64,000 nucleotides of DNA from Gemmatimonadetes bacterium SCN 70-22 (lineage in GTDB: Bacteria > Gemmatimonadota > Gemmatimonadetes > Gemmatimonadales > Gemmatimonadaceae): contig MEDZ01000025.1 in the NCBI GenBank assembly GCA_001724275.1, forward strand, positions 1 to 64,000, written 5' to 3'. The position numbers were made by a program, and so were the translations under genes. The notes under the pieces were generated by a model that was not told where the DNA came from, ran no database searches, and saw nothing but the letters and a program-made list of their open reading frames with translations. This document shows, piece after piece, positions 1-64,000 of the stretch. Every line of letters starts with the position of its first letter. Position 1 is the first letter of the stretch.

Positions 1-2
1 TG

Positions 3-86
3 GTCGCCCGCATCCTCGATCACCTGGACGTCGAGCACGCACTCGTCAGGCGCTGGGGCGGCGAGCCGGACGCCCTCAATGCCTGA
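3..86 (+). CDS. 3' end of an unrecognised gene (partial)
   Basis: An open frame enters from the left edge and stops at a TGA at 84-86. The 27 visible residues end in GEPDALNA. It carries the same codon bias as its neighbours and runs up to 15 bp before the next start on the same strand, so it is probably the tail of an upstream gene in one operon with the phosphodiesterase. Too little is present to name a family. Confidence 0.5.
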   Translation, partial: VARILDHLDVEHALVRRWGGEPDALNA

Positions 87-101
87 GCGGAGGGCGCCCT
101 C

Positions 102-602
102 GTGAGCGGCGCCCCCGTGAGCGACGCCTCCCTCGTCATCGGGCTCATCTCCGACACGCATGGGCAGGTGCGTGCCGACGTGCACCGCGCCCTGGGCGGC
201 GTCGCCTTCATCCTGCACGCCGGCGACGTGTGCGGCGACGAGGTGCTCATGGAGCTGGACCTCATCGCCCCCACCATCGCCGTGCGCGGAAACTGCGACG
301 ACCCCGACCATCCGCGGCTGGTCCGCGCCATCGAGCGCGTGGAGCGCGGCGTCCGCATCCACGTGAGCCACGGACACGAGCTGGGCGTCCCCACCGTGGA
401 TCGTCTCCTCGCGGCCTACGACGCCGACGTCATCGTCTATGGCCACACGCACCGTCCTCTGTTCGCGCGGGCCGGCGCTCGCCTGGTCGTGAACCCGGGG
501 GCGGCAGGCCCGCGGCGATTCGACATCGTGCCGAGCGTGGCGCGGCTCACCATCGGCGCCGGCGGCGCCGTCGACGTGGAGCTGGTGGAGCTCTCCGCGT
601 AA
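102..602 (+). CDS. YfcE/MJ0936-family metallophosphodiesterase
   Basis: A 166-residue soluble calcineurin-like phosphoesterase. All five metal and catalytic blocks are present in order: SDTHG (D18, H20), HAGDV (D42), GNCD (N64), SHGH (H90, H92) and GHTH (H115, H117). Length and order match the small YfcE/MJ0936 group, manganese-dependent phosphodiesterases active on artificial substrates and of uncertain natural substrate. The GTG at 102 is chosen because a GGAGGG ribosome binding site lies 7 bp before it; a second GTG at 117 is possible. The gene probably shares a transcript with the partial gene upstream. Confidence 0.85.
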   Translation: MSGAPVSDASLVIGLISDTHGQVRADVHRALGGVAFILHAGDVCGDEVLMELDLIAPTIAVRGNCDDPDHPRLVRAIERVERGVRIHVSHGHELGVPTVDRLLAAYDADVIVYGHTHRPLFARAGARLVVNPGAAGPRRFDIVPSVARLTIGAGGAVDVELVELSA

Positions 603-646
603 CCGCGCGTTCGGCGAGCGGGCCTAACGAGTCGCGGCGCGCCCAT

Positions 647-659
647 GGGAACTTCCCAA
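647..659. promoter_or_regulatory. perfect 13-bp palindrome in front of the histidine kinase gene
   Basis: TGGGAA-C-TTCCCA is a perfect inverted repeat in the 91-bp gap between the phosphodiesterase and the kinase gene. It could be an operator for a dimeric regulator. No promoter boxes are clear beside it, so the role is a guess. Confidence 0.3.
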
Positions 660-693
660 TGGTGACGTCCTCCGGGCGTCGTGCGTGTAGCGG

Positions 694-2559
694 GTGCCAC
701 TGGGCATTTGCGCCACCGCCGTCGATACTTCCCGCGTGACGTTCCCCACTCCCTCCCGTCTCTCGTCGCTTCGCCGCTGGACCCGTGACTGGTCGCGGCG
801 TCGCGCCGACCATTTCGGGCTCCATGGCGCCTCGGCGCTCGAGCACTGGCGCGGGCGCATCCTCGCGTCCATGCTCGGCTCCGCCCTCGTGTTCGGCATT
901 CCGCCGCTGCTGGTCGCCATCTGGACCTACGTCGATCGCGGGCTGTGGGCGATGATCGTCGTCGACCTCGTGGCGTACGGCACCGTCCCCTACGTCCTCT
1001 TCAGCCGGCGCCCCACGTATCGCGCGCGCGCCTGGACCTTCATCGGGGCCTTCTGGGTCATCGGCGCCCTCGCCCTCGCCCTGGCCGGCTTCCGGACCGC
1101 CGGCGCCGTCTGGCTGACCATGGCGGCCCTCTGCGCGGGGATGCTCATCAGCGGGCGCGCCGGGCTGGCCGTGGTCCTGGCCAACGCGGCCTTCTTCGTC
1201 GCACTCGGGTTCGGCGTGGCGGCCCGTGCTTTTCCCTGGGCGGCGCGCGTCGAGTACCCCGTGCTCCTCTGGGTCATGTCCGGGCTCAACACGACGATGC
1301 TGGGCCTCCTGGCCACCCTCTCCGTCGCCGTCCTGGTCAATGGACTCGAGCGCGAGGCGGAGGCGCGCGTGCGCGCGGAGTCCGAGCGGCGCAGCAGCCA
1401 GAAGCTCGAAGCGCTCGGGACGCTCGTGGGCGGGGTCGCGCACGACTTCAACAACCTCCTCGCGCCCATCGTCGCCAACGTCGAGCTGCTCCTTTCGGAG
1501 GAGCTCTCCTCCGAGCAGCGCGAGGTGCTCGGCGACATCCGCGCCTCGGCCGACCGCGGGCGCGACCTGGTGCATCGCCTCCTCGTGCTGCCGCAGGGGA
1601 GGCTCGCCGAGGCGGGGACGTGCGACGTGGCCGAGGTGGCGCGGGAGGTGGCGCGCATCGTGCGCCCGCACGCCGGCCCCCTCGTGACGATCGACGTGCA
1701 CACCACCCCCACGGGGGCGACGTGCGGGAGCGCGAGCGAGTGGCACCAGGTCGTCATGAACCTCGCGATGAACGCCGTGCAGGCGATGCCGGCCGGGGGG
1801 ACGCTGACGCTCGAGGTCGACCTCGTGGACGAGTGGGGGCGGCGCAACTGCCGGCTCCGCGTCCGTGACACGGGGAAGGGAATGTCGCCCGAGACCCTGG
1901 CCCGCGCCTTCGACCCGTTCTTCACCACCAAGGCCCCGCACGGAGGGACCGGGCTGGGGCTGCACACGGTGCGCGGGCTGGTCAGGTCGTTAGGCGGGAC
2001 GGTGCGCCTCGAGAGCGCCGTCGGGGCCGGGACGGCCGTGACGGTCTGCGTCCCGCTCGCCGAACCCGCCGCCGCGGTGGCGGGAGGCGCCGCCCGGTCG
2101 CCGGCGCCGGCGGAGGGGCGCCCGCTCCCCGCCCGCCCCCCCGCGGCGCCCGGGATCGCCCCTCCGCCACGTGCAACGCCGTGGACGATCCTCGTGGTCG
2201 ACGACGAGCCCGCGGTGCTGGAGTCCACGCGACGGGCGCTCGCCGCGATGGGGCACACGGTCGCCACTGCCCCCTCGGCGGCCCACGCCGAGGCGTGGTT
2301 CCGCGATCACGGGGCGCGCTGCGACCTCGTCATCACGGACTACCGCATGCCCGGCCGCACGGGGCCGCAGCTCATCGCCTCGCTGCGCGGATCGCGCCCC
2401 CACCTCCCCGCCGTCGTCGTCAGCGGCTACGCCGCCGAGGCGGCGGGCGAGATCCGGGCCCTCGGCGGGGCGACGGCGCTCCTGGCCAAGCCCTACGGAC
2501 TCACCGAACTGCGCTCGGCGATCGACCGGGCCTGCCCCGCCGCCGCCGCGCGGAACTGA
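694..2559 (+). CDS. membrane hybrid histidine kinase with C-terminal receiver domain
   Basis: A sensor kinase of up to 621 residues. Residues about 60-215 form five or six hydrophobic segments without a clear extracytoplasmic sensor domain. A short coiled linker leads to the HisKA H-box GGVAHDFNNLL (phospho-acceptor H250), then the N-box (MNLAMNAVQAMP), G1 (DTGKGM), F box (FDPFFTTK) and G2 (GGTGLGLHTV). After a proline/alanine-rich linker, a receiver domain starts at ILVVDDEP, with phospho-acceptor D549 (ITDYRMP) and the conserved lysine K599 (KPY). No separate response regulator is adjacent, so output may be phosphotransfer to a regulator elsewhere. The start is uncertain: GTG 694, GTG 736 and ATG 871 are all in frame, with no clear ribosome binding site. 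Confidence 0.85.
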   Translation: MPLGICATAVDTSRVTFPTPSRLSSLRRWTRDWSRRRADHFGLHGASALEHWRGRILASMLGSALVFGIPPLLVAIWTYVDRGLWAMIVVDLVAYGTVPYVLFSRRPTYRARAWTFIGAFWVIGALALALAGFRTAGAVWLTMAALCAGMLISGRAGLAVVLANAAFFVALGFGVAARAFPWAARVEYPVLLWVMSGLNTTMLGLLATLSVAVLVNGLEREAEARVRAESERRSSQKLEALGTLVGGVAHDFNNLLAPIVANVELLLSEELSSEQREVLGDIRASADRGRDLVHRLLVLPQGRLAEAGTCDVAEVAREVARIVRPHAGPLVTIDVHTTPTGATCGSASEWHQVVMNLAMNAVQAMPAGGTLTLEVDLVDEWGRRNCRLRVRDTGKGMSPETLARAFDPFFTTKAPHGGTGLGLHTVRGLVRSLGGTVRLESAVGAGTAVTVCVPLAEPAAAVAGGAARSPAPAEGRPLPARPPAAPGIAPPPRATPWTILVVDDEPAVLESTRRALAAMGHTVATAPSAAHAEAWFRDHGARCDLVITDYRMPGRTGPQLIASLRGSRPHLPAVVVSGYAAEAAGEIRALGGATALLAKPYGLTELRSAIDRACPAAAARN

Positions 2560-2625
2560 TCGCCCCGGGCGCGGGGGCGCGCGCCGGCGCCGCCGCACCG
2601 AGATCGCGCCGCACCGCGCGCGTGC

Positions 2626-3753
2626 CTAACGCCGCGGGGCCATCCCGATGGCGTCGGCCGGGACCGTGGCCTGCAACTCCTCCGGGCGCGTGCTGAACCA
2701 CGACGTCACGAGCAGGAGCTCGTCGATCTCGTGCGCGGGAACCGTCGCCACCGCCTCCGACGTCCCGCCCTCGAACACGCGCTGGGAGGCGTCGCCCAGC
2801 GCCTCCCACTCGGCAGGCGTTCGGGGGGCGGGAAAGTCCCCCCGCACCACACCGCGCCGGATCAGGTAGAAGCGATCCTCGCCCCCGTGCCCCGGGACGA
2901 TGTACGCGAACGTCAGCGACTCCACGGCGAAGCGCAGGCGGGCGAACTGCTCGCGCAGCCCCTCCAGGCGTTGCAGCTTGTCGCGCAGCGCGGCCGCCCG
3001 CTCGAAGGCCAGCGCGTCGCTCGCCCCCTGCATCGCCGCCCGCAAACGCTCCAGCGGCTCGTCGCTGGCACACTCCAGGAAGGCCCGCGCCTGCCGCACG
3101 CGGTCGTCGTACTCCGCCTCGCGGACGGCCGCGACACACGGCCCCAGGCACGTCCCGATCTCGTGCCGGATGCACCCCGGCGTGCGCGGCGGGAAGGGGA
3201 GAAGCTCCCCCTGGTCGGCGAAGCGCATTCGATGGTCGAGCGTGCAGTCGCGCAGCCCCAGCGCATCGCCCAGTTCCCGAAGCGCGTCGCGCAACCGCTC
3301 GGCGCCGACGAAGGGCCCGTAGTAGACCCCCCCCCGCTCCCCGGCCCCCGACCCCCGCACCACGGTGAGCCGCGGCGCCACCCCTCCCCCCATGCGCACG
3401 AAGGCGTAGTGCCGCGCGTCGCGCTTCATCGCCACGTTGAACCGCGGACGCAGGCGCTTGATCTGCCGCAGCTCCTCCAACAGGGCGGCGAACTCGCTGG
3501 GGACATAGCTCCACTCGATCGTCGCCGCCTCGCGGACGATCCTCGCCCCCTTCTCCTTCGGGTAGGCCGCCCGGAAGTAGCTCAGCAGGCGCGTCCGCAC
3601 CTTCTTGCTCTTTCCGACGTACACCACCTCCCCCCCCTCGCCGAGCATCCGATACACCCCCGGTCGGTCCGCCGCCGAGCCGCGCACGATCTCGCGCAGC
3701 GCGGCCAGGCGCTTCGCCTCCGCTCGCCGCTCGGTCGGGGTCAGTGCTGGCAT
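2626..3753 (-). CDS. UvrC-like GIY-YIG endonuclease lacking the RNase H half (Cho-like)
   Basis: A 375-residue protein matching the N-terminal half of UvrC. The GIY-YIG domain (GVYRML...VVYVGKSKKVRTRL) lies at about residues 32-110. It is followed by cysteines spaced like the UvrC iron-sulfur ligands (RDCTL, then PGCIRHEIGTCLGPC), and a UVR motif (AFERAAALRDKLQRL) that contacts UvrB in UvrC. The C-terminal RNase H-like nuclease and the helix-hairpin-helix pair are missing, so only the 3' incision would be expected, as in Cho. The ATG at 3753 lies inside the end of mutM (13-bp overlap), which decides the start over upstream in-frame codons. The link to mutM suggests a DNA repair role. Confidence 0.8.
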   Translation of the reverse strand: MPALTPTERRAEAKRLAALREIVRGSAADRPGVYRMLGEGGEVVYVGKSKKVRTRLLSYFRAAYPKEKGARIVREAATIEWSYVPSEFAALLEELRQIKRLRPRFNVAMKRDARHYAFVRMGGGVAPRLTVVRGSGAGERGGVYYGPFVGAERLRDALRELGDALGLRDCTLDHRMRFADQGELLPFPPRTPGCIRHEIGTCLGPCVAAVREAEYDDRVRQARAFLECASDEPLERLRAAMQGASDALAFERAAALRDKLQRLEGLREQFARLRFAVESLTFAYIVPGHGGEDRFYLIRRGVVRGDFPAPRTPAEWEALGDASQRVFEGGTSEAVATVPAHEIDELLLVTSWFSTRPEELQATVPADAIGMAPRR

Positions 3754-4628
3754 CGATGACAGAAGACCGTCGTGCGCCCGTCGATGGCGTGCGTCTCGGC
3801 GAGCCTCGTCCCGCACCGCTCGCACGGCTCGCCGCCACGCCCGTAGGCATGCAGCTGCGCCGCGAACCCCCCGGCGCGATTGGAGGGGTCGCGATAATCC
3901 CTGAAGGTCGTCCCGCGCGCCAGCACCGACGCCCTCAACGTCGTCACCAGCGCCTCGTGCAGTCGCTCCACCTCGTCCCGGCGTAGCGCCCGCGCCGCGC
4001 GCGAGGGGTCGATCCCGGCACGCCAGAGCGCCTCGTTCGCGTAGATGTTGCCGACTCCCGCCACGATCCGCTGGTCCATCAGTGCCTTCTTGATCGCCAA
4101 CCGAGACCCCCGAAGAAGCCCCGATAATCGGTCGGGGGCGAACTCCGGGTCAAGTGGCTCCACACCGATGCGCGCGCAGTAGTGGGCGAGCGCGGCGTCG
4201 TCGGCCAGCGTTACCGTCCCGAGCCGTCGCACGTCGCGGTAGCGGAACCGGCCGCCGTCGGCCAGCTCCCACTCGATGACGGAGTAGGGATCGGCCGGAG
4301 CATAGGGTTCGACGTGCAAGGTCAACTCCATGCTCTCGCCCGGTTCCGTTTCGCTGCGCCGTGAGGCTGGAGCATCGTCCACGAGGACGGCACCGGTGAA
4401 TCGCGGCTGGATCAAGAGGTGCCAGCCGCCGGACAGCGAGATTATCGCCGTCTTGCCACGCCGCCAGACGCGCTCGATCCGCCGCCCCCGACATTGATGC
4501 TCCAGGTCGTCCTTGAATGCTCCGCGCAGCACATCGCCACGGACGACGCGAACATGCAGGATGCTCCTGCCGGAGAGTCGCGCGTTCAACTCGCGCGCGA
4601 TCGTCTCGACCTCAGGAAGCTCCGGCAC
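3741..4628 (-). CDS. mutM: formamidopyrimidine-DNA glycosylase (Fpg/MutM)
   Basis: A bifunctional glycosylase/AP lyase that removes 8-oxoguanine and formamidopyrimidines. After removal of the initiator, the N-terminus reads PELPEVETIA, giving the catalytic proline and adjacent glutamate. This fixes the start at the GTG at 4628, although the frame is open further upstream. The H2TH region (MDQRIVAGVGNIYANEALW) and a C-terminal zinc finger (CERCG...FCHRCQ, C-X2-C-X16-C-X2-C) are present. At 295 residues it is of family size. It starts inside the last codons of purD and overlaps the UvrC-like gene at its end, so translation is probably coupled. It has the only TTA codon I found outside the CGTTAGG context (near 4126). 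Confidence 0.95.
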   Translation of the reverse strand: MPELPEVETIARELNARLSGRSILHVRVVRGDVLRGAFKDDLEHQCRGRRIERVWRRGKTAIISLSGGWHLLIQPRFTGAVLVDDAPASRRSETEPGESMELTLHVEPYAPADPYSVIEWELADGGRFRYRDVRRLGTVTLADDAALAHYCARIGVEPLDPEFAPDRLSGLLRGSRLAIKKALMDQRIVAGVGNIYANEALWRAGIDPSRAARALRRDEVERLHEALVTTLRASVLARGTTFRDYRDPSNRAGGFAAQLHAYGRGGEPCERCGTRLAETHAIDGRTTVFCHRCQH

Positions 4629-5895
4629 GGCGGGCCAACTCTCGCCACCCGATATCTCGGCGGAGCACCTTGTCGGCAAATTGGACGGACTCGGCTGCTA
4701 CCAGGCTGAGCCGTTGGGCCTCGCGGAAGGTCGAGGCCACCGCCGTCACCGCGAAGACCCGCCCGCCAGCGGTCACCAACGCCCCGTCATCTCGGCGCCT
4801 GGTTGCGGCGTGGAAGGCGACGACTCCTTCGGGGAGCGGTGGGAGCACGATGGGTGCTCCGGTCGTCGGCGCCTCGGGGTAGCCCGGAGAGGCGACCACC
4901 GTCGTCACCGCGGCGCCACCACGGACCGTGACGGTGGGAGCATCGGCCAGCCCCCCCTCCACCGAGGCGCCGATCAGGAGCGGCAGCAGATCGCCCTCGA
5001 TCAGTGGGAGGACGACCTGGGTCTCGGGGTCGCCGAATCGGCAGTTGAACTCGACCACCCTGGGACCATCGCCCGTGAGCATCAACCCGACGTACAGGAG
5101 CCCCCGGAAGGGCGTCCCGCGGCGCCGCATCTCGGCGAGCGTTGGCGCCACGATGCGCTCGCTGGTCGCCCGCAGCACGCCCGCGGTGGCGACCGCAACG
5201 GGGGCGTATGCACCCATCCCACCGGTGTTGGGGCCGGCATCCCCCTCCAGCAGGCGCTTGTGGTCCTGTGCGCCCGGCAGGAGCACGAAGTGCTCCCCAT
5301 CCGTGATGGCAAAGATGGAGAGCTCCTCACCCTCCATGAACTCCTCGACCAGCACCTCCGCCCCGGCGGCGCCGAACGCCCCACCGAACATCCGGTCTAT
5401 CGCCTCCTCGGCCTCGGAAATCGTGGCAGCGACGACCACCCCCTTTCCCGCCGCCAGTCCACTGGCCTTGATGACCACCGGAGCACCACCGGCGCGAACC
5501 GCGCGCTTGGCCGACTCCGCATCGCCGTGCCAGGTTGCCCGCGCGGTCGGTACCCCCGCCGCGAGCATGACCTCCTTGGCGAAGCGCTTCGACGCCTCCA
5601 GCTGGGCCGCCGCCCTCGACGGGCCGAACACCCTGAAGCCCGCGTCGCGCAGCGCGTCGCTGACCCCCGCCGCCAGAGGGGCCTCGGGGCCGATGATCAC
5701 CAGCGACGGGTGCTCCGCACGCGCCAATGCGACCACGGCCGCCGGGTCGGTCACGGTGACCGGAGCGCAGCGGCCGAGCGAATCGATCCCCGGATTTCCC
5801 GGAGCGGCTACCAGATCGAGCGATGGGTCATCCTGCTTGAGCTTCCATGCGATGGCGTGCTCACGCCCGCCACTCCCCAGGAGGAGAATCTTCAC
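4612..5895 (-). CDS. purD: phosphoribosylamine-glycine ligase (GAR synthetase)
   Basis: Catalyses ATP-dependent joining of glycine to 5-phosphoribosylamine, the second step of de novo purine synthesis. The 427-residue product begins KILLLGSGGREHAIAWKL, typical of PurD, and has the ATP-grasp core including GPNTGGMGAYAP and EFNCRFGDPETQ. The GTG start at 5895 overlaps the stop of the M48 peptidase gene (GTGA), and its 3' end overlaps the mutM start by 17 bp. It therefore sits in a four-gene overlapping operon with M48 peptidase, mutM and the UvrC-like nuclease. A much longer in-frame extension upstream is only the antiparallel-free shadow of the peptidase gene. Confidence 0.97.
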   Translation of the reverse strand: MKILLLGSGGREHAIAWKLKQDDPSLDLVAAPGNPGIDSLGRCAPVTVTDPAAVVALARAEHPSLVIIGPEAPLAAGVSDALRDAGFRVFGPSRAAAQLEASKRFAKEVMLAAGVPTARATWHGDAESAKRAVRAGGAPVVIKASGLAAGKGVVVAATISEAEEAIDRMFGGAFGAAGAEVLVEEFMEGEELSIFAITDGEHFVLLPGAQDHKRLLEGDAGPNTGGMGAYAPVAVATAGVLRATSERIVAPTLAEMRRRGTPFRGLLYVGLMLTGDGPRVVEFNCRFGDPETQVVLPLIEGDLLPLLIGASVEGGLADAPTVTVRGGAAVTTVVASPGYPEAPTTGAPIVLPPLPEGVVAFHAATRRRDDGALVTAGGRVFAVTAVASTFREAQRLSLVAAESVQFADKVLRRDIGWRELARRAGAS

Positions 5896-6872
5896 GTCCC
5901 CGACGATCCCTTGAATGCGGTGTTGAAGGCGTCGCGCGCCCGGTCGAAGACTCCGCTCAGCGAGTCCATCGCCCCGCGCGCCTGCTCCCCATAATAACCG
6001 ACCGCATCCTCGATGTCCGACGACAGGGGCGGGGCACTCGCGTCGCTCCGGCGCCGGTAGTCCCCCGCCAGGATCCGCTCGTACGCCCCGGACTGCACCC
6101 AGCGCTGCAACTCCGCCGCCCGCACCGTCCCGAACGGATGCGTGCGGAACGCGGTGTTGATCACCTGCCAGACCTTGTCGGCCAGGTCGCCCTGTGCCTC
6201 GTAGTGCGACGCCTGCTCGAGGAAGGCATCCACCGAGAGCGAATCGTCGAGCTCCTTCCCCCCCGCCATCTTCATGAAGGTGCTCGCGGTGACCCGGAAG
6301 TCCTGCGTCGCGAGGAGCCCGGCGCGATCGGCCGAGAACTCTGCCTTCCGGTACCACTCCATCAGGGCCAGCTGGAAGGGGAGGAGGGCGAGGCCGGCGA
6401 GGAAGGGGAGGTTGTTGATCCCGATGGTGAGGATGATGATCGCGATCGTCGTGTAGGTCGTGTGCCCGCTCATGATGTGGCCGAGCTCGTGCCCGAGGAT
6501 GTCGCGTCGCTCCTCGTCGTCCAGCAGCTCCATGAGCCCCGAGTTGAGCACGATGAACGGCTTCTCGAACCCCACGGCCGCCGCGTTGACCAGCGGCGTC
6601 TGCGTGACGTAGAGCTCGGGCACCTCCTTCCAGTCCAGGGTCGCCAGGACCTCCTGGTACTGCGCCCAGAGCCGGGGACGCTGGGCGGGGCCCACCCGGA
6701 CCGCATTGGCCAGGAAGAGCTGGCGCACGCCGCGCTCCCCGAAGTACGCGGCCACCTTGCGCACCACCTGGTCGAAGCCCGGGATCGCGCGAAGGGTGTT
6801 GAGCGCCGCGCGATCGGCGGGGTGCTCCCAGGCGGCGGAGGAGATGTCGGTGAGGACGATGCGCTCGGGCAT
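5892..6872 (-). CDS. M48-family zinc metalloprotease
   Basis: A 326-residue peptidase. The zinc-binding HELGH motif is at residues 128-132, and the third ligand is in EFSADRAG, about 55 residues further on. Between them are one or two hydrophobic segments (about 143-175), as in membrane-associated M48 enzymes such as HtpX-like proteins. There is no cleavable signal peptide, and the N-terminal 85 residues precede the catalytic core. The C-terminal third is soluble and of unknown role. It is the first gene of the operon with purD-mutM-UvrC-like nuclease and ends in a 4-bp overlap with purD. The substrate cannot be predicted. Confidence 0.9.
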   Translation of the reverse strand: MPERIVLTDISSAAWEHPADRAALNTLRAIPGFDQVVRKVAAYFGERGVRQLFLANAVRVGPAQRPRLWAQYQEVLATLDWKEVPELYVTQTPLVNAAAVGFEKPFIVLNSGLMELLDDEERRDILGHELGHIMSGHTTYTTIAIIILTIGINNLPFLAGLALLPFQLALMEWYRKAEFSADRAGLLATQDFRVTASTFMKMAGGKELDDSLSVDAFLEQASHYEAQGDLADKVWQVINTAFRTHPFGTVRAAELQRWVQSGAYERILAGDYRRRSDASAPPLSSDIEDAVGYYGEQARGAMDSLSGVFDRARDAFNTAFKGSSGT

Positions 6873-6881
6873 GGAGGCTCT

Positions 6882-6920
6882 CGAGACGGGATTTGGGAGA
6901 CGGGGGACGGGAGTTCGGGG
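6882..6920. repeat. GGGAGAC-type short repeat upstream of the M48 gene
   Basis: Irregular copies of a 7-bp purine-rich unit (GGGAGAC, GGGGGAC) lie 10 bp before the M48 start codon, so the transcript leader is pyrimidine-rich. A GGGAG/CTCCC hairpin follows. The same unit recurs at the tig-clpP spacer and inside the second pstB gene. Confidence 0.5.
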
Positions 6921-6999
6921 ACGAAGCTCCCGCCCGGCGGCGGGTGGACCTACCTACGACCTGCGCGTGGGGAAAGTGTCGCCCTCTTCCCTCCGCCGG

Positions 7000-8172
7000 C
7001 TACGCCACGCCCTTGAAGGCGTGATCGATGTCGGCCACGAGGTCGTGCACGTCCTCGACCCCGACGCTGAAGCGGACCAGCCCATCGCCGATCCCCAGGC
7101 GCTGGCGTCGCTCGGGGGGGACCGAGGCGTGCGTCATCGTCGCGGGGTGGCACACGAGGCTCTCCACCCCGCCCAGCGATTCGGCCAGGGTGAAGAGGTG
7201 CAGGTTGTTGACCACCCGTTCCGCCTTCTCGCGCGACCCCAGCTCGATCGAGATCATCCCCCCGAAGCCCGACATCTGGCGGCTGGCGAGCGCGTGGTGC
7301 GGGTGCGACGCGAGCCCCGGGTAGTACACGCGCTCGTCACCGAGTCGCTCGGCCAGCCACGCGGCCACCTGGCGGCCGTTGGCGTCGTGCGCCGCCATCC
7401 TCAGGTGCAACGTCTTGGTCCCGCGGAGGACCAGCCAGGCGTCGAACGGCCCGGGGACCGCCCCGGCGGCGTTGAGGATGAACTGCAGCCGCGCCGCCAG
7501 GTCGTCGTCCTTCACCACCGCGCACCCGCCCACCATGTCGCTGTGGCCATTTAGGTACTTGGTGGTGGAATGGAAGACGATGTCGGCCCCGTGTTCCAGC
7601 GGGCGCTGGAAGACGGGGGTCGCGAACGTGTTGTCCACGATGAACAGCGCCCCGTGCCGCCGGGCGATCTCGCCCACGGCGGCGAGGTCGGTGATCCACA
7701 TCAGGGGGTTGGTCGGCGTCTCGACGATCACCGCCTTCACGTCGGGCGTCATCGCGTCGGCCACCCGCTGCGGGTCGCGGGTGTCGACATACGTGAAGCC
7801 GAGCCCCATGTTGGCCAGGATGCGGTCGAACAGGCGCGGGGTGCCGCCGTACATGTTGTCGGCGCAGAGGATGCGGTCGCCGGATTTGAACAGCTTCATG
7901 ATGGAGTCGATCGTCCCCATCCCGCTGGCGAAGGCGAAGCCATGCGTGCCACCTTCCAGCGCGGCGATGTTACGCTCGAGGGCCTCGCGCGTGGGATTCT
8001 TGCCCCGCGCGTACTCGTAGCCCTTGTTGTGGCCGAGCGCGTCCTGCGCGTAGGTCGATGTCTGGAAGATGGGGGTCATGATGGCGCCCGTCGTCGGGTC
8101 GGGGCGTTGCCCGGCATGGACGGCTCGGGTGCCACACGAGAACTGCAGGTCTTCGTCGAAGATGCGCGACAT
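7000..8172 (-). CDS. cystathionine gamma-synthase/lyase-type PLP enzyme
   Basis: A 390-residue Cys/Met-metabolism PLP enzyme. The pyridoxal-phosphate lysine is in HSTTKYLNGHSD (about K205). The family motifs YEYARGKNPTREALE, FASGMGTID, DNMYGGTPRLF and VETPTNPLM are clear, and the C-terminal SLGGVESLVCHPATMTHAS is intact. These motifs do not separate cystathionine gamma-synthase, gamma-lyase and O-acetylhomoserine-dependent enzymes, so substrate is left open. ATG at 8172 gives the N-terminus expected for the family. The gene is divergent from the HD-GYP regulator over about 93 bp and has no pathway neighbour here. Confidence 0.92.
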   Translation of the reverse strand: MSRIFDEDLQFSCGTRAVHAGQRPDPTTGAIMTPIFQTSTYAQDALGHNKGYEYARGKNPTREALERNIAALEGGTHGFAFASGMGTIDSIMKLFKSGDRILCADNMYGGTPRLFDRILANMGLGFTYVDTRDPQRVADAMTPDVKAVIVETPTNPLMWITDLAAVGEIARRHGALFIVDNTFATPVFQRPLEHGADIVFHSTTKYLNGHSDMVGGCAVVKDDDLAARLQFILNAAGAVPGPFDAWLVLRGTKTLHLRMAAHDANGRQVAAWLAERLGDERVYYPGLASHPHHALASRQMSGFGGMISIELGSREKAERVVNNLHLFTLAESLGGVESLVCHPATMTHASVPPERRQRLGIGDGLVRFSVGVEDVHDLVADIDHAFKGVA

Positions 8173-8265
8173 GAGATTGGGTGCGAGAGGGAACGACGTG
8201 AAGATACCACACGCTGCCGCGGCCGGGATGGCCGGAGGGGATTCACCTCGGTCGGGGGAGGGGAG

Positions 8266-9375
8266 ATGCCACGCATCCTGACCCCCGCCAACCCGGCGTT
8301 CGAGATCGCGGAATCGGTGCGGTGCCTCGTGGTGGACGACGAGCCGCACCTCCGGCGCGTCCTCGTGCGCCTCATGCAGAGCGACGGCTTCACCTGCGAG
8401 GAGGCCGGCTCGGGGCTCGAGGCGCTGGACGTGCTCTCGCGTCGCCCCGCCACCCTCGTCCTCACCGACCTCCAGATGCCGGAACTCGACGGCATGGGGC
8501 TCCTCCGCGAGGTCCGCGCGCGCTTCCCCGACACGGCGGTCATGCTCATCACCGCCGTCGCCGACGTCGGCACGGCGGTGAACTGCCTCGCCGAAGGGGC
8601 GATGGACTACATCACCAAGCCGTTCCACCTGGACGAGGTGCGGGCGCGCGTGCGGCAGGCGCTCGAGAAGCGCCGCCTCATCCTCGAGAACCGCGACTAC
8701 CAGGACCGGCTCGAGGAAAAGGTCGCCGTGCAGGCGCGGCGCCTCGAGGAGATCTTCCTCGCCTCCATCCAGTCGCTGGCCGAGGCGCTCGAAGTCAAGG
8801 ACCCCTACACGCACGGCCACTCGCTGCGGGTGGCCAAGTACTCGTCCGTCATCGCCCGCTCCCTGGGGCTCGACGCCGAAGTCGTCAGGCAGGTCGAGGT
8901 GGGGGGGAAGGTGCACGACATCGGGAAGATCGGCGTGCGCGAGAGCGTGCTGAACAAGGCCGGCCCCCTCACCGACGAGGAGTACCGGCACATCATGACC
9001 CACCCCGTGGTCGGGTGGCGCATCCTGAGCCCCCTGCTCGACGAGATGCCGATGGCGCTCAACATCGTGCGCTCGCACCACGAGCGCTTCGACGGGCGCG
9101 GGATCCCCGACGGGCTGGCCGGGCTGGACATCCCGATCGAGGCCCGCATCGCGGCGGTCGCCGACACCTTCGACGCCATGACGAGCGAGCGCCCGTACCG
9201 CCCGGGGGTCCCGCTCCATGCCACGACCGCCGAATTGCGGCGGTGCGCGGGGGCGCAGTTCGACCCCGACGTGGTGGACGCCTTCCTCACCGCGCTGTCG
9301 TCGGGGGCCATCGACACGTCGGCGATCGGCGAGCTCGGCACGGTAGCGGCGCGTCCGCCGATCGGCGCTCGTTAG
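8266..9375 (+). CDS. response regulator with HD-GYP cyclic-di-GMP phosphodiesterase domain
   Basis: A 369-residue two-domain regulator. The receiver domain (about residues 18-135) has CLVVDDEP, phospho-acceptor D68 (LTDLQMP) and the lysine in TKPF. A coiled-coil linker (residues about 135-180) leads to an HD-GYP domain with VHDIGKIG, the distal HHERFDGRGIPDG block (Gly-Ile-Pro instead of Gly-Tyr-Pro) and VADTFDAMTSERPYR. Such RpfG-like proteins hydrolyse cyclic-di-GMP under control of phosphorylation. The ATG at 8266 follows a strong GGGGGAGGGGAG ribosome binding site. Its TAG overlaps the stop of the convergent gene by 3 bp. No cognate kinase is adjacent; the orphan hybrid kinase at 694-2559 is a possible partner, by inference only. 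Confidence 0.93.
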   Translation: MPRILTPANPAFEIAESVRCLVVDDEPHLRRVLVRLMQSDGFTCEEAGSGLEALDVLSRRPATLVLTDLQMPELDGMGLLREVRARFPDTAVMLITAVADVGTAVNCLAEGAMDYITKPFHLDEVRARVRQALEKRRLILENRDYQDRLEEKVAVQARRLEEIFLASIQSLAEALEVKDPYTHGHSLRVAKYSSVIARSLGLDAEVVRQVEVGGKVHDIGKIGVRESVLNKAGPLTDEEYRHIMTHPVVGWRILSPLLDEMPMALNIVRSHHERFDGRGIPDGLAGLDIPIEARIAAVADTFDAMTSERPYRPGVPLHATTAELRRCAGAQFDPDVVDAFLTALSSGAIDTSAIGELGTVAARPPIGAR

Positions 9376-10277
9376 GGCGCCAGCAGCTCCACGCCGGCCT
9401 GCTGGTACCACCGCTCGCGCAAGGCCGCGTCGAGCGGGGCGCCGCCGGCCAGGCAGCGCTGCAGCACCGGGGCATCGAGCGGACGCCTCCGTCGCTCCAC
9501 CGCGTCGAGGATCGCCGCGAAGTGCGCCGGAGCGCCGACCAGCATCGACACCCCCTCGCCCTCGAGCCGCTCCACGGTGCGGGCCGCGTCCTCGCCGTGG
9601 GCCGTGGTCACCCGCCCGCCCGCCAGGAGCGGGGCCACCACCCCCGTCACCAGCCCGAAGAGGCGTGTGCACGGGGCAAGGGTGAGCGTGCGGTCACGCG
9701 CGGCGAGCCGCAGCCGCTCGCCGGTGGCGCGCGCGGCCGCCAGCAGCCGCAGGTGCGTGACCGGGGTGCCTAACGACCCGGCGTCGGGGTCGTCGGCCGC
9801 CGGCACCAGCACCTCCTCGTCGGCCCCGGGGACGTCCCCCTCGCCCTCCAGGTGCAACCCCTCGTGCATCGCGAGGTCGATGGCGCGAGACTCCCCCGCC
9901 ACCTCCCACCGCGCGCGCGCGGGCGCCTCGTCGAGGATCACGCGTGGCAGCCCGGGCGGGACGTGCGTCTCGAGCGCGCGCACCGTGAACGCCGCCCCCG
10001 CGGCCGCGGCCCCAGGTCCCTCCCGCGTCACCCGGGCCCCGTCCGACGGGTCGAGGAGCATCGCCGGATGCCCGTCGCTCGCCGCCAGGGCCACCAGCAG
10101 CGGTGCCCCGCGGTCGAGGACCAGCAGCGTCCGTCTCCCCTGGAGGGCGCGCACGAGCGGGGCGGTGCGTTGCAGCAGCGCAACGCCCGAGGCGACGAGG
10201 CGGCGGGCCTCGACCCCGTCGAGCGTGCCGTTGGCGGCCGCGATGGCGAGGGGGAGGTAGGAGAGCGGATCGCTCAT
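9372..10277 (-). CDS. truncated, probably inactive AMP-binding (adenylating) fold protein
   Basis: A 301-residue protein resembling the N-terminal part of acyl-CoA/AMP ligases. The stretch from FGLVTGVVAPLLAGG through LVGAPAHFAAIL to RCLAGGAPLDAALRERW aligns with the middle of such enzymes. It stops at GVELLAP, just before the GYGxTE motif would appear, and the whole C-terminal ATP/acyl-transfer half is absent. The P-loop region is degenerate (SLGTPVTHLRLL in place of a Thr/Ser/Gly-rich TSGTTGxPKG). The stop codon overlaps that of the convergent HD-GYP gene, so no downstream fragment could restore it. Either a decayed enzyme or a repurposed binding domain. The ATG at 10277 is preferred over an upstream in-frame ATG, but has no clear ribosome binding site. 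Confidence 0.6.
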   Translation of the reverse strand: MSDPLSYLPLAIAAANGTLDGVEARRLVASGVALLQRTAPLVRALQGRRTLLVLDRGAPLLVALAASDGHPAMLLDPSDGARVTREGPGAAAAGAAFTVRALETHVPPGLPRVILDEAPARARWEVAGESRAIDLAMHEGLHLEGEGDVPGADEEVLVPAADDPDAGSLGTPVTHLRLLAAARATGERLRLAARDRTLTLAPCTRLFGLVTGVVAPLLAGGRVTTAHGEDAARTVERLEGEGVSMLVGAPAHFAAILDAVERRRRPLDAPVLQRCLAGGAPLDAALRERWYQQAGVELLAP

Positions 10278-10479
10278 GCGTGGTTCATGAAGTCTCGAAA
10301 ACTTTGTCGCGGTGGCGCGTCTTTCTGCCGGGGCCCAGGGCACATCACCTTCGATTCCCACCCAATCGGCGACGCCGGCCAGGTCGTCAGGGGCGCGTCG
10401 TGGCCCCCTTTCCGCGCGATGACAAGGTAACGGGCATCGGGCGCGCGGTGGGGGGCTCGTTAGGTTCCGGCCCCGGCCA

Positions 10480-10495
10480 TGTGATGTGCGTCACG
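10480..10495. promoter_or_regulatory. CRP/FNR-family-like operator upstream of glmM
   Basis: TGTGA-TGTGCG-TCACG matches the CRP consensus TGTGA-N6-TCACA with a single mismatch in the last base. It is centred about 53 bp before the inferred transcription start of glmM, near the usual activator distances. The window also encodes a class III nucleotide cyclase (20127-21740), so cAMP control is plausible but unproven. Confidence 0.45.
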
Positions 10496-10506
10496 ATGTA
10501 AGTGCC

Positions 10507-10534
10507 TTGAATGCAACAAGTTCGCCGCTACCTT
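10507..10534 (+). promoter_or_regulatory. sigma70-like promoter for glmM-glmS
   Basis: TTGAAT, 16 bp, TACCTT. It sits just downstream of the CRP-like palindrome and about 26 bp before the glmM start. Both boxes are imperfect, but they are the best match in the 282-bp gap, which otherwise shows a non-coding CGTTAGG word at 10458 and nothing else clear. Confidence 0.4.
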
Positions 10535-10559
10535 CCTCGCACCGTGCACGGAGTGGTCG

Positions 10560-11930
10560 ATGACGTTTGAGGGGTTGATGGTCAGCGTGTCGGGGGTGAG
10601 GGGGCGCGTCGGCGAAGCGCTCACGCCCGAAATCGCCTGCCAGTTCGCCGCCGCGTTCGGCGCGTTCTCGCTCGCGCGCTCATCGTCGCGCACCGTCGTC
10701 GTCGGGCGGGACAGCCGAGTCTCGGGCCCCATGTTCCACCGCGCGGTGGTGGCCGCCCTCCAGTCGGTGGGCGCCGACGTCCTCGACGTGGGGATGGCGC
10801 CGACGCCGACGGTCCAGCTGGCCGTCGAGCATCACCACGCCGCCGGCGGCCTGGCCATCACCGCCAGCCACAATCCGGTCGAGTGGAACGCCCTCAAGTT
10901 CATCGGCTCGTCGGGGCTCTTTCTCGACGCCGCCGAGGGGGCGGCGATGCGACACTACCTGGAGGACGGCGTCCCTCGGGCAACCTGGGACACCCTCGGG
11001 AACGTCCACGCCGACGCGCAGGCCATCGACCGCCACATCGATGCGATCCTCGCGCTCCCGTTCATCGACGCCGAGGGAATCCGTCGCCGTCGCTTCCACG
11101 TGGCGCTCGACACCTGCCACGGCGCCGGCGTCACGATCTTTCCGCCGCTCCTCGAACGGCTCGGCTGCCGGGTGAGTGCCATCAACCTGGAGCCGCACGG
11201 ACGCTTTCACCGCCCTCCGGAGCCCGTCGCCGAGAACCTCGGGGAGCTGGAGGCGCTGGTGCGCCAGAGCGGGGCCGTCGTCGGATTCGCGACCGACCCG
11301 GATGTCGATCGCCTCGCGCTGGTCTCGAATGAAGGGAAGGCGATCGGCGAGGACTACACCCTGGCGCTCGCCGCCCGCGTCATCCTGCGGCAGAAGCGGG
11401 GACCGGTCGTGACGAACCTCTCCACCTCACGGATCGTCGCCGACATCGCCGCCGAGGCGGGGTGCGAGGTGATCCTGGCCCCGGTGGGAGAGGTGAACGT
11501 CGCGGTGAAGATGCGGAGCGTGGGGGCGGTGGTGGGCGGCGAGGGGAACGGCGGGGTCATCCTTCCCGATCTCCACCTGGGACGCGATGCTCCGCTGGCC
11601 GCCGCCCTCATCCTGCAGCTACTGCACGAATTCGACGGCACGTTGTCTGCAGTCATCGCCCGCTATCCACGGTATCAGATCGTGAAGGACAAGCTCGACC
11701 GTCCGAACGCACCGCTCGACGCCGTGTACCGATCGCTGCGCGAGGCATTTCCCGATGCGGAGGCCGACACGCAGGACGGCTTGCGGCTCACCTGGCCCGA
11801 TCGCTGGGTGCACGTCAGGCCGTCGGGGACGGAGCCCATCGTGCGGGTGATCGCCGAGGCGCCGACGGAGGAGGGGGCACGGGAACTCGTACGCCGCTGT
11901 CGCGCGCCACTCGACGCGCTCTCGGCCTGA
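10560..11930 (+). CDS. glmM: phosphoglucosamine mutase (phosphohexomutase family)
   Basis: A 456-residue alpha-D-phosphohexomutase that would convert glucosamine-6-phosphate to glucosamine-1-phosphate for UDP-GlcNAc synthesis. The phosphoserine loop TASHNP has S103. The metal loop is DPDVDR, a DGDxDR variant, the sugar-binding loop is GEGNGG, and the phosphate-binding loop is RPSGTEP. The N-terminus (SVSGVRGRVGEALTPE) is of the bacterial GlmM/ManB type. Sequence alone leaves phosphomannomutase possible, but glmS follows 18 bp later in the same direction, which argues for GlmM. ATG 10560 is used; ATG 10578 is also in frame. Confidence 0.85.
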   Translation: MTFEGLMVSVSGVRGRVGEALTPEIACQFAAAFGAFSLARSSSRTVVVGRDSRVSGPMFHRAVVAALQSVGADVLDVGMAPTPTVQLAVEHHHAAGGLAITASHNPVEWNALKFIGSSGLFLDAAEGAAMRHYLEDGVPRATWDTLGNVHADAQAIDRHIDAILALPFIDAEGIRRRRFHVALDTCHGAGVTIFPPLLERLGCRVSAINLEPHGRFHRPPEPVAENLGELEALVRQSGAVVGFATDPDVDRLALVSNEGKAIGEDYTLALAARVILRQKRGPVVTNLSTSRIVADIAAEAGCEVILAPVGEVNVAVKMRSVGAVVGGEGNGGVILPDLHLGRDAPLAAALILQLLHEFDGTLSAVIARYPRYQIVKDKLDRPNAPLDAVYRSLREAFPDAEADTQDGLRLTWPDRWVHVRPSGTEPIVRVIAEAPTEEGARELVRRCRAPLDALSA

Positions 11931-11948
11931 ATCACGCCAGGACATCCC

Positions 11949-13778
11949 ATGTGCGGAATCGTCGGATACGTCGGAGCCCGGATCGCCACGCCGCTCCTGA
12001 TCGAAGGACTCAAGCGCCTCGAGTATAGGGGCTACGACTCGGCGGGCGTCGCCATCATGAATGGCGCGGGCGTGAAAACCGTGAAGGAGGCGGGGAAGAT
12101 CGCCAAGCTCGAGAACCTCCTCGTCGCCTCGCCGGTCGAGGGGACCACCGGGATCGCGCACACGCGCTGGGCCACGCACGGGCCGCCGAACCAGGTGAAC
12201 GCCCATCCGCACGTCAGCAAGGACGGGACGATCGCCGTCGTGCACAACGGGATCATCGAGAACGCGACGGTCCTGAAGCAGATGCTGGAGGGGCGCGGCT
12301 ACGTCTTCACCTCCGACACCGACACCGAGGTGCTGGCGCACCTCATCGAGGAGTGCTTCGACGGCAACCTCGAGGACGCCGTGCTCGAGGCGCTCTGGCA
12401 GGTGGAGGGGACGTACGGAATCGCCGTCATCTCGTCCGTCGACGCGCACAAGATCGTCGCCGCCCGCAAGGGGAGCCCGCTCCTGGTCGGGCTCGGGGAC
12501 AACGAGTACTTCATCGCCAGCGACGTGTCGGCCATCCTCGCGCACACGCGCCAGGTGGTCTACCTCGAGGATGGCGAGATGGCGGTCCTCGACGACCACG
12601 GGTACCGCGTGATCGACATGAGCGCCACCGAGATCAAGAAGAAGGTGGCGCACATCGACTGGGACCTGGCGCAGATCGAGCGCGGTGGGTACGCCCACTT
12701 CATGCTCAAGGAGATCTTCGAGCAGCCGCAGACCATCGAGAACACCATGCGCGGCCGCCTCCTGGATGAGGAAGGGACCTCCAAGCTCGGCGGGCTGAAC
12801 CTCACCGACGACGAGCTGCGCTCGTTCACGAACATCGTCATCACCGCCTGCGGCACGTCGTGGCACTCGGCGCTCATCGGCGAGCACATGCTCGAGGAGC
12901 TGGCGCGGATCCCGGTGGAGGTGGAGTACGCGTCGGAGTTCCGCTACCGGAACCCGATCGTCGACGACAAGACGCTCTGCATCGTGATCTCGCAGTCGGG
13001 CGAGACGGCGGATACGCTGGCCGCGATGCGCGAGGCCAAGCGGCGCGGCGCGCGCACGCTGGGGGTCGTGAACGTGGTGGGGTCGACCATCGCGCGCGAG
13101 GCCGACGGCGGGATCTACATCCACGCCGGCCCGGAAATCGGGGTGGCGTCGACCAAGGCGTTCACCAGCCAGGTCGTGGCGCTCCTCCTCTTCACGCTCA
13201 AGCTGGGGCGCCTGCGCGGCGCCCTGTCGGCGGAGCGCGGCCGCGAGATCATCGCCGGGATGCGCGCCCTCCCCGGGCACATCCAGTCGGTGCTGGCGCG
13301 CGCCCAGGAAATCGAGGACATCGCCGAGGAGTACAAGCGGGCGAGCAACTTCCTGTACCTCGGGCGCGGCTACAACTTCCCGGTCGCGCTCGAGGGGGCG
13401 CTCAAGCTGAAGGAGATCAGCTACATCCACGCCGAGGGGTACCCGGCGGCCGAGATGAAGCACGGCCCCATCGCCCTCATCGACGAGATGATGCCGGTCG
13501 TCTTCATCGCCCCCCACGACTCGGTGTTCGACAAGATCACGTCCAACGTGCACGAGGTGAAGGCGCGCAAGGGACGGGTCATCGCCGTGACGTCGCGCGA
13601 CGAGCCGGCGCTGGACGGCAAGATCGACTACGAGTTCCGGATCCCCGGGACGATCGACCTCCTGATGCCGATCCTGGCCTCGGTGCCGTTGCAGCTGCTG
13701 GCGTACTACGTGGCCGTCAAGCGCGGCGCCAACGTGGACCAGCCCCGCAACCTGGCCAAGTCGGTCACGGTGGAATAG
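11949..13778 (+). CDS. glmS: glutamine-fructose-6-phosphate aminotransferase (isomerizing)
   Basis: Makes glucosamine-6-phosphate from fructose-6-phosphate and glutamine, the entry step to amino sugars for peptidoglycan and LPS. The 609-residue product begins MCGIVGYVG, giving the C2 nucleophile of the N-terminal glutaminase domain. Two SIS domains follow (TACGTSWHSALIG; SQSGETADTLAAMREAK; STKAFTSQ) and the conserved tail ends NLAKSVTVE. It is 18 bp behind glmM with an AGGA-type ribosome binding site. The gap is too short for a glmS ribozyme. Confidence 0.97.
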   Translation: MCGIVGYVGARIATPLLIEGLKRLEYRGYDSAGVAIMNGAGVKTVKEAGKIAKLENLLVASPVEGTTGIAHTRWATHGPPNQVNAHPHVSKDGTIAVVHNGIIENATVLKQMLEGRGYVFTSDTDTEVLAHLIEECFDGNLEDAVLEALWQVEGTYGIAVISSVDAHKIVAARKGSPLLVGLGDNEYFIASDVSAILAHTRQVVYLEDGEMAVLDDHGYRVIDMSATEIKKKVAHIDWDLAQIERGGYAHFMLKEIFEQPQTIENTMRGRLLDEEGTSKLGGLNLTDDELRSFTNIVITACGTSWHSALIGEHMLEELARIPVEVEYASEFRYRNPIVDDKTLCIVISQSGETADTLAAMREAKRRGARTLGVVNVVGSTIAREADGGIYIHAGPEIGVASTKAFTSQVVALLLFTLKLGRLRGALSAERGREIIAGMRALPGHIQSVLARAQEIEDIAEEYKRASNFLYLGRGYNFPVALEGALKLKEISYIHAEGYPAAEMKHGPIALIDEMMPVVFIAPHDSVFDKITSNVHEVKARKGRVIAVTSRDEPALDGKIDYEFRIPGTIDLLMPILASVPLQLLAYYVAVKRGANVDQPRNLAKSVTVE

Positions 13779-13788
13779 CAGGGGAGGG

Positions 13789-13807
13789 GACGGGGGGAGG
13801 CCCCGTC
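13789..13807. terminator. hairpin after glmS
   Basis: GACGGGG-GGAGG-CCCCGTC forms a perfect 7-bp stem 11 bp after the glmS stop. There is no T-tract, so it may be a weak or Rho-assisted terminator separating glmMS from the arsenic operon. Confidence 0.4.
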
Positions 13808-13852
13808 GTCCGCTCGTCGCGCCAGCCCCATCGCCGCGGACCGGATAGTGCA

Positions 13853-13889
13853 TTGACAAGCTTCGATGTATGGGTTAGGATACACCCAT
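13853..13889 (+). promoter_or_regulatory. arsR promoter with overlapping operator, leaderless arrangement
   Basis: TTGACA (13853-13858), exactly 17 bp, then TAGGAT (13876-13881) form a near-consensus promoter. The arsR ATG begins 7 bp after the -10 box, where transcription would start, so the mRNA is predicted to be leaderless. An inverted repeat, ATGGGT (13870-13875) and ACCCAT (13884-13889), flanks the -10 box and includes the start codon. This is well placed as an ArsR operator for autorepression. Confidence 0.75.
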
Positions 13890-14256
13890 GACACGGACCC
13901 TCGACATCGTCGAACGCCAGCTGGGTGAGCGCTGCTGCGACCGGGAGGCCCGGCCGCAGATCTCGCAGCGGGATGCCGAGCGCCTGGCCGAGGACCTGCA
14001 GCTCCTGGCGCACCCGGTCCGGCTCCAGCTCCTCGACGTGCTGGCGCGCAACGAGGGGCGTGTCTGCGTCTGCGACCTCGAGGCAGCGGTCGCCGTCAAG
14101 CAGCCGACGGTCTCGCACCACCTGCGCATCCTGCGCGAGGCGGGGATCGTGGATGCCGAGAAGTCCGGACAGTGGATGTTCTACCGGATCCGGCGCGAGG
14201 CGCTGGAATCGCTGCGGGAGCGCCTCGATGCTCGGCTCGATGCGCTGCTGCCGTGA
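13888..14256 (+). CDS. arsR: ArsR-family arsenite-responsive repressor
   Basis: A 122-residue winged-helix repressor. The metal site in the DNA-recognition region reads RVCVCDLE (C60, C62), the classic As(III)-binding pair of ArsR. An additional CC pair at residues 16-17 may supply a third sulfur ligand. The helix-turn-helix (AVKQPTVSHHLRILREAGIV) is clear. It heads a five-gene arsenic operon and is probably autoregulated through the inverted repeat overlapping its promoter. Arsenite binding would release the repressor. The ATG follows the -10 box with no room for a ribosome binding site. Confidence 0.93.
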   Translation: MTRTLDIVERQLGERCCDREARPQISQRDAERLAEDLQLLAHPVRLQLLDVLARNEGRVCVCDLEAAVAVKQPTVSHHLRILREAGIVDAEKSGQWMFYRIRREALESLRERLDARLDALLP

Positions 14257-14281
14257 CCGTTTTTTTTGGGGAGATGTATCG

Positions 14282-14440
14282 ATGATGATCAATGAAAATC
14301 CGCCGGTGGCCTGCGCCCGTCCGCTCGTCTGCGTCAGCGTGGACAAGCTGCTGGAGCAGCTGGCGGGGCGGCGCACCGCGCCGCAGCTCGAGCCGACGGT
14401 GTACTGGCCCCGCACGCCCACCAGGACGCGCCATGGCTGA
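14282..14440 (+). CDS. 52-residue unknown protein in the arsenic operon
   Basis: A small ORF between arsR and arsN2, starting MMINENPPVACARPLVC and ending TRTRHG. A GGGGAG ribosome binding site (14268-14273) lies 8 bp before the ATG, and its end overlaps the arsN2 start by 8 bp (ATGGCTGA), so it looks translated and coupled. It has two cysteines (C11, C17) and a short helical segment (SVDKLLEQLAG). I recognise no family. An eight-T run (14260-14267) just upstream is unusual in this GC-rich sequence. It could be a metallo-peptide, a leader peptide controlling arsN2 translation, or chance. Confidence 0.5.
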   Translation: MMINENPPVACARPLVCVSVDKLLEQLAGRRTAPQLEPTVYWPRTPTRTRHG

Positions 14441-14882
14441 CGCCGCATTCTCGATTCGCCCCGCCACCGCCTCGGACCTCGAGGCGGTGAAGGGCCTCCT
14501 GCGGGGTGCCCGGCTCCCCCTCGATGGCCTCGAGGAGCAGTTCGGCGACGGATACGCCATCGCCGAGTGCGGTGGCGCCGCCATCGGCGCCGAGGGGATC
14601 GAGGTGCATGGCGACGCGGGGTTGCTGCGCTCGGCGGTGGTCGACGCGGCGTGGCGCGGCAAGGGCGTGGGCGATGCCCTCACCCGGGATCGCCTGGCGT
14701 GGGCGGCTCGCCATGGGCTCCGCGAAGTCTGGCTCCTGACGACGACCGCGGCCGACTACTTCCCCCGCTTCGGCTTCGCGCGGGCGGCGCGCGACGCGGC
14801 GCCCGCTCCGATGCAGCGCTCGCGCGAGTTCGCGGACGCGTGTCCGGCCTCCGCCGTCGTCATGCGGCGCTCCCTCACCTGA
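14433..14882 (+). CDS. arsN2: GNAT N-acetyltransferase, ArsN2 type
   Basis: A 149-residue GNAT-fold acetyltransferase. The acetyl-CoA loop is recognisable in [23 protein letters not shown], followed by [20 protein letters not shown], a hallmark of the ArsN2 branch found in arsenic operons. Related ArsN enzymes acetylate the antibiotic arsinothricin or methylarsenicals' amino-acid relatives; the exact substrate here is inferred from context. It lies between arsR and arsM, overlapping the small upstream ORF by 8 bp. Confidence 0.78.
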
Positions 14883-14948
14883 CGGCCAACGCGACGCCGC
14901 GCCGGCACGGCGGCGTCGTTTCCCTGATCACACGAGACCACCACGATC

Positions 14949-15905
14949 ATGAACCACGAGAGCGAGAGCTGCTGTGCCCCGTCGTGCTGCGGCGGAGAGG
15001 CCGCCAGCGTCGCCGCGAGCGTCACGACGATGAGCCGGCGCGCGACGGGTGCGACGGGTGCGACGGACGGCGCGAGCGAGGGCGAATCGGTGCGCGCCAC
15101 GGTGCGCGAGAAGTACGGCGCCGCGGCGCGCCGTGCCGCCGAAGGGGCTGCCCCCACGTGCGGGTGCGGCACGTCCTGCTGCGCGAGCGAAGACGAGGTG
15201 TGGGATCCGATCACCAGCGACCTGTACGAGGCGGGGGAGGTGGAGGGGATCCCGGCGCAGGCGCTCCTGGCATCGTTAGGGTGCGGCAACCCGACGGCGC
15301 TCGCCGAGCTCTCCCCGGGCGAGGTGGTCCTCGACCTCGGCTCCGGCGGGGGGATCGACGTCCTCCTCTCGGCCCGGCGGGTCGGGCCGGCGGGGAAGGC
15401 CTACGGACTCGACATGACCGACGAGATGCTCGCCCTCGCCCGGGAGAACCAGGCCCGGGCCGGCGCCACCAACGTGGAGTTCCTCAAGGGCGAGATCGAG
15501 CAGATCCCGCTCCCCGACGCCAGCGTCGACGTGATCATCTCCAACTGCGTGATCAACCTCTCGGCCGACAAGGGGCAGGTACTGCGGGAGGCGTTCCGCG
15601 TCCTGCGCCCCGGCGGGCGGTTCGCCGTGTCCGACGTGGTGTTGCGGGGGGCGCTCCCGCCGGAGGTGCAACGCAGCGTGGCCCTGTACACCGGGTGCGT
15701 GTCGGGGGCCCTCGAGGAGGGGGAGTACCGCGCGCTCCTGGAACGGGCGGGCTTCACCGACGCATCCGTCGAGCCGACGCGCATCTACAGCGCCGACGAT
15801 GCGCGCGCGCTCATCGAGTCGGCCGGGCTCGAGGGCGATGCCCTGGTCCCGCAGGTGGAAGGGAAGGTGATGAGCGCGTTCGTCCGCGCGCGGAAGCCCG
15901 CGTGA
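14949..15905 (+). CDS. arsM: arsenite S-adenosylmethionine methyltransferase
   Basis: A 318-residue SAM-dependent methyltransferase that converts As(III) to methylated arsenicals. The SAM-binding motif is [15 protein letters not shown]. Three cysteines of the ArsM As(III) site can be placed: in [24 protein letters not shown] and [11 protein letters not shown]. The N-terminus has two vicinal cysteine pairs (C8-C9, C13-C14) and a further CGCGTSCC cluster before the core, which could help capture arsenite. A threefold GAT-encoding 9-bp repeat lies between them (about 15046-15072). It is followed 19 bp later by arsC. Confidence 0.92.
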
Positions 15906-15924
15906 GCGGCGCGGAGCCGCCCCG

Positions 15925-16386
15925 ATGAGCGAAGGGGACGCGATGGCGCCCGGAGGCCCGGGCGCGGCGGGGCGCTCCACTCCGGCGCTCCCGCGCATCC
16001 TCTTCGTGTGCGTGGAGAACTCCAACCGCAGCCAGATGGCGGAGGCCTTCGCGCGCATGCACGGCGCCGGCCGGGTCGAGGCGTACAGCGCGGGATCACG
16101 CCCCTCGGGGACCATCAACCCGCGGGCGATCGCGGCCATGCGTGAACGCGGCTACGACCTCACCTCGCACCGCTCGTCCGGGCTGGACCAGCTCCCGCCC
16201 GGACCGTACGCGGCGGTGGTGACCATGGGATGCGGCGATGCGTGTCCGTGGATCCCCGCGGCACGGCGGGAGGACTGGGCGCTCCCCGATCCGCGCGACA
16301 TGGAACCGGCGGAGTTCAACGCAGTGGCCGACGAGATCGAGCGGCGCGTCGGGGAGCTCCTCGCCCGGGTGTCCGACACCCGTTAG
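15925..16386 (+). CDS. arsC: arsenate reductase, low-molecular-weight phosphatase fold (thioredoxin-coupled type)
   Basis: A 153-residue LMW-phosphatase-fold reductase that would turn arsenate into arsenite. The P-loop CVENSNRSQMAEAF carries the nucleophile C29. A second cysteine pair in TMGCGDACPWIP and the DPRDM aspartate loop match the thioredoxin-linked ArsC class. About 20 N-terminal residues before the core are extra, and an internal ATG (residue 7) could be the true start. It closes the arsenic operon; arsenite produced here would be substrate for ArsM. No ArsB, Acr3 or ArsP exporter is nearby. Confidence 0.88.
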   Translation: MSEGDAMAPGGPGAAGRSTPALPRILFVCVENSNRSQMAEAFARMHGAGRVEAYSAGSRPSGTINPRAIAAMRERGYDLTSHRSSGLDQLPPGPYAAVVTMGCGDACPWIPAARREDWALPDPRDMEPAEFNAVADEIERRVGELLARVSDTR

Positions 16387-16642
16387 GCTGGCGTTGCGCC
16401 GCGCGGGGAGGCACCATTCCACGCGTCGCCACCTCCGTTGCCCGCATGACCGACACGCTCCTCCACCCCCTCCGCCTCTTCCCCCAGGCGGCACCAGCGC
16501 CCGGGCGCCTCGCGCCCCGCGTCCCGGACGCCCCGTTCACGCCGGGAGCGCCGCGGCGCGCGCGCGCGTGCGGTACCGTGGGCGGCGCGGCGCGTGACGT
16601 GCGGCGTGGCGCGCCGCGCCGCGCCAGCCGGTAGGGACGACG

Positions 16643-17095
16643 ATGCGCGTCCTGGTCCAGCGCGTCTCACGGGCGGAGGTGCGCATCCGCGAGGACGACG
16701 GCACGCGGCGCCCCTCCGGGCGCATCGGGCGCGGTTTCGTCCTCCTGGTCGGCTTCACCCACGGCGACACCGAGGAGCAGCTGCGGTGGATGGCCGAGAA
16801 GGTGGTGGGGCTTCGCCTGTTCATGGACGCCGACGACAAGATGAACCTCTCGTTAGGCGAGGTGCAGGGGAGCCTCCTCGTCGTCTCGCAGTTCACCCTC
16901 TACGGCGACGCCTCCCGAGGGCGGCGCCCGTCGTTCATCGAGGCGGCGCGCCCCGAGACGGCGATCCCGCTGTACGAGCGGTTCGTCGCCCTCCTGCGGG
17001 ACACCGGGACCCCGGTCGAGACCGGGGAGTTCGGCGCCATGATGGAGGTGGACCTCGTGAACGACGGCCCGGTGACGCTGTGGCTGGAGAAGTGA
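16643..17095 (+). CDS. dtd: D-aminoacyl-tRNA deacylase
   Basis: A 150-residue proofreading enzyme that removes D-amino acids mischarged on tRNA. It begins MRVLVQRVSRAEV and has both active-site cross-strand motifs, SQFTLYGD and the C-terminal NDGPVTLWLE. Length is normal. Its TGA overlaps the GTG of maf (GTGA), so the two are probably coupled. The 256 bp upstream, back to arsC, holds no convincing gene. Confidence 0.95.
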   Translation: MRVLVQRVSRAEVRIREDDGTRRPSGRIGRGFVLLVGFTHGDTEEQLRWMAEKVVGLRLFMDADDKMNLSLGEVQGSLLVVSQFTLYGDASRGRRPSFIEAARPETAIPLYERFVALLRDTGTPVETGEFGAMMEVDLVNDGPVTLWLEK

Positions 17096-17691
17096 CCCCG
17101 CCGCGCGTCATCCTGGCGTCGCAGTCGCCGCGGCGGCGCGAGCTTCTGGCGCAGATCGGCATCGCCCACGAAGTCCGCCCCGCCGACATCGACGAGGCCT
17201 ACCTGCCGCACGAGCTCCCCGCCCCCCACGCCGAGCGCCTCGCGCGCGAGAAGGCGGGAAAGCTCGCCGCCGAGCACCCGGACGCGCTGGTGATCGGGGC
17301 CGATACCATCGTCGTCATCGACCGGCAGGTGCTGGGCAAGCCGGCCGACGCCGCCGACGCCGAGCGCATGCTGATGCTGCTCGGCGGGCGCACGCACATG
17401 GTGCACACCGCGGTGGCGGTGGCGTGCGGCGCCCGCGTCGTCTCGGGTGTGGAGAGCGTCGAGGTCACCTTTCGCCCCCTCACGCCGGAGCAGGCGCACG
17501 ACTACGTCGCCACCGGCGAGCCGATGGACAAGGCCGGCGCCTACGGCATCCAGGGGTACGGTTCCGTCCTCGTCGAACGGATCCGCGGTGACTACTTCGC
17601 CGTCATGGGGCTCGCGCTGGGACGCCTCGTCGAGCTGCTGCGCGACGTGGGGGTCGTGTACCGCTTCCGCGGGTTGGAGGACGCGCGGTAG
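17092..17691 (+). CDS. maf: Maf-family nucleoside triphosphate pyrophosphatase
   Basis: A 199-residue house-cleaning pyrophosphatase. Signature blocks ASQSPRRRELL near the N-terminus, GADTIVVIDRQVLGKP and PMDKAGAYGIQGYG define the Maf family, with the YhdE-type (dTTP/UTP-preferring) rather than YceF pattern likely. The GTG start at 17092 overlaps the dtd stop. It converges on the Spy-like gene with an 18-bp gap. Confidence 0.93.
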   Translation: MTPPRVILASQSPRRRELLAQIGIAHEVRPADIDEAYLPHELPAPHAERLAREKAGKLAAEHPDALVIGADTIVVIDRQVLGKPADAADAERMLMLLGGRTHMVHTAVAVACGARVVSGVESVEVTFRPLTPEQAHDYVATGEPMDKAGAYGIQGYGSVLVERIRGDYFAVMGLALGRLVELLRDVGVVYRFRGLEDAR

Positions 17692-17709
17692 CCTCGCCGC
17701 GCCGCCCCG

Positions 17710-18093
17710 TCAGTTCCCCGGACCTCGGCGCGGCATCCGAGCGCGCATCTCCTCGCGGTTCTTGTCGAACACCTTCTGCTGGTCGGGGGTGAGGACGGCG
17801 CGAATCTCGTCCTGCTGCTTCACCATCAGCTCACGCCGCGCCTGCATCGCCTCCGGCGTCGGGCGCTCGCCCGGCGTCATGGGCGGCATCTCCTTGGCGA
17901 ACTTCTGCTGGATCGAATCGACCTTGGCCTTCTGGGCGTCGTCGAGCGTGATGTCCTTGAGGAGCATCTCCATCATGCGGGGGCCGCCGCGCATTCCGCC
18001 CCCCTGGGGAGGTCCCCCCTGTGCGTGGGCAGAGGGGGCGGCGACGGCGAGCACGACGACGGCGGCGGCGAGGGAAATCCACGAGCGCTTCAC
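17710..18093 (-). CDS. secreted Spy/CpxP-like LTXXQ-motif protein
   Basis: A 127-residue periplasmic protein. The signal peptide (MKRSWISLAAAVVVLAVAAP, cleavage near SAHA-Q) is clear. The mature part begins with a Gly/Pro/Met-rich stretch, then charged helices with an ITLDDAQKAKV segment and a LTPDQQKVFD segment, the repeated LTxxQ motif of Spy/CpxP chaperone-like proteins. These bind unfolded or metal-stressed periplasmic proteins. No two-component genes are next to it. Confidence 0.75.
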   Translation of the reverse strand: MKRSWISLAAAVVVLAVAAPSAHAQGGPPQGGGMRGGPRMMEMLLKDITLDDAQKAKVDSIQQKFAKEMPPMTPGERPTPEAMQARRELMVKQQDEIRAVLTPDQQKVFDKNREEMRARMPRRGPGN

Positions 18094-18277
18094 GGTTCCT
18101 CCATGGAGGAGAAGGTCTACACGGCCCCCCGCTCCTGGCGGGGGCGGCCCTTCCGCTCGAGCCTCCCCCGTCGCCGGCTCGCGGGTGGCGAGCGGGGCGC
18201 AGGGGCGCGGGGCGGCATCGGGGTGAGACGTCGCCCGGGGGCGTTGTGTTAACGCCCTGCGTCCCGGCTGCTGGCGA

Positions 18278-19327
18278 TCAGGGGGTGTGCGGGAGCTGCC
18301 CGGCGTAAGTCCGCTGCCAGTGCTCCACCTTCGTCAGGACGTCGTCGACGCTGATGTGCGCCATGCGTCCCGGGCGGTTCACCATGCTGATCGGGTAGTC
18401 CTCCCCCGGATCGCCGTAGGCATCGATCAGGAGGTCGTGGTAGGCGCGGTAGGGGCCCGTCCGCTTGGGGTTGGTGTACCCCATCAGCGAGATCACCGGG
18501 CGCTGGAGGGCGACGCTCATGTGGAGCGGCCCCGTGTCCGGGGCGAGGACGAGCGCCGATCCGTCGATGATCGAGACGAGCTTGCGCAGCCCGCTTCCGA
18601 GGGCCGAGACGGGGCGATGGCGCGCCGACGACATGATGACCGCCTCGGCGGCGAGCTCGCGCTCGGAGCGCCCGCCGACGAGGACGGGCTGCAGCCCGTA
18701 GTCGGCGTGGAGGACGTCCACCACCTGGGCCCAGCGCTCGGGGGGCCAGTCCTTTTCCGCCTTGCTCGTGGCCACCACGATGGCGGCCGTGGGGCGGTCG
18801 ATGGGGGCGAAGAACTGGCGCTGCCAGGCGCGCTCCTGGTCGGTCGGTCCCAGGTGCCACTCCACCGGGTCGTGGGCGATGCCTAACGCGTCGAGGAACT
18901 CGAAGTACTGGTCCTGCACGTGCTGCCCCTCGGCGCGGGGGGGGATCCGGTGCGTGGTGAAGAGCCAGTTGAGGTCGCGGGCGCGCGCCTTGTCGAAGCC
19001 GAGCTTGACGGGGGCCCGGGTGAACGACGTGACCAGCCCGGCCTTGAAGTAGACCTGGAGGGCGAGGACGAGGTCGAAGGGGCGCCCGGCCAGCTCGCGC
19101 TTCACGTCGCGGAAGGCGCGCCTCCCCCGGGCGCGGTCGAAGAGGACGATCTCATCGACGCTCCGGTGGCCGCGGACGAGCGTCGCCGGCCCCGGCTGCA
19201 ACACCCAGGTGATGTGCGCGTCGCGCTTGTGGCGCTTGATGGCGTTGATGACGGGGAGGACGTGCACGGCGTCGCCCACCGCGCTCATCATCACGATCCC
19301 GATGCGGTCGAGGCGGGCGTCGATCAT
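18278..19327 (-). CDS. glycosyltransferase family 9 (heptosyltransferase-like)
   Basis: A 349-residue GT9 enzyme, the family of ADP-heptose:LPS heptosyltransferases. The N-terminus IGIVMMSAVGDAVHVLPVINAIK and the C-terminal ALVLAPDTGPLHMSVAL and ISLMGYTNPKRTGPY blocks are typical. It would extend the LPS inner core from a nucleotide-activated heptose, though donor and acceptor cannot be read from sequence. It starts in a 4-bp ATGA overlap with the Kdo-kinase-like gene and ends the three-gene operon. Confidence 0.88.
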   Translation of the reverse strand: MIDARLDRIGIVMMSAVGDAVHVLPVINAIKRHKRDAHITWVLQPGPATLVRGHRSVDEIVLFDRARGRRAFRDVKRELAGRPFDLVLALQVYFKAGLVTSFTRAPVKLGFDKARARDLNWLFTTHRIPPRAEGQHVQDQYFEFLDALGIAHDPVEWHLGPTDQERAWQRQFFAPIDRPTAAIVVATSKAEKDWPPERWAQVVDVLHADYGLQPVLVGGRSERELAAEAVIMSSARHRPVSALGSGLRKLVSIIDGSALVLAPDTGPLHMSVALQRPVISLMGYTNPKRTGPYRAYHDLLIDAYGDPGEDYPISMVNRPGRMAHISVDDVLTKVEHWQRTYAGQLPHTP

Positions 19328-20130
19328 GGCATGAACTCTTCCATCGCGAGGGCGCGGTGCGCGGCCTGCGCGGCTTCGTCGCGCAGGAGGCGCTCGCGCA
19401 GCTCGCGCAAGTCGTCGTTGGAGAAGCCGGCGCCGTGCAGGCGCCGCCACTTGGCCACCGAGCGGGTGAGCCGCTGGAGGTTGGCCTCGCGGAGGTTGGG
19501 ATCGCCGGGGGGGACGAAGCGCACGCGGTCGATGTCGATCACCGCCGGCTGCAACTGTCCCGCGGGATCGGGGACGAGCAGGATGTTCTTCACGTTCAGG
19601 TCGGGGTGCCACGCCCCCGCCTGGGTGAGGGCGCCGAGGAGGTCGGCGACGGGCGGGACGAGGCGGCGTCGCGCCTCGTCGCTCGTCGCGGCACGCAACG
19701 CGGCCCCCAGGTCCTCGCCGGACAGCTCGACGGTCATCACGTCGACGCGGCGGAGCAGGGGGCCCGCCCGGTAGATGGCATAGCCGGCCACCGGCGGGGT
19801 CGGGACGCCGGCGTGCGCCAGCAGGATCGACGTGGCCAGCTCGAGCGGGGCGCGCGTCGGGGGGAGGAAGAGGTCCCGCAGGAGGGGGGCGAGGAGCCCG
19901 CCGTGGTGGGCGTGTCGCACGACCACGCGCGGCCCCTCGTCGCCGAGCGGTGCCGACCACGCCGGGAGCCGTCCTTGCAGCTGACGCCGGGCCGGGTGCG
20001 CCGCCGCCCAGGCGTACAGCGTCCCCGCGCCCAGCGCCGAGCGCGTCGCGTCGGCCAGGCGCTCGTGCACCACGACCGTCGCCCGCGGCACCTGGAGCCG
20101 CACGTATCCCTGCGGAACGCCGCCGATCAC
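19324..20130 (-). CDS. Kdo-kinase-like LPS kinase (KdkA/WaaP fold)
   Basis: A 268-residue kinase-fold protein. The sequence VVVRHAHHGGLL near the N-terminus (lysine-equivalent region), the catalytic loop AWHPDLNVKNILLV and the metal-binding VIDIDRVRF match 3-deoxy-D-manno-octulosonic acid kinases, which phosphorylate Kdo in the LPS inner core. The GTG start overlaps the stop of the cyclase gene (GTGA), and its end overlaps the GT9 start (ATGA). Context with GT9 supports an envelope polysaccharide role. Confidence 0.85.
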   Translation of the reverse strand: MIGGVPQGYVRLQVPRATVVVHERLADATRSALGAGTLYAWAAAHPARRQLQGRLPAWSAPLGDEGPRVVVRHAHHGGLLAPLLRDLFLPPTRAPLELATSILLAHAGVPTPPVAGYAIYRAGPLLRRVDVMTVELSGEDLGAALRAATSDEARRRLVPPVADLLGALTQAGAWHPDLNVKNILLVPDPAGQLQPAVIDIDRVRFVPPGDPNLREANLQRLTRSVAKWRRLHGAGFSNDDLRELRERLLRDEAAQAAHRALAMEEFMP

Positions 20131-21740
20131 CGCAGGGCCCGGTAGACCGTGATCGGCGACGCCTTGCCCCGCAGCGAGAGCGGGGGCCGGTCGCCTAACG
20201 CGTGCGGACGCGTGAAGGCGTCGCGCATCGCCCGCGTGAGGAGGATCTCGCCCCCTTCCGCCCAGGCGCACAGGCGGCTCCCGGTGTTGATCGTGTCGCC
20301 GATGACGGTGTATTCCAGGCGCCGCTCCGACCCCAGGTACCCGGCGAACGCCTCTCCGTGGCTCAACCCGATCCCGACCTTGATCTCGGGACGCCCCTCG
20401 CGGCGCCAGCGGGCGTTGAGCCGGTCCACCGCCTGCAGCATCTCCAGCGACGCCTCGAGCGCCCGGTCGGCATCGTCGGGGGCGCTGATCGGCGCCCCCC
20501 ACTGCGCCATCACCGCGTCGCCGATGAACTTGTCGAGCGTCCCGCCGTGGCGGAACACGCACTCCACCATCTCCGAGAAGTACTCGGTGAGGAAGCGCGC
20601 CGTCTCGTCGGGCGCCATGCGCGCCGCCAGCTCGGTGAAGCCGCGGATGTCGGCGAACAGGACCGACACCGTGCGCCGTTCTCCCCCCAGCCCCAGCGCC
20701 TGCGGCGACGCGGCGATGCGCGCCGCCAGCTGTGGCGTGAAGAAGCGCTCGAAGTTGTCGCGGATGCGCGCCTCCGCCCGGATGCGCGCCGCCGCCCGGA
20801 TGTTGTCCAGCGCCACCGCGCCGATCCCCGCGAACGACACCAGGAAGTCCAGGTCCTCGTCGCTCACCGGCGCCCCCGGGGTCAGGCTGTCCACGTACAG
20901 CACCCCCAGCACCCGCCCCTCGCCGGCGATGAGCGGCGCGCATGCGGCATGGCGCGACAGGCCGTCCGCCGCCGCCGCCCCGCTCGGCGTGGCGCGCGCG
21001 TCATCGGCGGGGACGTCGGAAAGCACCGCGACCTTCTGCGCGATGACGGTCCGGGCGAGCGACGGGGCCACCGCGACCGGCGAGCTCTCGCCGTCGCGCG
21101 CGCGCGCAATGCGCGGGACCAGCGCCCCGGCGTCGTCGAGGAGGAGGATCGAGACATGCCGCACGTCGAGAAGGCGGAAGGTGAAGTGCACCATCTTCTC
21201 GAGCAGCGATCCCTCGTCGGCGGTGCGCGTGAGCGCCTTCGAGATCTCCAGCAGCAACGTGAGCTTGAGGCGGTCGTGCTCGGCCGCGGTGGCCGGGGGG
21301 CGCCGCTCGCCGATCGCCTCGTGCACCCCGCTGGCACGCAGCGCCAGTTCGAGCGCCTGGTCGGCATCGGGGACCGGGACCTGCCGGATGATCGTCGTGC
21401 CGGCCCGCGCGGCGCGCCGCACGTTCTCGGCGCTGGCGTCGTCCACCAGCATCGGGCTCAGCTCCCGCACCTCGAAGTGCACCTTCCCGAAGGTGATGTG
21501 GTCCCCGCCGGCCAGGCGCGCCGTGGTCACGCGGGCGCCCGCCACGAAGGTCCCGTTGCTCGACCCCAGGTCGCGCACGCCGATCCCCGTCGCGTCGGCC
21601 GTGAGCTCGGCGTGGCGACGCGAGATGGTGGGGTCGAGGACGGGGAGGTCGCTGTTGAGCGCGCGCCCCAGGACCATCGGCATCCCGGGACGAAGCTCGA
21701 ACTGGACGTTCCCGTCGCTGGTGACGAGTCGGTACGGCAT
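20127..21740 (-). CDS. class III adenylate/guanylate cyclase with FHA and GAF domains
   Basis: A 537-residue soluble cyclase. An FHA domain (about residues 10-95; GRALNSDL, SRRHAEL, GSSNGTFV) would bind a phosphothreonine partner. A GAF domain (about 165-330) may sense a ligand. The C-terminal catalytic domain has both metal-binding aspartates, D364 (FADIRGFTEL) and D408 (FIGDAVMAQWG), plus the GDTINTGSRL transition-state Asn/Arg block. The lysine in LDKFIGD favours adenine, hence cAMP. It is the first gene of an operon with a Kdo-kinase-like protein and a GT9 enzyme. Its start lies 35 bp after trpE. Confidence 0.93.
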   Translation of the reverse strand: MPYRLVTSDGNVQFELRPGMPMVLGRALNSDLPVLDPTISRRHAELTADATGIGVRDLGSSNGTFVAGARVTTARLAGGDHITFGKVHFEVRELSPMLVDDASAENVRRAARAGTTIIRQVPVPDADQALELALRASGVHEAIGERRPPATAAEHDRLKLTLLLEISKALTRTADEGSLLEKMVHFTFRLLDVRHVSILLLDDAGALVPRIARARDGESSPVAVAPSLARTVIAQKVAVLSDVPADDARATPSGAAAADGLSRHAACAPLIAGEGRVLGVLYVDSLTPGAPVSDEDLDFLVSFAGIGAVALDNIRAAARIRAEARIRDNFERFFTPQLAARIAASPQALGLGGERRTVSVLFADIRGFTELAARMAPDETARFLTEYFSEMVECVFRHGGTLDKFIGDAVMAQWGAPISAPDDADRALEASLEMLQAVDRLNARWRREGRPEIKVGIGLSHGEAFAGYLGSERRLEYTVIGDTINTGSRLCAWAEGGEILLTRAMRDAFTRPHALGDRPPLSLRGKASPITVYRALR

Positions 21741-21775
21741 CGACCCGGGAATATGCCCTCCCCGCTGCCCTACGC

Positions 21776-23296
21776 CTAGCGCGGCCCCGCCACCCCCGTC
21801 CCCGCCGCGCGCGCTCGCCCGATCGCGGTGAGCATCGCCCGCGCCTTGTTCTCCGTCTCCTCCCACTCCCGGGCGGCGACGGAGTCGGCGACGATCCCGG
21901 CCCCGGCCTGCACGCTCGCCACGCCCCCGGCCACCACGCAGGTGCGGATCGTGATGGCGAGGTCCATGCGCGAGTCGCCGGCGGCGATGTAGCCCACGGC
22001 GCCGGCATACGGGCCGCGACACTCCGGCTCCAGCTCGTCGATGATCTCCATCGCCCGCACCTTGGGGGCCCCGGTCATCGTCCCGGCCGGGAAGGTGGCG
22101 CGGAAGGCGTCCAGCGACGACAGCCCCTCGCGCAGGCGCCCCTGCACCTCGCTCACCAGGTGCAATACGTGGGAATAGCGCTCGACGGTCATCAGCTCCG
22201 TCACCCGCACGCTTCCGTACTCGGCGATGCGCCCCACGTCGTTGCGGCCCAGATCCACCAGCATCACGTGCTCGGCCCGCTCCTTCTCGTCGGCTGCAAG
22301 CTCGTCGGCCATGCGGGCGTCCTCGGCCGGGGTGCCTCCCCGCGGCCGTGTCCCCGCGATCGGGCGCACCGTCACCGTGCGATCGACGACCCGCACGAGG
22401 AGTTCGGGCGACGATCCCACCAGCTCCACCCCGTCCAGCGCCAGGTGGTACATGTACGGCGACGGGTTCAGGACGCGGAGCGCGCGGTACAGCGTCGTCG
22501 TGTCGAAGTCGAGCGGGACCTCGATGCGGCGGGCCAGCAGCGCCTGGAAGCAGTCGCCGGCGAGGATGTACTCGCGGATCCGCTCCACGTCGCGCTCGAA
22601 CGCCTCGCGCGTGTACGACGACGTCCCGTGCGCCCGCGGCGCGGAGGGGTCGAAGCTCACCGCCTGCAACGGCGACGGCGCCCGCAGCCGTCGCTCCAGC
22701 TCGTCCAGCTCGCCTAACGCCTCGTCGTAGCGCTGGCGCAGCGTGGCGCCGCCCGGCTCCCCCCCGTCGCCGCCCGTCTCGACGGCGACCACGAGCCGTG
22801 CCTGTCCGCGCAGGTTGTCGACGATCACCAGCGACCGCGTGAAGACGAAGCAGGCGTCGGGGGCCGGCACGCGCCGCGGGGGCGGGGTGGGCAGGTGCTC
22901 GATGGCGCGCACGACGTCGTACGAGAAGTAGCCGACCGCCCCCGCCCAGAACTCCCCGAGCTCGGGGACGCGGGCGGCGCGCTCCTCCCGCAGGCGCGCC
23001 TGCAGGTCGTCGATCGGGTCGCCGACCTCGGTGGCGCCGTGCCACCCCCGCGCGGGGGTCCAGCGCTCCACGGTGCGCCCCGTCAGGCGCCACGCGCCCC
23101 TCGGTTCCGTCCCGATGAAGGTGTAACGCGACCACGTCTCCCCTCCCGCCGGCGCCGATTCCAGCAGGAAGGCGAACGGGCCCCGGCGCAGCTTGGCGAA
23201 CGCCGAGACCGGGGTGTCGGTATCAAGGAGGATGTCGCGCCACACCGGGACCAGGTCCGCGCCCTGGGCGCGTCGTTCGAATTCGGCAAAGCTCAC
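21776..23296 (-). CDS. trpE: anthranilate synthase component I
   Basis: A 506-residue chorismate-binding enzyme of the TrpE type, making anthranilate with glutamine amidotransferase TrpG. The N-terminal VPVWRDILLDTDTPVSAF and RYTFIGTEP blocks are TrpE-like rather than PabB. The chorismate core shows GTRPRGGTPAED, DLGRNDVGRIAEYGSV and TFPAGTMTGAPKVRAMEIIDELEP intact. The GTG at 23296 is chosen because it follows a CGGAG ribosome binding site and gives the usual N-terminus; the longer frame contains a TTA codon in a non-typical context. No trpG or other trp gene is in the window. Confidence 0.9.
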   Translation of the reverse strand: MSFAEFERRAQGADLVPVWRDILLDTDTPVSAFAKLRRGPFAFLLESAPAGGETWSRYTFIGTEPRGAWRLTGRTVERWTPARGWHGATEVGDPIDDLQARLREERAARVPELGEFWAGAVGYFSYDVVRAIEHLPTPPPRRVPAPDACFVFTRSLVIVDNLRGQARLVVAVETGGDGGEPGGATLRQRYDEALGELDELERRLRAPSPLQAVSFDPSAPRAHGTSSYTREAFERDVERIREYILAGDCFQALLARRIEVPLDFDTTTLYRALRVLNPSPYMYHLALDGVELVGSSPELLVRVVDRTVTVRPIAGTRPRGGTPAEDARMADELAADEKERAEHVMLVDLGRNDVGRIAEYGSVRVTELMTVERYSHVLHLVSEVQGRLREGLSSLDAFRATFPAGTMTGAPKVRAMEIIDELEPECRGPYAGAVGYIAAGDSRMDLAITIRTCVVAGGVASVQAGAGIVADSVAAREWEETENKARAMLTAIGRARAAGTGVAGPR

Positions 23297-23309
23297 GTCT
23301 TGACTCCGC

Positions 23310-23339
23310 TTGCTGGCGCCGACGACGCCAGCCGATAAT
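23310..23339 (+). promoter_or_regulatory. promoter and hairpin between trpE and the outer-membrane gene
   Basis: TTGCTG, 18 bp, GATAAT ends 9 bp before the ATG at 23349, predicting a leader of 0-3 nt. The spacer contains a perfect 7-bp inverted repeat, GCTGGCG (23312-23318) and CGCCAGC (23326-23332), which could be an operator in this 52-bp divergent region. Confidence 0.45.
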
Positions 23340-23348
23340 TCGCCCATC

Positions 23349-25502
23349 ATGTCGCGCGCGCTTGCGAGGTCGCTGTTGCTGGCCGCCGCCACCGCCGCCG
23401 CCTTCCCCGCGGCAGCGGGGGGGCAACGCGCATGGAACGACGCGGTGTCGCGCCAGCTGGTCGAACGGGCCACCGCGCGTCGGGCGCGACAACTCGCCGA
23501 CTCGGGGCTCACCGACTACCAGGCTCTCGCGCACGGCTACCTGACCTTCCTCGCCCAGCTCGGTGAGGGCTTCCCCATCCCGCCCAAGGTGGTCAAGGGC
23601 GACGAGTTGATGCTGGAAGTCTATTGGCGCGCGCCGAACTACAGCAAGCAATGGATCGTGGGTCGTCGCGATACGCTCCTCCTCCCCACCGACATCAACT
23701 ACCACCGCGACCACCTGGGGATCGTCCAGGGCAACTTCCCCGACATCATCCGCCTGGGCGACGGCGACGAGGTGCGCGACGTCGCCCACCCGCTCTCGGC
23801 GCGCGGGCTGGCGACCTACGACTACCAGCTCGCCGACTCGCTCCGATTCGAGATCCCCGGGCGCACCATCGACGTATACGAGGTGAAGGTCCGCCCACGG
23901 GATGATCGTGAGCCGGCCGCCGTGGGGGCCGTGTACATCGCGCGCGACGACGCCCAGGTCGTGCGCATGGCCTTCTCCTTCACGCGGAGCGCCCTCAAGG
24001 ACGCCCAGCTCGAGGACGTCTCGATCGTGATCGAGAACTCGCTCATCGAGGGGCGCTACTGGCTCCCGCGCCGGCAGGAGATCGAGATCCGCCGCACCGG
24101 CAGCTGGATGGACTTCCCCGCGCGCGGGATCATCCGCGGGCGCTGGGAGATCCGCGACTACCAGGTGAACCAGGGGGGGACGGTGGCCATGTCGCCCGGC
24201 CCCGAGATCGACTACGCCCCCCCGCAGCGCCGCGCGCGCTTCCGGTGGCCCGACACGCCGCTGGCGGCGGCGATCGGCGCCGACGTGCAGCTGGCGACCG
24301 ACGACGACCTTCGACAGGTGCAAGACGAGGCCCGCCGACTGGTCCGCGCGCAGGCGCTGCAGCGCACGCAGGCCACCCTCCCGTCGGTCCGCTCGTTTTC
24401 CGACGTCGCCCGGGTCACGCGCGCCGAAGGGCTCGCCCTCGGCGCCGGGCTGCGGCGCCGGCTCGGGGCAGGCTTCGACGCCGCGGTCATGGGACGCTTC
24501 GGCCTCTCCGACCACCAGGCCAAGGGGACCGCCTCCCTGGGGTGGGAACGCGCCGACGGAGTCGCCCTCCGCCTGCGCGCCTTCCGCGACTATCGCGACG
24601 CCGGCGACGACGCCGAAACCTCGCGCATCCGCAACTCCATCGCCGCCCAGGAATTCGGAAGCGACTACACGCAACCGTTCGATGCGCGTGGCGCGGCGGC
24701 CACGCTGCAGCTTGGCGCTCATGCGGGACTGCGCTGGACTCTCGACGGCGGCTATGAGTGGCACCAGGCGGTGTCGGTCGCGGCGCGCCCGTCGTGGGGA
24801 CGCTACGAGCCGGCCATCGCCGCCTATCGAGGGCGCGGTCCGCGCGTCTCGATCGGCGTGGAGCGCCCCAACGGTCCATGGTGGGGCGGAACGATGCTGC
24901 GCGCCCGGGGCGAGATCCGCGCCGGACGGCTCCGCGCCTGGCCCGCGGCCGAGCCACCGGCCATCGACTCCGCGGCGCCTGGGCGCTACGTGCGGTTCTT
25001 CGCCTCGGCGGAACTCACGCGCCCCGTGGGACGTGGGGAGCTGGCGCTGCGCATGGCCGGGGGGAGCGCCGACGCCCAGGGGACACTCCCCCCGCAGCTC
25101 TTCCTCTTCGCCGGAGGCCCCCTCTCGGCCCCGGGTTACGACTTCCATCAGTTCCAGAGCCGGGCCCTCGTCACGCAGCACGTGGAGTGGCGCTTTCCCG
25201 TCCCGTTCATCGCCATTCCGCTCGGCAGGTGGGGACGGATCCCCGGCGAGGCCCGCCTGGCCCCCTATCTCCACGGCGTTCATTCCGCGCCAGGGCTCGA
25301 CGCATGGCAGCTGCCGGGCAGCGCCCAGGGTGAAGGGAGCAACGACGCCGCCCTGCGGTATCGCGCCGGATGGTACCCCTCGGCCGGCATCGGCGTCCTC
25401 TCCTTCTTCGACCTGCTCCGCCTCGATGTCGCGCGGGGAATGAGGGACGGGCGCTGGACCTTCAGCCTCGACGTCAGCCGCGACTTCTGGCCGATTCTCT
25501 GA
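23349..25502 (+). CDS. outer-membrane beta-barrel protein of the D15/DUF5686-like type
   Basis: A 717-residue exported protein. The signal peptide is residues 1-26 (SRALARSLLLAAATAAAFP). About 300 residues of soluble, strand-rich N-terminal part follow, then a C-terminal half of alternating amphipathic strands with aromatic ends (for example ELALRMAGG, LFLFAGGPLSAPGYDF). The LFLFAGGPLSAPGY block resembles surface-antigen barrels related to BamA. Function is unknown. The stop codon sits in the loop of a GATTCTC-TGA-GAGAATC hairpin (25493-25509). It is divergent from trpE. Confidence 0.65.
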   Translation: MSRALARSLLLAAATAAAFPAAAGGQRAWNDAVSRQLVERATARRARQLADSGLTDYQALAHGYLTFLAQLGEGFPIPPKVVKGDELMLEVYWRAPNYSKQWIVGRRDTLLLPTDINYHRDHLGIVQGNFPDIIRLGDGDEVRDVAHPLSARGLATYDYQLADSLRFEIPGRTIDVYEVKVRPRDDREPAAVGAVYIARDDAQVVRMAFSFTRSALKDAQLEDVSIVIENSLIEGRYWLPRRQEIEIRRTGSWMDFPARGIIRGRWEIRDYQVNQGGTVAMSPGPEIDYAPPQRRARFRWPDTPLAAAIGADVQLATDDDLRQVQDEARRLVRAQALQRTQATLPSVRSFSDVARVTRAEGLALGAGLRRRLGAGFDAAVMGRFGLSDHQAKGTASLGWERADGVALRLRAFRDYRDAGDDAETSRIRNSIAAQEFGSDYTQPFDARGAAATLQLGAHAGLRWTLDGGYEWHQAVSVAARPSWGRYEPAIAAYRGRGPRVSIGVERPNGPWWGGTMLRARGEIRAGRLRAWPAAEPPAIDSAAPGRYVRFFASAELTRPVGRGELALRMAGGSADAQGTLPPQLFLFAGGPLSAPGYDFHQFQSRALVTQHVEWRFPVPFIAIPLGRWGRIPGEARLAPYLHGVHSAPGLDAWQLPGSAQGEGSNDAALRYRAGWYPSAGIGVLSFFDLLRLDVARGMRDGRWTFSLDVSRDFWPIL

Positions 25503-25656
25503 GAGAATCTGGTTACGAATCGCCGGGATGGCGGTCGATATCTGAGAGAGACGGCGCGCCTGTGTGCGTCGCCTGCCGGGGCTGGTCATCACCCCGCGAC
25601 CACTCCCCACCTTTCCCTCGCTGCCCGCTGTGTCCTCGGTTGGAGAACGCGTGAAC

Positions 25657-27936
25657 ATGCCGCCGCGCATCATTCGTGACGACTGGCTCCTCCCCACCCT
25701 GGAGGGGCTGGTGGACGCGGAGGCCCTCGCCGAACTGCGCCAGCCGAACGTCGAGAGTCTGTGGGACACCGCGACCCGGCGCGGCTTCACGACCGACGAC
25801 GCCATCCTCCAGGCGCTCTCGGCGCGCTTCCGGATGAAGATCGCCGACCTGTCGACCGCGGGCGCCGAGGCGTGCGAGGCCGTCCCCGAGTCGCTGGCGC
25901 GCAAGTACCGCATCGTCCCGTTGCAGGTGACGGACGCGGTGCTCGACATCGCGACCGCCGACCCCCACGACCTCGACTGCGAGCGGACGCTCGGCTTCGC
26001 CACCGGGCGAACCATCCGCATGCACCTGGCCGCCCCGTCGCGCCTGGTGGAGCGCATCGACGAGCTGTATCGCCCCGAGAGCTCGGTGGAGAAGCTCCTG
26101 GAGGGGATGCACCAGTACGACGTCCAGTCGCTCACCGAGCAGGCCGACTCCGCCGATCTCGACCTCTCGGCCGACAAGGCGTCGGAGCGCCCCATCATCC
26201 GGCTGGTCGACCACATCATCGCCGAGGGGATCCAGCAGCGGGCCAGCGACATCCACCTCGAGACGCAGGAGCTGGGGGTACGCGTGCACTATCGCGTCGA
26301 CGGCGTCCTGCGTCACGCCCTCACGCTCCCCCGCGCGGTCGGCGTCCCGCTCGTCTCGCGCATCAAGATCATCTCCGGGCTCGACATCGCGGATCGCCTT
26401 CGCCCGCAGGACGGGCGCGCCCGGGTCTCGGTGGACGGGAAGCGCGTGGACCTGCGCGTCTCGACCCTCCCCGCCTCGGCCGGCGAGAAGGTCGTGATCC
26501 GCATCCTCGACTCGAGCAACAACATCCTGTCGTTGGAGAGCCTCGGGGTGTGCGCGGTGGACTTCGAGCGCATCCAGTCGCTGGTCAACCTGCGCGAGGG
26601 GATCGTCCTGGTGACCGGCCCGACGGGGTCGGGGAAGACGACCACGCTGTACGCGGCGCTGCGCACCATCCAGACGCGCGGCGTCAACATCGTGACGGTC
26701 GAGGACCCGGTGGAGTACAAGCTCGCCGGCGTCGTGCAGGTGCAAGTGAACGAGAAGGCGGGGCTCACCTTCGCCGCGGCGCTCCGGTCCATCCTCCGGC
26801 AGGATCCCGACGTCGTCCTCGTCGGCGAGGTGCGCGACCGGGAGACGGCGGGGATCGCGATCCAGGCCTCGCTCACGGGGCACCTCGTCCTGTCCACCCT
26901 GCACACCATCGACGCGGCCAGCTCCATCGCGCGGCTGGTCGACATCGGCGTGGAGAGCTACAAGATCGGGGCGGCCCTGAAGGGGGTGGTGGCGCAGCGC
27001 CTGGTGCGCCGCCTCTGCCCCGCCTGCCGGGCCCCCATGACCGCCCCCGTCCCCGACCGGGTGCAGCGCTGGCTTCCCGCGGAGACGAAGCTCCAGCGCG
27101 CCGTCGGCTGCAACGAATGCGGCGGCACGGGGTATCGCGGGCGCCTGGCCATCATGGAGGTGCTCCTGGTCGATGGCGAGGTGGAGCGGCGCATCGCCGC
27201 GGGCGAATCGACGGAGAAGATCGTGGAGGCGGCGCGAACCGGCGGGATGCGCTCCCTCTGGGAGTCGGGGATCGACCACGTGGCGGCGGGCACCACCGAC
27301 ATCGAGGAGCTCCTGCGCGTGGTGGAGGTCCCGCTCGACCAGCCCGTCGTTCGCCGCGAACACCGAGCCGAGCCGCGTCACCTCACGCGCGACTCGGGCT
27401 CCCCGGCGGCCGGAACGTCTCGCCCGACGCCGGCTGCGCCCGCCCCGCTCGCCCCGCCGACCCCGGCCCCGGCTCCTCCTCCGCCCTCGTCCCGGGCCGC
27501 GTCCATCTTCGGCGACGATGTCCTGGAGTTGGTGGATGACGTCGCCCCCGCCCATCGGCGTGGGGAGAAGGGGACGGTCCTCCTGGTCGAGGACGAGGAG
27601 TCGCTGCGCCTGGTGCTGCGCGACCTGCTGGAGCGCGACGGCTTCACGGTGGTCGAGGCCGCCGACGGGATCGCCGCGCTCGACGAGATCGACCGGTCTG
27701 CCCCGGATGCCATCGTCCTCGACCTCAATCTCCCTCGCCTCGACGGCTACGGCGTGCTGGCTCGCCTGCGGTCCCGCCCGGGGACGCAGGAGATTCCGAT
27801 CGTGGTGCTCACCGCCAAGGCGGACGAGGAGAACGAGGTGCGGGTCTTCGAATCGGGGGCCGACGACTTCCTGACCAAGCCATTCAGGCCGAGGGCGCTG
27901 ACCGCTCGATTGCGCGCCCTGCTACGCCGGAGTTAG
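25657..27936 (+). CDS. PilB/GspE-type secretion ATPase fused to a receiver domain
   Basis: A 759-residue fusion. Residues about 10-145 form a MshEN-like N-domain, then the GspE/PilB ATPase: ASDIHLE, Walker A GPTGSGKTTTLYAAL (K327), Asp box VEDPVEYKL, Walker B LVGEVRDRET, His box STLHTID and the zinc tetracysteine CPACRAP...CNECGGTGYRGR. A proline/alanine-rich linker (about 605-645) leads to a complete receiver domain with LLVEDEES, phospho-acceptor D689 (VLDLNLP) and TKPF. It would power type IV pilus or type II secretion assembly with a phosphorylation input. ATG 25657 follows GGAGAA at 9 bp. No other pilus gene is in the window. Confidence 0.92.
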   Translation: MPPRIIRDDWLLPTLEGLVDAEALAELRQPNVESLWDTATRRGFTTDDAILQALSARFRMKIADLSTAGAEACEAVPESLARKYRIVPLQVTDAVLDIATADPHDLDCERTLGFATGRTIRMHLAAPSRLVERIDELYRPESSVEKLLEGMHQYDVQSLTEQADSADLDLSADKASERPIIRLVDHIIAEGIQQRASDIHLETQELGVRVHYRVDGVLRHALTLPRAVGVPLVSRIKIISGLDIADRLRPQDGRARVSVDGKRVDLRVSTLPASAGEKVVIRILDSSNNILSLESLGVCAVDFERIQSLVNLREGIVLVTGPTGSGKTTTLYAALRTIQTRGVNIVTVEDPVEYKLAGVVQVQVNEKAGLTFAAALRSILRQDPDVVLVGEVRDRETAGIAIQASLTGHLVLSTLHTIDAASSIARLVDIGVESYKIGAALKGVVAQRLVRRLCPACRAPMTAPVPDRVQRWLPAETKLQRAVGCNECGGTGYRGRLAIMEVLLVDGEVERRIAAGESTEKIVEAARTGGMRSLWESGIDHVAAGTTDIEELLRVVEVPLDQPVVRREHRAEPRHLTRDSGSPAAGTSRPTPAAPAPLAPPTPAPAPPPPSSRAASIFGDDVLELVDDVAPAHRRGEKGTVLLVEDEESLRLVLRDLLERDGFTVVEAADGIAALDEIDRSAPDAIVLDLNLPRLDGYGVLARLRSRPGTQEIPIVVLTAKADEENEVRVFESGADDFLTKPFRPRALTARLRALLRRS

Positions 27937-27958
27937 GGTGTGAGGTGGTGAGGTTCGG

Positions 27959-27987
27959 CGGGAGCACGGGTTGGTGCTCCCGTTTCT
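27959..27987 (+). terminator. intrinsic terminator after the PilB-REC gene
   Basis: CGGGAGCAC and GTGCTCCCG form a perfect 9-bp stem around a 6-nt loop, followed directly by TTTCT. It is 22 bp after the stop codon and 16 bp before the NUDIX start. Confidence 0.7.
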
Positions 27988-28002
27988 ACTTGGGAGCATT
28001 TC

Positions 28003-28467
28003 ATGGCCGAGCTCAAGGTGGGGGTCATCGACCTCTTCGTGATCGATCCGCGCCCCGAGGGGTGGAAGGTTCTGGTCTTGCGCCGGGCAGAGGGGACGCG
28101 CTGCACCGGGGCGTGGGAGGTGGTGCACGGGCGGATCGAGGGCGCGGAACGCCCCGAGGAGGCGGCCGAGCGGGAGCTGCGCGAGGAGACGGGACTCGCG
28201 CTCCGCCGCCTGTACAACGTGGCGTGCCACCCGTTCTACCTCCACCGCTTCGGCGTGGTGCAGGTCGCCGTGGTCTTCGCCGCCTTCGCCGACAGCGAGG
28301 GGGCAGTCGTGCTCGGGGGCGAGCACGACATGGCGGAGTGGGTCGGCGTGGATGAAGCGCTGTCCCGACTGGCCTGGCCACGTTCGCGGGCCTCGCTTCG
28401 TGACATCCAGTCGCTCCTGGCCAACGGCGATGCCGGGCCGGTGGAGGATGTGCTGCGGGTGAAGTAG
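28003..28467 (+). CDS. NUDIX hydrolase
   Basis: A 154-residue hydrolase with a complete Nudix box: G, five residues, E, then RPEEAAERELREETGL (consensus GX5EX7REUXEEXGU). The surrounding sequence (AWEVVHGRIEGAE...EHDMAEWVGVDEAL) resembles the dATP/dihydroneopterin-triphosphate or ADP-ribose group, but substrate is not predictable. GGGAG is the ribosome binding site before ATG 28003. A terminator separates it from the gene upstream, so it is probably monocistronic. Confidence 0.9.
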   Translation: MAELKVGVIDLFVIDPRPEGWKVLVLRRAEGTRCTGAWEVVHGRIEGAERPEEAAERELREETGLALRRLYNVACHPFYLHRFGVVQVAVVFAAFADSEGAVVLGGEHDMAEWVGVDEALSRLAWPRSRASLRDIQSLLANGDAGPVEDVLRVK

Positions 28468-28503
28468 GGCGGGGCTCGGACAGGCGCTCCGCTGCTCTGG
28501 CGC

Positions 28504-29304
28504 TCAGCCGCTGGGGGCGTTGGGCTTGACGCGCACGCTCTTGGCGGGGATTCCGACGTTCACGTGGTAGGGGCGGACGTCCTTGGTGGCGACGGCGCTG
28601 GCCCCGACCATCGCCTGCTCGCGGACGCGGACACCGGCGAGCACGGTGGCGTGGTAGGTGACGCGCACGCCGTCCTCGAGCACCGTGACGGCATTGGTGA
28701 CGTCGGCCTGCTCGACGATGCTGTGCGTGTGCGAGTAGATGTTGGCGTAGTCGCTGATCGAGACCTTGTTGCCGAGCACGATCCCGCCGCGGTCGTCGAG
28801 GAGGACGTGGCGGTGGACGACGACGTCGTCGCCGACCTCCATGTTGTATCCGAACGAGAACTCCACGTGCTGGAAGCACTTGAAGTTGTTCCCGCAGCGC
28901 CGGAAGATGCGCGGCGCCAGGAGGCGGCGCAGCTTGACGCCCAGCTCCACGTTCTGTCCCGCCAGCGGCAACCGGTCGAAGGAGTACCAGAGCCAGAGGA
29001 GCGGCTTGACGGGCTGGAAGCGCGCGTCGTCGCAGTCGGCGTAGAACTCCGGCTCGAGGGTGATGTGGCGCGGGTCCAGCTGGGAGAGGGCGAGGCGGGT
29101 GCCTAACGGTACCGCCGGGTCGGCGAGGGCCTCGTCGAGGTGCGGGGCATATTGGGGCCAGGCGAGCTCGGCGAGGGTGTCGCGGCACAGGGCGGCGCGG
29201 TCGCACGCCGGGTCGGCGAGGGCGGCGTCGAGGCGCTCGAGCCAGGCGTCGGCGAGGGGGGCGCTGGGGCGCGGGGGGAGCTGGCGGAGGGGGAGCCAGG
29301 CCAT
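28504..29304 (-). CDS. left-handed beta-helix (hexapeptide) acyltransferase
   Basis: A 266-residue protein. The N-terminal third is helical (PLADAWLERLDAALADP). The C-terminal part is a parallel beta-helix of hexapeptide turns (VEFSFGYNMEVGDDVVVHRHVLLDD, IVLGNKVSISDYANIYSHTHS, VTVLEDGVRVTYHATVLAGVRVREQAMVGASAVATKDV), ending VNVGIPAKSVRVKP. The active-site histidine would be in YSHTHS. Such enzymes O-acetylate sugars or other acceptors. A frame extension upstream to 29445 is rejected because it covers a tandem repeat and overlaps the next gene. Confidence 0.85.
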   Translation of the reverse strand: MAWLPLRQLPPRPSAPLADAWLERLDAALADPACDRAALCRDTLAELAWPQYAPHLDEALADPAVPLGTRLALSQLDPRHITLEPEFYADCDDARFQPVKPLLWLWYSFDRLPLAGQNVELGVKLRRLLAPRIFRRCGNNFKCFQHVEFSFGYNMEVGDDVVVHRHVLLDDRGGIVLGNKVSISDYANIYSHTHSIVEQADVTNAVTVLEDGVRVTYHATVLAGVRVREQAMVGASAVATKDVRPYHVNVGIPAKSVRVKPNAPSG

Positions 29305-29321
29305 GGGGACTCTCGCGTCGG

Positions 29322-29355
29322 GGGGAAGGGCGAGGGGAAGGGCGAGGGGAAGGGA
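29322..29355. repeat. 12-bp purine tandem repeat upstream of the acyltransferase gene
   Basis: Almost three head-to-tail copies of GGGGAAGGGCGA, beginning 17 bp before the acyltransferase start codon, giving a C/T-rich mRNA leader. It belongs to a wider set of pyrimidine-rich leaders in this window. Confidence 0.65.
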
Positions 29356-29372
29356 GGCGTCCTCGTCGTGGG

Positions 29373-30083
29373 TCAGGGCCGGGCGGCGGCGCGCGAGCGG
29401 ACCAGGGCGCGTTCGCGCTCGATGCGGTGCAGGAGGATCGACCACTCGTCGTTGCGCGCGGTCTCGTAGACGATGGCCAGCGGCTGGTTCACGTCCAGCT
29501 GCCCGTCGAAGACGTACAGCGCGTGCTGCACCTCGCGCTGCCGCAGGCGTTGCGCGCCGAAGCCGGGGGAGAGCGGGATGACGTCGAGCGGCTGGAAGTC
29601 GCGCCCGACGTTGGAGATGTTGACCTCCATGGGGCTGAAGCGCGTCTCGCCCTGCTCGAGGGCGAAGAACGAGACGTACCAGAGGCTCAGGCGGGGGAGG
29701 GCGGTGCGGCGTTGCAGCTGCTCGAGGCGCTCGCGCTGGCTCGCCACCAGGTCCCGCAGTGCCCGGTACGAGTCGGGCGAGAGGACGCGGATCACCGTCT
29801 CGTCGAGCGGGATCGCCCGCACCTGCAAGCCGAACTGCGACACCCGCAGGGCAATGTCGTCCTGTCGCAGCGTCCCGAACCCCGGGGGGACCAGCATCGC
29901 GCTGCTGTCGCGCCCCGCCCCGCGCTCGGGCGGCGCGCGATCGGCCGCCGCGCTATCCGGCGCCGTGCTATCGGGCGTCGCGCGTGCTGCTGGCGGCATC
30001 CCCCCGCGGCGGGGCGCGGGAGCGCAGGCGGCGAGCCCGGCCACGCCCAGCCCGGCCGTCCCCAGCAGCAGCGCCCGCCGCAT
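29373..30083 (-). CDS. lipoprotein of unknown function
   Basis: A 236-residue putative lipoprotein. A short signal with lipobox GLAAC gives C19 or so as the lipidated residue. A low-complexity Pro/Ala/Ser/Asp linker follows to about residue 65, then a folded domain with SLWYVSFFALEQGETRFSP and VIPLSPGFGAQRLRQREVQHALYVFDG. I recognise no family. The G/C-rich stretch upstream (30084-30172) is highly repetitive in CCGCCG and holds no gene. It lies between engB and the acyltransferase on the same strand. Confidence 0.75.
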   Translation of the reverse strand: MRRALLLGTAGLGVAGLAACAPAPRRGGMPPAARATPDSTAPDSAAADRAPPERGAGRDSSAMLVPPGFGTLRQDDIALRVSQFGLQVRAIPLDETVIRVLSPDSYRALRDLVASQRERLEQLQRRTALPRLSLWYVSFFALEQGETRFSPMEVNISNVGRDFQPLDVIPLSPGFGAQRLRQREVQHALYVFDGQLDVNQPLAIVYETARNDEWSILLHRIERERALVRSRAAARP

Positions 30084-30172
30084 CACCGCCCGCCGCGCCG
30101 TCCGCCGCGCCGTCCGCCGCGGCGCCGCCGCCGTGCCGCCGCCATGCCGGCCGCCACCGTGCCGCCGCCCCC

Positions 30173-30828
30173 TCACCCCCCCTCCTTCCGCCACGCCGGC
30201 TCCGACACCAGCGCCACCACCGCCTCCGCCAGTTCGTCGCGCCCGGCCCCCGAGTGCGCGCTCGAGGCGATGACCTGCGCCTCGTCCACCCCCGTCGCCT
30301 CGAGGATGGCCTGGACCCGCTCGCGCCGCGCCGCCGCCCCCAGCTTGTCGACCTTGGTGATCACGACGAGCGTGGGGATCCCGAGCTCGGCCAGGTAGTC
30401 GAGCATCGCCAGGTCCTCGTCGTTGGGGTCGCGCCGGACGTCGAGCAGGAGGACGATCCCGCGCAGCTGGCCGGTCATGCGCAGGTAGCCGTCGATGAGC
30501 GGCTGCCACGAGTGCCGGCGGCTCTTCGACACCCTCGCGTAGCCGTACCCCGGGAGGTCGACGAGGACGAAGTCGTCGTTGACCTGGAAGAAGTTCACCT
30601 CCTGCGTGCGCCCGGGCGTGCGGCTCACGCGCGCGAACGCCTTGCGCCTGACGAGGAGGTTGAGCAACGACGACTTCCCCACGTTCGACCGCCCGATGAA
30701 GGCCACCTCGGGGAGCGCCTCCGGCGGGCGCCACCCCCCGCGCACCGCCATCCCCCCCAGGAATTGCAGGTGGCGGATGACGAGGGGGTCGCGCGGCGTG
30801 GCCGCCCGGTCGCCGCCGGCGGGCGCCA

Positions 30829-30829
<1 letters not shown>
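30173..30829 (-). CDS. engB: ribosome biogenesis GTPase EngB/YsxC
   Basis: A 218-residue small GTPase needed for assembly of the large ribosomal subunit. G motifs are intact: G1 GRSNVGKSSLLN, G2 region SRTPGRTQEVNFF, G3 DLPGYGYA, G4 TKVDK, and G5 SSAHSG. The start overlaps the lon stop by one base (TGATG), so it closes the tig-clpP-clpX-lon-engB run, an arrangement also seen in other bacteria. The 20 N-terminal residues are extra. Confidence 0.95.
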
Positions 30830-33300
<2,471 letters not shown>

Positions 33301-33310
33301 GTTGGGCGCC

Positions 33311-34561
33311 TCACGCTTCCTTCTTCTGCCGCTTCGGCTGGATCTCGAGAAGGGGCGGTGCGCCGTGCACGATGCAAGCCTCCGTGACCTTCACCTCGAC
33401 CACGTCCTCGCGGCTCGGGAGGTCGAACATGATCTCGAGTAGCGTCTCTTCGAGGATCGCCCGAAGTCCGCGTGCCCCGGTCCCACGCTTGAGCGCCTTC
33501 TGCGCCACCGCACGCAGCGCCGACTCCTCGAACGTGATCTTCACGTCCTCCAGCTCGAAGAGCTTGTGGTACTGCTTGGTGAGCGCGTTCTTCGGCTCCT
33601 TCAGGATCTTGACCAGAGCCTCCTCGTCCAGCGCCTCGAGGGGGACGACCACCGGCATGCGCCCCACCAACTCGGGGATCAGCCCGTAGCGCAGGAGGTC
33701 GTCCGGCTCCACCTCGCCGAACGGGGTCTTCTGGACCTCCTCCTCGCTCGCCCCTCCACCCTCGCTGTTGCCGAAGCCGATCTGCCGACGCCCGGTGCGG
33801 GCCTCGATGATCTTCTCGAGCCCGTCGAATGCGCCGCCGCAGATGAACAGGATGTCCTTGGTGTTGATCTGGATGTACTCCTGCTGCGGGTGCTTGCGCC
33901 CCCCCTGCGGCGGGACCGAGGCCACCGTCCCCTCGAGGATCTTGAGGAGCGCCTGCTGCACCCCCTCGCCCGAGACGTCGCGCGTGATGCTCGGGTTCTC
34001 GCTCTTGCGGGCGATCTTGTCGATCTCGTCCAGGTAGACGATCCCGCGCTCGCACTCGGCCACGTTGAAGTCACCGGCCTGCAGCAGGCGGACCAGGATG
34101 TTCTCCACGTCCTCCCCCACGTACCCCGCCTCCGTCAGCGTGGTGGCGTCGGCGATGGTGAACGGGACGTCGAGGATGCGGGCCAGCGTCTGCGCCAGGA
34201 GCGTCTTGCCGACCCCCGTGGGGCCGATGAGGAGGATGTTCGACTTGTCCAGCTCGACGTCGGAGTCGCGCGACGCTCCCGAGTTGATCCGCTTGTAGTG
34301 GTTGTAGACCGCCACCGACAGCGCCTTCTTCGCCTGCTCCTGCCCGATCACGTACTGGTCCAGGACGTCCTTGAGCTCCCTGGGCGTCGGGACCTGCGTG
34401 ATCGCCTCCGCGACCTCGCGCTCATCGTCCTCGGCAAGGATCTCGTTGCAGAGGGCGATGCACTCGTTGCAGATGTAGACGGACGGCCCGGAAATGAACT
34501 TCCGGACGGAGTCCTTCGACTTTCCGCAGAAGGAGCAGCGCAGGTGTTTATCGTGCGACAT
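33311..34561 (-). CDS. clpX: ATP-dependent Clp protease ATP-binding subunit ClpX
   Basis: A 416-residue unfoldase that feeds substrates to ClpP. The N-terminal zinc-binding domain ([16 protein letters not shown]) is complete. The AAA+ module shows Walker [16 protein letters not shown], pore loop GYVGEDVE, Walker [10 protein letters not shown], the ClpP-docking IGF loop ([11 protein letters not shown]) and sensor [11 protein letters not shown]. It lies between clpP and lon; a stem-loop (34660-34685) in the gap from clpP may tune its expression relative to clpP. Confidence 0.97.
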
Positions 34562-34659
34562 GGCGCTGGCGTAAGAGACGGGGGGAGCCAGACCCGGGGA
34601 TCCGGGCCTCCGATAAGTAGTAGACGGGTTTCGGGCTGGTCAAGCAAAAAGCGGCGGGT

Positions 34660-34685
34660 CCGCTGGTGACGTAAGCCACCAGCGG
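34660..34685 (-). terminator. stem-loop between clpP and clpX
   Basis: A perfect 9-bp stem (CCGCTGGTG / CACCAGCGG) around an 8-nt loop. Read on the minus strand, a run of five T occurs about 10 nt after the stem (34646-34650). This could be a partial terminator or attenuator after clpP, or an mRNA-stabilising hairpin. Confidence 0.45.
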
Positions 34686-34706
34686 CCCCATCCGGAGCCC
34701 GGCGGG

Positions 34707-35336
34707 TCAGCCGGCGACCGTGGGCCCCTTGGCCCCGTCGCCGATCTCGACGCGGTGGGCGACGATGTTGTCGATCAGCCCGTACGCCTTGGCGTCCTCG
34801 GCCGACATCCAGCGGTCACGATCGGTATCCTTCTCGATCTGCTCGATCGGCTGCCCCGTGTGCTTGGCCATCAAGCCGTTGAGCTTCTGGCGAAGGTACA
34901 GGATTTCCTTGGCCTGGATCTCGATGTCCGACGCCGTCCCCCCGCCACCGCTCTGGGACGGCTGGTGGATCATGACGCGCGAGTGGGGGAGCGCCGAGCG
35001 CTTCCCCGGGGCCCCGGCCGAGAGGAGGAAGGCCCCCATGCTCGCCGCCATTCCCATGCAGATCGTGCTGACCGGCGACCGCAGGAACTGCATCGTGTCG
35101 TAGATGGCCAGCCCCGCCGACACGCTCCCGCCCGGGGAGTTGATGTACAGGCTGATGTCCCGCCCCGGGTTGTCGGCATCCAGGAAGAGGAGCTGGGCGA
35201 TGATGATGTTGGCCACGTCGTCGTTCACCGGGGTCCCCAGGAAGACGATGCGATCCATCAGCAGGCGGCTGAAGATGTCGTACGAGCGCTCGCCGCGGCT
35301 GGAGCGCTCGATGACGTACGGGGGGTAGATGCTCAT
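34707..35336 (-). CDS. clpP: ATP-dependent Clp protease proteolytic subunit ClpP
   Basis: A 209-residue serine protease subunit that forms the double-heptamer chamber. The catalytic S99 is in GMAASMGAF and H124 in RVMIHQPS; the aspartate lies in the [13 protein letters not shown] region. The N-terminus [23 protein letters not shown] is typical. ATG 35336 directly follows the pyrimidine-rich right arm of a long inverted repeat in the tig-clpP gap, and there is no usual ribosome binding site. Confidence 0.97.
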
Positions 35337-35506
35337 GGGACGGGAGAGGGGAGACGGGAGACGGGAGGGCGCGCCGCTGCGCGGCACGCCGGACCCCGGT
35401 GCTTCCTCAGGTACTTGGCAGGCGGGAGGCGAAGAGTCGACCGATCCGGCAATCGGGATGCCCGCGGGGCATCCCACTCCCGTCTCCCGACTCCCGTCTC
35501 CCGTCC
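35337..35506. repeat. 32-bp imperfect inverted repeat enclosing a second hairpin in the tig-clpP spacer
   Basis: The arm at 35337-35369, built of GGGAGAC units, is complementary to 35473-35506 with about two mismatches and one bulge. The loop of about 103 nt contains a perfect 9-bp hairpin, GGGATGCCC-GCG-GGGCATCCC (35455-35475). In the minus-strand transcript this would fold into a long double-stranded stem ending right at the clpP start codon. Confidence 0.7.
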
Positions 35507-35514
35507 GACTTATC

Positions 35515-36753
35515 CTACTCGATCGTGTTTCGTTCGAACAACCACGCGAAGACCTTGTCCTCGGTGATACCCCGCTCGAGCTCGGAAAGACGCTGCGCCT
35601 TCTGCAACTGCGCGTAGAGCTGCCCCGGATTGACCCCGCGCTTCCCGGCCATCTCGGTCACCTTGTCGTCGATGTCGCCCTCGGTCGCCTTGAGCTGCTC
35701 GGATTCCGAGATGGTGTCGATGACCATGTCGCGGCGGACCTGGCGCTCAGCGGTGGGGCGGAATCCCTGCGCGAAGCGATCGTGCTCCTCCTCGGGGATC
35801 TTGTACATCTCGGCGTAGCCGTGGACCAGCTGGGCCACCCAGCTCGGCGGGACGTCGAACGGGTTGGCGCCGATGATCTCGTCGAGGAGCTTCTGGCGCA
35901 CCTCGGCGTCCGACTCGCGCTTGGCCGCCTCCTCCATGTCCTCGCGCACGGCGGCGCGAAGCGCGTCGAGCGACTCGAAATCGCCCATCTCGCGGGCGAA
36001 GGCGTCGTCGAGGTCGGGGAGCGTCTTCCGCTTCACGTCCGTGAGCTCCACCCGGACCTTCTTGGTCTTGCCGCGCTGCGCCTCGTCGGGGAAGTCTTCC
36101 GGCCACTTCACCGGGCGCTCTTCCGCCTGCGAGGGCTTGAGCTCCATGATCACTTCCTCGATGCCCGGAATGGCCTGCCCGCCGCCGAGGACGATGCGGT
36201 ACTCGCGCCCCTCGGGCATCTCGCCGCTGTCTTCCGCGGTGGCCAGGAGGACGGTGACCATGTCCCCTTCCATCGGCTTGTCTTCCACCGGCGACCAGGT
36301 GGCGCGCTGCTCGCGGATCTGCTCGATCTGCTGCTGCACGTCGTCGTCGGTGACCACGCGATCGGTCCGGGCGATCTTGAAGCCCGAGGTGGCCGTGAGC
36401 TTGACCTCGGGGCGGAGCTCGAGGTGCAGGTCGAAGGTGACCGGGGCGTCGTCCTCGAACTTGAGGTCGTGGATGTGCGGCTGCGTCGCGACCTGCAGCT
36501 TTTCGCGCTCGAGGACTTCCTTGTAGGCGTCCTGCACGAGGACTTCGATCGCCTCACTGCGAATCGCCTCGCCGAAGCGCTTCATCACCATCCCCACCGG
36601 CGCCTTGCCGGGGCGGAAGCCGGGGATCGAGACGCGGCCGGCAAGCTTGCGCGCGGCCCGCTCCTTGGCTTCGTTCACTGCTTCGATGGGGATGGTCACC
36701 TGCAACAGGCGCTCGGCCCCCTCGGCCTTCTTGGATTCGATGGCGATGTTCAT
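35515..36753 (-). CDS. tig: trigger factor
   Basis: A 412-residue ribosome-associated chaperone and prolyl isomerase. The ribosome-docking signature [12 protein letters not shown] is at residues about 45-56. The peptidyl-prolyl isomerase (FKBP-like) domain follows ([16 protein letters not shown]...[24 protein letters not shown]), and the helical C-terminal substrate-binding domain is complete. It is the first gene of the tig-clpP-clpX-lon-engB set. Confidence 0.96.
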
Positions 36754-36900
36754 CGTAGAGTGCGTGACGGCCGGGACGATCCTTCGGGATCGGTCGACCG
36801 GCCGCGGAGTACAAGTCGAAATCGAAGCTGAAAGGTAACCTCAGCGGAGGGCGGGTCAAAGGCATCCACCCCCCTCCACTCACTCACCAGCCACTCGCCC

Positions 36901-37443
36901 ATGACCTTCCTGCGACGCACCCTGCAGCAGGCCGTCTTCCCCCTCGTCTTTTCCGCCGCGCTCGCCGTCCCGGCGGCCACCACCCTCCAGGGCCAGGCCC
37001 CGCGCGAGGGGCGCACGCTCGTCTCCCTCAATCCCCTTGGCCTCCCGTTCAAGTACGTCTCGGGAGAGGTGGAGCAGAAGGTGAGCGCCATCGCCACGAT
37101 CGGCGGTTCCGCCTCGTACCTCGACATCGGCGACGGGTCCTATTCGTCGTTCGAGGCCAAGTTCCGGCTCTACCCCAACGAGCAGGCGTTCAAGGGATTC
37201 TCGATCGGCATCGCCGCCGGCATTTCGCGCGTGGCGGAGTCGTTCTCGAACGCACAGGACCGCTCCGAGTCGGCTCCCACGATCGCGGTCATCGCCGACT
37301 ACAACTGGCTGCTCGGCAAGACCGAGCGCGTCCTCGTCGGGACCGGGGTCGGGGCCAAGCGCATCTTCGGCGACGACGCGGGGTTCAGCGACGTCAACTT
37401 CGCCTATCCGACGCTCCGCTTCCAGGTCGGCGTCCTGTTCTAG
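36901..37443 (+). CDS. small outer-membrane beta-barrel protein
   Basis: A 180-residue exported protein. The signal peptide is long (residues 1-32, ending LQGQA). The mature part alternates short amphipathic strands with Gly/Ser turns (ATIGGSASYLDIGDGSYSSFEAKFRLYP; GFSIGIAAGISRVAE; VLVGTGVGAKRIFGDD) and ends in FQVGVLF, the terminal phenylalanine favoured by the BAM machine. It resembles 8-stranded barrels of the OmpA/OmpW or DUF3575 kind, without a firm family. Its TAG overlaps that of crtI in the palindrome CTAG. Confidence 0.7.
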   Translation: MTFLRRTLQQAVFPLVFSAALAVPAATTLQGQAPREGRTLVSLNPLGLPFKYVSGEVEQKVSAIATIGGSASYLDIGDGSYSSFEAKFRLYPNEQAFKGFSIGIAAGISRVAESFSNAQDRSESAPTIAVIADYNWLLGKTERVLVGTGVGAKRIFGDDAGFSDVNFAYPTLRFQVGVLF

Positions 37444-38996
37444 CCGTCGCCTCGCCGACCCGCGCGCGCCACGGCGATCACCTCGGCGCGCGCCGCGTTG
37501 GCTGCCGGCTGCGCCACGTCCAGGCCGGCGGCGCCCCCGATGAGGTCGGCCACGATCTTGCCCGACGACAGCACCCCCGGGAGACCGGCCCCCGGGTGCG
37601 TCCCTGCCCCGGCAAAGTACAGGTTGGGGATGTCCTCGCTGACGTTGTGCGGGCGCATCCAGGCCGACTGCAGCAGCGTCGGCTGCACCGAGAAGGCGCT
37701 CCCGAGGTGCGAGTTGAGCGTGTCGCGGAAGTAGAGCGGGTCGATGTGCCGCTCGGTCACGATGTGCCGCCGCAGGTTCGGGAGGTAACGCTCCTCGAGG
37801 TAGCGGAAGATCCGTTCGCGGTACGCGCTCGCGGTCGTGCGCCAGTCCGTCGTCCCGCCCAGGTGCGGAACGGGGGAGAGCACGTACCAGCAGTCGCCCC
37901 CCGGCGGGGCGAGCGAGGGGTCGGTGGCCGACGGGCGGTGCAGGTAGAGCGAGAAGTCGTCGCTCAGGACCTTGCGGTCGAAGATGTCGTGGAGGAGCTC
38001 GCGATACCGTGGCCCCATCAGGATCTCGTGGTGTGCGATGTCCTCGTACTTCCGGTCGGTCCCGAAGTAGCTGACGAAGAGCGACATCGAGTACTGCTTG
38101 CGCGAGAGCCTGGCATCGGTGTTCACCCGGCGGTGCCGCGGTGCGACCAGGCGCATGTACGTGAAGGCGACGTCGCCGTTGCTCACCACGGCGTCGGCGG
38201 GGAGGAACTCCCCCCCGGCCAGCCGCACCCCCGTCGCCCGCCCGGTGCGATCGTCGACGACGATCTCCTGCACTTCGCGCTCCAGCTGCAAGTCGCCGCC
38301 GATCCCGGTGAAGAGCGTCGCGAGCCCGCGCACCAGCGCCCCCGTCCCGCCCATCGCGAACCAGACGCCCCACTTCTTCTCGAGGTGGTGGATGAGCGCG
38401 TAGATGGACGTGCTGGAGAACGGGTTCCCCCCGATGAGCAGGGGATGGAAGGAGAAGACCTGCCGCAGCCGTTCGTCGCGGATGAACTGGTTCACGTACG
38501 AGGCCACCGACTTGTGCGCCTGCAGCCGCACCAGGTCGGGTATCACCTTGAGCATGGCGCCGACCCGGTGGAACGGCTGGTCGATGAGCTCGAACCCCTT
38601 CTCGAAGATGCGCTCCGTCGACGCGCTGAAGCGCAGGAAGCCCTCGACGTCCCCCGGGTCGAAGGCTCGCACCTGGCGCACGAGCGCGTCCACGTCGCCG
38701 CTGTAGTGAAAGACGGAGCCGTCCTCGAATCGCACGTTGTAGTACGGATCGAGCGGGACCAGCTGCACGTAGTCGGCGGTGCGCCGCCCGCACAGGGCGT
38801 ACAGGTCGTCGACGAGCCATGGCGCGGTGATGATCGTCGGCCCCGCGTCGAAGGTGAAGCCGTCCTGCTCGAAGACGTAGGCGCGCCCGCCCGGCTTGTC
38901 GCGCTTTTCGAGGATGGTGACGTCGTGGCCCTGCGCGCGCAGCCGGATGGCGGCGGCCAGTCCGCCGAAGCCGGCGCCGATGACGAGGATGTTCAC
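37440..38996 (-). CDS. crtI: phytoene desaturase
   Basis: A 518-residue FAD-dependent desaturase that converts phytoene toward lycopene. The N-terminal dinucleotide-binding fold VIGAGFGGLAAAIRLRAQGHDVTILEKRDKPGG and the C-terminal NLYFAGAGTHPGAGLPGVLSSGK signature are complete. Downstream products in this cluster (CruF) suggest an acyclic or hydroxylated end group. GTG 38996 is the start; an 8-bp tandem repeat lies 4 bp before it. It is the last gene of crtB-cruF-crtI. Confidence 0.93.
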   Translation of the reverse strand: MNILVIGAGFGGLAAAIRLRAQGHDVTILEKRDKPGGRAYVFEQDGFTFDAGPTIITAPWLVDDLYALCGRRTADYVQLVPLDPYYNVRFEDGSVFHYSGDVDALVRQVRAFDPGDVEGFLRFSASTERIFEKGFELIDQPFHRVGAMLKVIPDLVRLQAHKSVASYVNQFIRDERLRQVFSFHPLLIGGNPFSSTSIYALIHHLEKKWGVWFAMGGTGALVRGLATLFTGIGGDLQLEREVQEIVVDDRTGRATGVRLAGGEFLPADAVVSNGDVAFTYMRLVAPRHRRVNTDARLSRKQYSMSLFVSYFGTDRKYEDIAHHEILMGPRYRELLHDIFDRKVLSDDFSLYLHRPSATDPSLAPPGGDCWYVLSPVPHLGGTTDWRTTASAYRERIFRYLEERYLPNLRRHIVTERHIDPLYFRDTLNSHLGSAFSVQPTLLQSAWMRPHNVSEDIPNLYFAGAGTHPGAGLPGVLSSGKIVADLIGGAAGLDVAQPAANAARAEVIAVARAGRRGDG

Positions 38997-39000
38997 GTAC

Positions 39001-39047
39001 GAACGAGAAGACGAGAAGACGAGAAGACGAGAAGGCGGGAAGACGGA
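39001..39047. repeat. GAAGACGA tandem repeat upstream of crtI
   Basis: About four head-to-tail copies of the 8-bp unit GAAGACGA plus degenerate flanks fill the whole gap between the cruF stop and the crtI start. On the mRNA strand this is a CU-rich leader. The same unit occurs upstream of the DegP gene (49016-49047). Confidence 0.75.
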
Positions 39048-39048
39048 C

Positions 39049-39999
39049 TCAGGCCAGGGCGGGTTCGGGCTGGTCGGGGAGGCGCTGGGTGCCTAACGAT
39101 CCGGCGCGCACGGCGAGGGCGACGGGGACCAGCATGGCGAGCGTGCCGAACACGGCCGCCCATACCATCCCGTCGCGGGCGCAGATGGCCACCGGCATGA
39201 TCCCGTTGACGGCATACAGCACGATCGGGAGCGAGCTCGGGCTCAGGCGCGCCGCCAGCAGCGAGGGCGGCGCGAACGCCAGGATGAGGCGCGCGATGAT
39301 CACCCCGGTCACGAACCACCCGACCCAGTTGGAGAGCGGCATGCCGTAGAACACGTCCTTCGTGAAGAAGGCGACGATGGGGGCCGGCAGGGCGCTGCGC
39401 GTGAACACGTCGCCGTCACCCCAGATCCAGTGCAGCGTCTTCACCATCGCCGGGTCCATCGAGACGTCCCACGCCACGAGGACGAGCCCCGCGGCCAGCG
39501 ACCACTTCCACTTGGTCATGCGGTCGTCGCGCGCCGCCATCAGTCGCCCGACGATGGCCAGCGACCCGATGATCATGTAGAACCACGAGATCGGGATCGG
39601 GAACGGGACCAGTCCGAGGATGCGTGTCCCGAGGAGGGCGGTGTACTGGTATTCCCCGAACGGAAGCCCGGTACTGGTGCCGAGCAGTTCGGAGCCGAGG
39701 GCGATTCCCGACGCCACGAGGAACATCGGGAGCGAGCGGCGCCACCCGATGCGCCCCGCCAAGTGGAGCAGCGCGGCGATGGCGCCGAGGACGACGTACG
39801 TCGGGCCCGAGAACTTCCAGGCCAGACGATAGACGGTGGCGTTGGGCTCCTGCGCCAGCCACGCCGGCATCGGCCCCCTGAGGAACGTGGTGAGGGCGAT
39901 CGTGGAGAAGGCGATCAACGCCACGTGCGCGACGAGAAAGCCCGGGGCGGCGCGGCGGGCCCAGCGGAGCGACGGGGAGTCAGTCATGGCGGAGTGCAT
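39049..39999 (-). CDS. cruF: carotenoid 1',2'-hydratase-like membrane protein (CruF family)
   Basis: A 316-residue protein with about eight hydrophobic segments. The family signature ELLGTSTGLPFGEYQYTALLGTRILGLVPFPIPISWFYM is present. CruF hydrates the 1',2' bond of gamma-carotene or lycopene, before glycosylation in oscillol- and myxol-type carotenoids. Position between crtB and crtI fits. Two starts are possible (ATG 39999 or ATG 39987), neither with a ribosome binding site. Confidence 0.85.
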   Translation of the reverse strand: MHSAMTDSPSLRWARRAAPGFLVAHVALIAFSTIALTTFLRGPMPAWLAQEPNATVYRLAWKFSGPTYVVLGAIAALLHLAGRIGWRRSLPMFLVASGIALGSELLGTSTGLPFGEYQYTALLGTRILGLVPFPIPISWFYMIIGSLAIVGRLMAARDDRMTKWKWSLAAGLVLVAWDVSMDPAMVKTLHWIWGDGDVFTRSALPAPIVAFFTKDVFYGMPLSNWVGWFVTGVIIARLILAFAPPSLLAARLSPSSLPIVLYAVNGIMPVAICARDGMVWAAVFGTLAMLVPVALAVRAGSLGTQRLPDQPEPALA

Positions 40000-40005
40000 C
40001 GGTGG

Positions 40006-40932
40006 TCAGGCAACGGACGGAGTCGCGGTGTGGCGCTCGCGCGCGAGGGCGGCCGGTGCCACCGGCCCCAGCCACGCCCGTGCGAGCACGCCCGCCCGCC
40101 CGATCCACCCGACGCTCGCACGCCGGGTGATGTTGTCACAGTCGTGGCGCTCGATCGCGTCCAGGATCGAGGCGTATCCGATGGCGCAGGCGTTGGCGCA
40201 GCGTTGCGCGTCGGGCAAGAGGAGGGCAATCCCCGGGGCGGCTGCCTGGTAGAGCGAGCGCGCCCGGTCGATCTGCATCCGGGTGAAGGCGATCCAGCGT
40301 TCCCGGCGCTCGAGCACGCGCCGGCCGAGCACGTCCGTGGGGGTGAAGCCGTAGTCGGCGAGCTCCTGCTCGGGGAGGTAGCAGCGCTGGCGGCGCGCGT
40401 CCTCTCCCACGTCGCGGAGGATGTTCGTCAGCTGCATGGCCGTTCCCAGCGTCCGCGCGTAGGCGATGGCCGACGCCAGCGACGCGTCCCCTCGCACTCC
40501 CCACACGTAGGTGCACATCTCGCCCACCGACGAGGCGACGCCCTCGCAATAGCGCTCCAGGGCGGGCCACGAGACGTAGCGGCAGCCGTCCAGGTCGCGC
40601 GCTACCCCGTCGAGCAGCTCGTCGAGCGAGGTGCGCGGGACGCCGAATCGATGCGACGTCCACGCGATTTCGCGAAAGACCGGTGAGGCCGGGCGTCCGT
40701 GGTAGGCGGCGTCGAGCCCGCGCCGGTGCCCGGCGAGCCGCTCCCGTGCGTGCGCCAGCGCCGTCCCCCGCAGCGTCACATCGTCGACGAAGTCATCGGC
40801 CAGGCGGCAGAAGGCGTAGAGCGCCATCGCTCCGCGGCGCTTCTCGGGCGGGAGAAAGCGACTGGCGAGATGGAACGTCCGCGAGTGCGACCGGAGGATG
40901 CGTTCGCAGTACTGGGCGTCGGCGACGGGCAT
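40006..40932 (-). CDS. crtB: phytoene synthase
   Basis: A 308-residue trans-isoprenyl diphosphate synthase-fold enzyme that joins two geranylgeranyl diphosphates to phytoene. Both aspartate-rich motifs are present: RLADDFVDD (about residues 43-51) and LTNILRDVGEDARR. The ARQRCYLPEQEL block is typical of CrtB. It starts the cluster with cruF 6 bp downstream and crtI next. The cluster gives a C40 pigment pathway without a visible glycosyltransferase. Confidence 0.93.
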   Translation of the reverse strand: MPVADAQYCERILRSHSRTFHLASRFLPPEKRRGAMALYAFCRLADDFVDDVTLRGTALAHARERLAGHRRGLDAAYHGRPASPVFREIAWTSHRFGVPRTSLDELLDGVARDLDGCRYVSWPALERYCEGVASSVGEMCTYVWGVRGDASLASAIAYARTLGTAMQLTNILRDVGEDARRQRCYLPEQELADYGFTPTDVLGRRVLERRERWIAFTRMQIDRARSLYQAAAPGIALLLPDAQRCANACAIGYASILDAIERHDCDNITRRASVGWIGRAGVLARAWLGPVAPAALARERHTATPSVA

Positions 40933-41388
40933 GCAGGTCTGGTACGGGGAGTCGGACGGCTTCTGCGTGGAAAACGCGCGGCGCGGCCGGGAGTTCCGGC
41001 CGTGTGTGCCGAAAACATGGCGAACTGCGTGCCACGAAGGCGGGCGGGGCAGGGGGAACGGCGCGAGCGATCCCCCCGGTATCCCGCCGGCGGGGGGGCA
41101 CGCCTTTCATATGGAGGGGTGGAGGCGCCGCCCGGCACACCGCGGGAGGGGGAGCCCCTTCGCTGGTCCGCCCGCGGGTGCGACACCAGCGCCACCGGCC
41201 GGGCGGCGGGAGCGCGCCGCCGCCCGCTGTCGGCCGTTTCGCGGGATGCATGGGGCAGTTTGGGGCGGCGCGCGATGCCGTGTCGCTCGCGCGGGGCGTC
41301 GCGCCGTCCCGCCCGCGTGCCGCGTGCGCTGCACCTTTCGGCGCGGCCGTGAGCACGGCGGCGATCGCGTTGCAGCTGCGAGCGACGC

Positions 41389-41498
41389 GCGCGTCGCGGG
41401 ACACGGACGTGCGCGTCGCAGGACACGGACGTGCGCGTCGCAGGACACGGACGCGCGCGTCGCGGGACCCGGACGCGCGTTTCGCGGGACACCGGCGC
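41389..41498. repeat. five tandem 22-bp repeats
   Basis: Five contiguous units beginning GCGCGTCGCRGGACACGGAC. Units 2 and 3 differ only in the last base, units 1 and 4 differ at one or two positions, and unit 5 is more diverged. There is no spacer between units, so this is a minisatellite-like array and not CRISPR. It lies about 360 bp before the SusC promoter. Confidence 0.85.
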
Positions 41499-41858
41499 GA
41501 CGGCGTCGGCGTGCCGCGTGCGGCGTTCGGCACCATCGCCCTCCCTACCCGGACGGGTGGGAGATGCGCCATTCGGTTAGGGTGAAGAAGACGTAAAGGC
41601 CGCCTCGTCCCCCGCGCGAGATTTCGCGGCTCCGATCGGCCCTTGGAGCGGGGCACCCCCACCCCGGACGGCGCGAACGCCGCCTGCCTATCCCGTTGTA
41701 GTCGAAGCACTTGCGCAACAGCAAGCCCGTGGGGCGTGGCCGAGGCACCCCCCAGCCGGGCCGCCCGCCTCCGGACCGCGTGCCACGGCACTACGGGCCG
41801 AGGACGAGAGCGGAGGAGTCGGCCGGGCGTGCGGACGGCGGGGCCTTTGGCGCCTTCA

Positions 41859-41887
41859 TTGACAGTGACGCCTGGCGCCCGTATTCA
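41859..41887 (+). promoter_or_regulatory. sigma70-like promoter for the SusC/SusD pair
   Basis: TTGACA, 17 bp, TATTCA. Transcription would start near 41894, giving a 139-nt leader before ATG 42033. This argues against the longer in-frame start upstream of the promoter. Confidence 0.6.
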
Positions 41888-42032
41888 AGGGCGTTCGCGC
41901 CCGGGTTTGGAACGACCGCCGGAACGGGAGGCCGGTCGTGCGATGCCAATGAAGGCCCACGTCGTTCCGTGGCTCGTCGCGAAAACCCCACTCTCAATCG
42001 GTTGCCCCAAACCACCGCATGCGGGAGGTCGC

Positions 42033-45000
42033 ATGACAAGAATCGTTCGCTGGGGAGGAATGCTCGTCGCCGCGCTCGTGGCGTCGATGAGCGTGCACTC
42101 CACGACGCTGCTCGCCCAGGGCGCGAGCGTCGGTACAATCGAAGGGACCGTCACCGATGCCGGGACCGGTCGCCCCGTCGAGGGAGCGCAGGTCGCGGCG
42201 ACGGCCGTCGGCATCGGCGCGCTCACCAACGCGCAAGGGCGCTATCGGCTGCAGAACGTCCCGGCGCGCACCCTCGACGTGCGGGTCCGGATGGTCGGCT
42301 ACTCCCCGATGGCCAAGTCGGTCACGGTGACCGCGGGCGGCTCGGCGACGCTCGACTTCGCCATCTCGCAGTCCGCGTTGCAGCTGCAAGCCGTCGTCAC
42401 CACCGGCACCGCCGGCGCGACCGAGGTCAAGCGCCTCGGGAACACGGTCGCCACGATCGACCCGCCCAAGTTCGCCCCGATCCGCACCGCCACCGAGCTC
42501 CTGCAGGGGCGTGAGCCCGGCGTGGTGGGGATCTCGTCCAGCGGGCTGACGGGCGAGGCGATGAAGATCCGCATCCGCGGAAACGCCTCCCTCACGCAGT
42601 CCAACGAGCCGATCGTCTTCGTCGACGGCATCCGCGTCAGCTCCGGCGGGACGAGCGGCGGCGGCGCCACGCTCTCCAACCTCGACGCCATCGACCCCAA
42701 CACCATCGAGCGGGTCGAGATCCTCAAGGGCGCGGCGGCGGCCACGCTGTACGGGACCGAGGCGTCGAACGGCGTGATCCAGATCTTCACCAAGAAGGGG
42801 TCGGCGGGGGCGCCGAAGTGGGACATCACCATCGGCCAGGACTTCTCCCGCTATCCCACCAACCGCATCGACGACAACTGGGGGGTTCCCACCCGCCAGG
42901 GGCAGCTCGACTCGCTCAAGAAGCTGTGGGGGCGCAACGACCTCGCGCTCTTCACCCCCTTCAGCGAGCCGCTCCAGCGCAACTACTTCGAGACCGGCTC
43001 GGCGCAGACCGTGAACGTGTCGGTCACCGGCGGCACCCAGAACCTCAACTACCTGGCCTCGGGGAACTTCAACAAGGATGACGGGCCGTGGGCCGCGCAG
43101 CGCCTCCAGGGCCTCGCCAATGACCTCGTGCGGCGCAGCGGCGGGCGCTCCACGGTCGGCTTCTTCCCGACCCCCAAGCTCCGCATCGGCGCCACCGCGA
43201 GCTACGTCAACACCTACGCCAATCGCCCGCAATACGGCAACAACATCTACTCGCCCGTCACCCTCCTCGAGTTCTCGAAGCCGGAACTGGGCGAGTGCCG
43301 CAACTCCGACCCGACGGGGACCGATCCCGATCTCGGCGTCAAGTCGCCCGGCGTCTGCAAGATCGCGGGCAACCCCACCGGGTCGCCCAACGCCTTCGGC
43401 ACGCCGCGCGAGACGGCCAAGAAGCTCAACGAGATCTTCGCCGACCGCTTCATCTCGTCGGTCGACGTGCTGTACACCCCCGTCCCGTCGCTCAACCTGA
43501 CGGCCACCTTCGGCGTCGACTACACCAGCCAGACGATCAACCAGTTCCAGCCGTTCGGTTACAACGTGGACGGCGTGATCGGCGACGACGTCTTCGGCGA
43601 CAAGGGGATCTACGACACCAACAACCGGCAGGTCACGCTCGACGTCAAGGCGAACTGGACGCGCGACTGGGGGAACTTCAACTCCGCCTTCGTCGCCGGC
43701 CTGCAGGGCTTCGTCACCAAGGCGAAGTACCCCGGGAGCTTCGGCTACGACTTCCCCGGCCCGGGGATTGCCCGCACCGACGCCGCCGGCTACCAGTTTG
43801 CGTCTGACGGCATCCTCGAGACGGTGAACGGCGGCTACTTCGCCCAGGAGCAGGTCGGGTACAAGAACTACCTCTTCGTCACCGGCGGCGCGCGCTACGA
43901 CTATTCCAGCGCCTTCGGCAAGACGGCGGCGGGGGTCCTCTACCCGAAGGTGTCGGTCTCCTTCGTTCCCACCGACTTCGTCGGCCACGGCTTCGGCCCC
44001 GTCTCCTCCTGGCGCCTGCGCGCCGCCTGGGGACAGTCCGGACGCCAGCCCTCGGCCTTCGCCAAGTTCACCACCTTCTCCGCCCAGACCGGCCCCGCCG
44101 GCGCCGGCCTCCGCCCGGACAACCTCGGCAACCCCGATCTCAAGCCCGAGGTCGCGACGGAGATCGAGGGCGGGACGGAAGTCGGCTTCCTCAACGACCG
44201 CTTCGGCATCGAGGCGACGTACTGGAAGCGCCGCGTCGACGACCTGCTCTTCAACCTGCAGTATCCGCCGTCCGGCGGCTTCACCAACGCCCAGCTGACC
44301 AACGTCGGCGTCCTCGACGCCCATGGCACCGAGATCGGCGTCAAGGGCTTCATCATCCAGCGGCCGGGGCTCTCCCTCGACCTCTTCGCCAACGTCGCCT
44401 TCCTGAAGCAGGAAGTCGTCTCGTTAGGTACGGCGCCCGAGCTCAAGACCGGCGGGTCGTACGCGCGTATCCGCGGCTACATCAAGCCCGGCTATGCCCC
44501 GGGCGAGTTCTTCGGCGCCAAGCTCAAGACGGTGCCCGCCGGCTCGCTCCCGTACGACCTCAACAAGGACGGCGTGCCGGATACGGAAGCGCAGATGCTC
44601 GCCTTCCTCGCGACGCCGCGCGACTACACGGCGCTGTTCAATGGCTCGGTCATCATGACCGAGAACGGGCTCAATTCCGACCTGGGCAAGCCCACCCCCG
44701 ACTACACCGGCTCGTTCGGCGGGACGCTCTCGTTCATGCGCAACTGGCGCCTGTCGACACTCTTCGAGTACAAGGGGGGGAACTACACCTACTGGTGCCT
44801 CATCTGCGGCTTCCGCAATGCGTCGCCGGTGGGAACCAACTCGGAGCTCTTCGCCAAGACGCGGGCCACGCTCCTCAACCCGGCCAGCACCGCGCAGCAG
44901 CGCCTCGCGGCGGCCAAGACCTGGGCCACCGAGCTGGCGTCGCTCACGCCGTACCAGGGACTCAACGAGGTCTCCGACGGCGACTTCCTGCGCTTCCGCG

Positions 45001-45245
45001 AGCTCAGCCTCACGTACTCCGCACCACCCAGCGTGACACAACGCTTCGGCGGGCGCGAAATGTCGGTGACGCTCACCGGACGCAACCTCATGCTCTGGAC
45101 CAAGTACCAGGGCGTGGACCCGGAAGTGACCTATTCGGGCGGCGGTGGCTCCTCGGGGGTCGACGAGAACTTCGTCGAGTCCATCGACGCATTCGGCTTC
45201 CCGCTCCCCCGGCGCTTCGGGCTCTCCGTCCGCATTGGCTTCTAA
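42033..45245 (+). CDS. SusC/RagA-family TonB-dependent outer-membrane transporter
   Basis: A 1070-residue receptor. After a signal peptide (to about residue 28, ending TTLLAQ) come a carboxypeptidase-regulatory-like Ig domain (GTIEGTVTDAGTGRPVEGAQV ... VRMVGYSP), a plug domain (TATELLQGREPGVVGI; IRIRGNASLTQSNEPIVFVDGIRV) and a 22-strand barrel ending PRRFGLSVRIGF. It imports a large substrate, usually an oligosaccharide or peptide, with the lipoprotein SusD partner 15 bp downstream. No glycoside hydrolase is nearby, so the substrate is unknown. ATG 42033 has GGGAGG as ribosome binding site. Confidence 0.95.
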   Translation: MTRIVRWGGMLVAALVASMSVHSTTLLAQGASVGTIEGTVTDAGTGRPVEGAQVAATAVGIGALTNAQGRYRLQNVPARTLDVRVRMVGYSPMAKSVTVTAGGSATLDFAISQSALQLQAVVTTGTAGATEVKRLGNTVATIDPPKFAPIRTATELLQGREPGVVGISSSGLTGEAMKIRIRGNASLTQSNEPIVFVDGIRVSSGGTSGGGATLSNLDAIDPNTIERVEILKGAAAATLYGTEASNGVIQIFTKKGSAGAPKWDITIGQDFSRYPTNRIDDNWGVPTRQGQLDSLKKLWGRNDLALFTPFSEPLQRNYFETGSAQTVNVSVTGGTQNLNYLASGNFNKDDGPWAAQRLQGLANDLVRRSGGRSTVGFFPTPKLRIGATASYVNTYANRPQYGNNIYSPVTLLEFSKPELGECRNSDPTGTDPDLGVKSPGVCKIAGNPTGSPNAFGTPRETAKKLNEIFADRFISSVDVLYTPVPSLNLTATFGVDYTSQTINQFQPFGYNVDGVIGDDVFGDKGIYDTNNRQVTLDVKANWTRDWGNFNSAFVAGLQGFVTKAKYPGSFGYDFPGPGIARTDAAGYQFASDGILETVNGGYFAQEQVGYKNYLFVTGGARYDYSSAFGKTAAGVLYPKVSVSFVPTDFVGHGFGPVSSWRLRAAWGQSGRQPSAFAKFTTFSAQTGPAGAGLRPDNLGNPDLKPEVATEIEGGTEVGFLNDRFGIEATYWKRRVDDLLFNLQYPPSGGFTNAQLTNVGVLDAHGTEIGVKGFIIQRPGLSLDLFANVAFLKQEVVSLGTAPELKTGGSYARIRGYIKPGYAPGEFFGAKLKTVPAGSLPYDLNKDGVPDTEAQMLAFLATPRDYTALFNGSVIMTENGLNSDLGKPTPDYTGSFGGTLSFMRNWRLSTLFEYKGGNYTYWCLICGFRNASPVGTNSELFAKTRATLLNPASTAQQRLAAAKTWATELASLTPYQGLNEVSDGDFLRFRELSLTYSAPPSVTQRFGGREMSVTLTGRNLMLWTKYQGVDPEVTYSGGGGSSGVDENFVESIDAFGFPLPRRFGLSVRIGF

Positions 45246-45260
45246 CCGAGACGAATACGC

Positions 45261-46622
45261 ATGATGCCCATGATCAAGCTCATCGCACGCGACGTCTCGC
45301 CTCGAATTCGGCGGACGCTCCTGCTGGGGGCGGGCACCGTCCTGCTGGGCGGCTGCACCAGCATCCTGGAAGTCGACAATCCCAACAACGTCTCCGCCGG
45401 CGCGCTCGACGTGCCGACGGCGGCCAGCGCCATCGTGAACGGGGCGATCAACACCAACGCCAACGCGATGTCGTCGCTCCTCAATGCCTACAACATCATC
45501 TCGGACGAGACCTTCCAGACGGGGTCGCGCGACGACTACCGCCTGCTCGACACCGGGGGCATCGAGGTCAACACCAACGAGTACCTGCAGGCGTCGTACC
45601 TGATCGCCATGCGGGCGCGCTGGATGTCCGAGCAGGCCATCGCCAAGGTCAACAAGTTCAAGGCCGAGGGGACGCTGCTCGACCAGCAGTTGCTGGTGAG
45701 GGCGTACATGATGGGCGCGCTCATCTACGACGAACTCGCCAACATGTTCGACGACGCCGCGATCTCCGATCGCACGGTGGCGGGGAAGAACCTCGGCGAG
45801 ATGGGGATGGTGCAGCTGTACGACTCGGCGCTGAAGTGGCTCGACGCCGGCGCCACCATCGCCACCGGTGACAACCGGGCGGACCTCCTTGGGCTCCGCG
45901 CGCGGGTGAAGTTCGACCGCGCCGTGTGGCTCAAGCTCAACCCGCCGGGGACCACGCCGGCCAACCCGCTCATCAACGACGCCGGCGCCAACGCCGATGC
46001 GGCGGCGGCGATTGCCGCGATGGCGGGCGACTACCGCTTCGACCTCCTGGTCGACAACTCCAACTCCGGCGACGACGCGTCGGGCGGCGTCGGGTTCGAG
46101 ATGAACTCGCGGGTGGAGCACACCCCCGACACGGCCGCGTTCGTGACGATCAACCTCACGAACAAGAAGCCGACGGCCATCATCGCCAAGGACCCGGTCA
46201 CCGGGCAGCTCGATGCCGCGGCGGTGAAGCAGCTCGGTCGCTTCATCTTCGCCGACGACATCAATCACCCGCCCATGACCGTCGTCTCGAAGCGCGAGAT
46301 GTACCTCATCCTCGCCGAGGCGGCGCTGGCGCAGGGGAACAACGCGGCCTTCGACACCAACATCAACGCGCTCCGGGCCCTGGACGGCAAGGTGCCGTAC
46401 ACGGGAACGGGCCCCACCAGGTTGCAGCTGTTGCAGTGGGAACGGCGCGTCCAGCTCATCTTCCAGGGGCGGCGCCTGAACGACATGTACCGCTTCGGCA
46501 TCAAGGACCCGCGCTGGGTTTCCACCTCGGTGGCGGTGCGCAAGCCGGGGTGCCTCCTCCCCATCCCGCTCCTCGAGCGCGAGGCCAACCGGGAGATCAC
46601 CGGAACGCCCGTGTGCCAGTGA
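45261..46622 (+). CDS. SusD/RagB-family substrate-binding lipoprotein
   Basis: A 453-residue surface lipoprotein that forms the lid of the SusC channel. The lipobox LLGGC is at about residue 32. The N-terminal LEVDNPNNVSAG block and the C-terminal WERRVQLIFQGRRLNDMYRFGIKDPRW and LLPIPLLEREANREI are diagnostic of the SusD/RagB family, with the helical tetratricopeptide-like body between. It is coupled to the SusC gene. The two ATG codons at 45261 and 45270 are both possible starts. A strong hairpin follows 12 bp after the stop. Confidence 0.92.
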   Translation: MMPMIKLIARDVSPRIRRTLLLGAGTVLLGGCTSILEVDNPNNVSAGALDVPTAASAIVNGAINTNANAMSSLLNAYNIISDETFQTGSRDDYRLLDTGGIEVNTNEYLQASYLIAMRARWMSEQAIAKVNKFKAEGTLLDQQLLVRAYMMGALIYDELANMFDDAAISDRTVAGKNLGEMGMVQLYDSALKWLDAGATIATGDNRADLLGLRARVKFDRAVWLKLNPPGTTPANPLINDAGANADAAAAIAAMAGDYRFDLLVDNSNSGDDASGGVGFEMNSRVEHTPDTAAFVTINLTNKKPTAIIAKDPVTGQLDAAAVKQLGRFIFADDINHPPMTVVSKREMYLILAEAALAQGNNAAFDTNINALRALDGKVPYTGTGPTRLQLLQWERRVQLIFQGRRLNDMYRFGIKDPRWVSTSVAVRKPGCLLPIPLLEREANREITGTPVCQ

Positions 46623-46634
46623 CCTGAACGGCAC

Positions 46635-46688
46635 CATGAGATGAAGAGAGGGGGTGGCCCGCCTGCCGGGTCACCCCCTCTCCTCATG
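46635..46688. terminator. strong hairpin after the SusC/SusD operon
   Basis: The core stem, AGAGGGGGTGGCCC with GGGTCACCCCCTCT (46647-46681, one G-T pair), has a 7-nt loop. An outer CATGAG/CTCATG pairing extends it. There is no T-tract. It lies between convergent genes and could serve both strands. Confidence 0.65.
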
Positions 46689-46704
46689 TCGGGCGCGCGC
46701 AGCG

Positions 46705-47157
46705 CTAGGGGTTCGGCGTCGGGCGCGGGCCGGTTCCGGTGCTCGCCTGTCCCGTCGAGCGGGCAATCGCGACGATGATGCTCACCGCCGCTGCACCGAG
46801 CGCGGTCGACGCGACGATCGTCCGTCCACGCGAGAGCTGTCGCGAGCGCAGCTGCTCGATGTCGTCACCAGTCAGGTGCAAGGATTCGCCTTCCCAGGTC
46901 GAGGGCTGCACCTCGCCGCGCCGGCGCACGGAGAGGAGGGCCAGCGTCACCCCCGTGGCGTCGGACGAGGTCACCGTCCCCTCAACCTGGCTCACGTTTC
47001 GCCCCAGGCGCGGCTCCAGGCTCACGGCGCCGCGGGTCGTGACCTCCACGGCGACGTGCGCGCCCGGGCTCAGCGACGTGAGGGGGGTCGCGACATAGCG
47101 GTAGCAGCCCGTCACGACGCTGAGGCCAAGGACGACAACCGGCGCAATTCGACGCAC
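46705..47157 (-). CDS. small lipoprotein with C-terminal membrane segment, function unknown
   Basis: A 150-residue product. The signal (RRIAPVVVLGLSVVTGC) ends in a lipobox with the cysteine at about residue 18. A beta-rich middle (VAVEVTTRGAVSLEPRLGRNVSQVEGTVTSSDATGVTLALLSVRRRGEV) is followed by a hydrophobic segment (about 122-140) near the C-terminus. The GTG start at 47157 is set by a GGAGGAG ribosome binding site. The longer frame runs through the tRNA gene and is rejected. No family is recognised. Confidence 0.7.
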   Translation of the reverse strand: MRRIAPVVVLGLSVVTGCYRYVATPLTSLSPGAHVAVEVTTRGAVSLEPRLGRNVSQVEGTVTSSDATGVTLALLSVRRRGEVQPSTWEGESLHLTGDDIEQLRSRQLSRGRTIVASTALGAAAVSIIVAIARSTGQASTGTGPRPTPNP

Positions 47158-47200
47158 GCACTCCTCCGACGTTCCAATACCCTGAGGGCCTTCGAGACGA

Positions 47201-47282
47201 TGCGAGAGCCGGGACTCGAACCCGGACGGGTTTCCCCACTGGATCCTAAGTCCAGTGCGTCTACCAATTCCGCCACTCCCGC
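47201..47282 (-). tRNA. tRNA-Leu (anticodon UAG)
   Basis: The minus strand folds into a class II tRNA: acceptor GCGGGAG with CTCTCGC (one G-U pair), D arm GCGGAATTGGTAGACGC, anticodon stem CTGGA/TCCAG with loop CTTAGGA (anticodon TAG), long variable arm TGGGGAAACCC, and T arm CCGGG-TTCGAGT-CCCGG. The discriminator is A, and CCA is not encoded. It decodes CUN leucine codons. Confidence 0.95.
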
Positions 47283-47424
47283 GACACGCCATCCACCATC
47301 CCTCCCCGACAGCGGGGAAGCCGGCGAGAAGCTAACGGTGGGGGGAGGAGGGCGACAGCACGAGGCCCGATGCACGCCGGTGCATCGGGCCTCGCTCGCT
47401 GCCGCCCCCACGCCCTGCCGAGAC

Positions 47425-49005
47425 CTACTCCGCCCCCACCTTCAGGCTCACGACCCGCGTGCTCTGCGTCTGGGCGTTGTACACCAGCAGGCTCACGTAC
47501 TCCCCGTCGCGCACCTTGGACAGGACGCCCTGCAGGTCGTCGGTCGTCCGGATGGCCCTGCGCGGGGCGGGGTAGATCACCTCGACGATGATGTCGATTC
47601 CATTGGGGACGAACTGCTGTCGGGCGGTCCCCTGCGGGTCGACGTCGACGACGCGGAGCCCGCGACGCTCCTCGGGGACCCGTGCCTGGCGTGCGAACTC
47701 CGCCGAGACGGGCTCCACCGTGATCCCGAGCTTGCTCGCGTTCGTCCCGCCGCGGGACGGGGCCGAGTCGTCATCGCCCCGGTCGGCGCTCGCGAGCTGC
47801 GTCGGCTCGCTCGGCGCCTCGGCCAGCTTGACCTTGAACGTCTTGCGCTGGCCATAGCGGAAGACCTCGAGCTCCACCACCTCACCCGGCTCGTGCGAGC
47901 GGATGATGCGCTGCAGCGCCCCCACGCGGGCGGCCGGCTTGCCGTCGGCCTTGAGGATGATGTCGCCCTCCTGCAGCCCCGCCTTGCGGGCGGGCGAGTC
48001 GTCCGAGGTATAGCCGCCGACCAGCACCCCCGACACTTCGGGGAGCTTGGCCGCGGCCGCCACGGCCGCCGTCACCTCACTGATGCTCACGCCGATGACC
48101 GCGCGGCGAATGCGCCCGTGCTTGATGAGGTCGTTCATCACGTCGCGCGCCAGCGAGATCGGAATGGCGAAGCCGTACCCCTGGTAGTAGCCGGTGCGCG
48201 TGGCGATGGCGCTGTTGATCCCGACCACCTCGCCGCGGATGTTGACCAGCGGGCCGCCGGAGTTGCCGGGGTTGATCGCGGCGTCGGTCTGGATGAAGTC
48301 GGAGATGGCGTACTGGTTGCGGAGGACGTCGATGTCCGAGGTGCCGCGCCCCTTGGCGCTGATGATCCCCGCGGTCACGGTGTGCTCCAGGCCCAGCGGG
48401 TTGCCGATGGCCAGCACCCACTCGCCGACGCGCGTCTGGTCGTCGCTGCCTAACGCGGCGACCGGGAGGCCGGAGGCGCCGTCGATCTTGATCACCGCCA
48501 CGTCGGTCGTCGAGTCACGCCCGATGAGGCGCGCCTTGAACTCGCGGTTGTCCGTCAGCCGCACGCGGAGGCGGTCGAAGTTGGCCACCACGTGGTTGTT
48601 GGTCAGGATGTAGCCGTCCGCCGACACGATGAAGCCCGATCCGCTGGACTGCATGGGCTCCTGCTGTCGCGGATCGAACTGCTGGAAGAAGTCCTCGAGC
48701 CCCGGCGGCGCCTGGCGCCGCTGCGGGCTCCGCTGGACACGCCGGGGCTCGCTCCGCTCGGCCTCGATGGAGACCACGGCGGGCGTCACCTGCTCGGCGA
48801 TGCCCACGAACGAGGCGTTGAGCGACTCCACGTTGGCCGGCGGCGTGTATGCCTTGACGTCGCTGGCCGGGCGCACCAGGCCCCGCGCCTGCTGCGCGTA
48901 GCCGAACGGCGTGAGATCGAAGCCCGACGCGAACACCAGGCCGCACGCGAACGCGATCGCGACGGCACCAACCAGCTTGAGGCGAGAGGCAATCGAAGTG
49001 GACAT
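47425..49005 (-). CDS. DegP/HtrA-family periplasmic serine protease with two PDZ domains
   Basis: A 526-residue envelope protease and chaperone. An N-terminal hydrophobic anchor (about residues 8-28) is followed by a trypsin-like domain with the triad H138 (TNNHVV), the aspartate in DSTTDVAVIKI and the serine in GNSGGPLVN. Two PDZ domains follow (VSGVLVGGYTSDDSPARKAGLQEGDII; GLRVVDVDPQGTARQQFVPNGIDII). A Q/P/R-rich linker lies between anchor and protease. ATG 49005 is the start, with the GAAGACGA repeat 10 bp upstream. The frame extends further but loses family similarity. Confidence 0.93.
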   Translation of the reverse strand: MSTSIASRLKLVGAVAIAFACGLVFASGFDLTPFGYAQQARGLVRPASDVKAYTPPANVESLNASFVGIAEQVTPAVVSIEAERSEPRRVQRSPQRRQAPPGLEDFFQQFDPRQQEPMQSSGSGFIVSADGYILTNNHVVANFDRLRVRLTDNREFKARLIGRDSTTDVAVIKIDGASGLPVAALGSDDQTRVGEWVLAIGNPLGLEHTVTAGIISAKGRGTSDIDVLRNQYAISDFIQTDAAINPGNSGGPLVNIRGEVVGINSAIATRTGYYQGYGFAIPISLARDVMNDLIKHGRIRRAVIGVSISEVTAAVAAAAKLPEVSGVLVGGYTSDDSPARKAGLQEGDIILKADGKPAARVGALQRIIRSHEPGEVVELEVFRYGQRKTFKVKLAEAPSEPTQLASADRGDDDSAPSRGGTNASKLGITVEPVSAEFARQARVPEERRGLRVVDVDPQGTARQQFVPNGIDIIVEVIYPAPRRAIRTTDDLQGVLSKVRDGEYVSLLVYNAQTQSTRVVSLKVGAE

Positions 49006-49015
49006 GGTAGAGGGG

Positions 49016-49047
49016 CAGAAGACGAGAAGACGAGAAGACGAGAAGAC
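49016..49047. repeat. GAAGACGA tandem repeat upstream of the DegP gene
   Basis: Nearly four copies of the 8-bp unit GAAGACGA start 11 bp before the start codon, the same unit as between cruF and crtI. The following 49048-49317 region holds no gene I can support. Confidence 0.75.
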
Positions 49048-49317
49048 GCGGGGGGGGACGGTCGATGTCGCGGGGTGAGCGGCCACGACGCCGGACGGTG
49101 TGGTGCGTGACGCGCGACATCGGCTGCCGGATGCCCGCGAACATCGCCGGCCTACGACACTAGTCACCGGTCGCGCCCGGGATGGTTGCTACCCCTACAC
49201 TATCAATAAGTGTCGGAGGTCGGTACCCGGTTCCACTGGGCCCGACCTCCGGGTGCTTCTGGGCCCGCCGAGGGGGCGCGGCGGTGGTATGATGCCGCGC
49301 CTTTCCTGAACGGGCGA

Positions 49318-51249
49318 TTACGACTTCTTGCTGTCGTCGACGATCTCGTAATCGGCCTCGACGACGTCCTCGGCCTTGCCGGTGCCGGCTTCCGCCCCGC
49401 CCGCCGCGGGCTCACCCGCCGCCCCCCCCTCGGCCTGCTGCTGCGCGTAGAGCGAGCGGCCGGCCTCCTGGTACGCGGTGGACAGCTCCTCCAGCGCCGC
49501 CGTGATCTCTGCCATGTCGTCGCCCCGGTGCGCCTTGCGGGCACGCTCCACGGCGCCGTCCAGGCGCGACTTCATCTCCGGCGCGAGCCGTTCGGCCCAC
49601 TCCTTCGAGTTCTTCTCCACCTCGTAGGAGAGCGAGTCCAGGCGGTTCCGCGTGTCGATCTCCTCGCGGCGCTTCTTGTCCTCCGCCTGGTTCTTCTCCG
49701 CGTCCTTCACCATGCGGTCGATCTCGTCCTTCGAGATGCCGCTCGAGGCCTCGATGCGGATCTTCTGCTCCTTGCCGGTCGCCTTGTCCTTGGCCGAGAC
49801 GTGGAGGATGCCGTTGGCGTCGATGTCGAAGCCGACCTCGACCTGCGGCATGCCGCGCGGGGCGGGGGGAATCCCCGTGAGCTGGAACTTTCCGACCGTC
49901 TTGTTGTGGATGGCCAGCTCGCGCTCGCCCTGCAGGACGTGGATCTCGACCGTCGTCTGGTTGTCGTCGGCCGTGGAGAAGACGTCGGTCTTGCGCGTCG
50001 GGATCGTCGTGTTGCGCGGGATGAGCACCGTCATCACGCCGCCTAACGTCTCGATGCCGAGCGAGAGCGGGGTGACGTCGAGCAGGAGGACGTCCTTCTG
50101 CTCGCCGGTGAGGACGGCGCCCTGGACGGCGGCGCCGATGGCCACGACCTCGTCCGGGTTGACCCCCTTGTTGGGCTCCTTGCCGAAGAAGTCCTTCACC
50201 GCGGCCTGGATCTTCGGGATGCGCGTCGAGCCGCCGACGAGCAGGACCTCGTCGATCTCCGACGGCTTGAGCCCGGCGTCGGTGAGCGCCTTCTTCATCG
50301 GCTCGAGCGTCCGCTGGATGAGGTCATCCACCAGCTGCTCGAACTTGGCGCGCGTCAGCTGGTAGTTGAGGTGCTTGGGCCCCGACTGGTCGGCGGTGAT
50401 GAAGGGGAGGTTGATGTCGGTCGACATGGTCGACGACAGCTCGCACTTCGCCTTCTCGGCCGCTTCCTTGAGGCGCTGGAGCGCCATGGGATCCTTGGAC
50501 AGGTCGATCCCCTGGTCGCGCTTGAACTCCGTCACGAGCCAGTCGATGACGCGCTGGTCGAAGTCGTCGCCCCCCAGGTGCGTGTCGCCGTTGGTGGACT
50601 TCACCTCGAACTGGCGCGTCCCCTCGACGTCGTAGAGCTCGAGGACGGAGATGTCGTACGTCCCGCCGCCGAGGTCGAAGACGGCCACCTTCTCGTCCTT
50701 CTTCTTGTCGAGGCCGTAGGCGAGCGCCGCCGCGGTGGGCTCGTTGATGATGCGCAGGACGTCGAGCCCCGCGATCTTCCCCGCGTCCTTGGTGGCCTGG
50801 CGCTGCGAGTCGTTGAAGTAGGCCGGGACGGTGACGACGGCCTTGGTGACCGTCTGCCCCAGGTAGTCTTCGGCGGTCTGCTTCATCTTCTGCAGGATCA
50901 TCGCCGAGATCTCGGGTGGGGTGAAGCGCTTGCCCCCCACTTCCACGGCCGCGAGGTCGTTGGGGCCCGATTGGACCGCGTACGGCACCCGCTTCGACTC
51001 CTCGGTCACTTCGCTCGCCTTGCGCCCCATGAAGCGCTTGATCGAGAAGACGGTGTTCTTGGGATTGGTGACGGCCTGACGCTTGGCGATCTGGCCAACG
51101 AGGCGCTCGCCGTCCTTCGTGAAGCCGACCACCGAGGGGGTGGTACGCCCACCCTCCGAGTTGGGGATCACGACCGGGTCGCCCCCTTCCATGACCGCGA
51201 CGACCGAGTTGGTGGTCCCCAGGTCGATGCCAATAACCTTGTCTGCCAT
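49318..51249 (-). CDS. dnaK: chaperone DnaK (Hsp70)
   Basis: A 643-residue Hsp70. The N-terminal ATPase domain ([68 protein letters not shown]) and the substrate-binding domain are complete. The C-terminus is Gly/Ala-rich and ends [16 protein letters not shown] 51249 gives the family N-terminus [11 protein letters not shown]. It is divergent from the rhomboid gene over 183 bp. I see no CIRCE element there. grpE and dnaJ are not adjacent. Confidence 0.97.
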
Positions 51250-51432
51250 GATGGATTCCGAATGAGTAGATGGACCGGGCGCTGATGCTCCCTCCTGCCT
51301 CAGGGCAATTCCGGGACCGCAGAACGGCGTCACTTTGGCAGAGAACCCTGACGGAACAGCACGGCGACTGTCGGTTCTTGCGCATTCCGATCGGGGGCGC
51401 GAGCGTCCGGGCGCTCCCATCACTCCGCAGCC

Positions 51433-52203
51433 ATGATCCCGCTCAGCGACGAGAACCCGACGCTCCACACGCCCTACATGACCTACGTCATCCTCGGGGC
51501 GATCCTGGCCACGTGGGTGCTGGTGCAGGGGGCGGGGCTCGACTCGGCGACCCTGGCCGCGACGGTCTGCAATCTCGGGATGGTACCGGGCGAGCTGACC
51601 CACCGCGCCCCGTTGGGGTCGGGGATCCCCATCGGCCCGGGGATGGCGTGCATCGTGGACGACTACCCGATCAACGTCCTCACCCCCGTCACCTCGATGT
51701 TCCTGCACGGGAGCTGGATCCACCTGCTGGGCAATTCGCTCTACCTCTGGGTCTTCGGGAACAACGTCGAGGACAGCATGGGGCACCTGCGCTTCCTGGC
51801 GTTCTACCTGCTGTGCGGGCTGGCTGCCGCGGGATCCCACATCCTCCTCGACCCGACCTCCCCGATCCCGACGGTTGGGGCGTCGGGGGCCATCTCGGGG
51901 ATCATGGGGGCGTACCTCCTGCTCTATCCGAACGTGCGCGTGAAGATGCTGATCCCGATCTTCCTGTACCCGTGGATCACCCACATGCGGGCGTGGATCG
52001 TCCTGATCTGGTGGTTCGGGCTGCAGGTCCTGAGCGGACTCCCGCAGCTGATGTCGCTAAGGCGGGAGGTGTCGGGGGGAGTGGCGGTCTGGGCGCACGT
52101 GGGGGGCTTCGTGGCGGGGGTGGTCCTGATTCGGCTGTTCGAGGACCGCGAGCTGGTGCGACGTCGGCGTGCGGTGGCCGACGCGCGCGGCACCTGGGGG
52201 TGA
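51433..52203 (+). CDS. rhomboid-family intramembrane serine protease
   Basis: A 256-residue protein with six to seven membrane segments. The catalytic serine is in [13 protein letters not shown] and the histidine in [11 protein letters not shown], with the [10 protein letters not shown] loop upstream that carries the oxyanion asparagine. All rhomboid active-site elements are intact. It is the first gene of a plus-strand run that continues with the two microcompartment vertex genes and deoC, 49 bp away, but a functional link to them is not evident. Confidence 0.9.
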
Positions 52204-52252
52204 TGGGCTCACCCCACTACCCCGAGGCGTCGGTCGCCCCCACCTTTGCCGC

Positions 52253-52540
52253 ATGCATCTCGCGCGCGTCCTCGGACGCCTCGTATCGACCGTGAAGCAG
52301 GAGACGCTGGCGGCGATTCCGCTGCAGTGGATCCAGCCGATCTCCGCGTCCGGTGAAGCGGCGGGGAGAGCGCTCGTGGCGGTGGACCGCATCGGAGCCG
52401 GACCGGGTGAGGTGGTGGTCTACATCACCTCGCGCGAGGCGGCGATGACGCTCGACGAGCCGTTCGCGGCGGTCGACGCCGGGATCGTCGCCAAGGTGGA
52501 CTGGTGCAACCTGGGACAGGAGCGGACGCTCGATGCGTAG
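52253..52540 (+). CDS. bacterial microcompartment vertex protein, EutN/CcmL family (first copy)
   Basis: A 95-residue BMC-P protein. It begins MHLARVLGRLVSTVKQETL, with the PLQWIQPISASG strand and the ALVAVDRIGAGPGEVVVYI hairpin of the pentamer fold, then GIVAKVDWCNL. Pentamers of this family cap the twelve vertices of metabolosome or carboxysome shells. ATG 52253 is set by the conserved start; a longer frame upstream lacks similarity. There is no obvious ribosome binding site, which suggests coupling to the upstream transcript. The partner copy follows 28 bp later. Confidence 0.88.
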   Translation: MHLARVLGRLVSTVKQETLAAIPLQWIQPISASGEAAGRALVAVDRIGAGPGEVVVYITSREAAMTLDEPFAAVDAGIVAKVDWCNLGQERTLDA

Positions 52541-52568
52541 CGCGCTGTCGGGACGATAAGGGGGAGCG

Positions 52569-52865
52569 GTGTTCCTGGCCCGCGTGGTTGGCGACGTGGT
52601 GGCGACCCATCGGCATGGCGAGCTGGGGGGGCGGAAGCTCCTCCTGGTCCGCCGTCTCACGGCGGAGGGGGCTGAGGAGGGGGGCGAGGTGATCGCCCTC
52701 GACGTGATTGGGGTCGGGGTGGGGGAGCGGGTACTGGTGGTGCAGGAGGGGGGGGCGGCGCGTGCGCTCTCCGGGAGTGCGCGCATCCCCGCGCAGGCCG
52801 TGGTGGTGGGCGTGGTGGAGCGGGTCGATCTGGCAGATGGCGAGGTCCCGGAGGAGGGACGGTGA
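52569..52865 (+). CDS. bacterial microcompartment vertex protein, EutN/CcmL family (second copy)
   Basis: A 98-residue paralogue: MFLARVVGDVVATHRHGELGGRKLLLV, then VIALDVIGVGVGERVLVVQEG and AVVVGVVERVDL. The two copies share the fold but only part of the sequence, so this is an old duplication, and shells often use several vertex types. GTG 52569 follows an AAGGGGGAG ribosome binding site. Its TGA overlaps the GTG of deoC (GTGA), which ties shell and cargo gene by translational coupling. Confidence 0.88.
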   Translation: MFLARVVGDVVATHRHGELGGRKLLLVRRLTAEGAEEGGEVIALDVIGVGVGERVLVVQEGGAARALSGSARIPAQAVVVGVVERVDLADGEVPEEGR

Positions 52866-53836
52866 CAGACAGGCTACAGGAGTTGGCGCGGGAGATCGCG
52901 CGGGAACTGGCGATGGGGGATTCGGCGAGGGGCGCTTCGCCGCGGGGGGCCCCCCCCGCGAAGCACGATAGCGCATCACCCTCCTCCACCCCCCACCACT
53001 CCATCGCCGACCGAATCGTTTCCGCAGCATCGCGTCCTGCGGCACCGGTCGGCCCCCCGCCGGGGGTCACCTTCGTGCGCGAGAACGCACGCATCGCCGA
53101 CTTCATCGACCACACCCTCCTCAAGGCCGAGGCGACCTCGCGGGAGATCGACAAGCTCTGCGACGAGGCCAAGGAGCACCGGTTCGCCGCCGTCTGCGTC
53201 AACCCGGTGTGGGTGCGCCGCGCCGCCAATCGCCTCGGGGGGACATCGGTGCAGGTGGCGACGGTGATCGGCTTCCCGCTGGGGGCGAACACGCCGGAGG
53301 TCAAGCGCTACGAGGCGGCGCAGGCGGTGGCGCATGGCGCGACCGAGCTCGACATGGTCGTCGCCCTCGGGCCGCTCAAGAGCGGCGACTGGAACCACGT
53401 CGCCGATGACATCGCCGCGGTGGTGGAGGGGGCGGCGGGGACGCTTGTGAAGGTGATCATCGAATCGGCCGCGCTGTCGCCCGTCGAGATCATAAAGGCG
53501 TGCGCGATCGCGAAGGAGATGCGGGCCCAGTACGTGAAGACCTCGACCGGCTTTCACGCCGCTGGCGGGGCGAGCGCCGAGGCGGTGGCGCTGATGCGCC
53601 TCGTGGTCGGGGACAGCATGGGGGTGAAGGCGTCGGGCGGGGTACGCGACTGCGAGGCCGCGCTGAAGATGATCGTGAACGGTGCCACCCGTATCGGGAC
53701 GTCGAGCGGGGTCTCGATGGCCAAGTGTCTCGGGCAGGGACCGCTGCCGCTGAACGACCTCCTCTCCCTGGCCTCGCAGCACTCCACCGGGTGCGTGACG
53801 TGTGCGCAGGGCGGTGGCGCCCCCGCCCTCTACTGA
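52862..53836 (+). CDS. deoC: deoxyribose-phosphate aldolase with N-terminal encapsulation-like helix
   Basis: A 324-residue class I aldolase that splits 2-deoxyribose-5-phosphate into glyceraldehyde-3-phosphate and acetaldehyde. The Schiff-base lysine K226 (YVKTSTGF), the second lysine K256 (GVKASGGVRD) and D164 (ELDMVV) are present. The catalytic domain begins only near residue 70. Before it lie an amphipathic helix (LQELAREIARELAMG, residues 5-19) and a Ser/Pro/Ala/Gly linker, the layout of cargo encapsulation peptides for microcompartments. The linker is encoded over a G6-C8 tract (52944-52957). The gene overlaps the second vertex gene and ends before a terminator. Confidence 0.92.
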   Translation: MTDRLQELAREIARELAMGDSARGASPRGAPPAKHDSASPSSTPHHSIADRIVSAASRPAAPVGPPPGVTFVRENARIADFIDHTLLKAEATSREIDKLCDEAKEHRFAAVCVNPVWVRRAANRLGGTSVQVATVIGFPLGANTPEVKRYEAAQAVAHGATELDMVVALGPLKSGDWNHVADDIAAVVEGAAGTLVKVIIESAALSPVEIIKACAIAKEMRAQYVKTSTGFHAAGGASAEAVALMRLVVGDSMGVKASGGVRDCEAALKMIVNGATRIGTSSGVSMAKCLGQGPLPLNDLLSLASQHSTGCVTCAQGGGAPALY

Positions 53837-53921
53837 GCGCCGCGCCGCCTCGGGGACGGGGGCGTCGGGTCCCGCGGCGATGTCGGGTAATGTCCGCCCC
53901 CGTCGACCGAAGTCGCTCCTG

Positions 53922-53951
53922 CCGCCGCCATCCACCGGCGGGTAGTTTTTT
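53922..53951 (+). terminator. intrinsic terminator after deoC
   Basis: CCGCCG and CGGCGG form a 6-bp stem around an 8-nt loop, followed by GTAG and six T. It lies 86 bp after deoC and 91 bp before the DUF47 gene, and marks the end of the microcompartment operon. Confidence 0.6.
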
Positions 53952-54041
53952 GTCACGGCCGCAGCAGGACTTCGTAACGACCCGGGCCATGGCGGATGGG
54001 GGGACCATCCGCACGGTGTCGTCACCAGCAACAGATCTCCC

Positions 54042-54659
54042 GTGGCATTCCGCCTGATTCCCCGTGACGAGGGGTTCTTCGACCTCTTCAACGAGCTCTC
54101 TTCCAAGCTCATCACTTCCGCGGCGCTCCTCCGCGACCTGTTCACCCAGCCCGAGCGTGTCGACGAGCTCGTGGCGGCCATCAAGGACGTGGAGCACGAG
54201 GCCGACCATATCGCCTACGAGGTCAGCACCCGCCTCGACAAGAGCTTCATCACGCCGCTCGACCGCGAGGACATCCACCGCCTGACGCAGGAGCTGGACA
54301 ACGTCGTCGACCTGATCGACGGAACGGCGCGACGGGCGCGCATGTTCCACCTGACCGAGACGCGGGAGCCGGCGCGCAAGCTGTGCGAGCTCGTGGTCGA
54401 GTCGGTGCGCCAGATCGAGAAGGCGGTCGTGGAGATCAAGAATCCGCGCGCGGTGGCGGTGAGCACGCGCGAGGTGAAGCGGCTGGAGGCCGAGGGCGAC
54501 ACCATCTACCACAATGCGATGGGGGAGCTGTTCAAGGGGCGCCCCGACCCGCTCGACGTCATGAAGTGGAAGGAGATCTACGACACGATCGAGGAGACGC
54601 TGGACCGGTGCCAGACGGTGGCGATCGTGCTCGAGAGCATCTCCCTCAAGAATTCGTAG
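54042..54659 (+). CDS. DUF47-family PhoU-like protein, Pit accessory
   Basis: A 205-residue all-helical protein of the DUF47/YkaA family, distant relatives of PhoU. It begins FRLIPRDEGFFDLFNELSS and contains the paired helices KDVEHEADHIAYEVSTRLDKSFITPLDREDIHRL, a family hallmark. The gene starts with GTG and ends 3 bp before the pit gene. DUF47 genes are almost always paired with Pit transporters, and probably regulate phosphate transport. Confidence 0.9.
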   Translation: MAFRLIPRDEGFFDLFNELSSKLITSAALLRDLFTQPERVDELVAAIKDVEHEADHIAYEVSTRLDKSFITPLDREDIHRLTQELDNVVDLIDGTARRARMFHLTETREPARKLCELVVESVRQIEKAVVEIKNPRAVAVSTREVKRLEAEGDTIYHNAMGELFKGRPDPLDVMKWKEIYDTIEETLDRCQTVAIVLESISLKNS

Positions 54660-54662
54660 GCC

Positions 54663-55697
54663 GTGGTCACCTACATCGTCGCGATCATCGCGATCGCGTT
54701 CGTTTTCGACTTCATCAACGGCTTCCACGACTCGGCCAACTCGATCGCCACGATCGTCGGGACGCGCGTCCTGAGTCCGCTGACGGCCGTCGTCTGGGCC
54801 GCGTTCTTCAACTTCGTGGCTGCCTTCACGGTGGGGACGGCGGTGGCCAAGACGATCGGGAAGGGGATGATCGACATCTCGGTCGTCACGCCGAACGTGA
54901 TCCTCGGCGGGTTGCTGGGGGCGATCGTCTGGAACCTGATCACCTGGTGGTTCGGGCTGCCGAGCAGCTCGTCGCACGCCCTCCTGGGCGGCTACGCCGG
55001 GGCGGCGACGGCCAAGGCGGGGTCCGGGGCGATCATCGTCGCCGGGTGGACCAAGACGGTCATCTTCATCTTCCTGTCGCCGATCATCGGGATGGTGTCG
55101 GGGTTCCTGCTGATGACGGCGATCTACTGGACCTTCCGGAACGTCTCGCCGCGTCGGGTGGACTCGATCTTCCGCAAGGTGCAATTGGGGAGCGCCGCCC
55201 TGTTCTCGCTGTCGCACGGGGCCAACGATGCGCAGAAGACCATGGGAATCATCGTGGGGCTCCTCGTCTCGAGCAGCGCGGCCTTCGCCGGCGAGACCGG
55301 GTGGCTGCGGCACCTGTACCTCCCCGACGGCGACCACGTCCCCCTGTGGGTGGAGATGGGGGCCTACAGCGCCATCGCGCTGGGGACGCTCTTTGGGGGG
55401 TGGCGGATCGTCCCCACGATGGGGAGTCGCATCACCAGGCTTCGCCCGGTGGGGGGGAGCGCGGCGGAGACGGCGGGCGCGTTCACCATCCTCCTGGCCA
55501 CGATGTTCGGCATTCCGGTGAGCACCACGCACACCATCACCGGGGCGATCATGGGGGTGGGGGCGACCTCGCGCCTGAGCGCGGTGCGCTGGGGGATCGC
55601 CGGCCGCATCGTGTGGGCGTGGATCATGACCATTCCGGCGGCGGCGGCGATATCGGCGCTGTGCCTCGTGCTCCTCGAGCGGGTGCATCCGCTGTAG
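54663..55697 (+). CDS. pit: low-affinity inorganic phosphate transporter (PiT family)
   Basis: A 344-residue membrane protein with about ten segments. Both inverted-repeat signature motifs are present: GFHDSANSIATIVGTRVL in the first half and SLSHGANDAQKTMGII in the second. GIPVSTTHTITGAIMGVG is the matching C-terminal motif. It imports metal-phosphate with protons. GTG 54663 is 3 bp after the DUF47 stop, so the two form one unit. ppk1 follows about 205 bp later. Confidence 0.95.
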   Translation: MVTYIVAIIAIAFVFDFINGFHDSANSIATIVGTRVLSPLTAVVWAAFFNFVAAFTVGTAVAKTIGKGMIDISVVTPNVILGGLLGAIVWNLITWWFGLPSSSSHALLGGYAGAATAKAGSGAIIVAGWTKTVIFIFLSPIIGMVSGFLLMTAIYWTFRNVSPRRVDSIFRKVQLGSAALFSLSHGANDAQKTMGIIVGLLVSSSAAFAGETGWLRHLYLPDGDHVPLWVEMGAYSAIALGTLFGGWRIVPTMGSRITRLRPVGGSAAETAGAFTILLATMFGIPVSTTHTITGAIMGVGATSRLSAVRWGIAGRIVWAWIMTIPAAAAISALCLVLLERVHPL

Positions 55698-55838
55698 TCC
55701 GCGACGGTCGCGCGGCGCGGGGAACCCTCGGGGCGCCCCGGCGCCTCGCGGGCGACCACTCCGGCGCTTGGGCGCGCCCTTCCCGGCTGGACGCGCCCTC
55801 GGCCGGCGTGGCACCTTTGTGACACGCCGGTCGCTGTT

Positions 55839-55860
55839 CCGTCGTTAGCTTGAACGACGG
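55839..55860. promoter_or_regulatory. perfect 8-bp inverted repeat before ppk1
   Basis: CCGTCGTT-AGCTTG-AACGACGG, centred about 53 bp before the ppk1 ATG. It could be an operator or a leader hairpin. I do not see a clear Pho box, and promoter boxes are not evident in the 205-bp gap. Confidence 0.45.
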
Positions 55861-55902
55861 AACCCTTCGCGCGATGACCGCGCGGCCGCAGCCCCCGCCT
55901 TC

Positions 55903-58113
55903 ATGATCGAACACGCCGTCGCGCCCGGCCTCTTCCTGAACCGCGAGCTCTCCTGGCTCGAGTTCAACGCGCGCGTGCTGCACGAGGCGGTCGACGAGCG
56001 CACCCCGCTGCTCGAGCGCCTCAAGTTTCTGGCCATCTTCAGCACCAACCTGGACGAGTTCTACCAGGTGCGGGTGGCAGGGCTCCGGCGCCAGGTCGCG
56101 GCCGGGGTGCAGCAGGCGCCGCCCGACGGGATGTCGCCGGCCGCGCAGCTGGAGGCCATCGACGGCAAGGTGCGCGAGCTCGTGGCCCGGCAGCACGCGT
56201 GCTTCCATCAGGTGCTCCTGCCGGAGCTCGAGCGCCGGGGGATCCGCCTCGTCGAGATGCACGAGCTCACGCCTGACGAGTCGGTGGCGCTCAATGGCTT
56301 CTTCGAGCGCGAGGTCTTTCCCGTGCTCACGCCGCTCGCGGTCGACCCCGGGCACCCCTTTCCGTACATCTCCAACCTGTCCATCTCGCTGGCGGTGGAG
56401 TTGCGCGACCCGGCGCGCGGGGGGGAGCACTTTGCCCGGCTCAAGGTGCCGCGCAGCCTCCCGCGCTGGATTCCCATCGGGCGTCCCAATCACTTCGTCC
56501 CCCTGGAGCGCCTGATCGGCGCCCAGCTGGGGACGCTCTTCCCCGGGATGGAGATCCTGGGGTGGCACGTCTTCAAGATCACGCGCTACTCCGACCTCGA
56601 CGTCCCCGCGGCCGACGAGCCCGAGGATCTCCTGGCGACCATCGAGGAGCAGGTCTTCGCGCGACGGTTCGGCGAGGTGGTGCGCCTCGAGGTGCAGAGC
56701 GGGATGCCGCCGCACATCCGCCAGCTGCTCCTCGACGAGCTGCGCGAGGTGAGCGATCCCGAGGTCCTCCCGCTCACCGACCGGGAAGTGCACGAGCCGG
56801 GTCCGCTCCTCGAACTGGGCGACCTGCTGTCGCTGGCCTCGCTCGACGTTCCCGAGTTGCGCGACCCGCCGTTCACCCCGCTCACGCCGCCGGAGCTGCG
56901 CGACACGGCGCGCCCGATCTTCGACGTCATCCGCGAGCGCGACGTGCTCGTGCACCACCCGTTCGAGTCGTTTGCGACCTCGGTGGAGCGGTTCTTCGAG
57001 GCGGCGGCGCAGGACGAGCACGTCCTGGCCATCAAGACCACGCTGTACCGCACGTCGGGCGACAGCACCATCGTGCGCACGCTGACCGACGCGGCACAGC
57101 GGGGCAAGCAGGTCGCGGTGCTGGTGGAGCTGCGGGCGCGCGGCGACGAGGCCAACAACATCTCGTGGGCGCGCACGCTGGAGGACTTCGGCGTCCACGT
57201 GGCGTACGGGCTGTCGGGGCTCAAGACGCACGCGAAGGTCGCCCTCGTCGTGCGCCGCGAGGCCGACGGCATTCGCCGCTACGTGCACATCGGGACGGGG
57301 AACTACAACTCCCGGACGGCGCGCGTCTACACGGACTTCGGCTTCTTCACCTGCAACCCCGACATCGGCGCCGACATCAGCGAGGTGTTCAACCTCCTCA
57401 CCGGCTTCTCGCGCCAGCGCGAGTATCGCAAGCTCCTGGTGGCGCCGGCGAACATGAAGGCGCGTTTCCTCGACCTCATCGGGCGCGAGGCCGCCCACGC
57501 CCGCGCCGGCCGCCGCGCGCGCATCGTCGCCAAGATCAACGCCCTCGTGTCACCCGACATAATCGCGGCGCTCTACGACGCATCGGACGCCGGCGTCGAG
57601 ATCGACCTGATCGTGCGCGGCATCTGCTGTTTGCGCCCGCAGCTGCCGGGGGTGAGCGAGCGGATCCGCGTGCGCAGCATCGTCGGGCGCTTCCTCGAGC
57701 ACTCGCGGCTCTTCTACTTCGCCAATGGCGGGGCCGAGGAGTACTACGTGGGGTCGGCCGACTGGATGCCGCGCAACCTGGAGCGGCGGGTGGAGGTCGT
57801 GGTCCCGGTCGAGGATCCGGTGATGCGGCAGCGGATGTTCAGCCTGATCGAGACGTGGCTGGCCGACAACCGCCAGGCCTGGGAGCTGCATCCCGACGGG
57901 CGCTACGTGCAGAGCGCGCCGGGCGAGGCCGACGAGCTGGCGACGCATCGCAAGCTGCTGCGTGACCCGTGGGGGCTCGATCGCGCCGAGTCGCGCTACA
58001 CGACGGCCGAGATCCGCGCCCTCGTCCCCCCGCCTCCCGCGCTGGACGCGGACGGCAACGGCCACGCGGCGTTGGGCGCTCGCCCCAAGGGAAAGCGGGC
58101 CACCAGGCGTTAG
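55903..58113 (+). CDS. ppk1: polyphosphate kinase 1
   Basis: A 736-residue enzyme that polymerises the ATP gamma-phosphate into polyphosphate. The N-terminus FLNRELSWLEFNARVLHEA is diagnostic. The autophosphorylated histidine is H443 in LKTHAKVALV, and H600 lies in FLEHSRLFYF. The phospholipase-D-like halves are complete. The C-terminal 25 residues are low-complexity and basic. It faces ppx across a strong hairpin, so synthesis and degradation genes are convergent neighbours. Confidence 0.96.
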   Translation: MIEHAVAPGLFLNRELSWLEFNARVLHEAVDERTPLLERLKFLAIFSTNLDEFYQVRVAGLRRQVAAGVQQAPPDGMSPAAQLEAIDGKVRELVARQHACFHQVLLPELERRGIRLVEMHELTPDESVALNGFFEREVFPVLTPLAVDPGHPFPYISNLSISLAVELRDPARGGEHFARLKVPRSLPRWIPIGRPNHFVPLERLIGAQLGTLFPGMEILGWHVFKITRYSDLDVPAADEPEDLLATIEEQVFARRFGEVVRLEVQSGMPPHIRQLLLDELREVSDPEVLPLTDREVHEPGPLLELGDLLSLASLDVPELRDPPFTPLTPPELRDTARPIFDVIRERDVLVHHPFESFATSVERFFEAAAQDEHVLAIKTTLYRTSGDSTIVRTLTDAAQRGKQVAVLVELRARGDEANNISWARTLEDFGVHVAYGLSGLKTHAKVALVVRREADGIRRYVHIGTGNYNSRTARVYTDFGFFTCNPDIGADISEVFNLLTGFSRQREYRKLLVAPANMKARFLDLIGREAAHARAGRRARIVAKINALVSPDIIAALYDASDAGVEIDLIVRGICCLRPQLPGVSERIRVRSIVGRFLEHSRLFYFANGGAEEYYVGSADWMPRNLERRVEVVVPVEDPVMRQRMFSLIETWLADNRQAWELHPDGRYVQSAPGEADELATHRKLLRDPWGLDRAESRYTTAEIRALVPPPPALDADGNGHAALGARPKGKRATRR

Positions 58114-58131
58114 GCGCCTGGCCGCGGCGCT

Positions 58132-58164
58132 CCGGGTGCCCCGGGGAGGGCACGGGGCACCCGG
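58132..58164. terminator. bidirectional hairpin between ppk1 and ppx
   Basis: CCGGGTGCCCCG and CGGGGCACCCGG form a perfect 12-bp stem around a 9-nt loop between the convergent stops. Lack of a T-tract fits other strong hairpins in this window. Confidence 0.65.
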
Positions 58165-58183
58165 GGCGCGCGGGGCACGCGCG

Positions 58184-59818
58184 TCACTCGCCGTCGTCGC
58201 CGTCCCGCGCCTCGACCACGGAACCGTCGGGGGACACGATCTCCACCGGGGTCCCGGCCAGCTCGGAGAGGAGGGCCGACTTCCGGCTCGCCCCCCAGAG
58301 CTCCAGCCGCAGGACGCGCGCGCGAGGGTCGGGGACGGCGGTGAGGCGCAACGCACGGTCGGTCCACCGGACCTTCACCCGTTGCACCGCGCCCACGTGC
58401 CCGCGGTCGAAGCCGTCCGCCACCCGCAGGATCGCCGACAGGCGCGCGATGCGGTCGCGCGTGGCGCGGTCCAGCCGCCCGAAGGTGGGGTGCTTCCGCC
58501 GGGGCGCGGCCCCGCGGTGATACCGGGCGACGTTCGCCACCACCACCTGCTCCACCGGTGACATCCCCAGGAGATCGGCGTGCAGGATGAGGTGGTACGA
58601 GTGCTTGTGGTGCTTGTCGTAGTTGATGTGGTAGCCCACGTCGTGCAGCAGGGCGGCGTCGGCCAGCGTCTGCCGGTCGCCGGCGCCGCACCCCAGCCGC
58701 GCGCCCACGGCGTCGAACAGCTGCAACGCCAGCTGCCGGACGTGTTGCGCGTGCGGCGCCTCGTAGTGGCATCGCTCGGCGAACGTGCGCACCGAGCGCT
58801 CGCGCGCCTCGCCCCGGTCGGCGGGAATGGTGGGGACGTGGGCGCTCTCCAGCAGGAGCCCCTCGCGGATGCCGTAGGCGGAGACTTGCAGCTCGCGGGA
58901 CTCGATGCGCGCCATCACCTCGGCCGCCACCACCAGGCCGGCCAGGATGATGTCCGATCGCTCGACGTTGAGCCCGCGGACATGCGCCCGCTCCTCGGGC
59001 GAGCACGCCCGCAGGAGGTCGATGATGTGCTCCAGCTCCTCGCGCGGGACGCGTGTCCCGTGCACGCGTCCGGCCGCGCTGGGCGATCCCTGCCGGTACA
59101 GGAAGATCCCCGCCAGGTTGGTGAAGGTCCCCCCGGAGCAGATCAGCTGCGCCCCTCGCCAGTCGCGCAGCGGGAGCGCCTTGCGGATCTCGTCGCGCAC
59201 GGCCTGCCGAAGCGTGCGCACGTCCTTGCGGCTGGGGGCCAGCCCGAGGTACTGCTCCGTCATGCGGATGGCCCCGAACGGGAGGGAGACGAGACGCTCC
59301 ACCAGCCCGTCGGCGGCCATCGCCAGCTCGAGGGACCCCCCGCCCACGTCCATCACGACCGAACGCCCCCGCGCCAGGTCGAAGTGGGCGAGGGCCGAGC
59401 GGTACGCCAGGCGCGCCTCCTCCTCGCCGTGCAGGAGGCGGATGCGCAGCCCGGTCTCGCGCCGGACGAGGTCGAGGAAGGTCCGGCCGTTCGCGGCGTC
59501 ACGGACGGCGCTGGTGGCGACCGCTTCCACCTTGGCCACGCCGTACTGGCGCGCGAGCGTCGCCATGCGCTGCAGCGCCTCGAGGGCGTGCCCCATGGCG
59601 TCCTCGCCGAGCCGGCCGGCCCGGTCGAGTCCCGTCCCCAGGCGCGGCGCCGCCTTCATCTCGTCGAGGACGCGGATGCGTCCCTCGGGCGAGACGTCGG
59701 CGATGATCTGCCGGATGGAATTGCTCCCGACGTCGATCGCCGCCAGCCGCACCCCCTCGCCGGGTTGCGGCGCCGCGGCGCGGAGCGGGAGGACGCGCGG
59801 ACGGACGGGAGCGCTCAT
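58184..59818 (-). CDS. ppx: exopolyphosphatase / guanosine pentaphosphatase (Ppx/GppA) with HD domain
   Basis: A 544-residue actin-fold phosphatase that trims polyphosphate or converts pppGpp to ppGpp. The Ppx/GppA core has AAIDVGSNSIRQIIADV, EAVATSAVRDAANG and VVMDVGGGSLEL. A C-terminal HD-type domain (LADAALLHDVGYHINYDKHHKH) is typical of the long form. It is convergent with ppk1 and 3 bp downstream of phoU, so the cell can coordinate phosphate import and polyphosphate breakdown. Confidence 0.92.
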   Translation of the reverse strand: MSAPVRPRVLPLRAAAPQPGEGVRLAAIDVGSNSIRQIIADVSPEGRIRVLDEMKAAPRLGTGLDRAGRLGEDAMGHALEALQRMATLARQYGVAKVEAVATSAVRDAANGRTFLDLVRRETGLRIRLLHGEEEARLAYRSALAHFDLARGRSVVMDVGGGSLELAMAADGLVERLVSLPFGAIRMTEQYLGLAPSRKDVRTLRQAVRDEIRKALPLRDWRGAQLICSGGTFTNLAGIFLYRQGSPSAAGRVHGTRVPREELEHIIDLLRACSPEERAHVRGLNVERSDIILAGLVVAAEVMARIESRELQVSAYGIREGLLLESAHVPTIPADRGEARERSVRTFAERCHYEAPHAQHVRQLALQLFDAVGARLGCGAGDRQTLADAALLHDVGYHINYDKHHKHSYHLILHADLLGMSPVEQVVVANVARYHRGAAPRRKHPTFGRLDRATRDRIARLSAILRVADGFDRGHVGAVQRVKVRWTDRALRLTAVPDPRARVLRLELWGASRKSALLSELAGTPVEIVSPDGSVVEARDGDDGE

Positions 59819-59821
59819 CGG

Positions 59822-60531
59822 TCAGGACGCGGCCGCCGGCGCCCGCTCGCCGGCTTCGGCGTGGTGCTTGATCTGCTTCCCCTCCGCCAGGTACACCGCG
59901 TCCTCGCCGATGTTGGTGGCCAGGTCGGCGACCCGCTCGAGGTTGCGGCTGACGAGAAGGAGCTCCAGCGACGGGTTGATCGTCCGGGCGTCGGCCATCA
60001 TGTGCGTGAGCAGGATGCGGAAGAGCGAGTTGTGCAGCGCATCGACCGCGTCGTCCGCCTTGCACACCTCGCGTCCCAGCATCCCGTCGCCGCGGATGAA
60101 TGCGTCCAGCGCCTCGCCCAGCATCCGGCGCGCGCGCCGCGCCATGTCCTCGATCTCGGGATTGAGGATGATGGGCGAGCGGAGCGCGATCAGGCGCAAG
60201 GCCGACTGGGCGATGTTCACCGCATGGTCGCCCACCCGCTCGAGGTCGCTCGACACCTTGATGGCGCTGATGATGAAGCGCAGGTCGCGCGCCATCGGCT
60301 GCTGCAGGGCCAGCAGCTGCACCGCCAGCGACTCCACCTCGTTCTCGAGCAGGTCGATCTCGCGGTCACCCTCGATCACGACCTCTGCCTTCTCCCGGTC
60401 CTGCGTCAGCAGGGCGTCGACCGAGAGGTCCACCAGCTCCTCGGCGCGCGCCGACATGTCGAGCAGGCGCTGCTTGAGCGTCGCCAGCTGCTCGTGGAAA
60501 TGGCGGAATCCGCTGGCCGTCTCGGCGGGAC

Positions 60532-60535
<4 letters not shown>
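59822..60535 (-). CDS. phoU: phosphate transport system regulator PhoU
   Basis: A 237-residue helical protein with two PhoU three-helix repeats. Each carries the metal-binding signature, [27 protein letters not shown] in the first and [27 protein letters not shown] in the second. It mutes the Pst system and Pho signalling when phosphate is high. The start overlaps the stop of the second pstB (ATGA). No PhoR/PhoB pair is in the window. Confidence 0.95.
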
Positions 60536-61334
<799 letters not shown>

Positions 61335-61338
<4 letters not shown>

Positions 61339-62285
61339 CCGAACCTTCCGGTGATGTAGGCTTCGGTGCGGGGGTCCTTCGGGGTGGTGAACAGCTCGCT
61401 GGTCGGCGCGACCTCCACCAGCTCGCCCGACAGCATGAACGCGGTGCGGTTCGAGACGCGGGCGGCCTGCTGCATGTTGTGGGTCACGATCACCACCGTC
61501 ACCGTACCGCGCAGGTCGTACACGAGTTCCTCCACCCGCTGCGTGCTGATGGGGTCGAGCGAGGCGGTCGGTTCGTCCAGCAGGAGGACACTCGGGCCGG
61601 TAGCGAGGGCGCGGGCGATGCACAGGCGCTGCTGCTGCCCGCCCGAGAGGCCAATGGCCGAGTCCTTGAGTCGGTCCTTCACCTCGTCCCACAGGGCGGC
61701 CCCGCGCAACGAACGCTCGACGATCTCGTCGAGTTCGCGCCGCGCGGGCGCCTCGCCCCCCAATCCCTTGAAGCCGGCCGCGACGTTGTCGCGGATCGAC
61801 ATGGTGGGGAAGGGGGTGGGGCGCTGGAAGACCATCCCAACGCGCCGGCGCACCTGGATGGGGTTGGTCCCCCGCGCATAGATGTCATGCCCGTCGAGGA
61901 GTACTTCGCCTTCCGTGCGCGCCCCGGGCACGGTCTCGTGCATGCGGTTGAGGCAGCGGAGCAGCGTCGACTTCCCGCACCCCGACGGCCCGATGATCGC
62001 CGTCACCGTCCCCTCGTGGAAGGCGATGTCGACCCCGCGCACGCTGCGCGTGGCGCCGTAGTACGCGTCGAGGTTGTGGACCGCGATGCGCTCCGCCGCG
62101 ACCGCTGGCGCCGCGGCTTCCACGACGCGTCCAGAGAGGGTTGCAGGAACGGTTCCCGCAGCATTTACGGCCGTCGTCGCCGCCGACGGCCGGTCGGCGG
62201 GCACCGCGGTCGTCGGCACGGGAGGCGACACTGCCGGCGTCGCGGCGGGGACGATCGTGCGCGGAGGCGTGGGGCGAGGGCTCAT
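61335..62285 (-). CDS. pstB: phosphate ABC transporter ATP-binding protein (first copy)
   Basis: A 316-residue PstB paralogue. The ATPase motifs are complete: [33 protein letters not shown] and [13 protein letters not shown]. An Ala/Pro/Thr/Val-rich N-terminal extension of about 65 residues precedes the ATPase core and is absent from copy 2. The start at 62285 is 10 bp after the pstA stop; a shorter start inside the extension is possible. Both copies keep all catalytic residues, so one is not an obvious pseudogene. Confidence 0.92.
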
Positions 62286-62295
62286 GAAGTCGAGG

Positions 62296-63213
62296 TCAGT
62301 CACCGCCCCCTCCGAAACGTGAACGGGTAACAAAGCGAGAGATGAGCGAGATGACGAGGACGATCCCGATGAGGACGAGGGCGCCGGCCCAGGCCAGGCG
62401 ATGCCACTCGTCGTACGGGGAGATGGCGTAGTTGAAGATCTGCAGCGGGAGCGCCGACACCGGCTGGTCGAGCGCCAGCGACCAGAACTGGTTGCCGAAC
62501 GCGGTGAACAGGAGCGGCGCCGTCTCGCCGGCGATGCGGGCCACCGCCACCAGCGCCCCGGTGACGATCCCGGGGAGCGCCGTGCGCAGCACCACGCTGA
62601 GCGAGGTGCGCCACCGGGTGTACCCGAGCGCGAGCGCCGCCTCGCGCAGCGACACCGGGACGAGCCGGATCATCTCTTCGGTGGTCCGCGTGACGAGGGG
62701 GATCATCATCGCGCCTAACGCAATTCCGCCGGCCGCCGCCGAGAAGTGCCCGATGGGGCGGACCAGGAACTGCCAGGCGAAGATCCCCATCACGATGGAC
62801 GGGAGGCCGTTCAGCACGTCGGAGAGGAAGCGCACTGTCGTCGCCAGGCGCGACGTCCGCTGCTCGGCGAGGTAGAGCCCGGCCCCGATCCCGATCGGGA
62901 GCCCGATGACCGAGGCGATCGCGAGCAGGAGGAGCGTCCCGGCGATCGCGTTCCCCATCCCGCCCCCCGCCTCGCCCACTGGCTTCGGCATCCTGGTGAA
63001 GAAGTCAAGCGAGATCGACGAGGCCCCCTCGCGCGCCAGGTGCCACAGGATGAAAATCAGCGGAAGGACGGCCGCGATGGCGGCGAGATACATGACGCCG
63101 AGCATGAGCGCGTTGACGACGCGCCGCCGCCCCAGCGAGCGGGCGGTGCGCTGGGCGGCCGCCCGCTGGATGCCCGAGGGACGCGCGACGCGTGGCTGGG
63201 CCGTCGTGCTCAT
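62296..63213 (-). CDS. pstA: phosphate ABC transporter permease PstA
   Basis: A 305-residue permease with about six membrane segments. The ABC-permease EAA loop reads [30 protein letters not shown]. The domain [38 protein letters not shown] is typical of PstA. It starts in a 4-bp overlap with pstC. Confidence 0.95.
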
Positions 63214-64000
63214 CGCCCCTCCCGCGCGACCTGCCAGACGAGCCAGCGGGCGATCATGTTCACCACCAGGGTCACCGCCAGGAGCACCGCGCCGCACGCC
63301 ATCAGCGCCGACGTGTGCAGCGCGCTCGTCGCTTCCGCGAATTCGTTGGCGATGACCGAGGCCAAGGTGTATCCGGGGGCGAAGAGCGACGACGAGATCT
63401 CGTGGCGGTTGCCGATGAGCATCGTGACCGCCATCGTCTCGCCTAACGCGCGCCCGAGGCCGAGGACGATCCCGCCCACGATCCCCGACCTGGCGTAGGG
63501 GACCACCGCGTCGCGGATCATCTCCCACTTGGTGGCCCCGAGCGCCAGCGCCGCCTCGCGCTGCGAACGCGGGACCGCCGACAGCACCTCGCGCGACACC
63601 GCTGAGATGTACGGGAGGATCATGATCGCGAGGATCACCGCCGCCGCCAGCATCGACGGCCCGTAGGCCGGCCCGCTGAAGAACGCGGTGTTCCCGAGCC
63701 CCAGCGTGTCGGCGAGGAAGGGCATCACCGTGCCGCGCAGGACCGGGAGGAGGACGAAGATCCCCCACAGGCCATAGACGACGCTGGGAATCGCCGCGAG
63801 CAGGTCGACCAGGAAGGCGACCGGCTGCCGCAGCCAGGCCGGGGCGAACTCGGAGAGGAAGATGGCCACGCCTAACGCGAGCGGCGTGGCGAGCACGAGG
63901 GCGAGGACCGAGGAAACGACGGTCCCGTAGATCATCGGCGCCGCCCCGAAGACGCCGCGCACCTCGTCCCAATCGCTCGAGGTGAGGAAGCCGACGCCGA
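63210..64000 (-). CDS. pstC: phosphate ABC transporter permease PstC (5' end outside the window)
   Basis: The last 263 residues of PstC. It contains FLTSSDWDEVRGVFGAAPMIYGTVVSS, the EAA loop [30 protein letters not shown] and GLGRALGETMAVTMLIGN, and ends WQVAREGR. The N-terminal part, and presumably pstS, lie beyond the right edge. Order pstC-pstA-pstB-pstB-phoU-ppx on one strand indicates a single operon. Confidence 0.95.
   Translation of the reverse strand, partial: GVGFLTSSDWDEVRGVFGAAPMIYGTVVSSVLALVLATPLALGVAIFLSEFAPAWLRQPVAFLVDLLAAIPSVVYGLWGIFVLLPVLRGTVMPFLADTLGLGNTAFFSGPAYGPSMLAAAVILAIMILPYISAVSREVLSAVPRSQREAALALGATKWEMIRDAVVPYARSGIVGGIVLGLGRALGETMAVTMLIGNRHEISSSLFAPGYTLASVIANEFAEATSALHTSALMACGAVLLAVTLVVNMIARWLVWQVAREGR

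Follow-up and report, generated by a model that had tools for sequence, protein, structure and literature searches.

A satellite locus of two vertex genes and deoC as a proposed part of a dispersed deoxyribose microcompartment in Gemmatimonadota

Introduction

Fragmented microcompartments are already known in Gemmatimonadetes from the 2021 catalogue of Sutter et al. (PMC8217296), which lists the types FRAG1-7 without an obvious aldehyde-producing enzyme and with unknown function, possibly to be revealed only by correlation with an environmental factor. In that catalogue the BMC-P triplet of FRAG comes from the grey and orange clades and one further clade. The same catalogue describes satellites of two vertex genes plus an aldolase in HO genomes and places compartments containing DeoC in the SPU type. 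Loci with DeoC and RpiB were reported by Axen et al. 2014 (PMC4207490) from single-cell genomes that include Gemmatimonadetes. In the open-access literature, no report was found that links nucleosides to FRAG, or to any compartment of Gemmatimonadota other than the SPU loci in these two catalogues.

The window considered here, which is the whole 64,000-nucleotide stretch of DNA that was analysed, holds two BMC-P vertex genes followed by deoC and belongs to a genome (4.70 Mb, 84 contigs, 99.98% complete) that resembles several described systems in part. As in FRAG (PMC8217296), a type reported in Gemmatimonadetes and with an aldehyde dehydrogenase near some shell genes, the shell genes lie at several distant places and include a BMC-P triplet, the assignment resting on dispersal over three contigs and on the three BMC-P genes and not on a subtype; unlike in FRAG, the vertex genes are linked to a DeoC with a predicted encapsulation peptide (EP) and to deoB-cdd. 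The type I satellite of HO genomes (PMC8217296) likewise has two BMC-P genes and an aldolase, and some HO-genome aldolases carry an EP-like N-terminal extension, whereas HO shells include BMC-Tdp, of which none occurs in this genome, and the vertex triplet is here split over two operons. The likeness to SPU lies in the DeoC aldolase (PF01791), the acetaldehyde dehydrogenase and the proposed use of DNA breakdown products; in SPU, however, the BMC locus has RpiB adjoining DeoC, which is not the case here, and the dehydrogenase of an SPU-like one-place locus in other Gemmatimonadota (L043) is only about 30% identical. An acetylating aldehyde dehydrogenase, PduL, BMC-H and BMC-P are shared with the core of Eut and Pdu metabolosomes, but the aldehyde source would be an aldolase, and no signature enzyme for ethanolamine or propanediol was recognised at the loci. 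The best reading is that the set fits FRAG with SPU-type chemistry, DeoC probably supplying the enzyme that FRAG had been missing. We propose, with a probability of about 0.8, that one catabolic microcompartment for the deoxyribose of DNA-derived nucleosides is encoded in three dispersed parts, among them the window locus. The three operons, the predicted encapsulation peptide and similar linkages in other phyla all suggest a single pathway, and the question of FRAG function becomes testable by growth, localisation and gene removal.

Results and Discussion

The satellite locus and its neighbours

The first vertex gene, P2a (EutN/CcmL, PF03319), extends over 52253..52540 of the plus strand from an ATG start and encodes 95 aa; the second, P2b, of the same family, occupies 52569..52865 (+) with a GTG start and encodes 98 aa. 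The gene for deoxyribose-phosphate aldolase, deoC, follows at 52862..53836 (+), also from a GTG start (324 aa), and the sequence GTGA at 52862..52865 (+) joins the stop of P2b to the start of deoC. Both small ORFs, whose assignment to PF03319 the earlier note had named as a point on which its reading could fail, score far above the curated Pfam cut-off of 25 bits: P2a at 74.2 bits (E=1.2e-20, full-length match) and P2b at 83.0 bits (E=2.2e-23). The best solved relative of P2a is the vertex protein 5v74/6mzx, and the profile of P2b matches solved vertex proteins, 4i7a at 1.1e-19. Orthologues of P2a in 13 other loci are 53-80% identical, and those of P2b 46-85%. The deoC product is assigned to PF01791 (Pfam) and to the TIGR00126 deoC model (NCBIfam) at 262 bits against a cut-off of 117, and Lys226 (VKTSTGF), Lys256 (VKASGG) and Asp164 are invariant in the alignment. 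The ORFs and these three models confirm the single unit of two EutN/CcmL genes and deoC, with its GTGA overlap, that the earlier note described.

Its account of the flanks also stands. A divergent dnaK (49318..51246, minus strand), the conserved neighbour that marks the syntenic site in tblastn maps, is followed by a rhomboid-family gene (51433..52203, +; PF01694) ending 49 bp before P2a, and DUF47/phosphate-transporter genes, read from the ORFs, lie beyond deoC. The rhomboid gene is a host gene, a constant neighbour in relatives with or without vertex genes, and is not regarded as a compartment component. The ORFs 3' of deoC (54042-60820) read as a phosphate and polyphosphate cluster of DUF47, Pit-type transporter, Ppk-like, Ppx/GppA-like and PhoU-like genes.

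Shell and enzyme genes elsewhere in the genome

The genome contains exactly three PF03319 and two PF00936 genes, on three contigs. On contig C53, BMC-H1, BMC-H2, an aldehyde dehydrogenase and PduL (PF06130) share one strand; on contig C23, alr, deoB (phosphopentomutase, TIGR01696 at 420 bits) and cdd (cytidine deaminase) are followed by the third and last vertex gene, P1. Finding only vertex genes, the earlier note had supposed either that the rest of the shell is encoded elsewhere or that the compartment is reduced. The former proved correct, and profile searches of the genome recovered all the expected families (PF00936 twice, PF03319 three times, an acetylating aldehyde dehydrogenase and PduL); of the latter, what stands is the absence of BMC-T from the genome, whose only two PF00936 genes are single-domain, but both hexamer genes exist, on another contig. 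A vertex-only compartment lacking hexamers was rejected on the same two genes. The window is a satellite BMC locus in that its shell genes are PF03319 only, with PF00936 on C53, and since no single locus in the genome has both H and P there is no strict main locus. All three vertex genes adjoin deoC or cdd/deoB, so that every vertex gene stands beside a gene of deoxynucleoside breakdown.

The best model for the C53 dehydrogenase is the acetylating acetaldehyde dehydrogenase TIGR02518, at 549 bits, below the cut-off of 620. This CoA-acylating, TIGR02518-like enzyme and the phosphotransacylase (PF06130) adjoin H1-H2, the gene content of a metabolosome. The window deoC is the only DeoC match in the genome, and the candidate of a second, housekeeping DeoC was rejected for want of any other match. 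Two RpiB genes (PF02502) are on C15 and C21, off the shell contigs, and the nucleoside phosphorylase gene is unlinked (C28). The shell genes have no other recognised signature enzyme as a neighbour, and neither an alcohol dehydrogenase nor another enzyme for recycling NAD+ was seen next to the shell loci. Acetate kinase (ackA) was not found in a search of the genome; the two PTA_PTB matches are a true Pta (L206) and a malic-enzyme/PTA fusion, on contigs C4 and C21.

BMC-H2 (L006:8811-9284, on C53) ends in a conserved tail of some 50 residues, LKVVELRxxARxxxxFPxKGRxxARAGRDELLAxFR, which AlphaFold predicts as small, short helices. Pfam returned no match to the tail even at E=5, and a suspected SAP/Rho-N-like fold found no support.

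Conservation across Gemmatimonadota

Conservation was assessed in 298 Gemmatimonadota genomes, a drawn and not exhaustive sample with several fragmented assemblies. PF03319 occurs in 25 of these and PF00936, over its cut-off, in 22. The module P2a-P2b-deoC was found at 14 loci, 12 of them with both rhomboid and dnaK; G096 has dnaK alone and G103 has neither. The arrangement is not due to chance, because the order is kept in 14 genomes and in 13 is beside dnaK/rhomboid. The trio is thus conserved in relatives and accompanied by PF00936 shell proteins in the genome, two things on whose failure the earlier note would have fallen, and the neighbourhood comparison it had suggested is in its favour. 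The module cdd-P1 was found at 15 loci (with deoB in 12) and H1-H2-dehydrogenase-PduL at 12 loci, and the three modules are together in ten genomes; genes missing from G083, G257 and G177 may be assembly gaps. PduL occurs in 14 of the 298 genomes, each with a split-type shell set, and no full-length relative of the C53 dehydrogenase was found in three shell-less genomes. Against two close relatives the vertex genes have dN/dS values of 0.11-0.23; purifying selection acts on them and on the aldolase barrel. Genes, families, synteny, the predicted peptide and co-occurrence are all features read in the sequences themselves.

Nine genomes have a second architecture, with most compartment genes at one place. 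The one such locus that was annotated, L043 (G020), has the order RpiB-DeoC-?-H-P-dehydrogenase-T-P-P and matches SPU. At L043:6296-6934, between DeoC and BMC-H, a 212-aa protein has no Pfam match.

Vertex genes beside deoC in other phyla

A contig scan with P2b as query yielded 63 loci. A P2b-like gene lies shortly upstream of deoC in records of KSB1, Neomarinimicrobiota, Caldithrix and Zixiibacteriota, and also in Planctomycetota, Riflebacteria and one Deltaproteobacteria record. The DeoCs outside Gemmatimonadota mostly have a short helix-like N-terminus; in the KSB1 group a Cys-rich linker comes next. Seven loci have a pyrimidine-nucleoside-phosphorylase-like gene after deoC, TIGR02644 being above its cut-off in the one tested, and deoB is downstream in the Riflebacteria locus L199. 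In 13 loci, from KSB1, Calditrichota and relatives, a phosphohexomutase-family gene (best model Arch_GlmM) is 5' of the vertex gene; our guess is that its product acts on deoxyribose-1-phosphate.

These linkages bear on the possibility that the vertex genes at the two host operons are mainly separately regulated tuners of the shell and not markers of pathway membership. Tuning of permeability has been proposed as a general role of satellites (PMC8217296), but genes for tuning only could sit anywhere, whereas all three vertex genes adjoin deo or nucleoside-salvage genes and other phyla again have a vertex gene beside deoC and a nucleoside phosphorylase. We regard this explanation as unlikely and as compatible in part with a role of the vertex genes in one pathway.

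Predicted encapsulation peptide of DeoC

The N-terminal region of the window DeoC is MTDRLQELAREIARELA. In the AlphaFold model, a helix at residues 2-18 is followed by a largely disordered segment to about residue 62 (pLDDT <50 at residues 19-46 and 50-62) and then by a confident barrel. The segment encoded by 52862..52921 (+), MTDRLQELAREIARELAMGD, is predicted to be an encapsulation peptide from its helix, conservation, hydrophobic moment and dN, and about residues 21-75 (52922..53086, +), of low pLDDT and high dN, would be a flexible linker between peptide and barrel. A short amphipathic helix with a flexible linker is the arrangement by which encapsulation peptides are defined in PMC8217296. 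The hydrophobic moment of the peptide is in the top 0.2% of windows from the same genome, and the helix is retained in shell-linked DeoCs of Gemmatimonadota. Compared with G089, dN was 0.10 for the first 20 codons, a value that reflects few changes, 0.76 for the linker and 0.08 for the barrel; across comparisons the linker gave 0.22 and 0.76 against 0.04-0.08 for the barrel. The peptide has low dN and the linker is relaxed.

A profile built from 13 DeoC helices was scored against a null of 3717 windows from other proteins of the genome, and it ranked the N-terminus of the PduL encoded on C53 above all 3717. Twelve PduLs were scored; for 11 of these no more than 12 of the 3717 windows did as well, and for the remaining one 29 did. 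The C-terminus of the dehydrogenase has a comparable short tail, FDVARVVEDFL, which is only weakly amphipathic (moment test 0.04).

Host operons in shell-less relatives

Relatives with no shell keep dnaK/rhomboid-deoC and mazG/alr-deoB-cdd, and the vertex genes are absent. In the family, the 30 deoB loci examined comprise seven with P1, 22 with alr-deoB-cdd and no P1, and one cut by a contig end; in shell-less genomes, 15 of 20 deoC loci retrieved are beside dnaK or rhomboid with no vertex gene between. These shared operons, the DeoC peptide and the place of the third vertex gene beside alr-deoB-cdd go beyond the earlier note. Genome G225 has no match to PF03319, PF00936 or PF06130, and its DeoC begins with MSEYEIDDVARAVVADF, as compared with MNEREIDELARAVVERL in the shell-bearing G271 of the same genus code (non-ATG starts read as M). 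The G225 N-terminus, which was observed to be EP-like (L094, near 5360-6219), reads as a putative relic of a targeting peptide. The peptide-like N-termini of shell-less DeoCs score only modestly (18 of 3717 windows do as well as that of G225, 31 as that of G198 and 28 as that of G090), so this reading is drawn mainly from G225 set beside G271. The DnaK tree, which is weakly resolved, requires at least five changes of shell status; the count gives no direction, and we infer shell loss from G225 and the shared operon sites. Shell-less relatives are a natural comparison for the loss of an organelle, in which the enzymes remain, the vertex genes are removed cleanly and an EP-like N-terminus can persist on DeoC. 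In the DeoC tree, end branches tend to be longer in shell-less genomes than in shell-linked DeoCs, as if constraint had relaxed after shell loss.

The same relatives supply the main argument that DeoC is cytosolic and merely co-transcribed with the vertex genes, the compartment then enclosing another aldehyde-producing enzyme. The position of deoC is independent of the shell, because they keep it at the identical dnaK/rhomboid site; yet the N-terminal helix is conserved by purifying selection and recurs in PduL, it is missing from several shell-less DeoCs (for example G199, G104 and G118), no other signature enzyme accompanies the shell genes, and the link between vertex genes and deoC recurs in several other phyla. 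A cytosolic DeoC is, on this balance, quite improbable. Several observations count against the proposed deoxyribose microcompartment as such, namely that RpiB, the SPU hallmark, is present but off the shell contigs, that the nucleoside phosphorylase gene is unlinked, that no NAD+ recycler was noticed at the loci, that the dehydrogenase tail is only weakly amphipathic and that host operons exist without shells. The vertex genes could thus be passengers at host operons, although throughout the phylum they stay together. That the system is reduced or decaying, with vertex proteins that lack a working shell and are perhaps free pentamers or regulators, is very hard to credit: the window has no hexamer gene, the genome no BMC-T, and shell status changed repeatedly among relatives, but C53 has intact genes for both hexamers, the dehydrogenase and PduL, dN/dS of the vertex genes is 0.11-0.23 and all three modules are kept in ten genomes.

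Proposed pathway

Each step of the proposed deoxyribose pathway is supplied by known chemistry of the enzyme families. The shell would be built from the hexamers H1 and H2 (C53) and the vertex proteins P1 (C23), P2a and P2b (window), with no trimers, and would hold as cargo DeoC and PduL, each through an N-terminal peptide, and the acetylating aldehyde dehydrogenase with its short C-terminal tail. In the cytosol, cytidine deaminase, pyrimidine-nucleoside phosphorylase and DeoB would yield deoxyribose-5-phosphate, which would enter via the hexamer pores and be cleaved by DeoC, the shell retaining the acetaldehyde. The dehydrogenase would convert acetaldehyde to acetyl-CoA with formation of NADH, and PduL would convert acetyl-CoA to acetyl-phosphate, freeing CoA. 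Exported acetyl-phosphate would be returned to acetyl-CoA by cytosolic Pta, a step that is proposed because no acetate kinase was found; an energy-yielding last step by that enzyme was rejected on the same ground. Assembly of the compartment, encapsulation, flux and regeneration of NAD+ are what we infer from the gene content.

On a wider scale, we give roughly even odds to the view that many fragmented BMCs of Gemmatimonadota and FCB-group phyla are one ancient organelle of deoxynucleoside catabolism with a vertex gene in each deo-type operon, and that the operons outlast the shell when it is lost, in some cases with a vestigial targeting peptide still on the aldolase.

Two further loci were noted among Gemmatimonadota. 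The one-place compartment locus L047 (G130) adjoins rhomboid-dnaK, the neighbourhood of the satellite but inverted, which would reflect either one site used twice or a rearrangement. A different locus, L087:5560-10616 (G096), encodes a two-domain BMC protein (EutL-like by eye), a BMC-H with a long C-terminal tail, Pta, an aldehyde dehydrogenase and a ParA-type ATPase that may position compartments.
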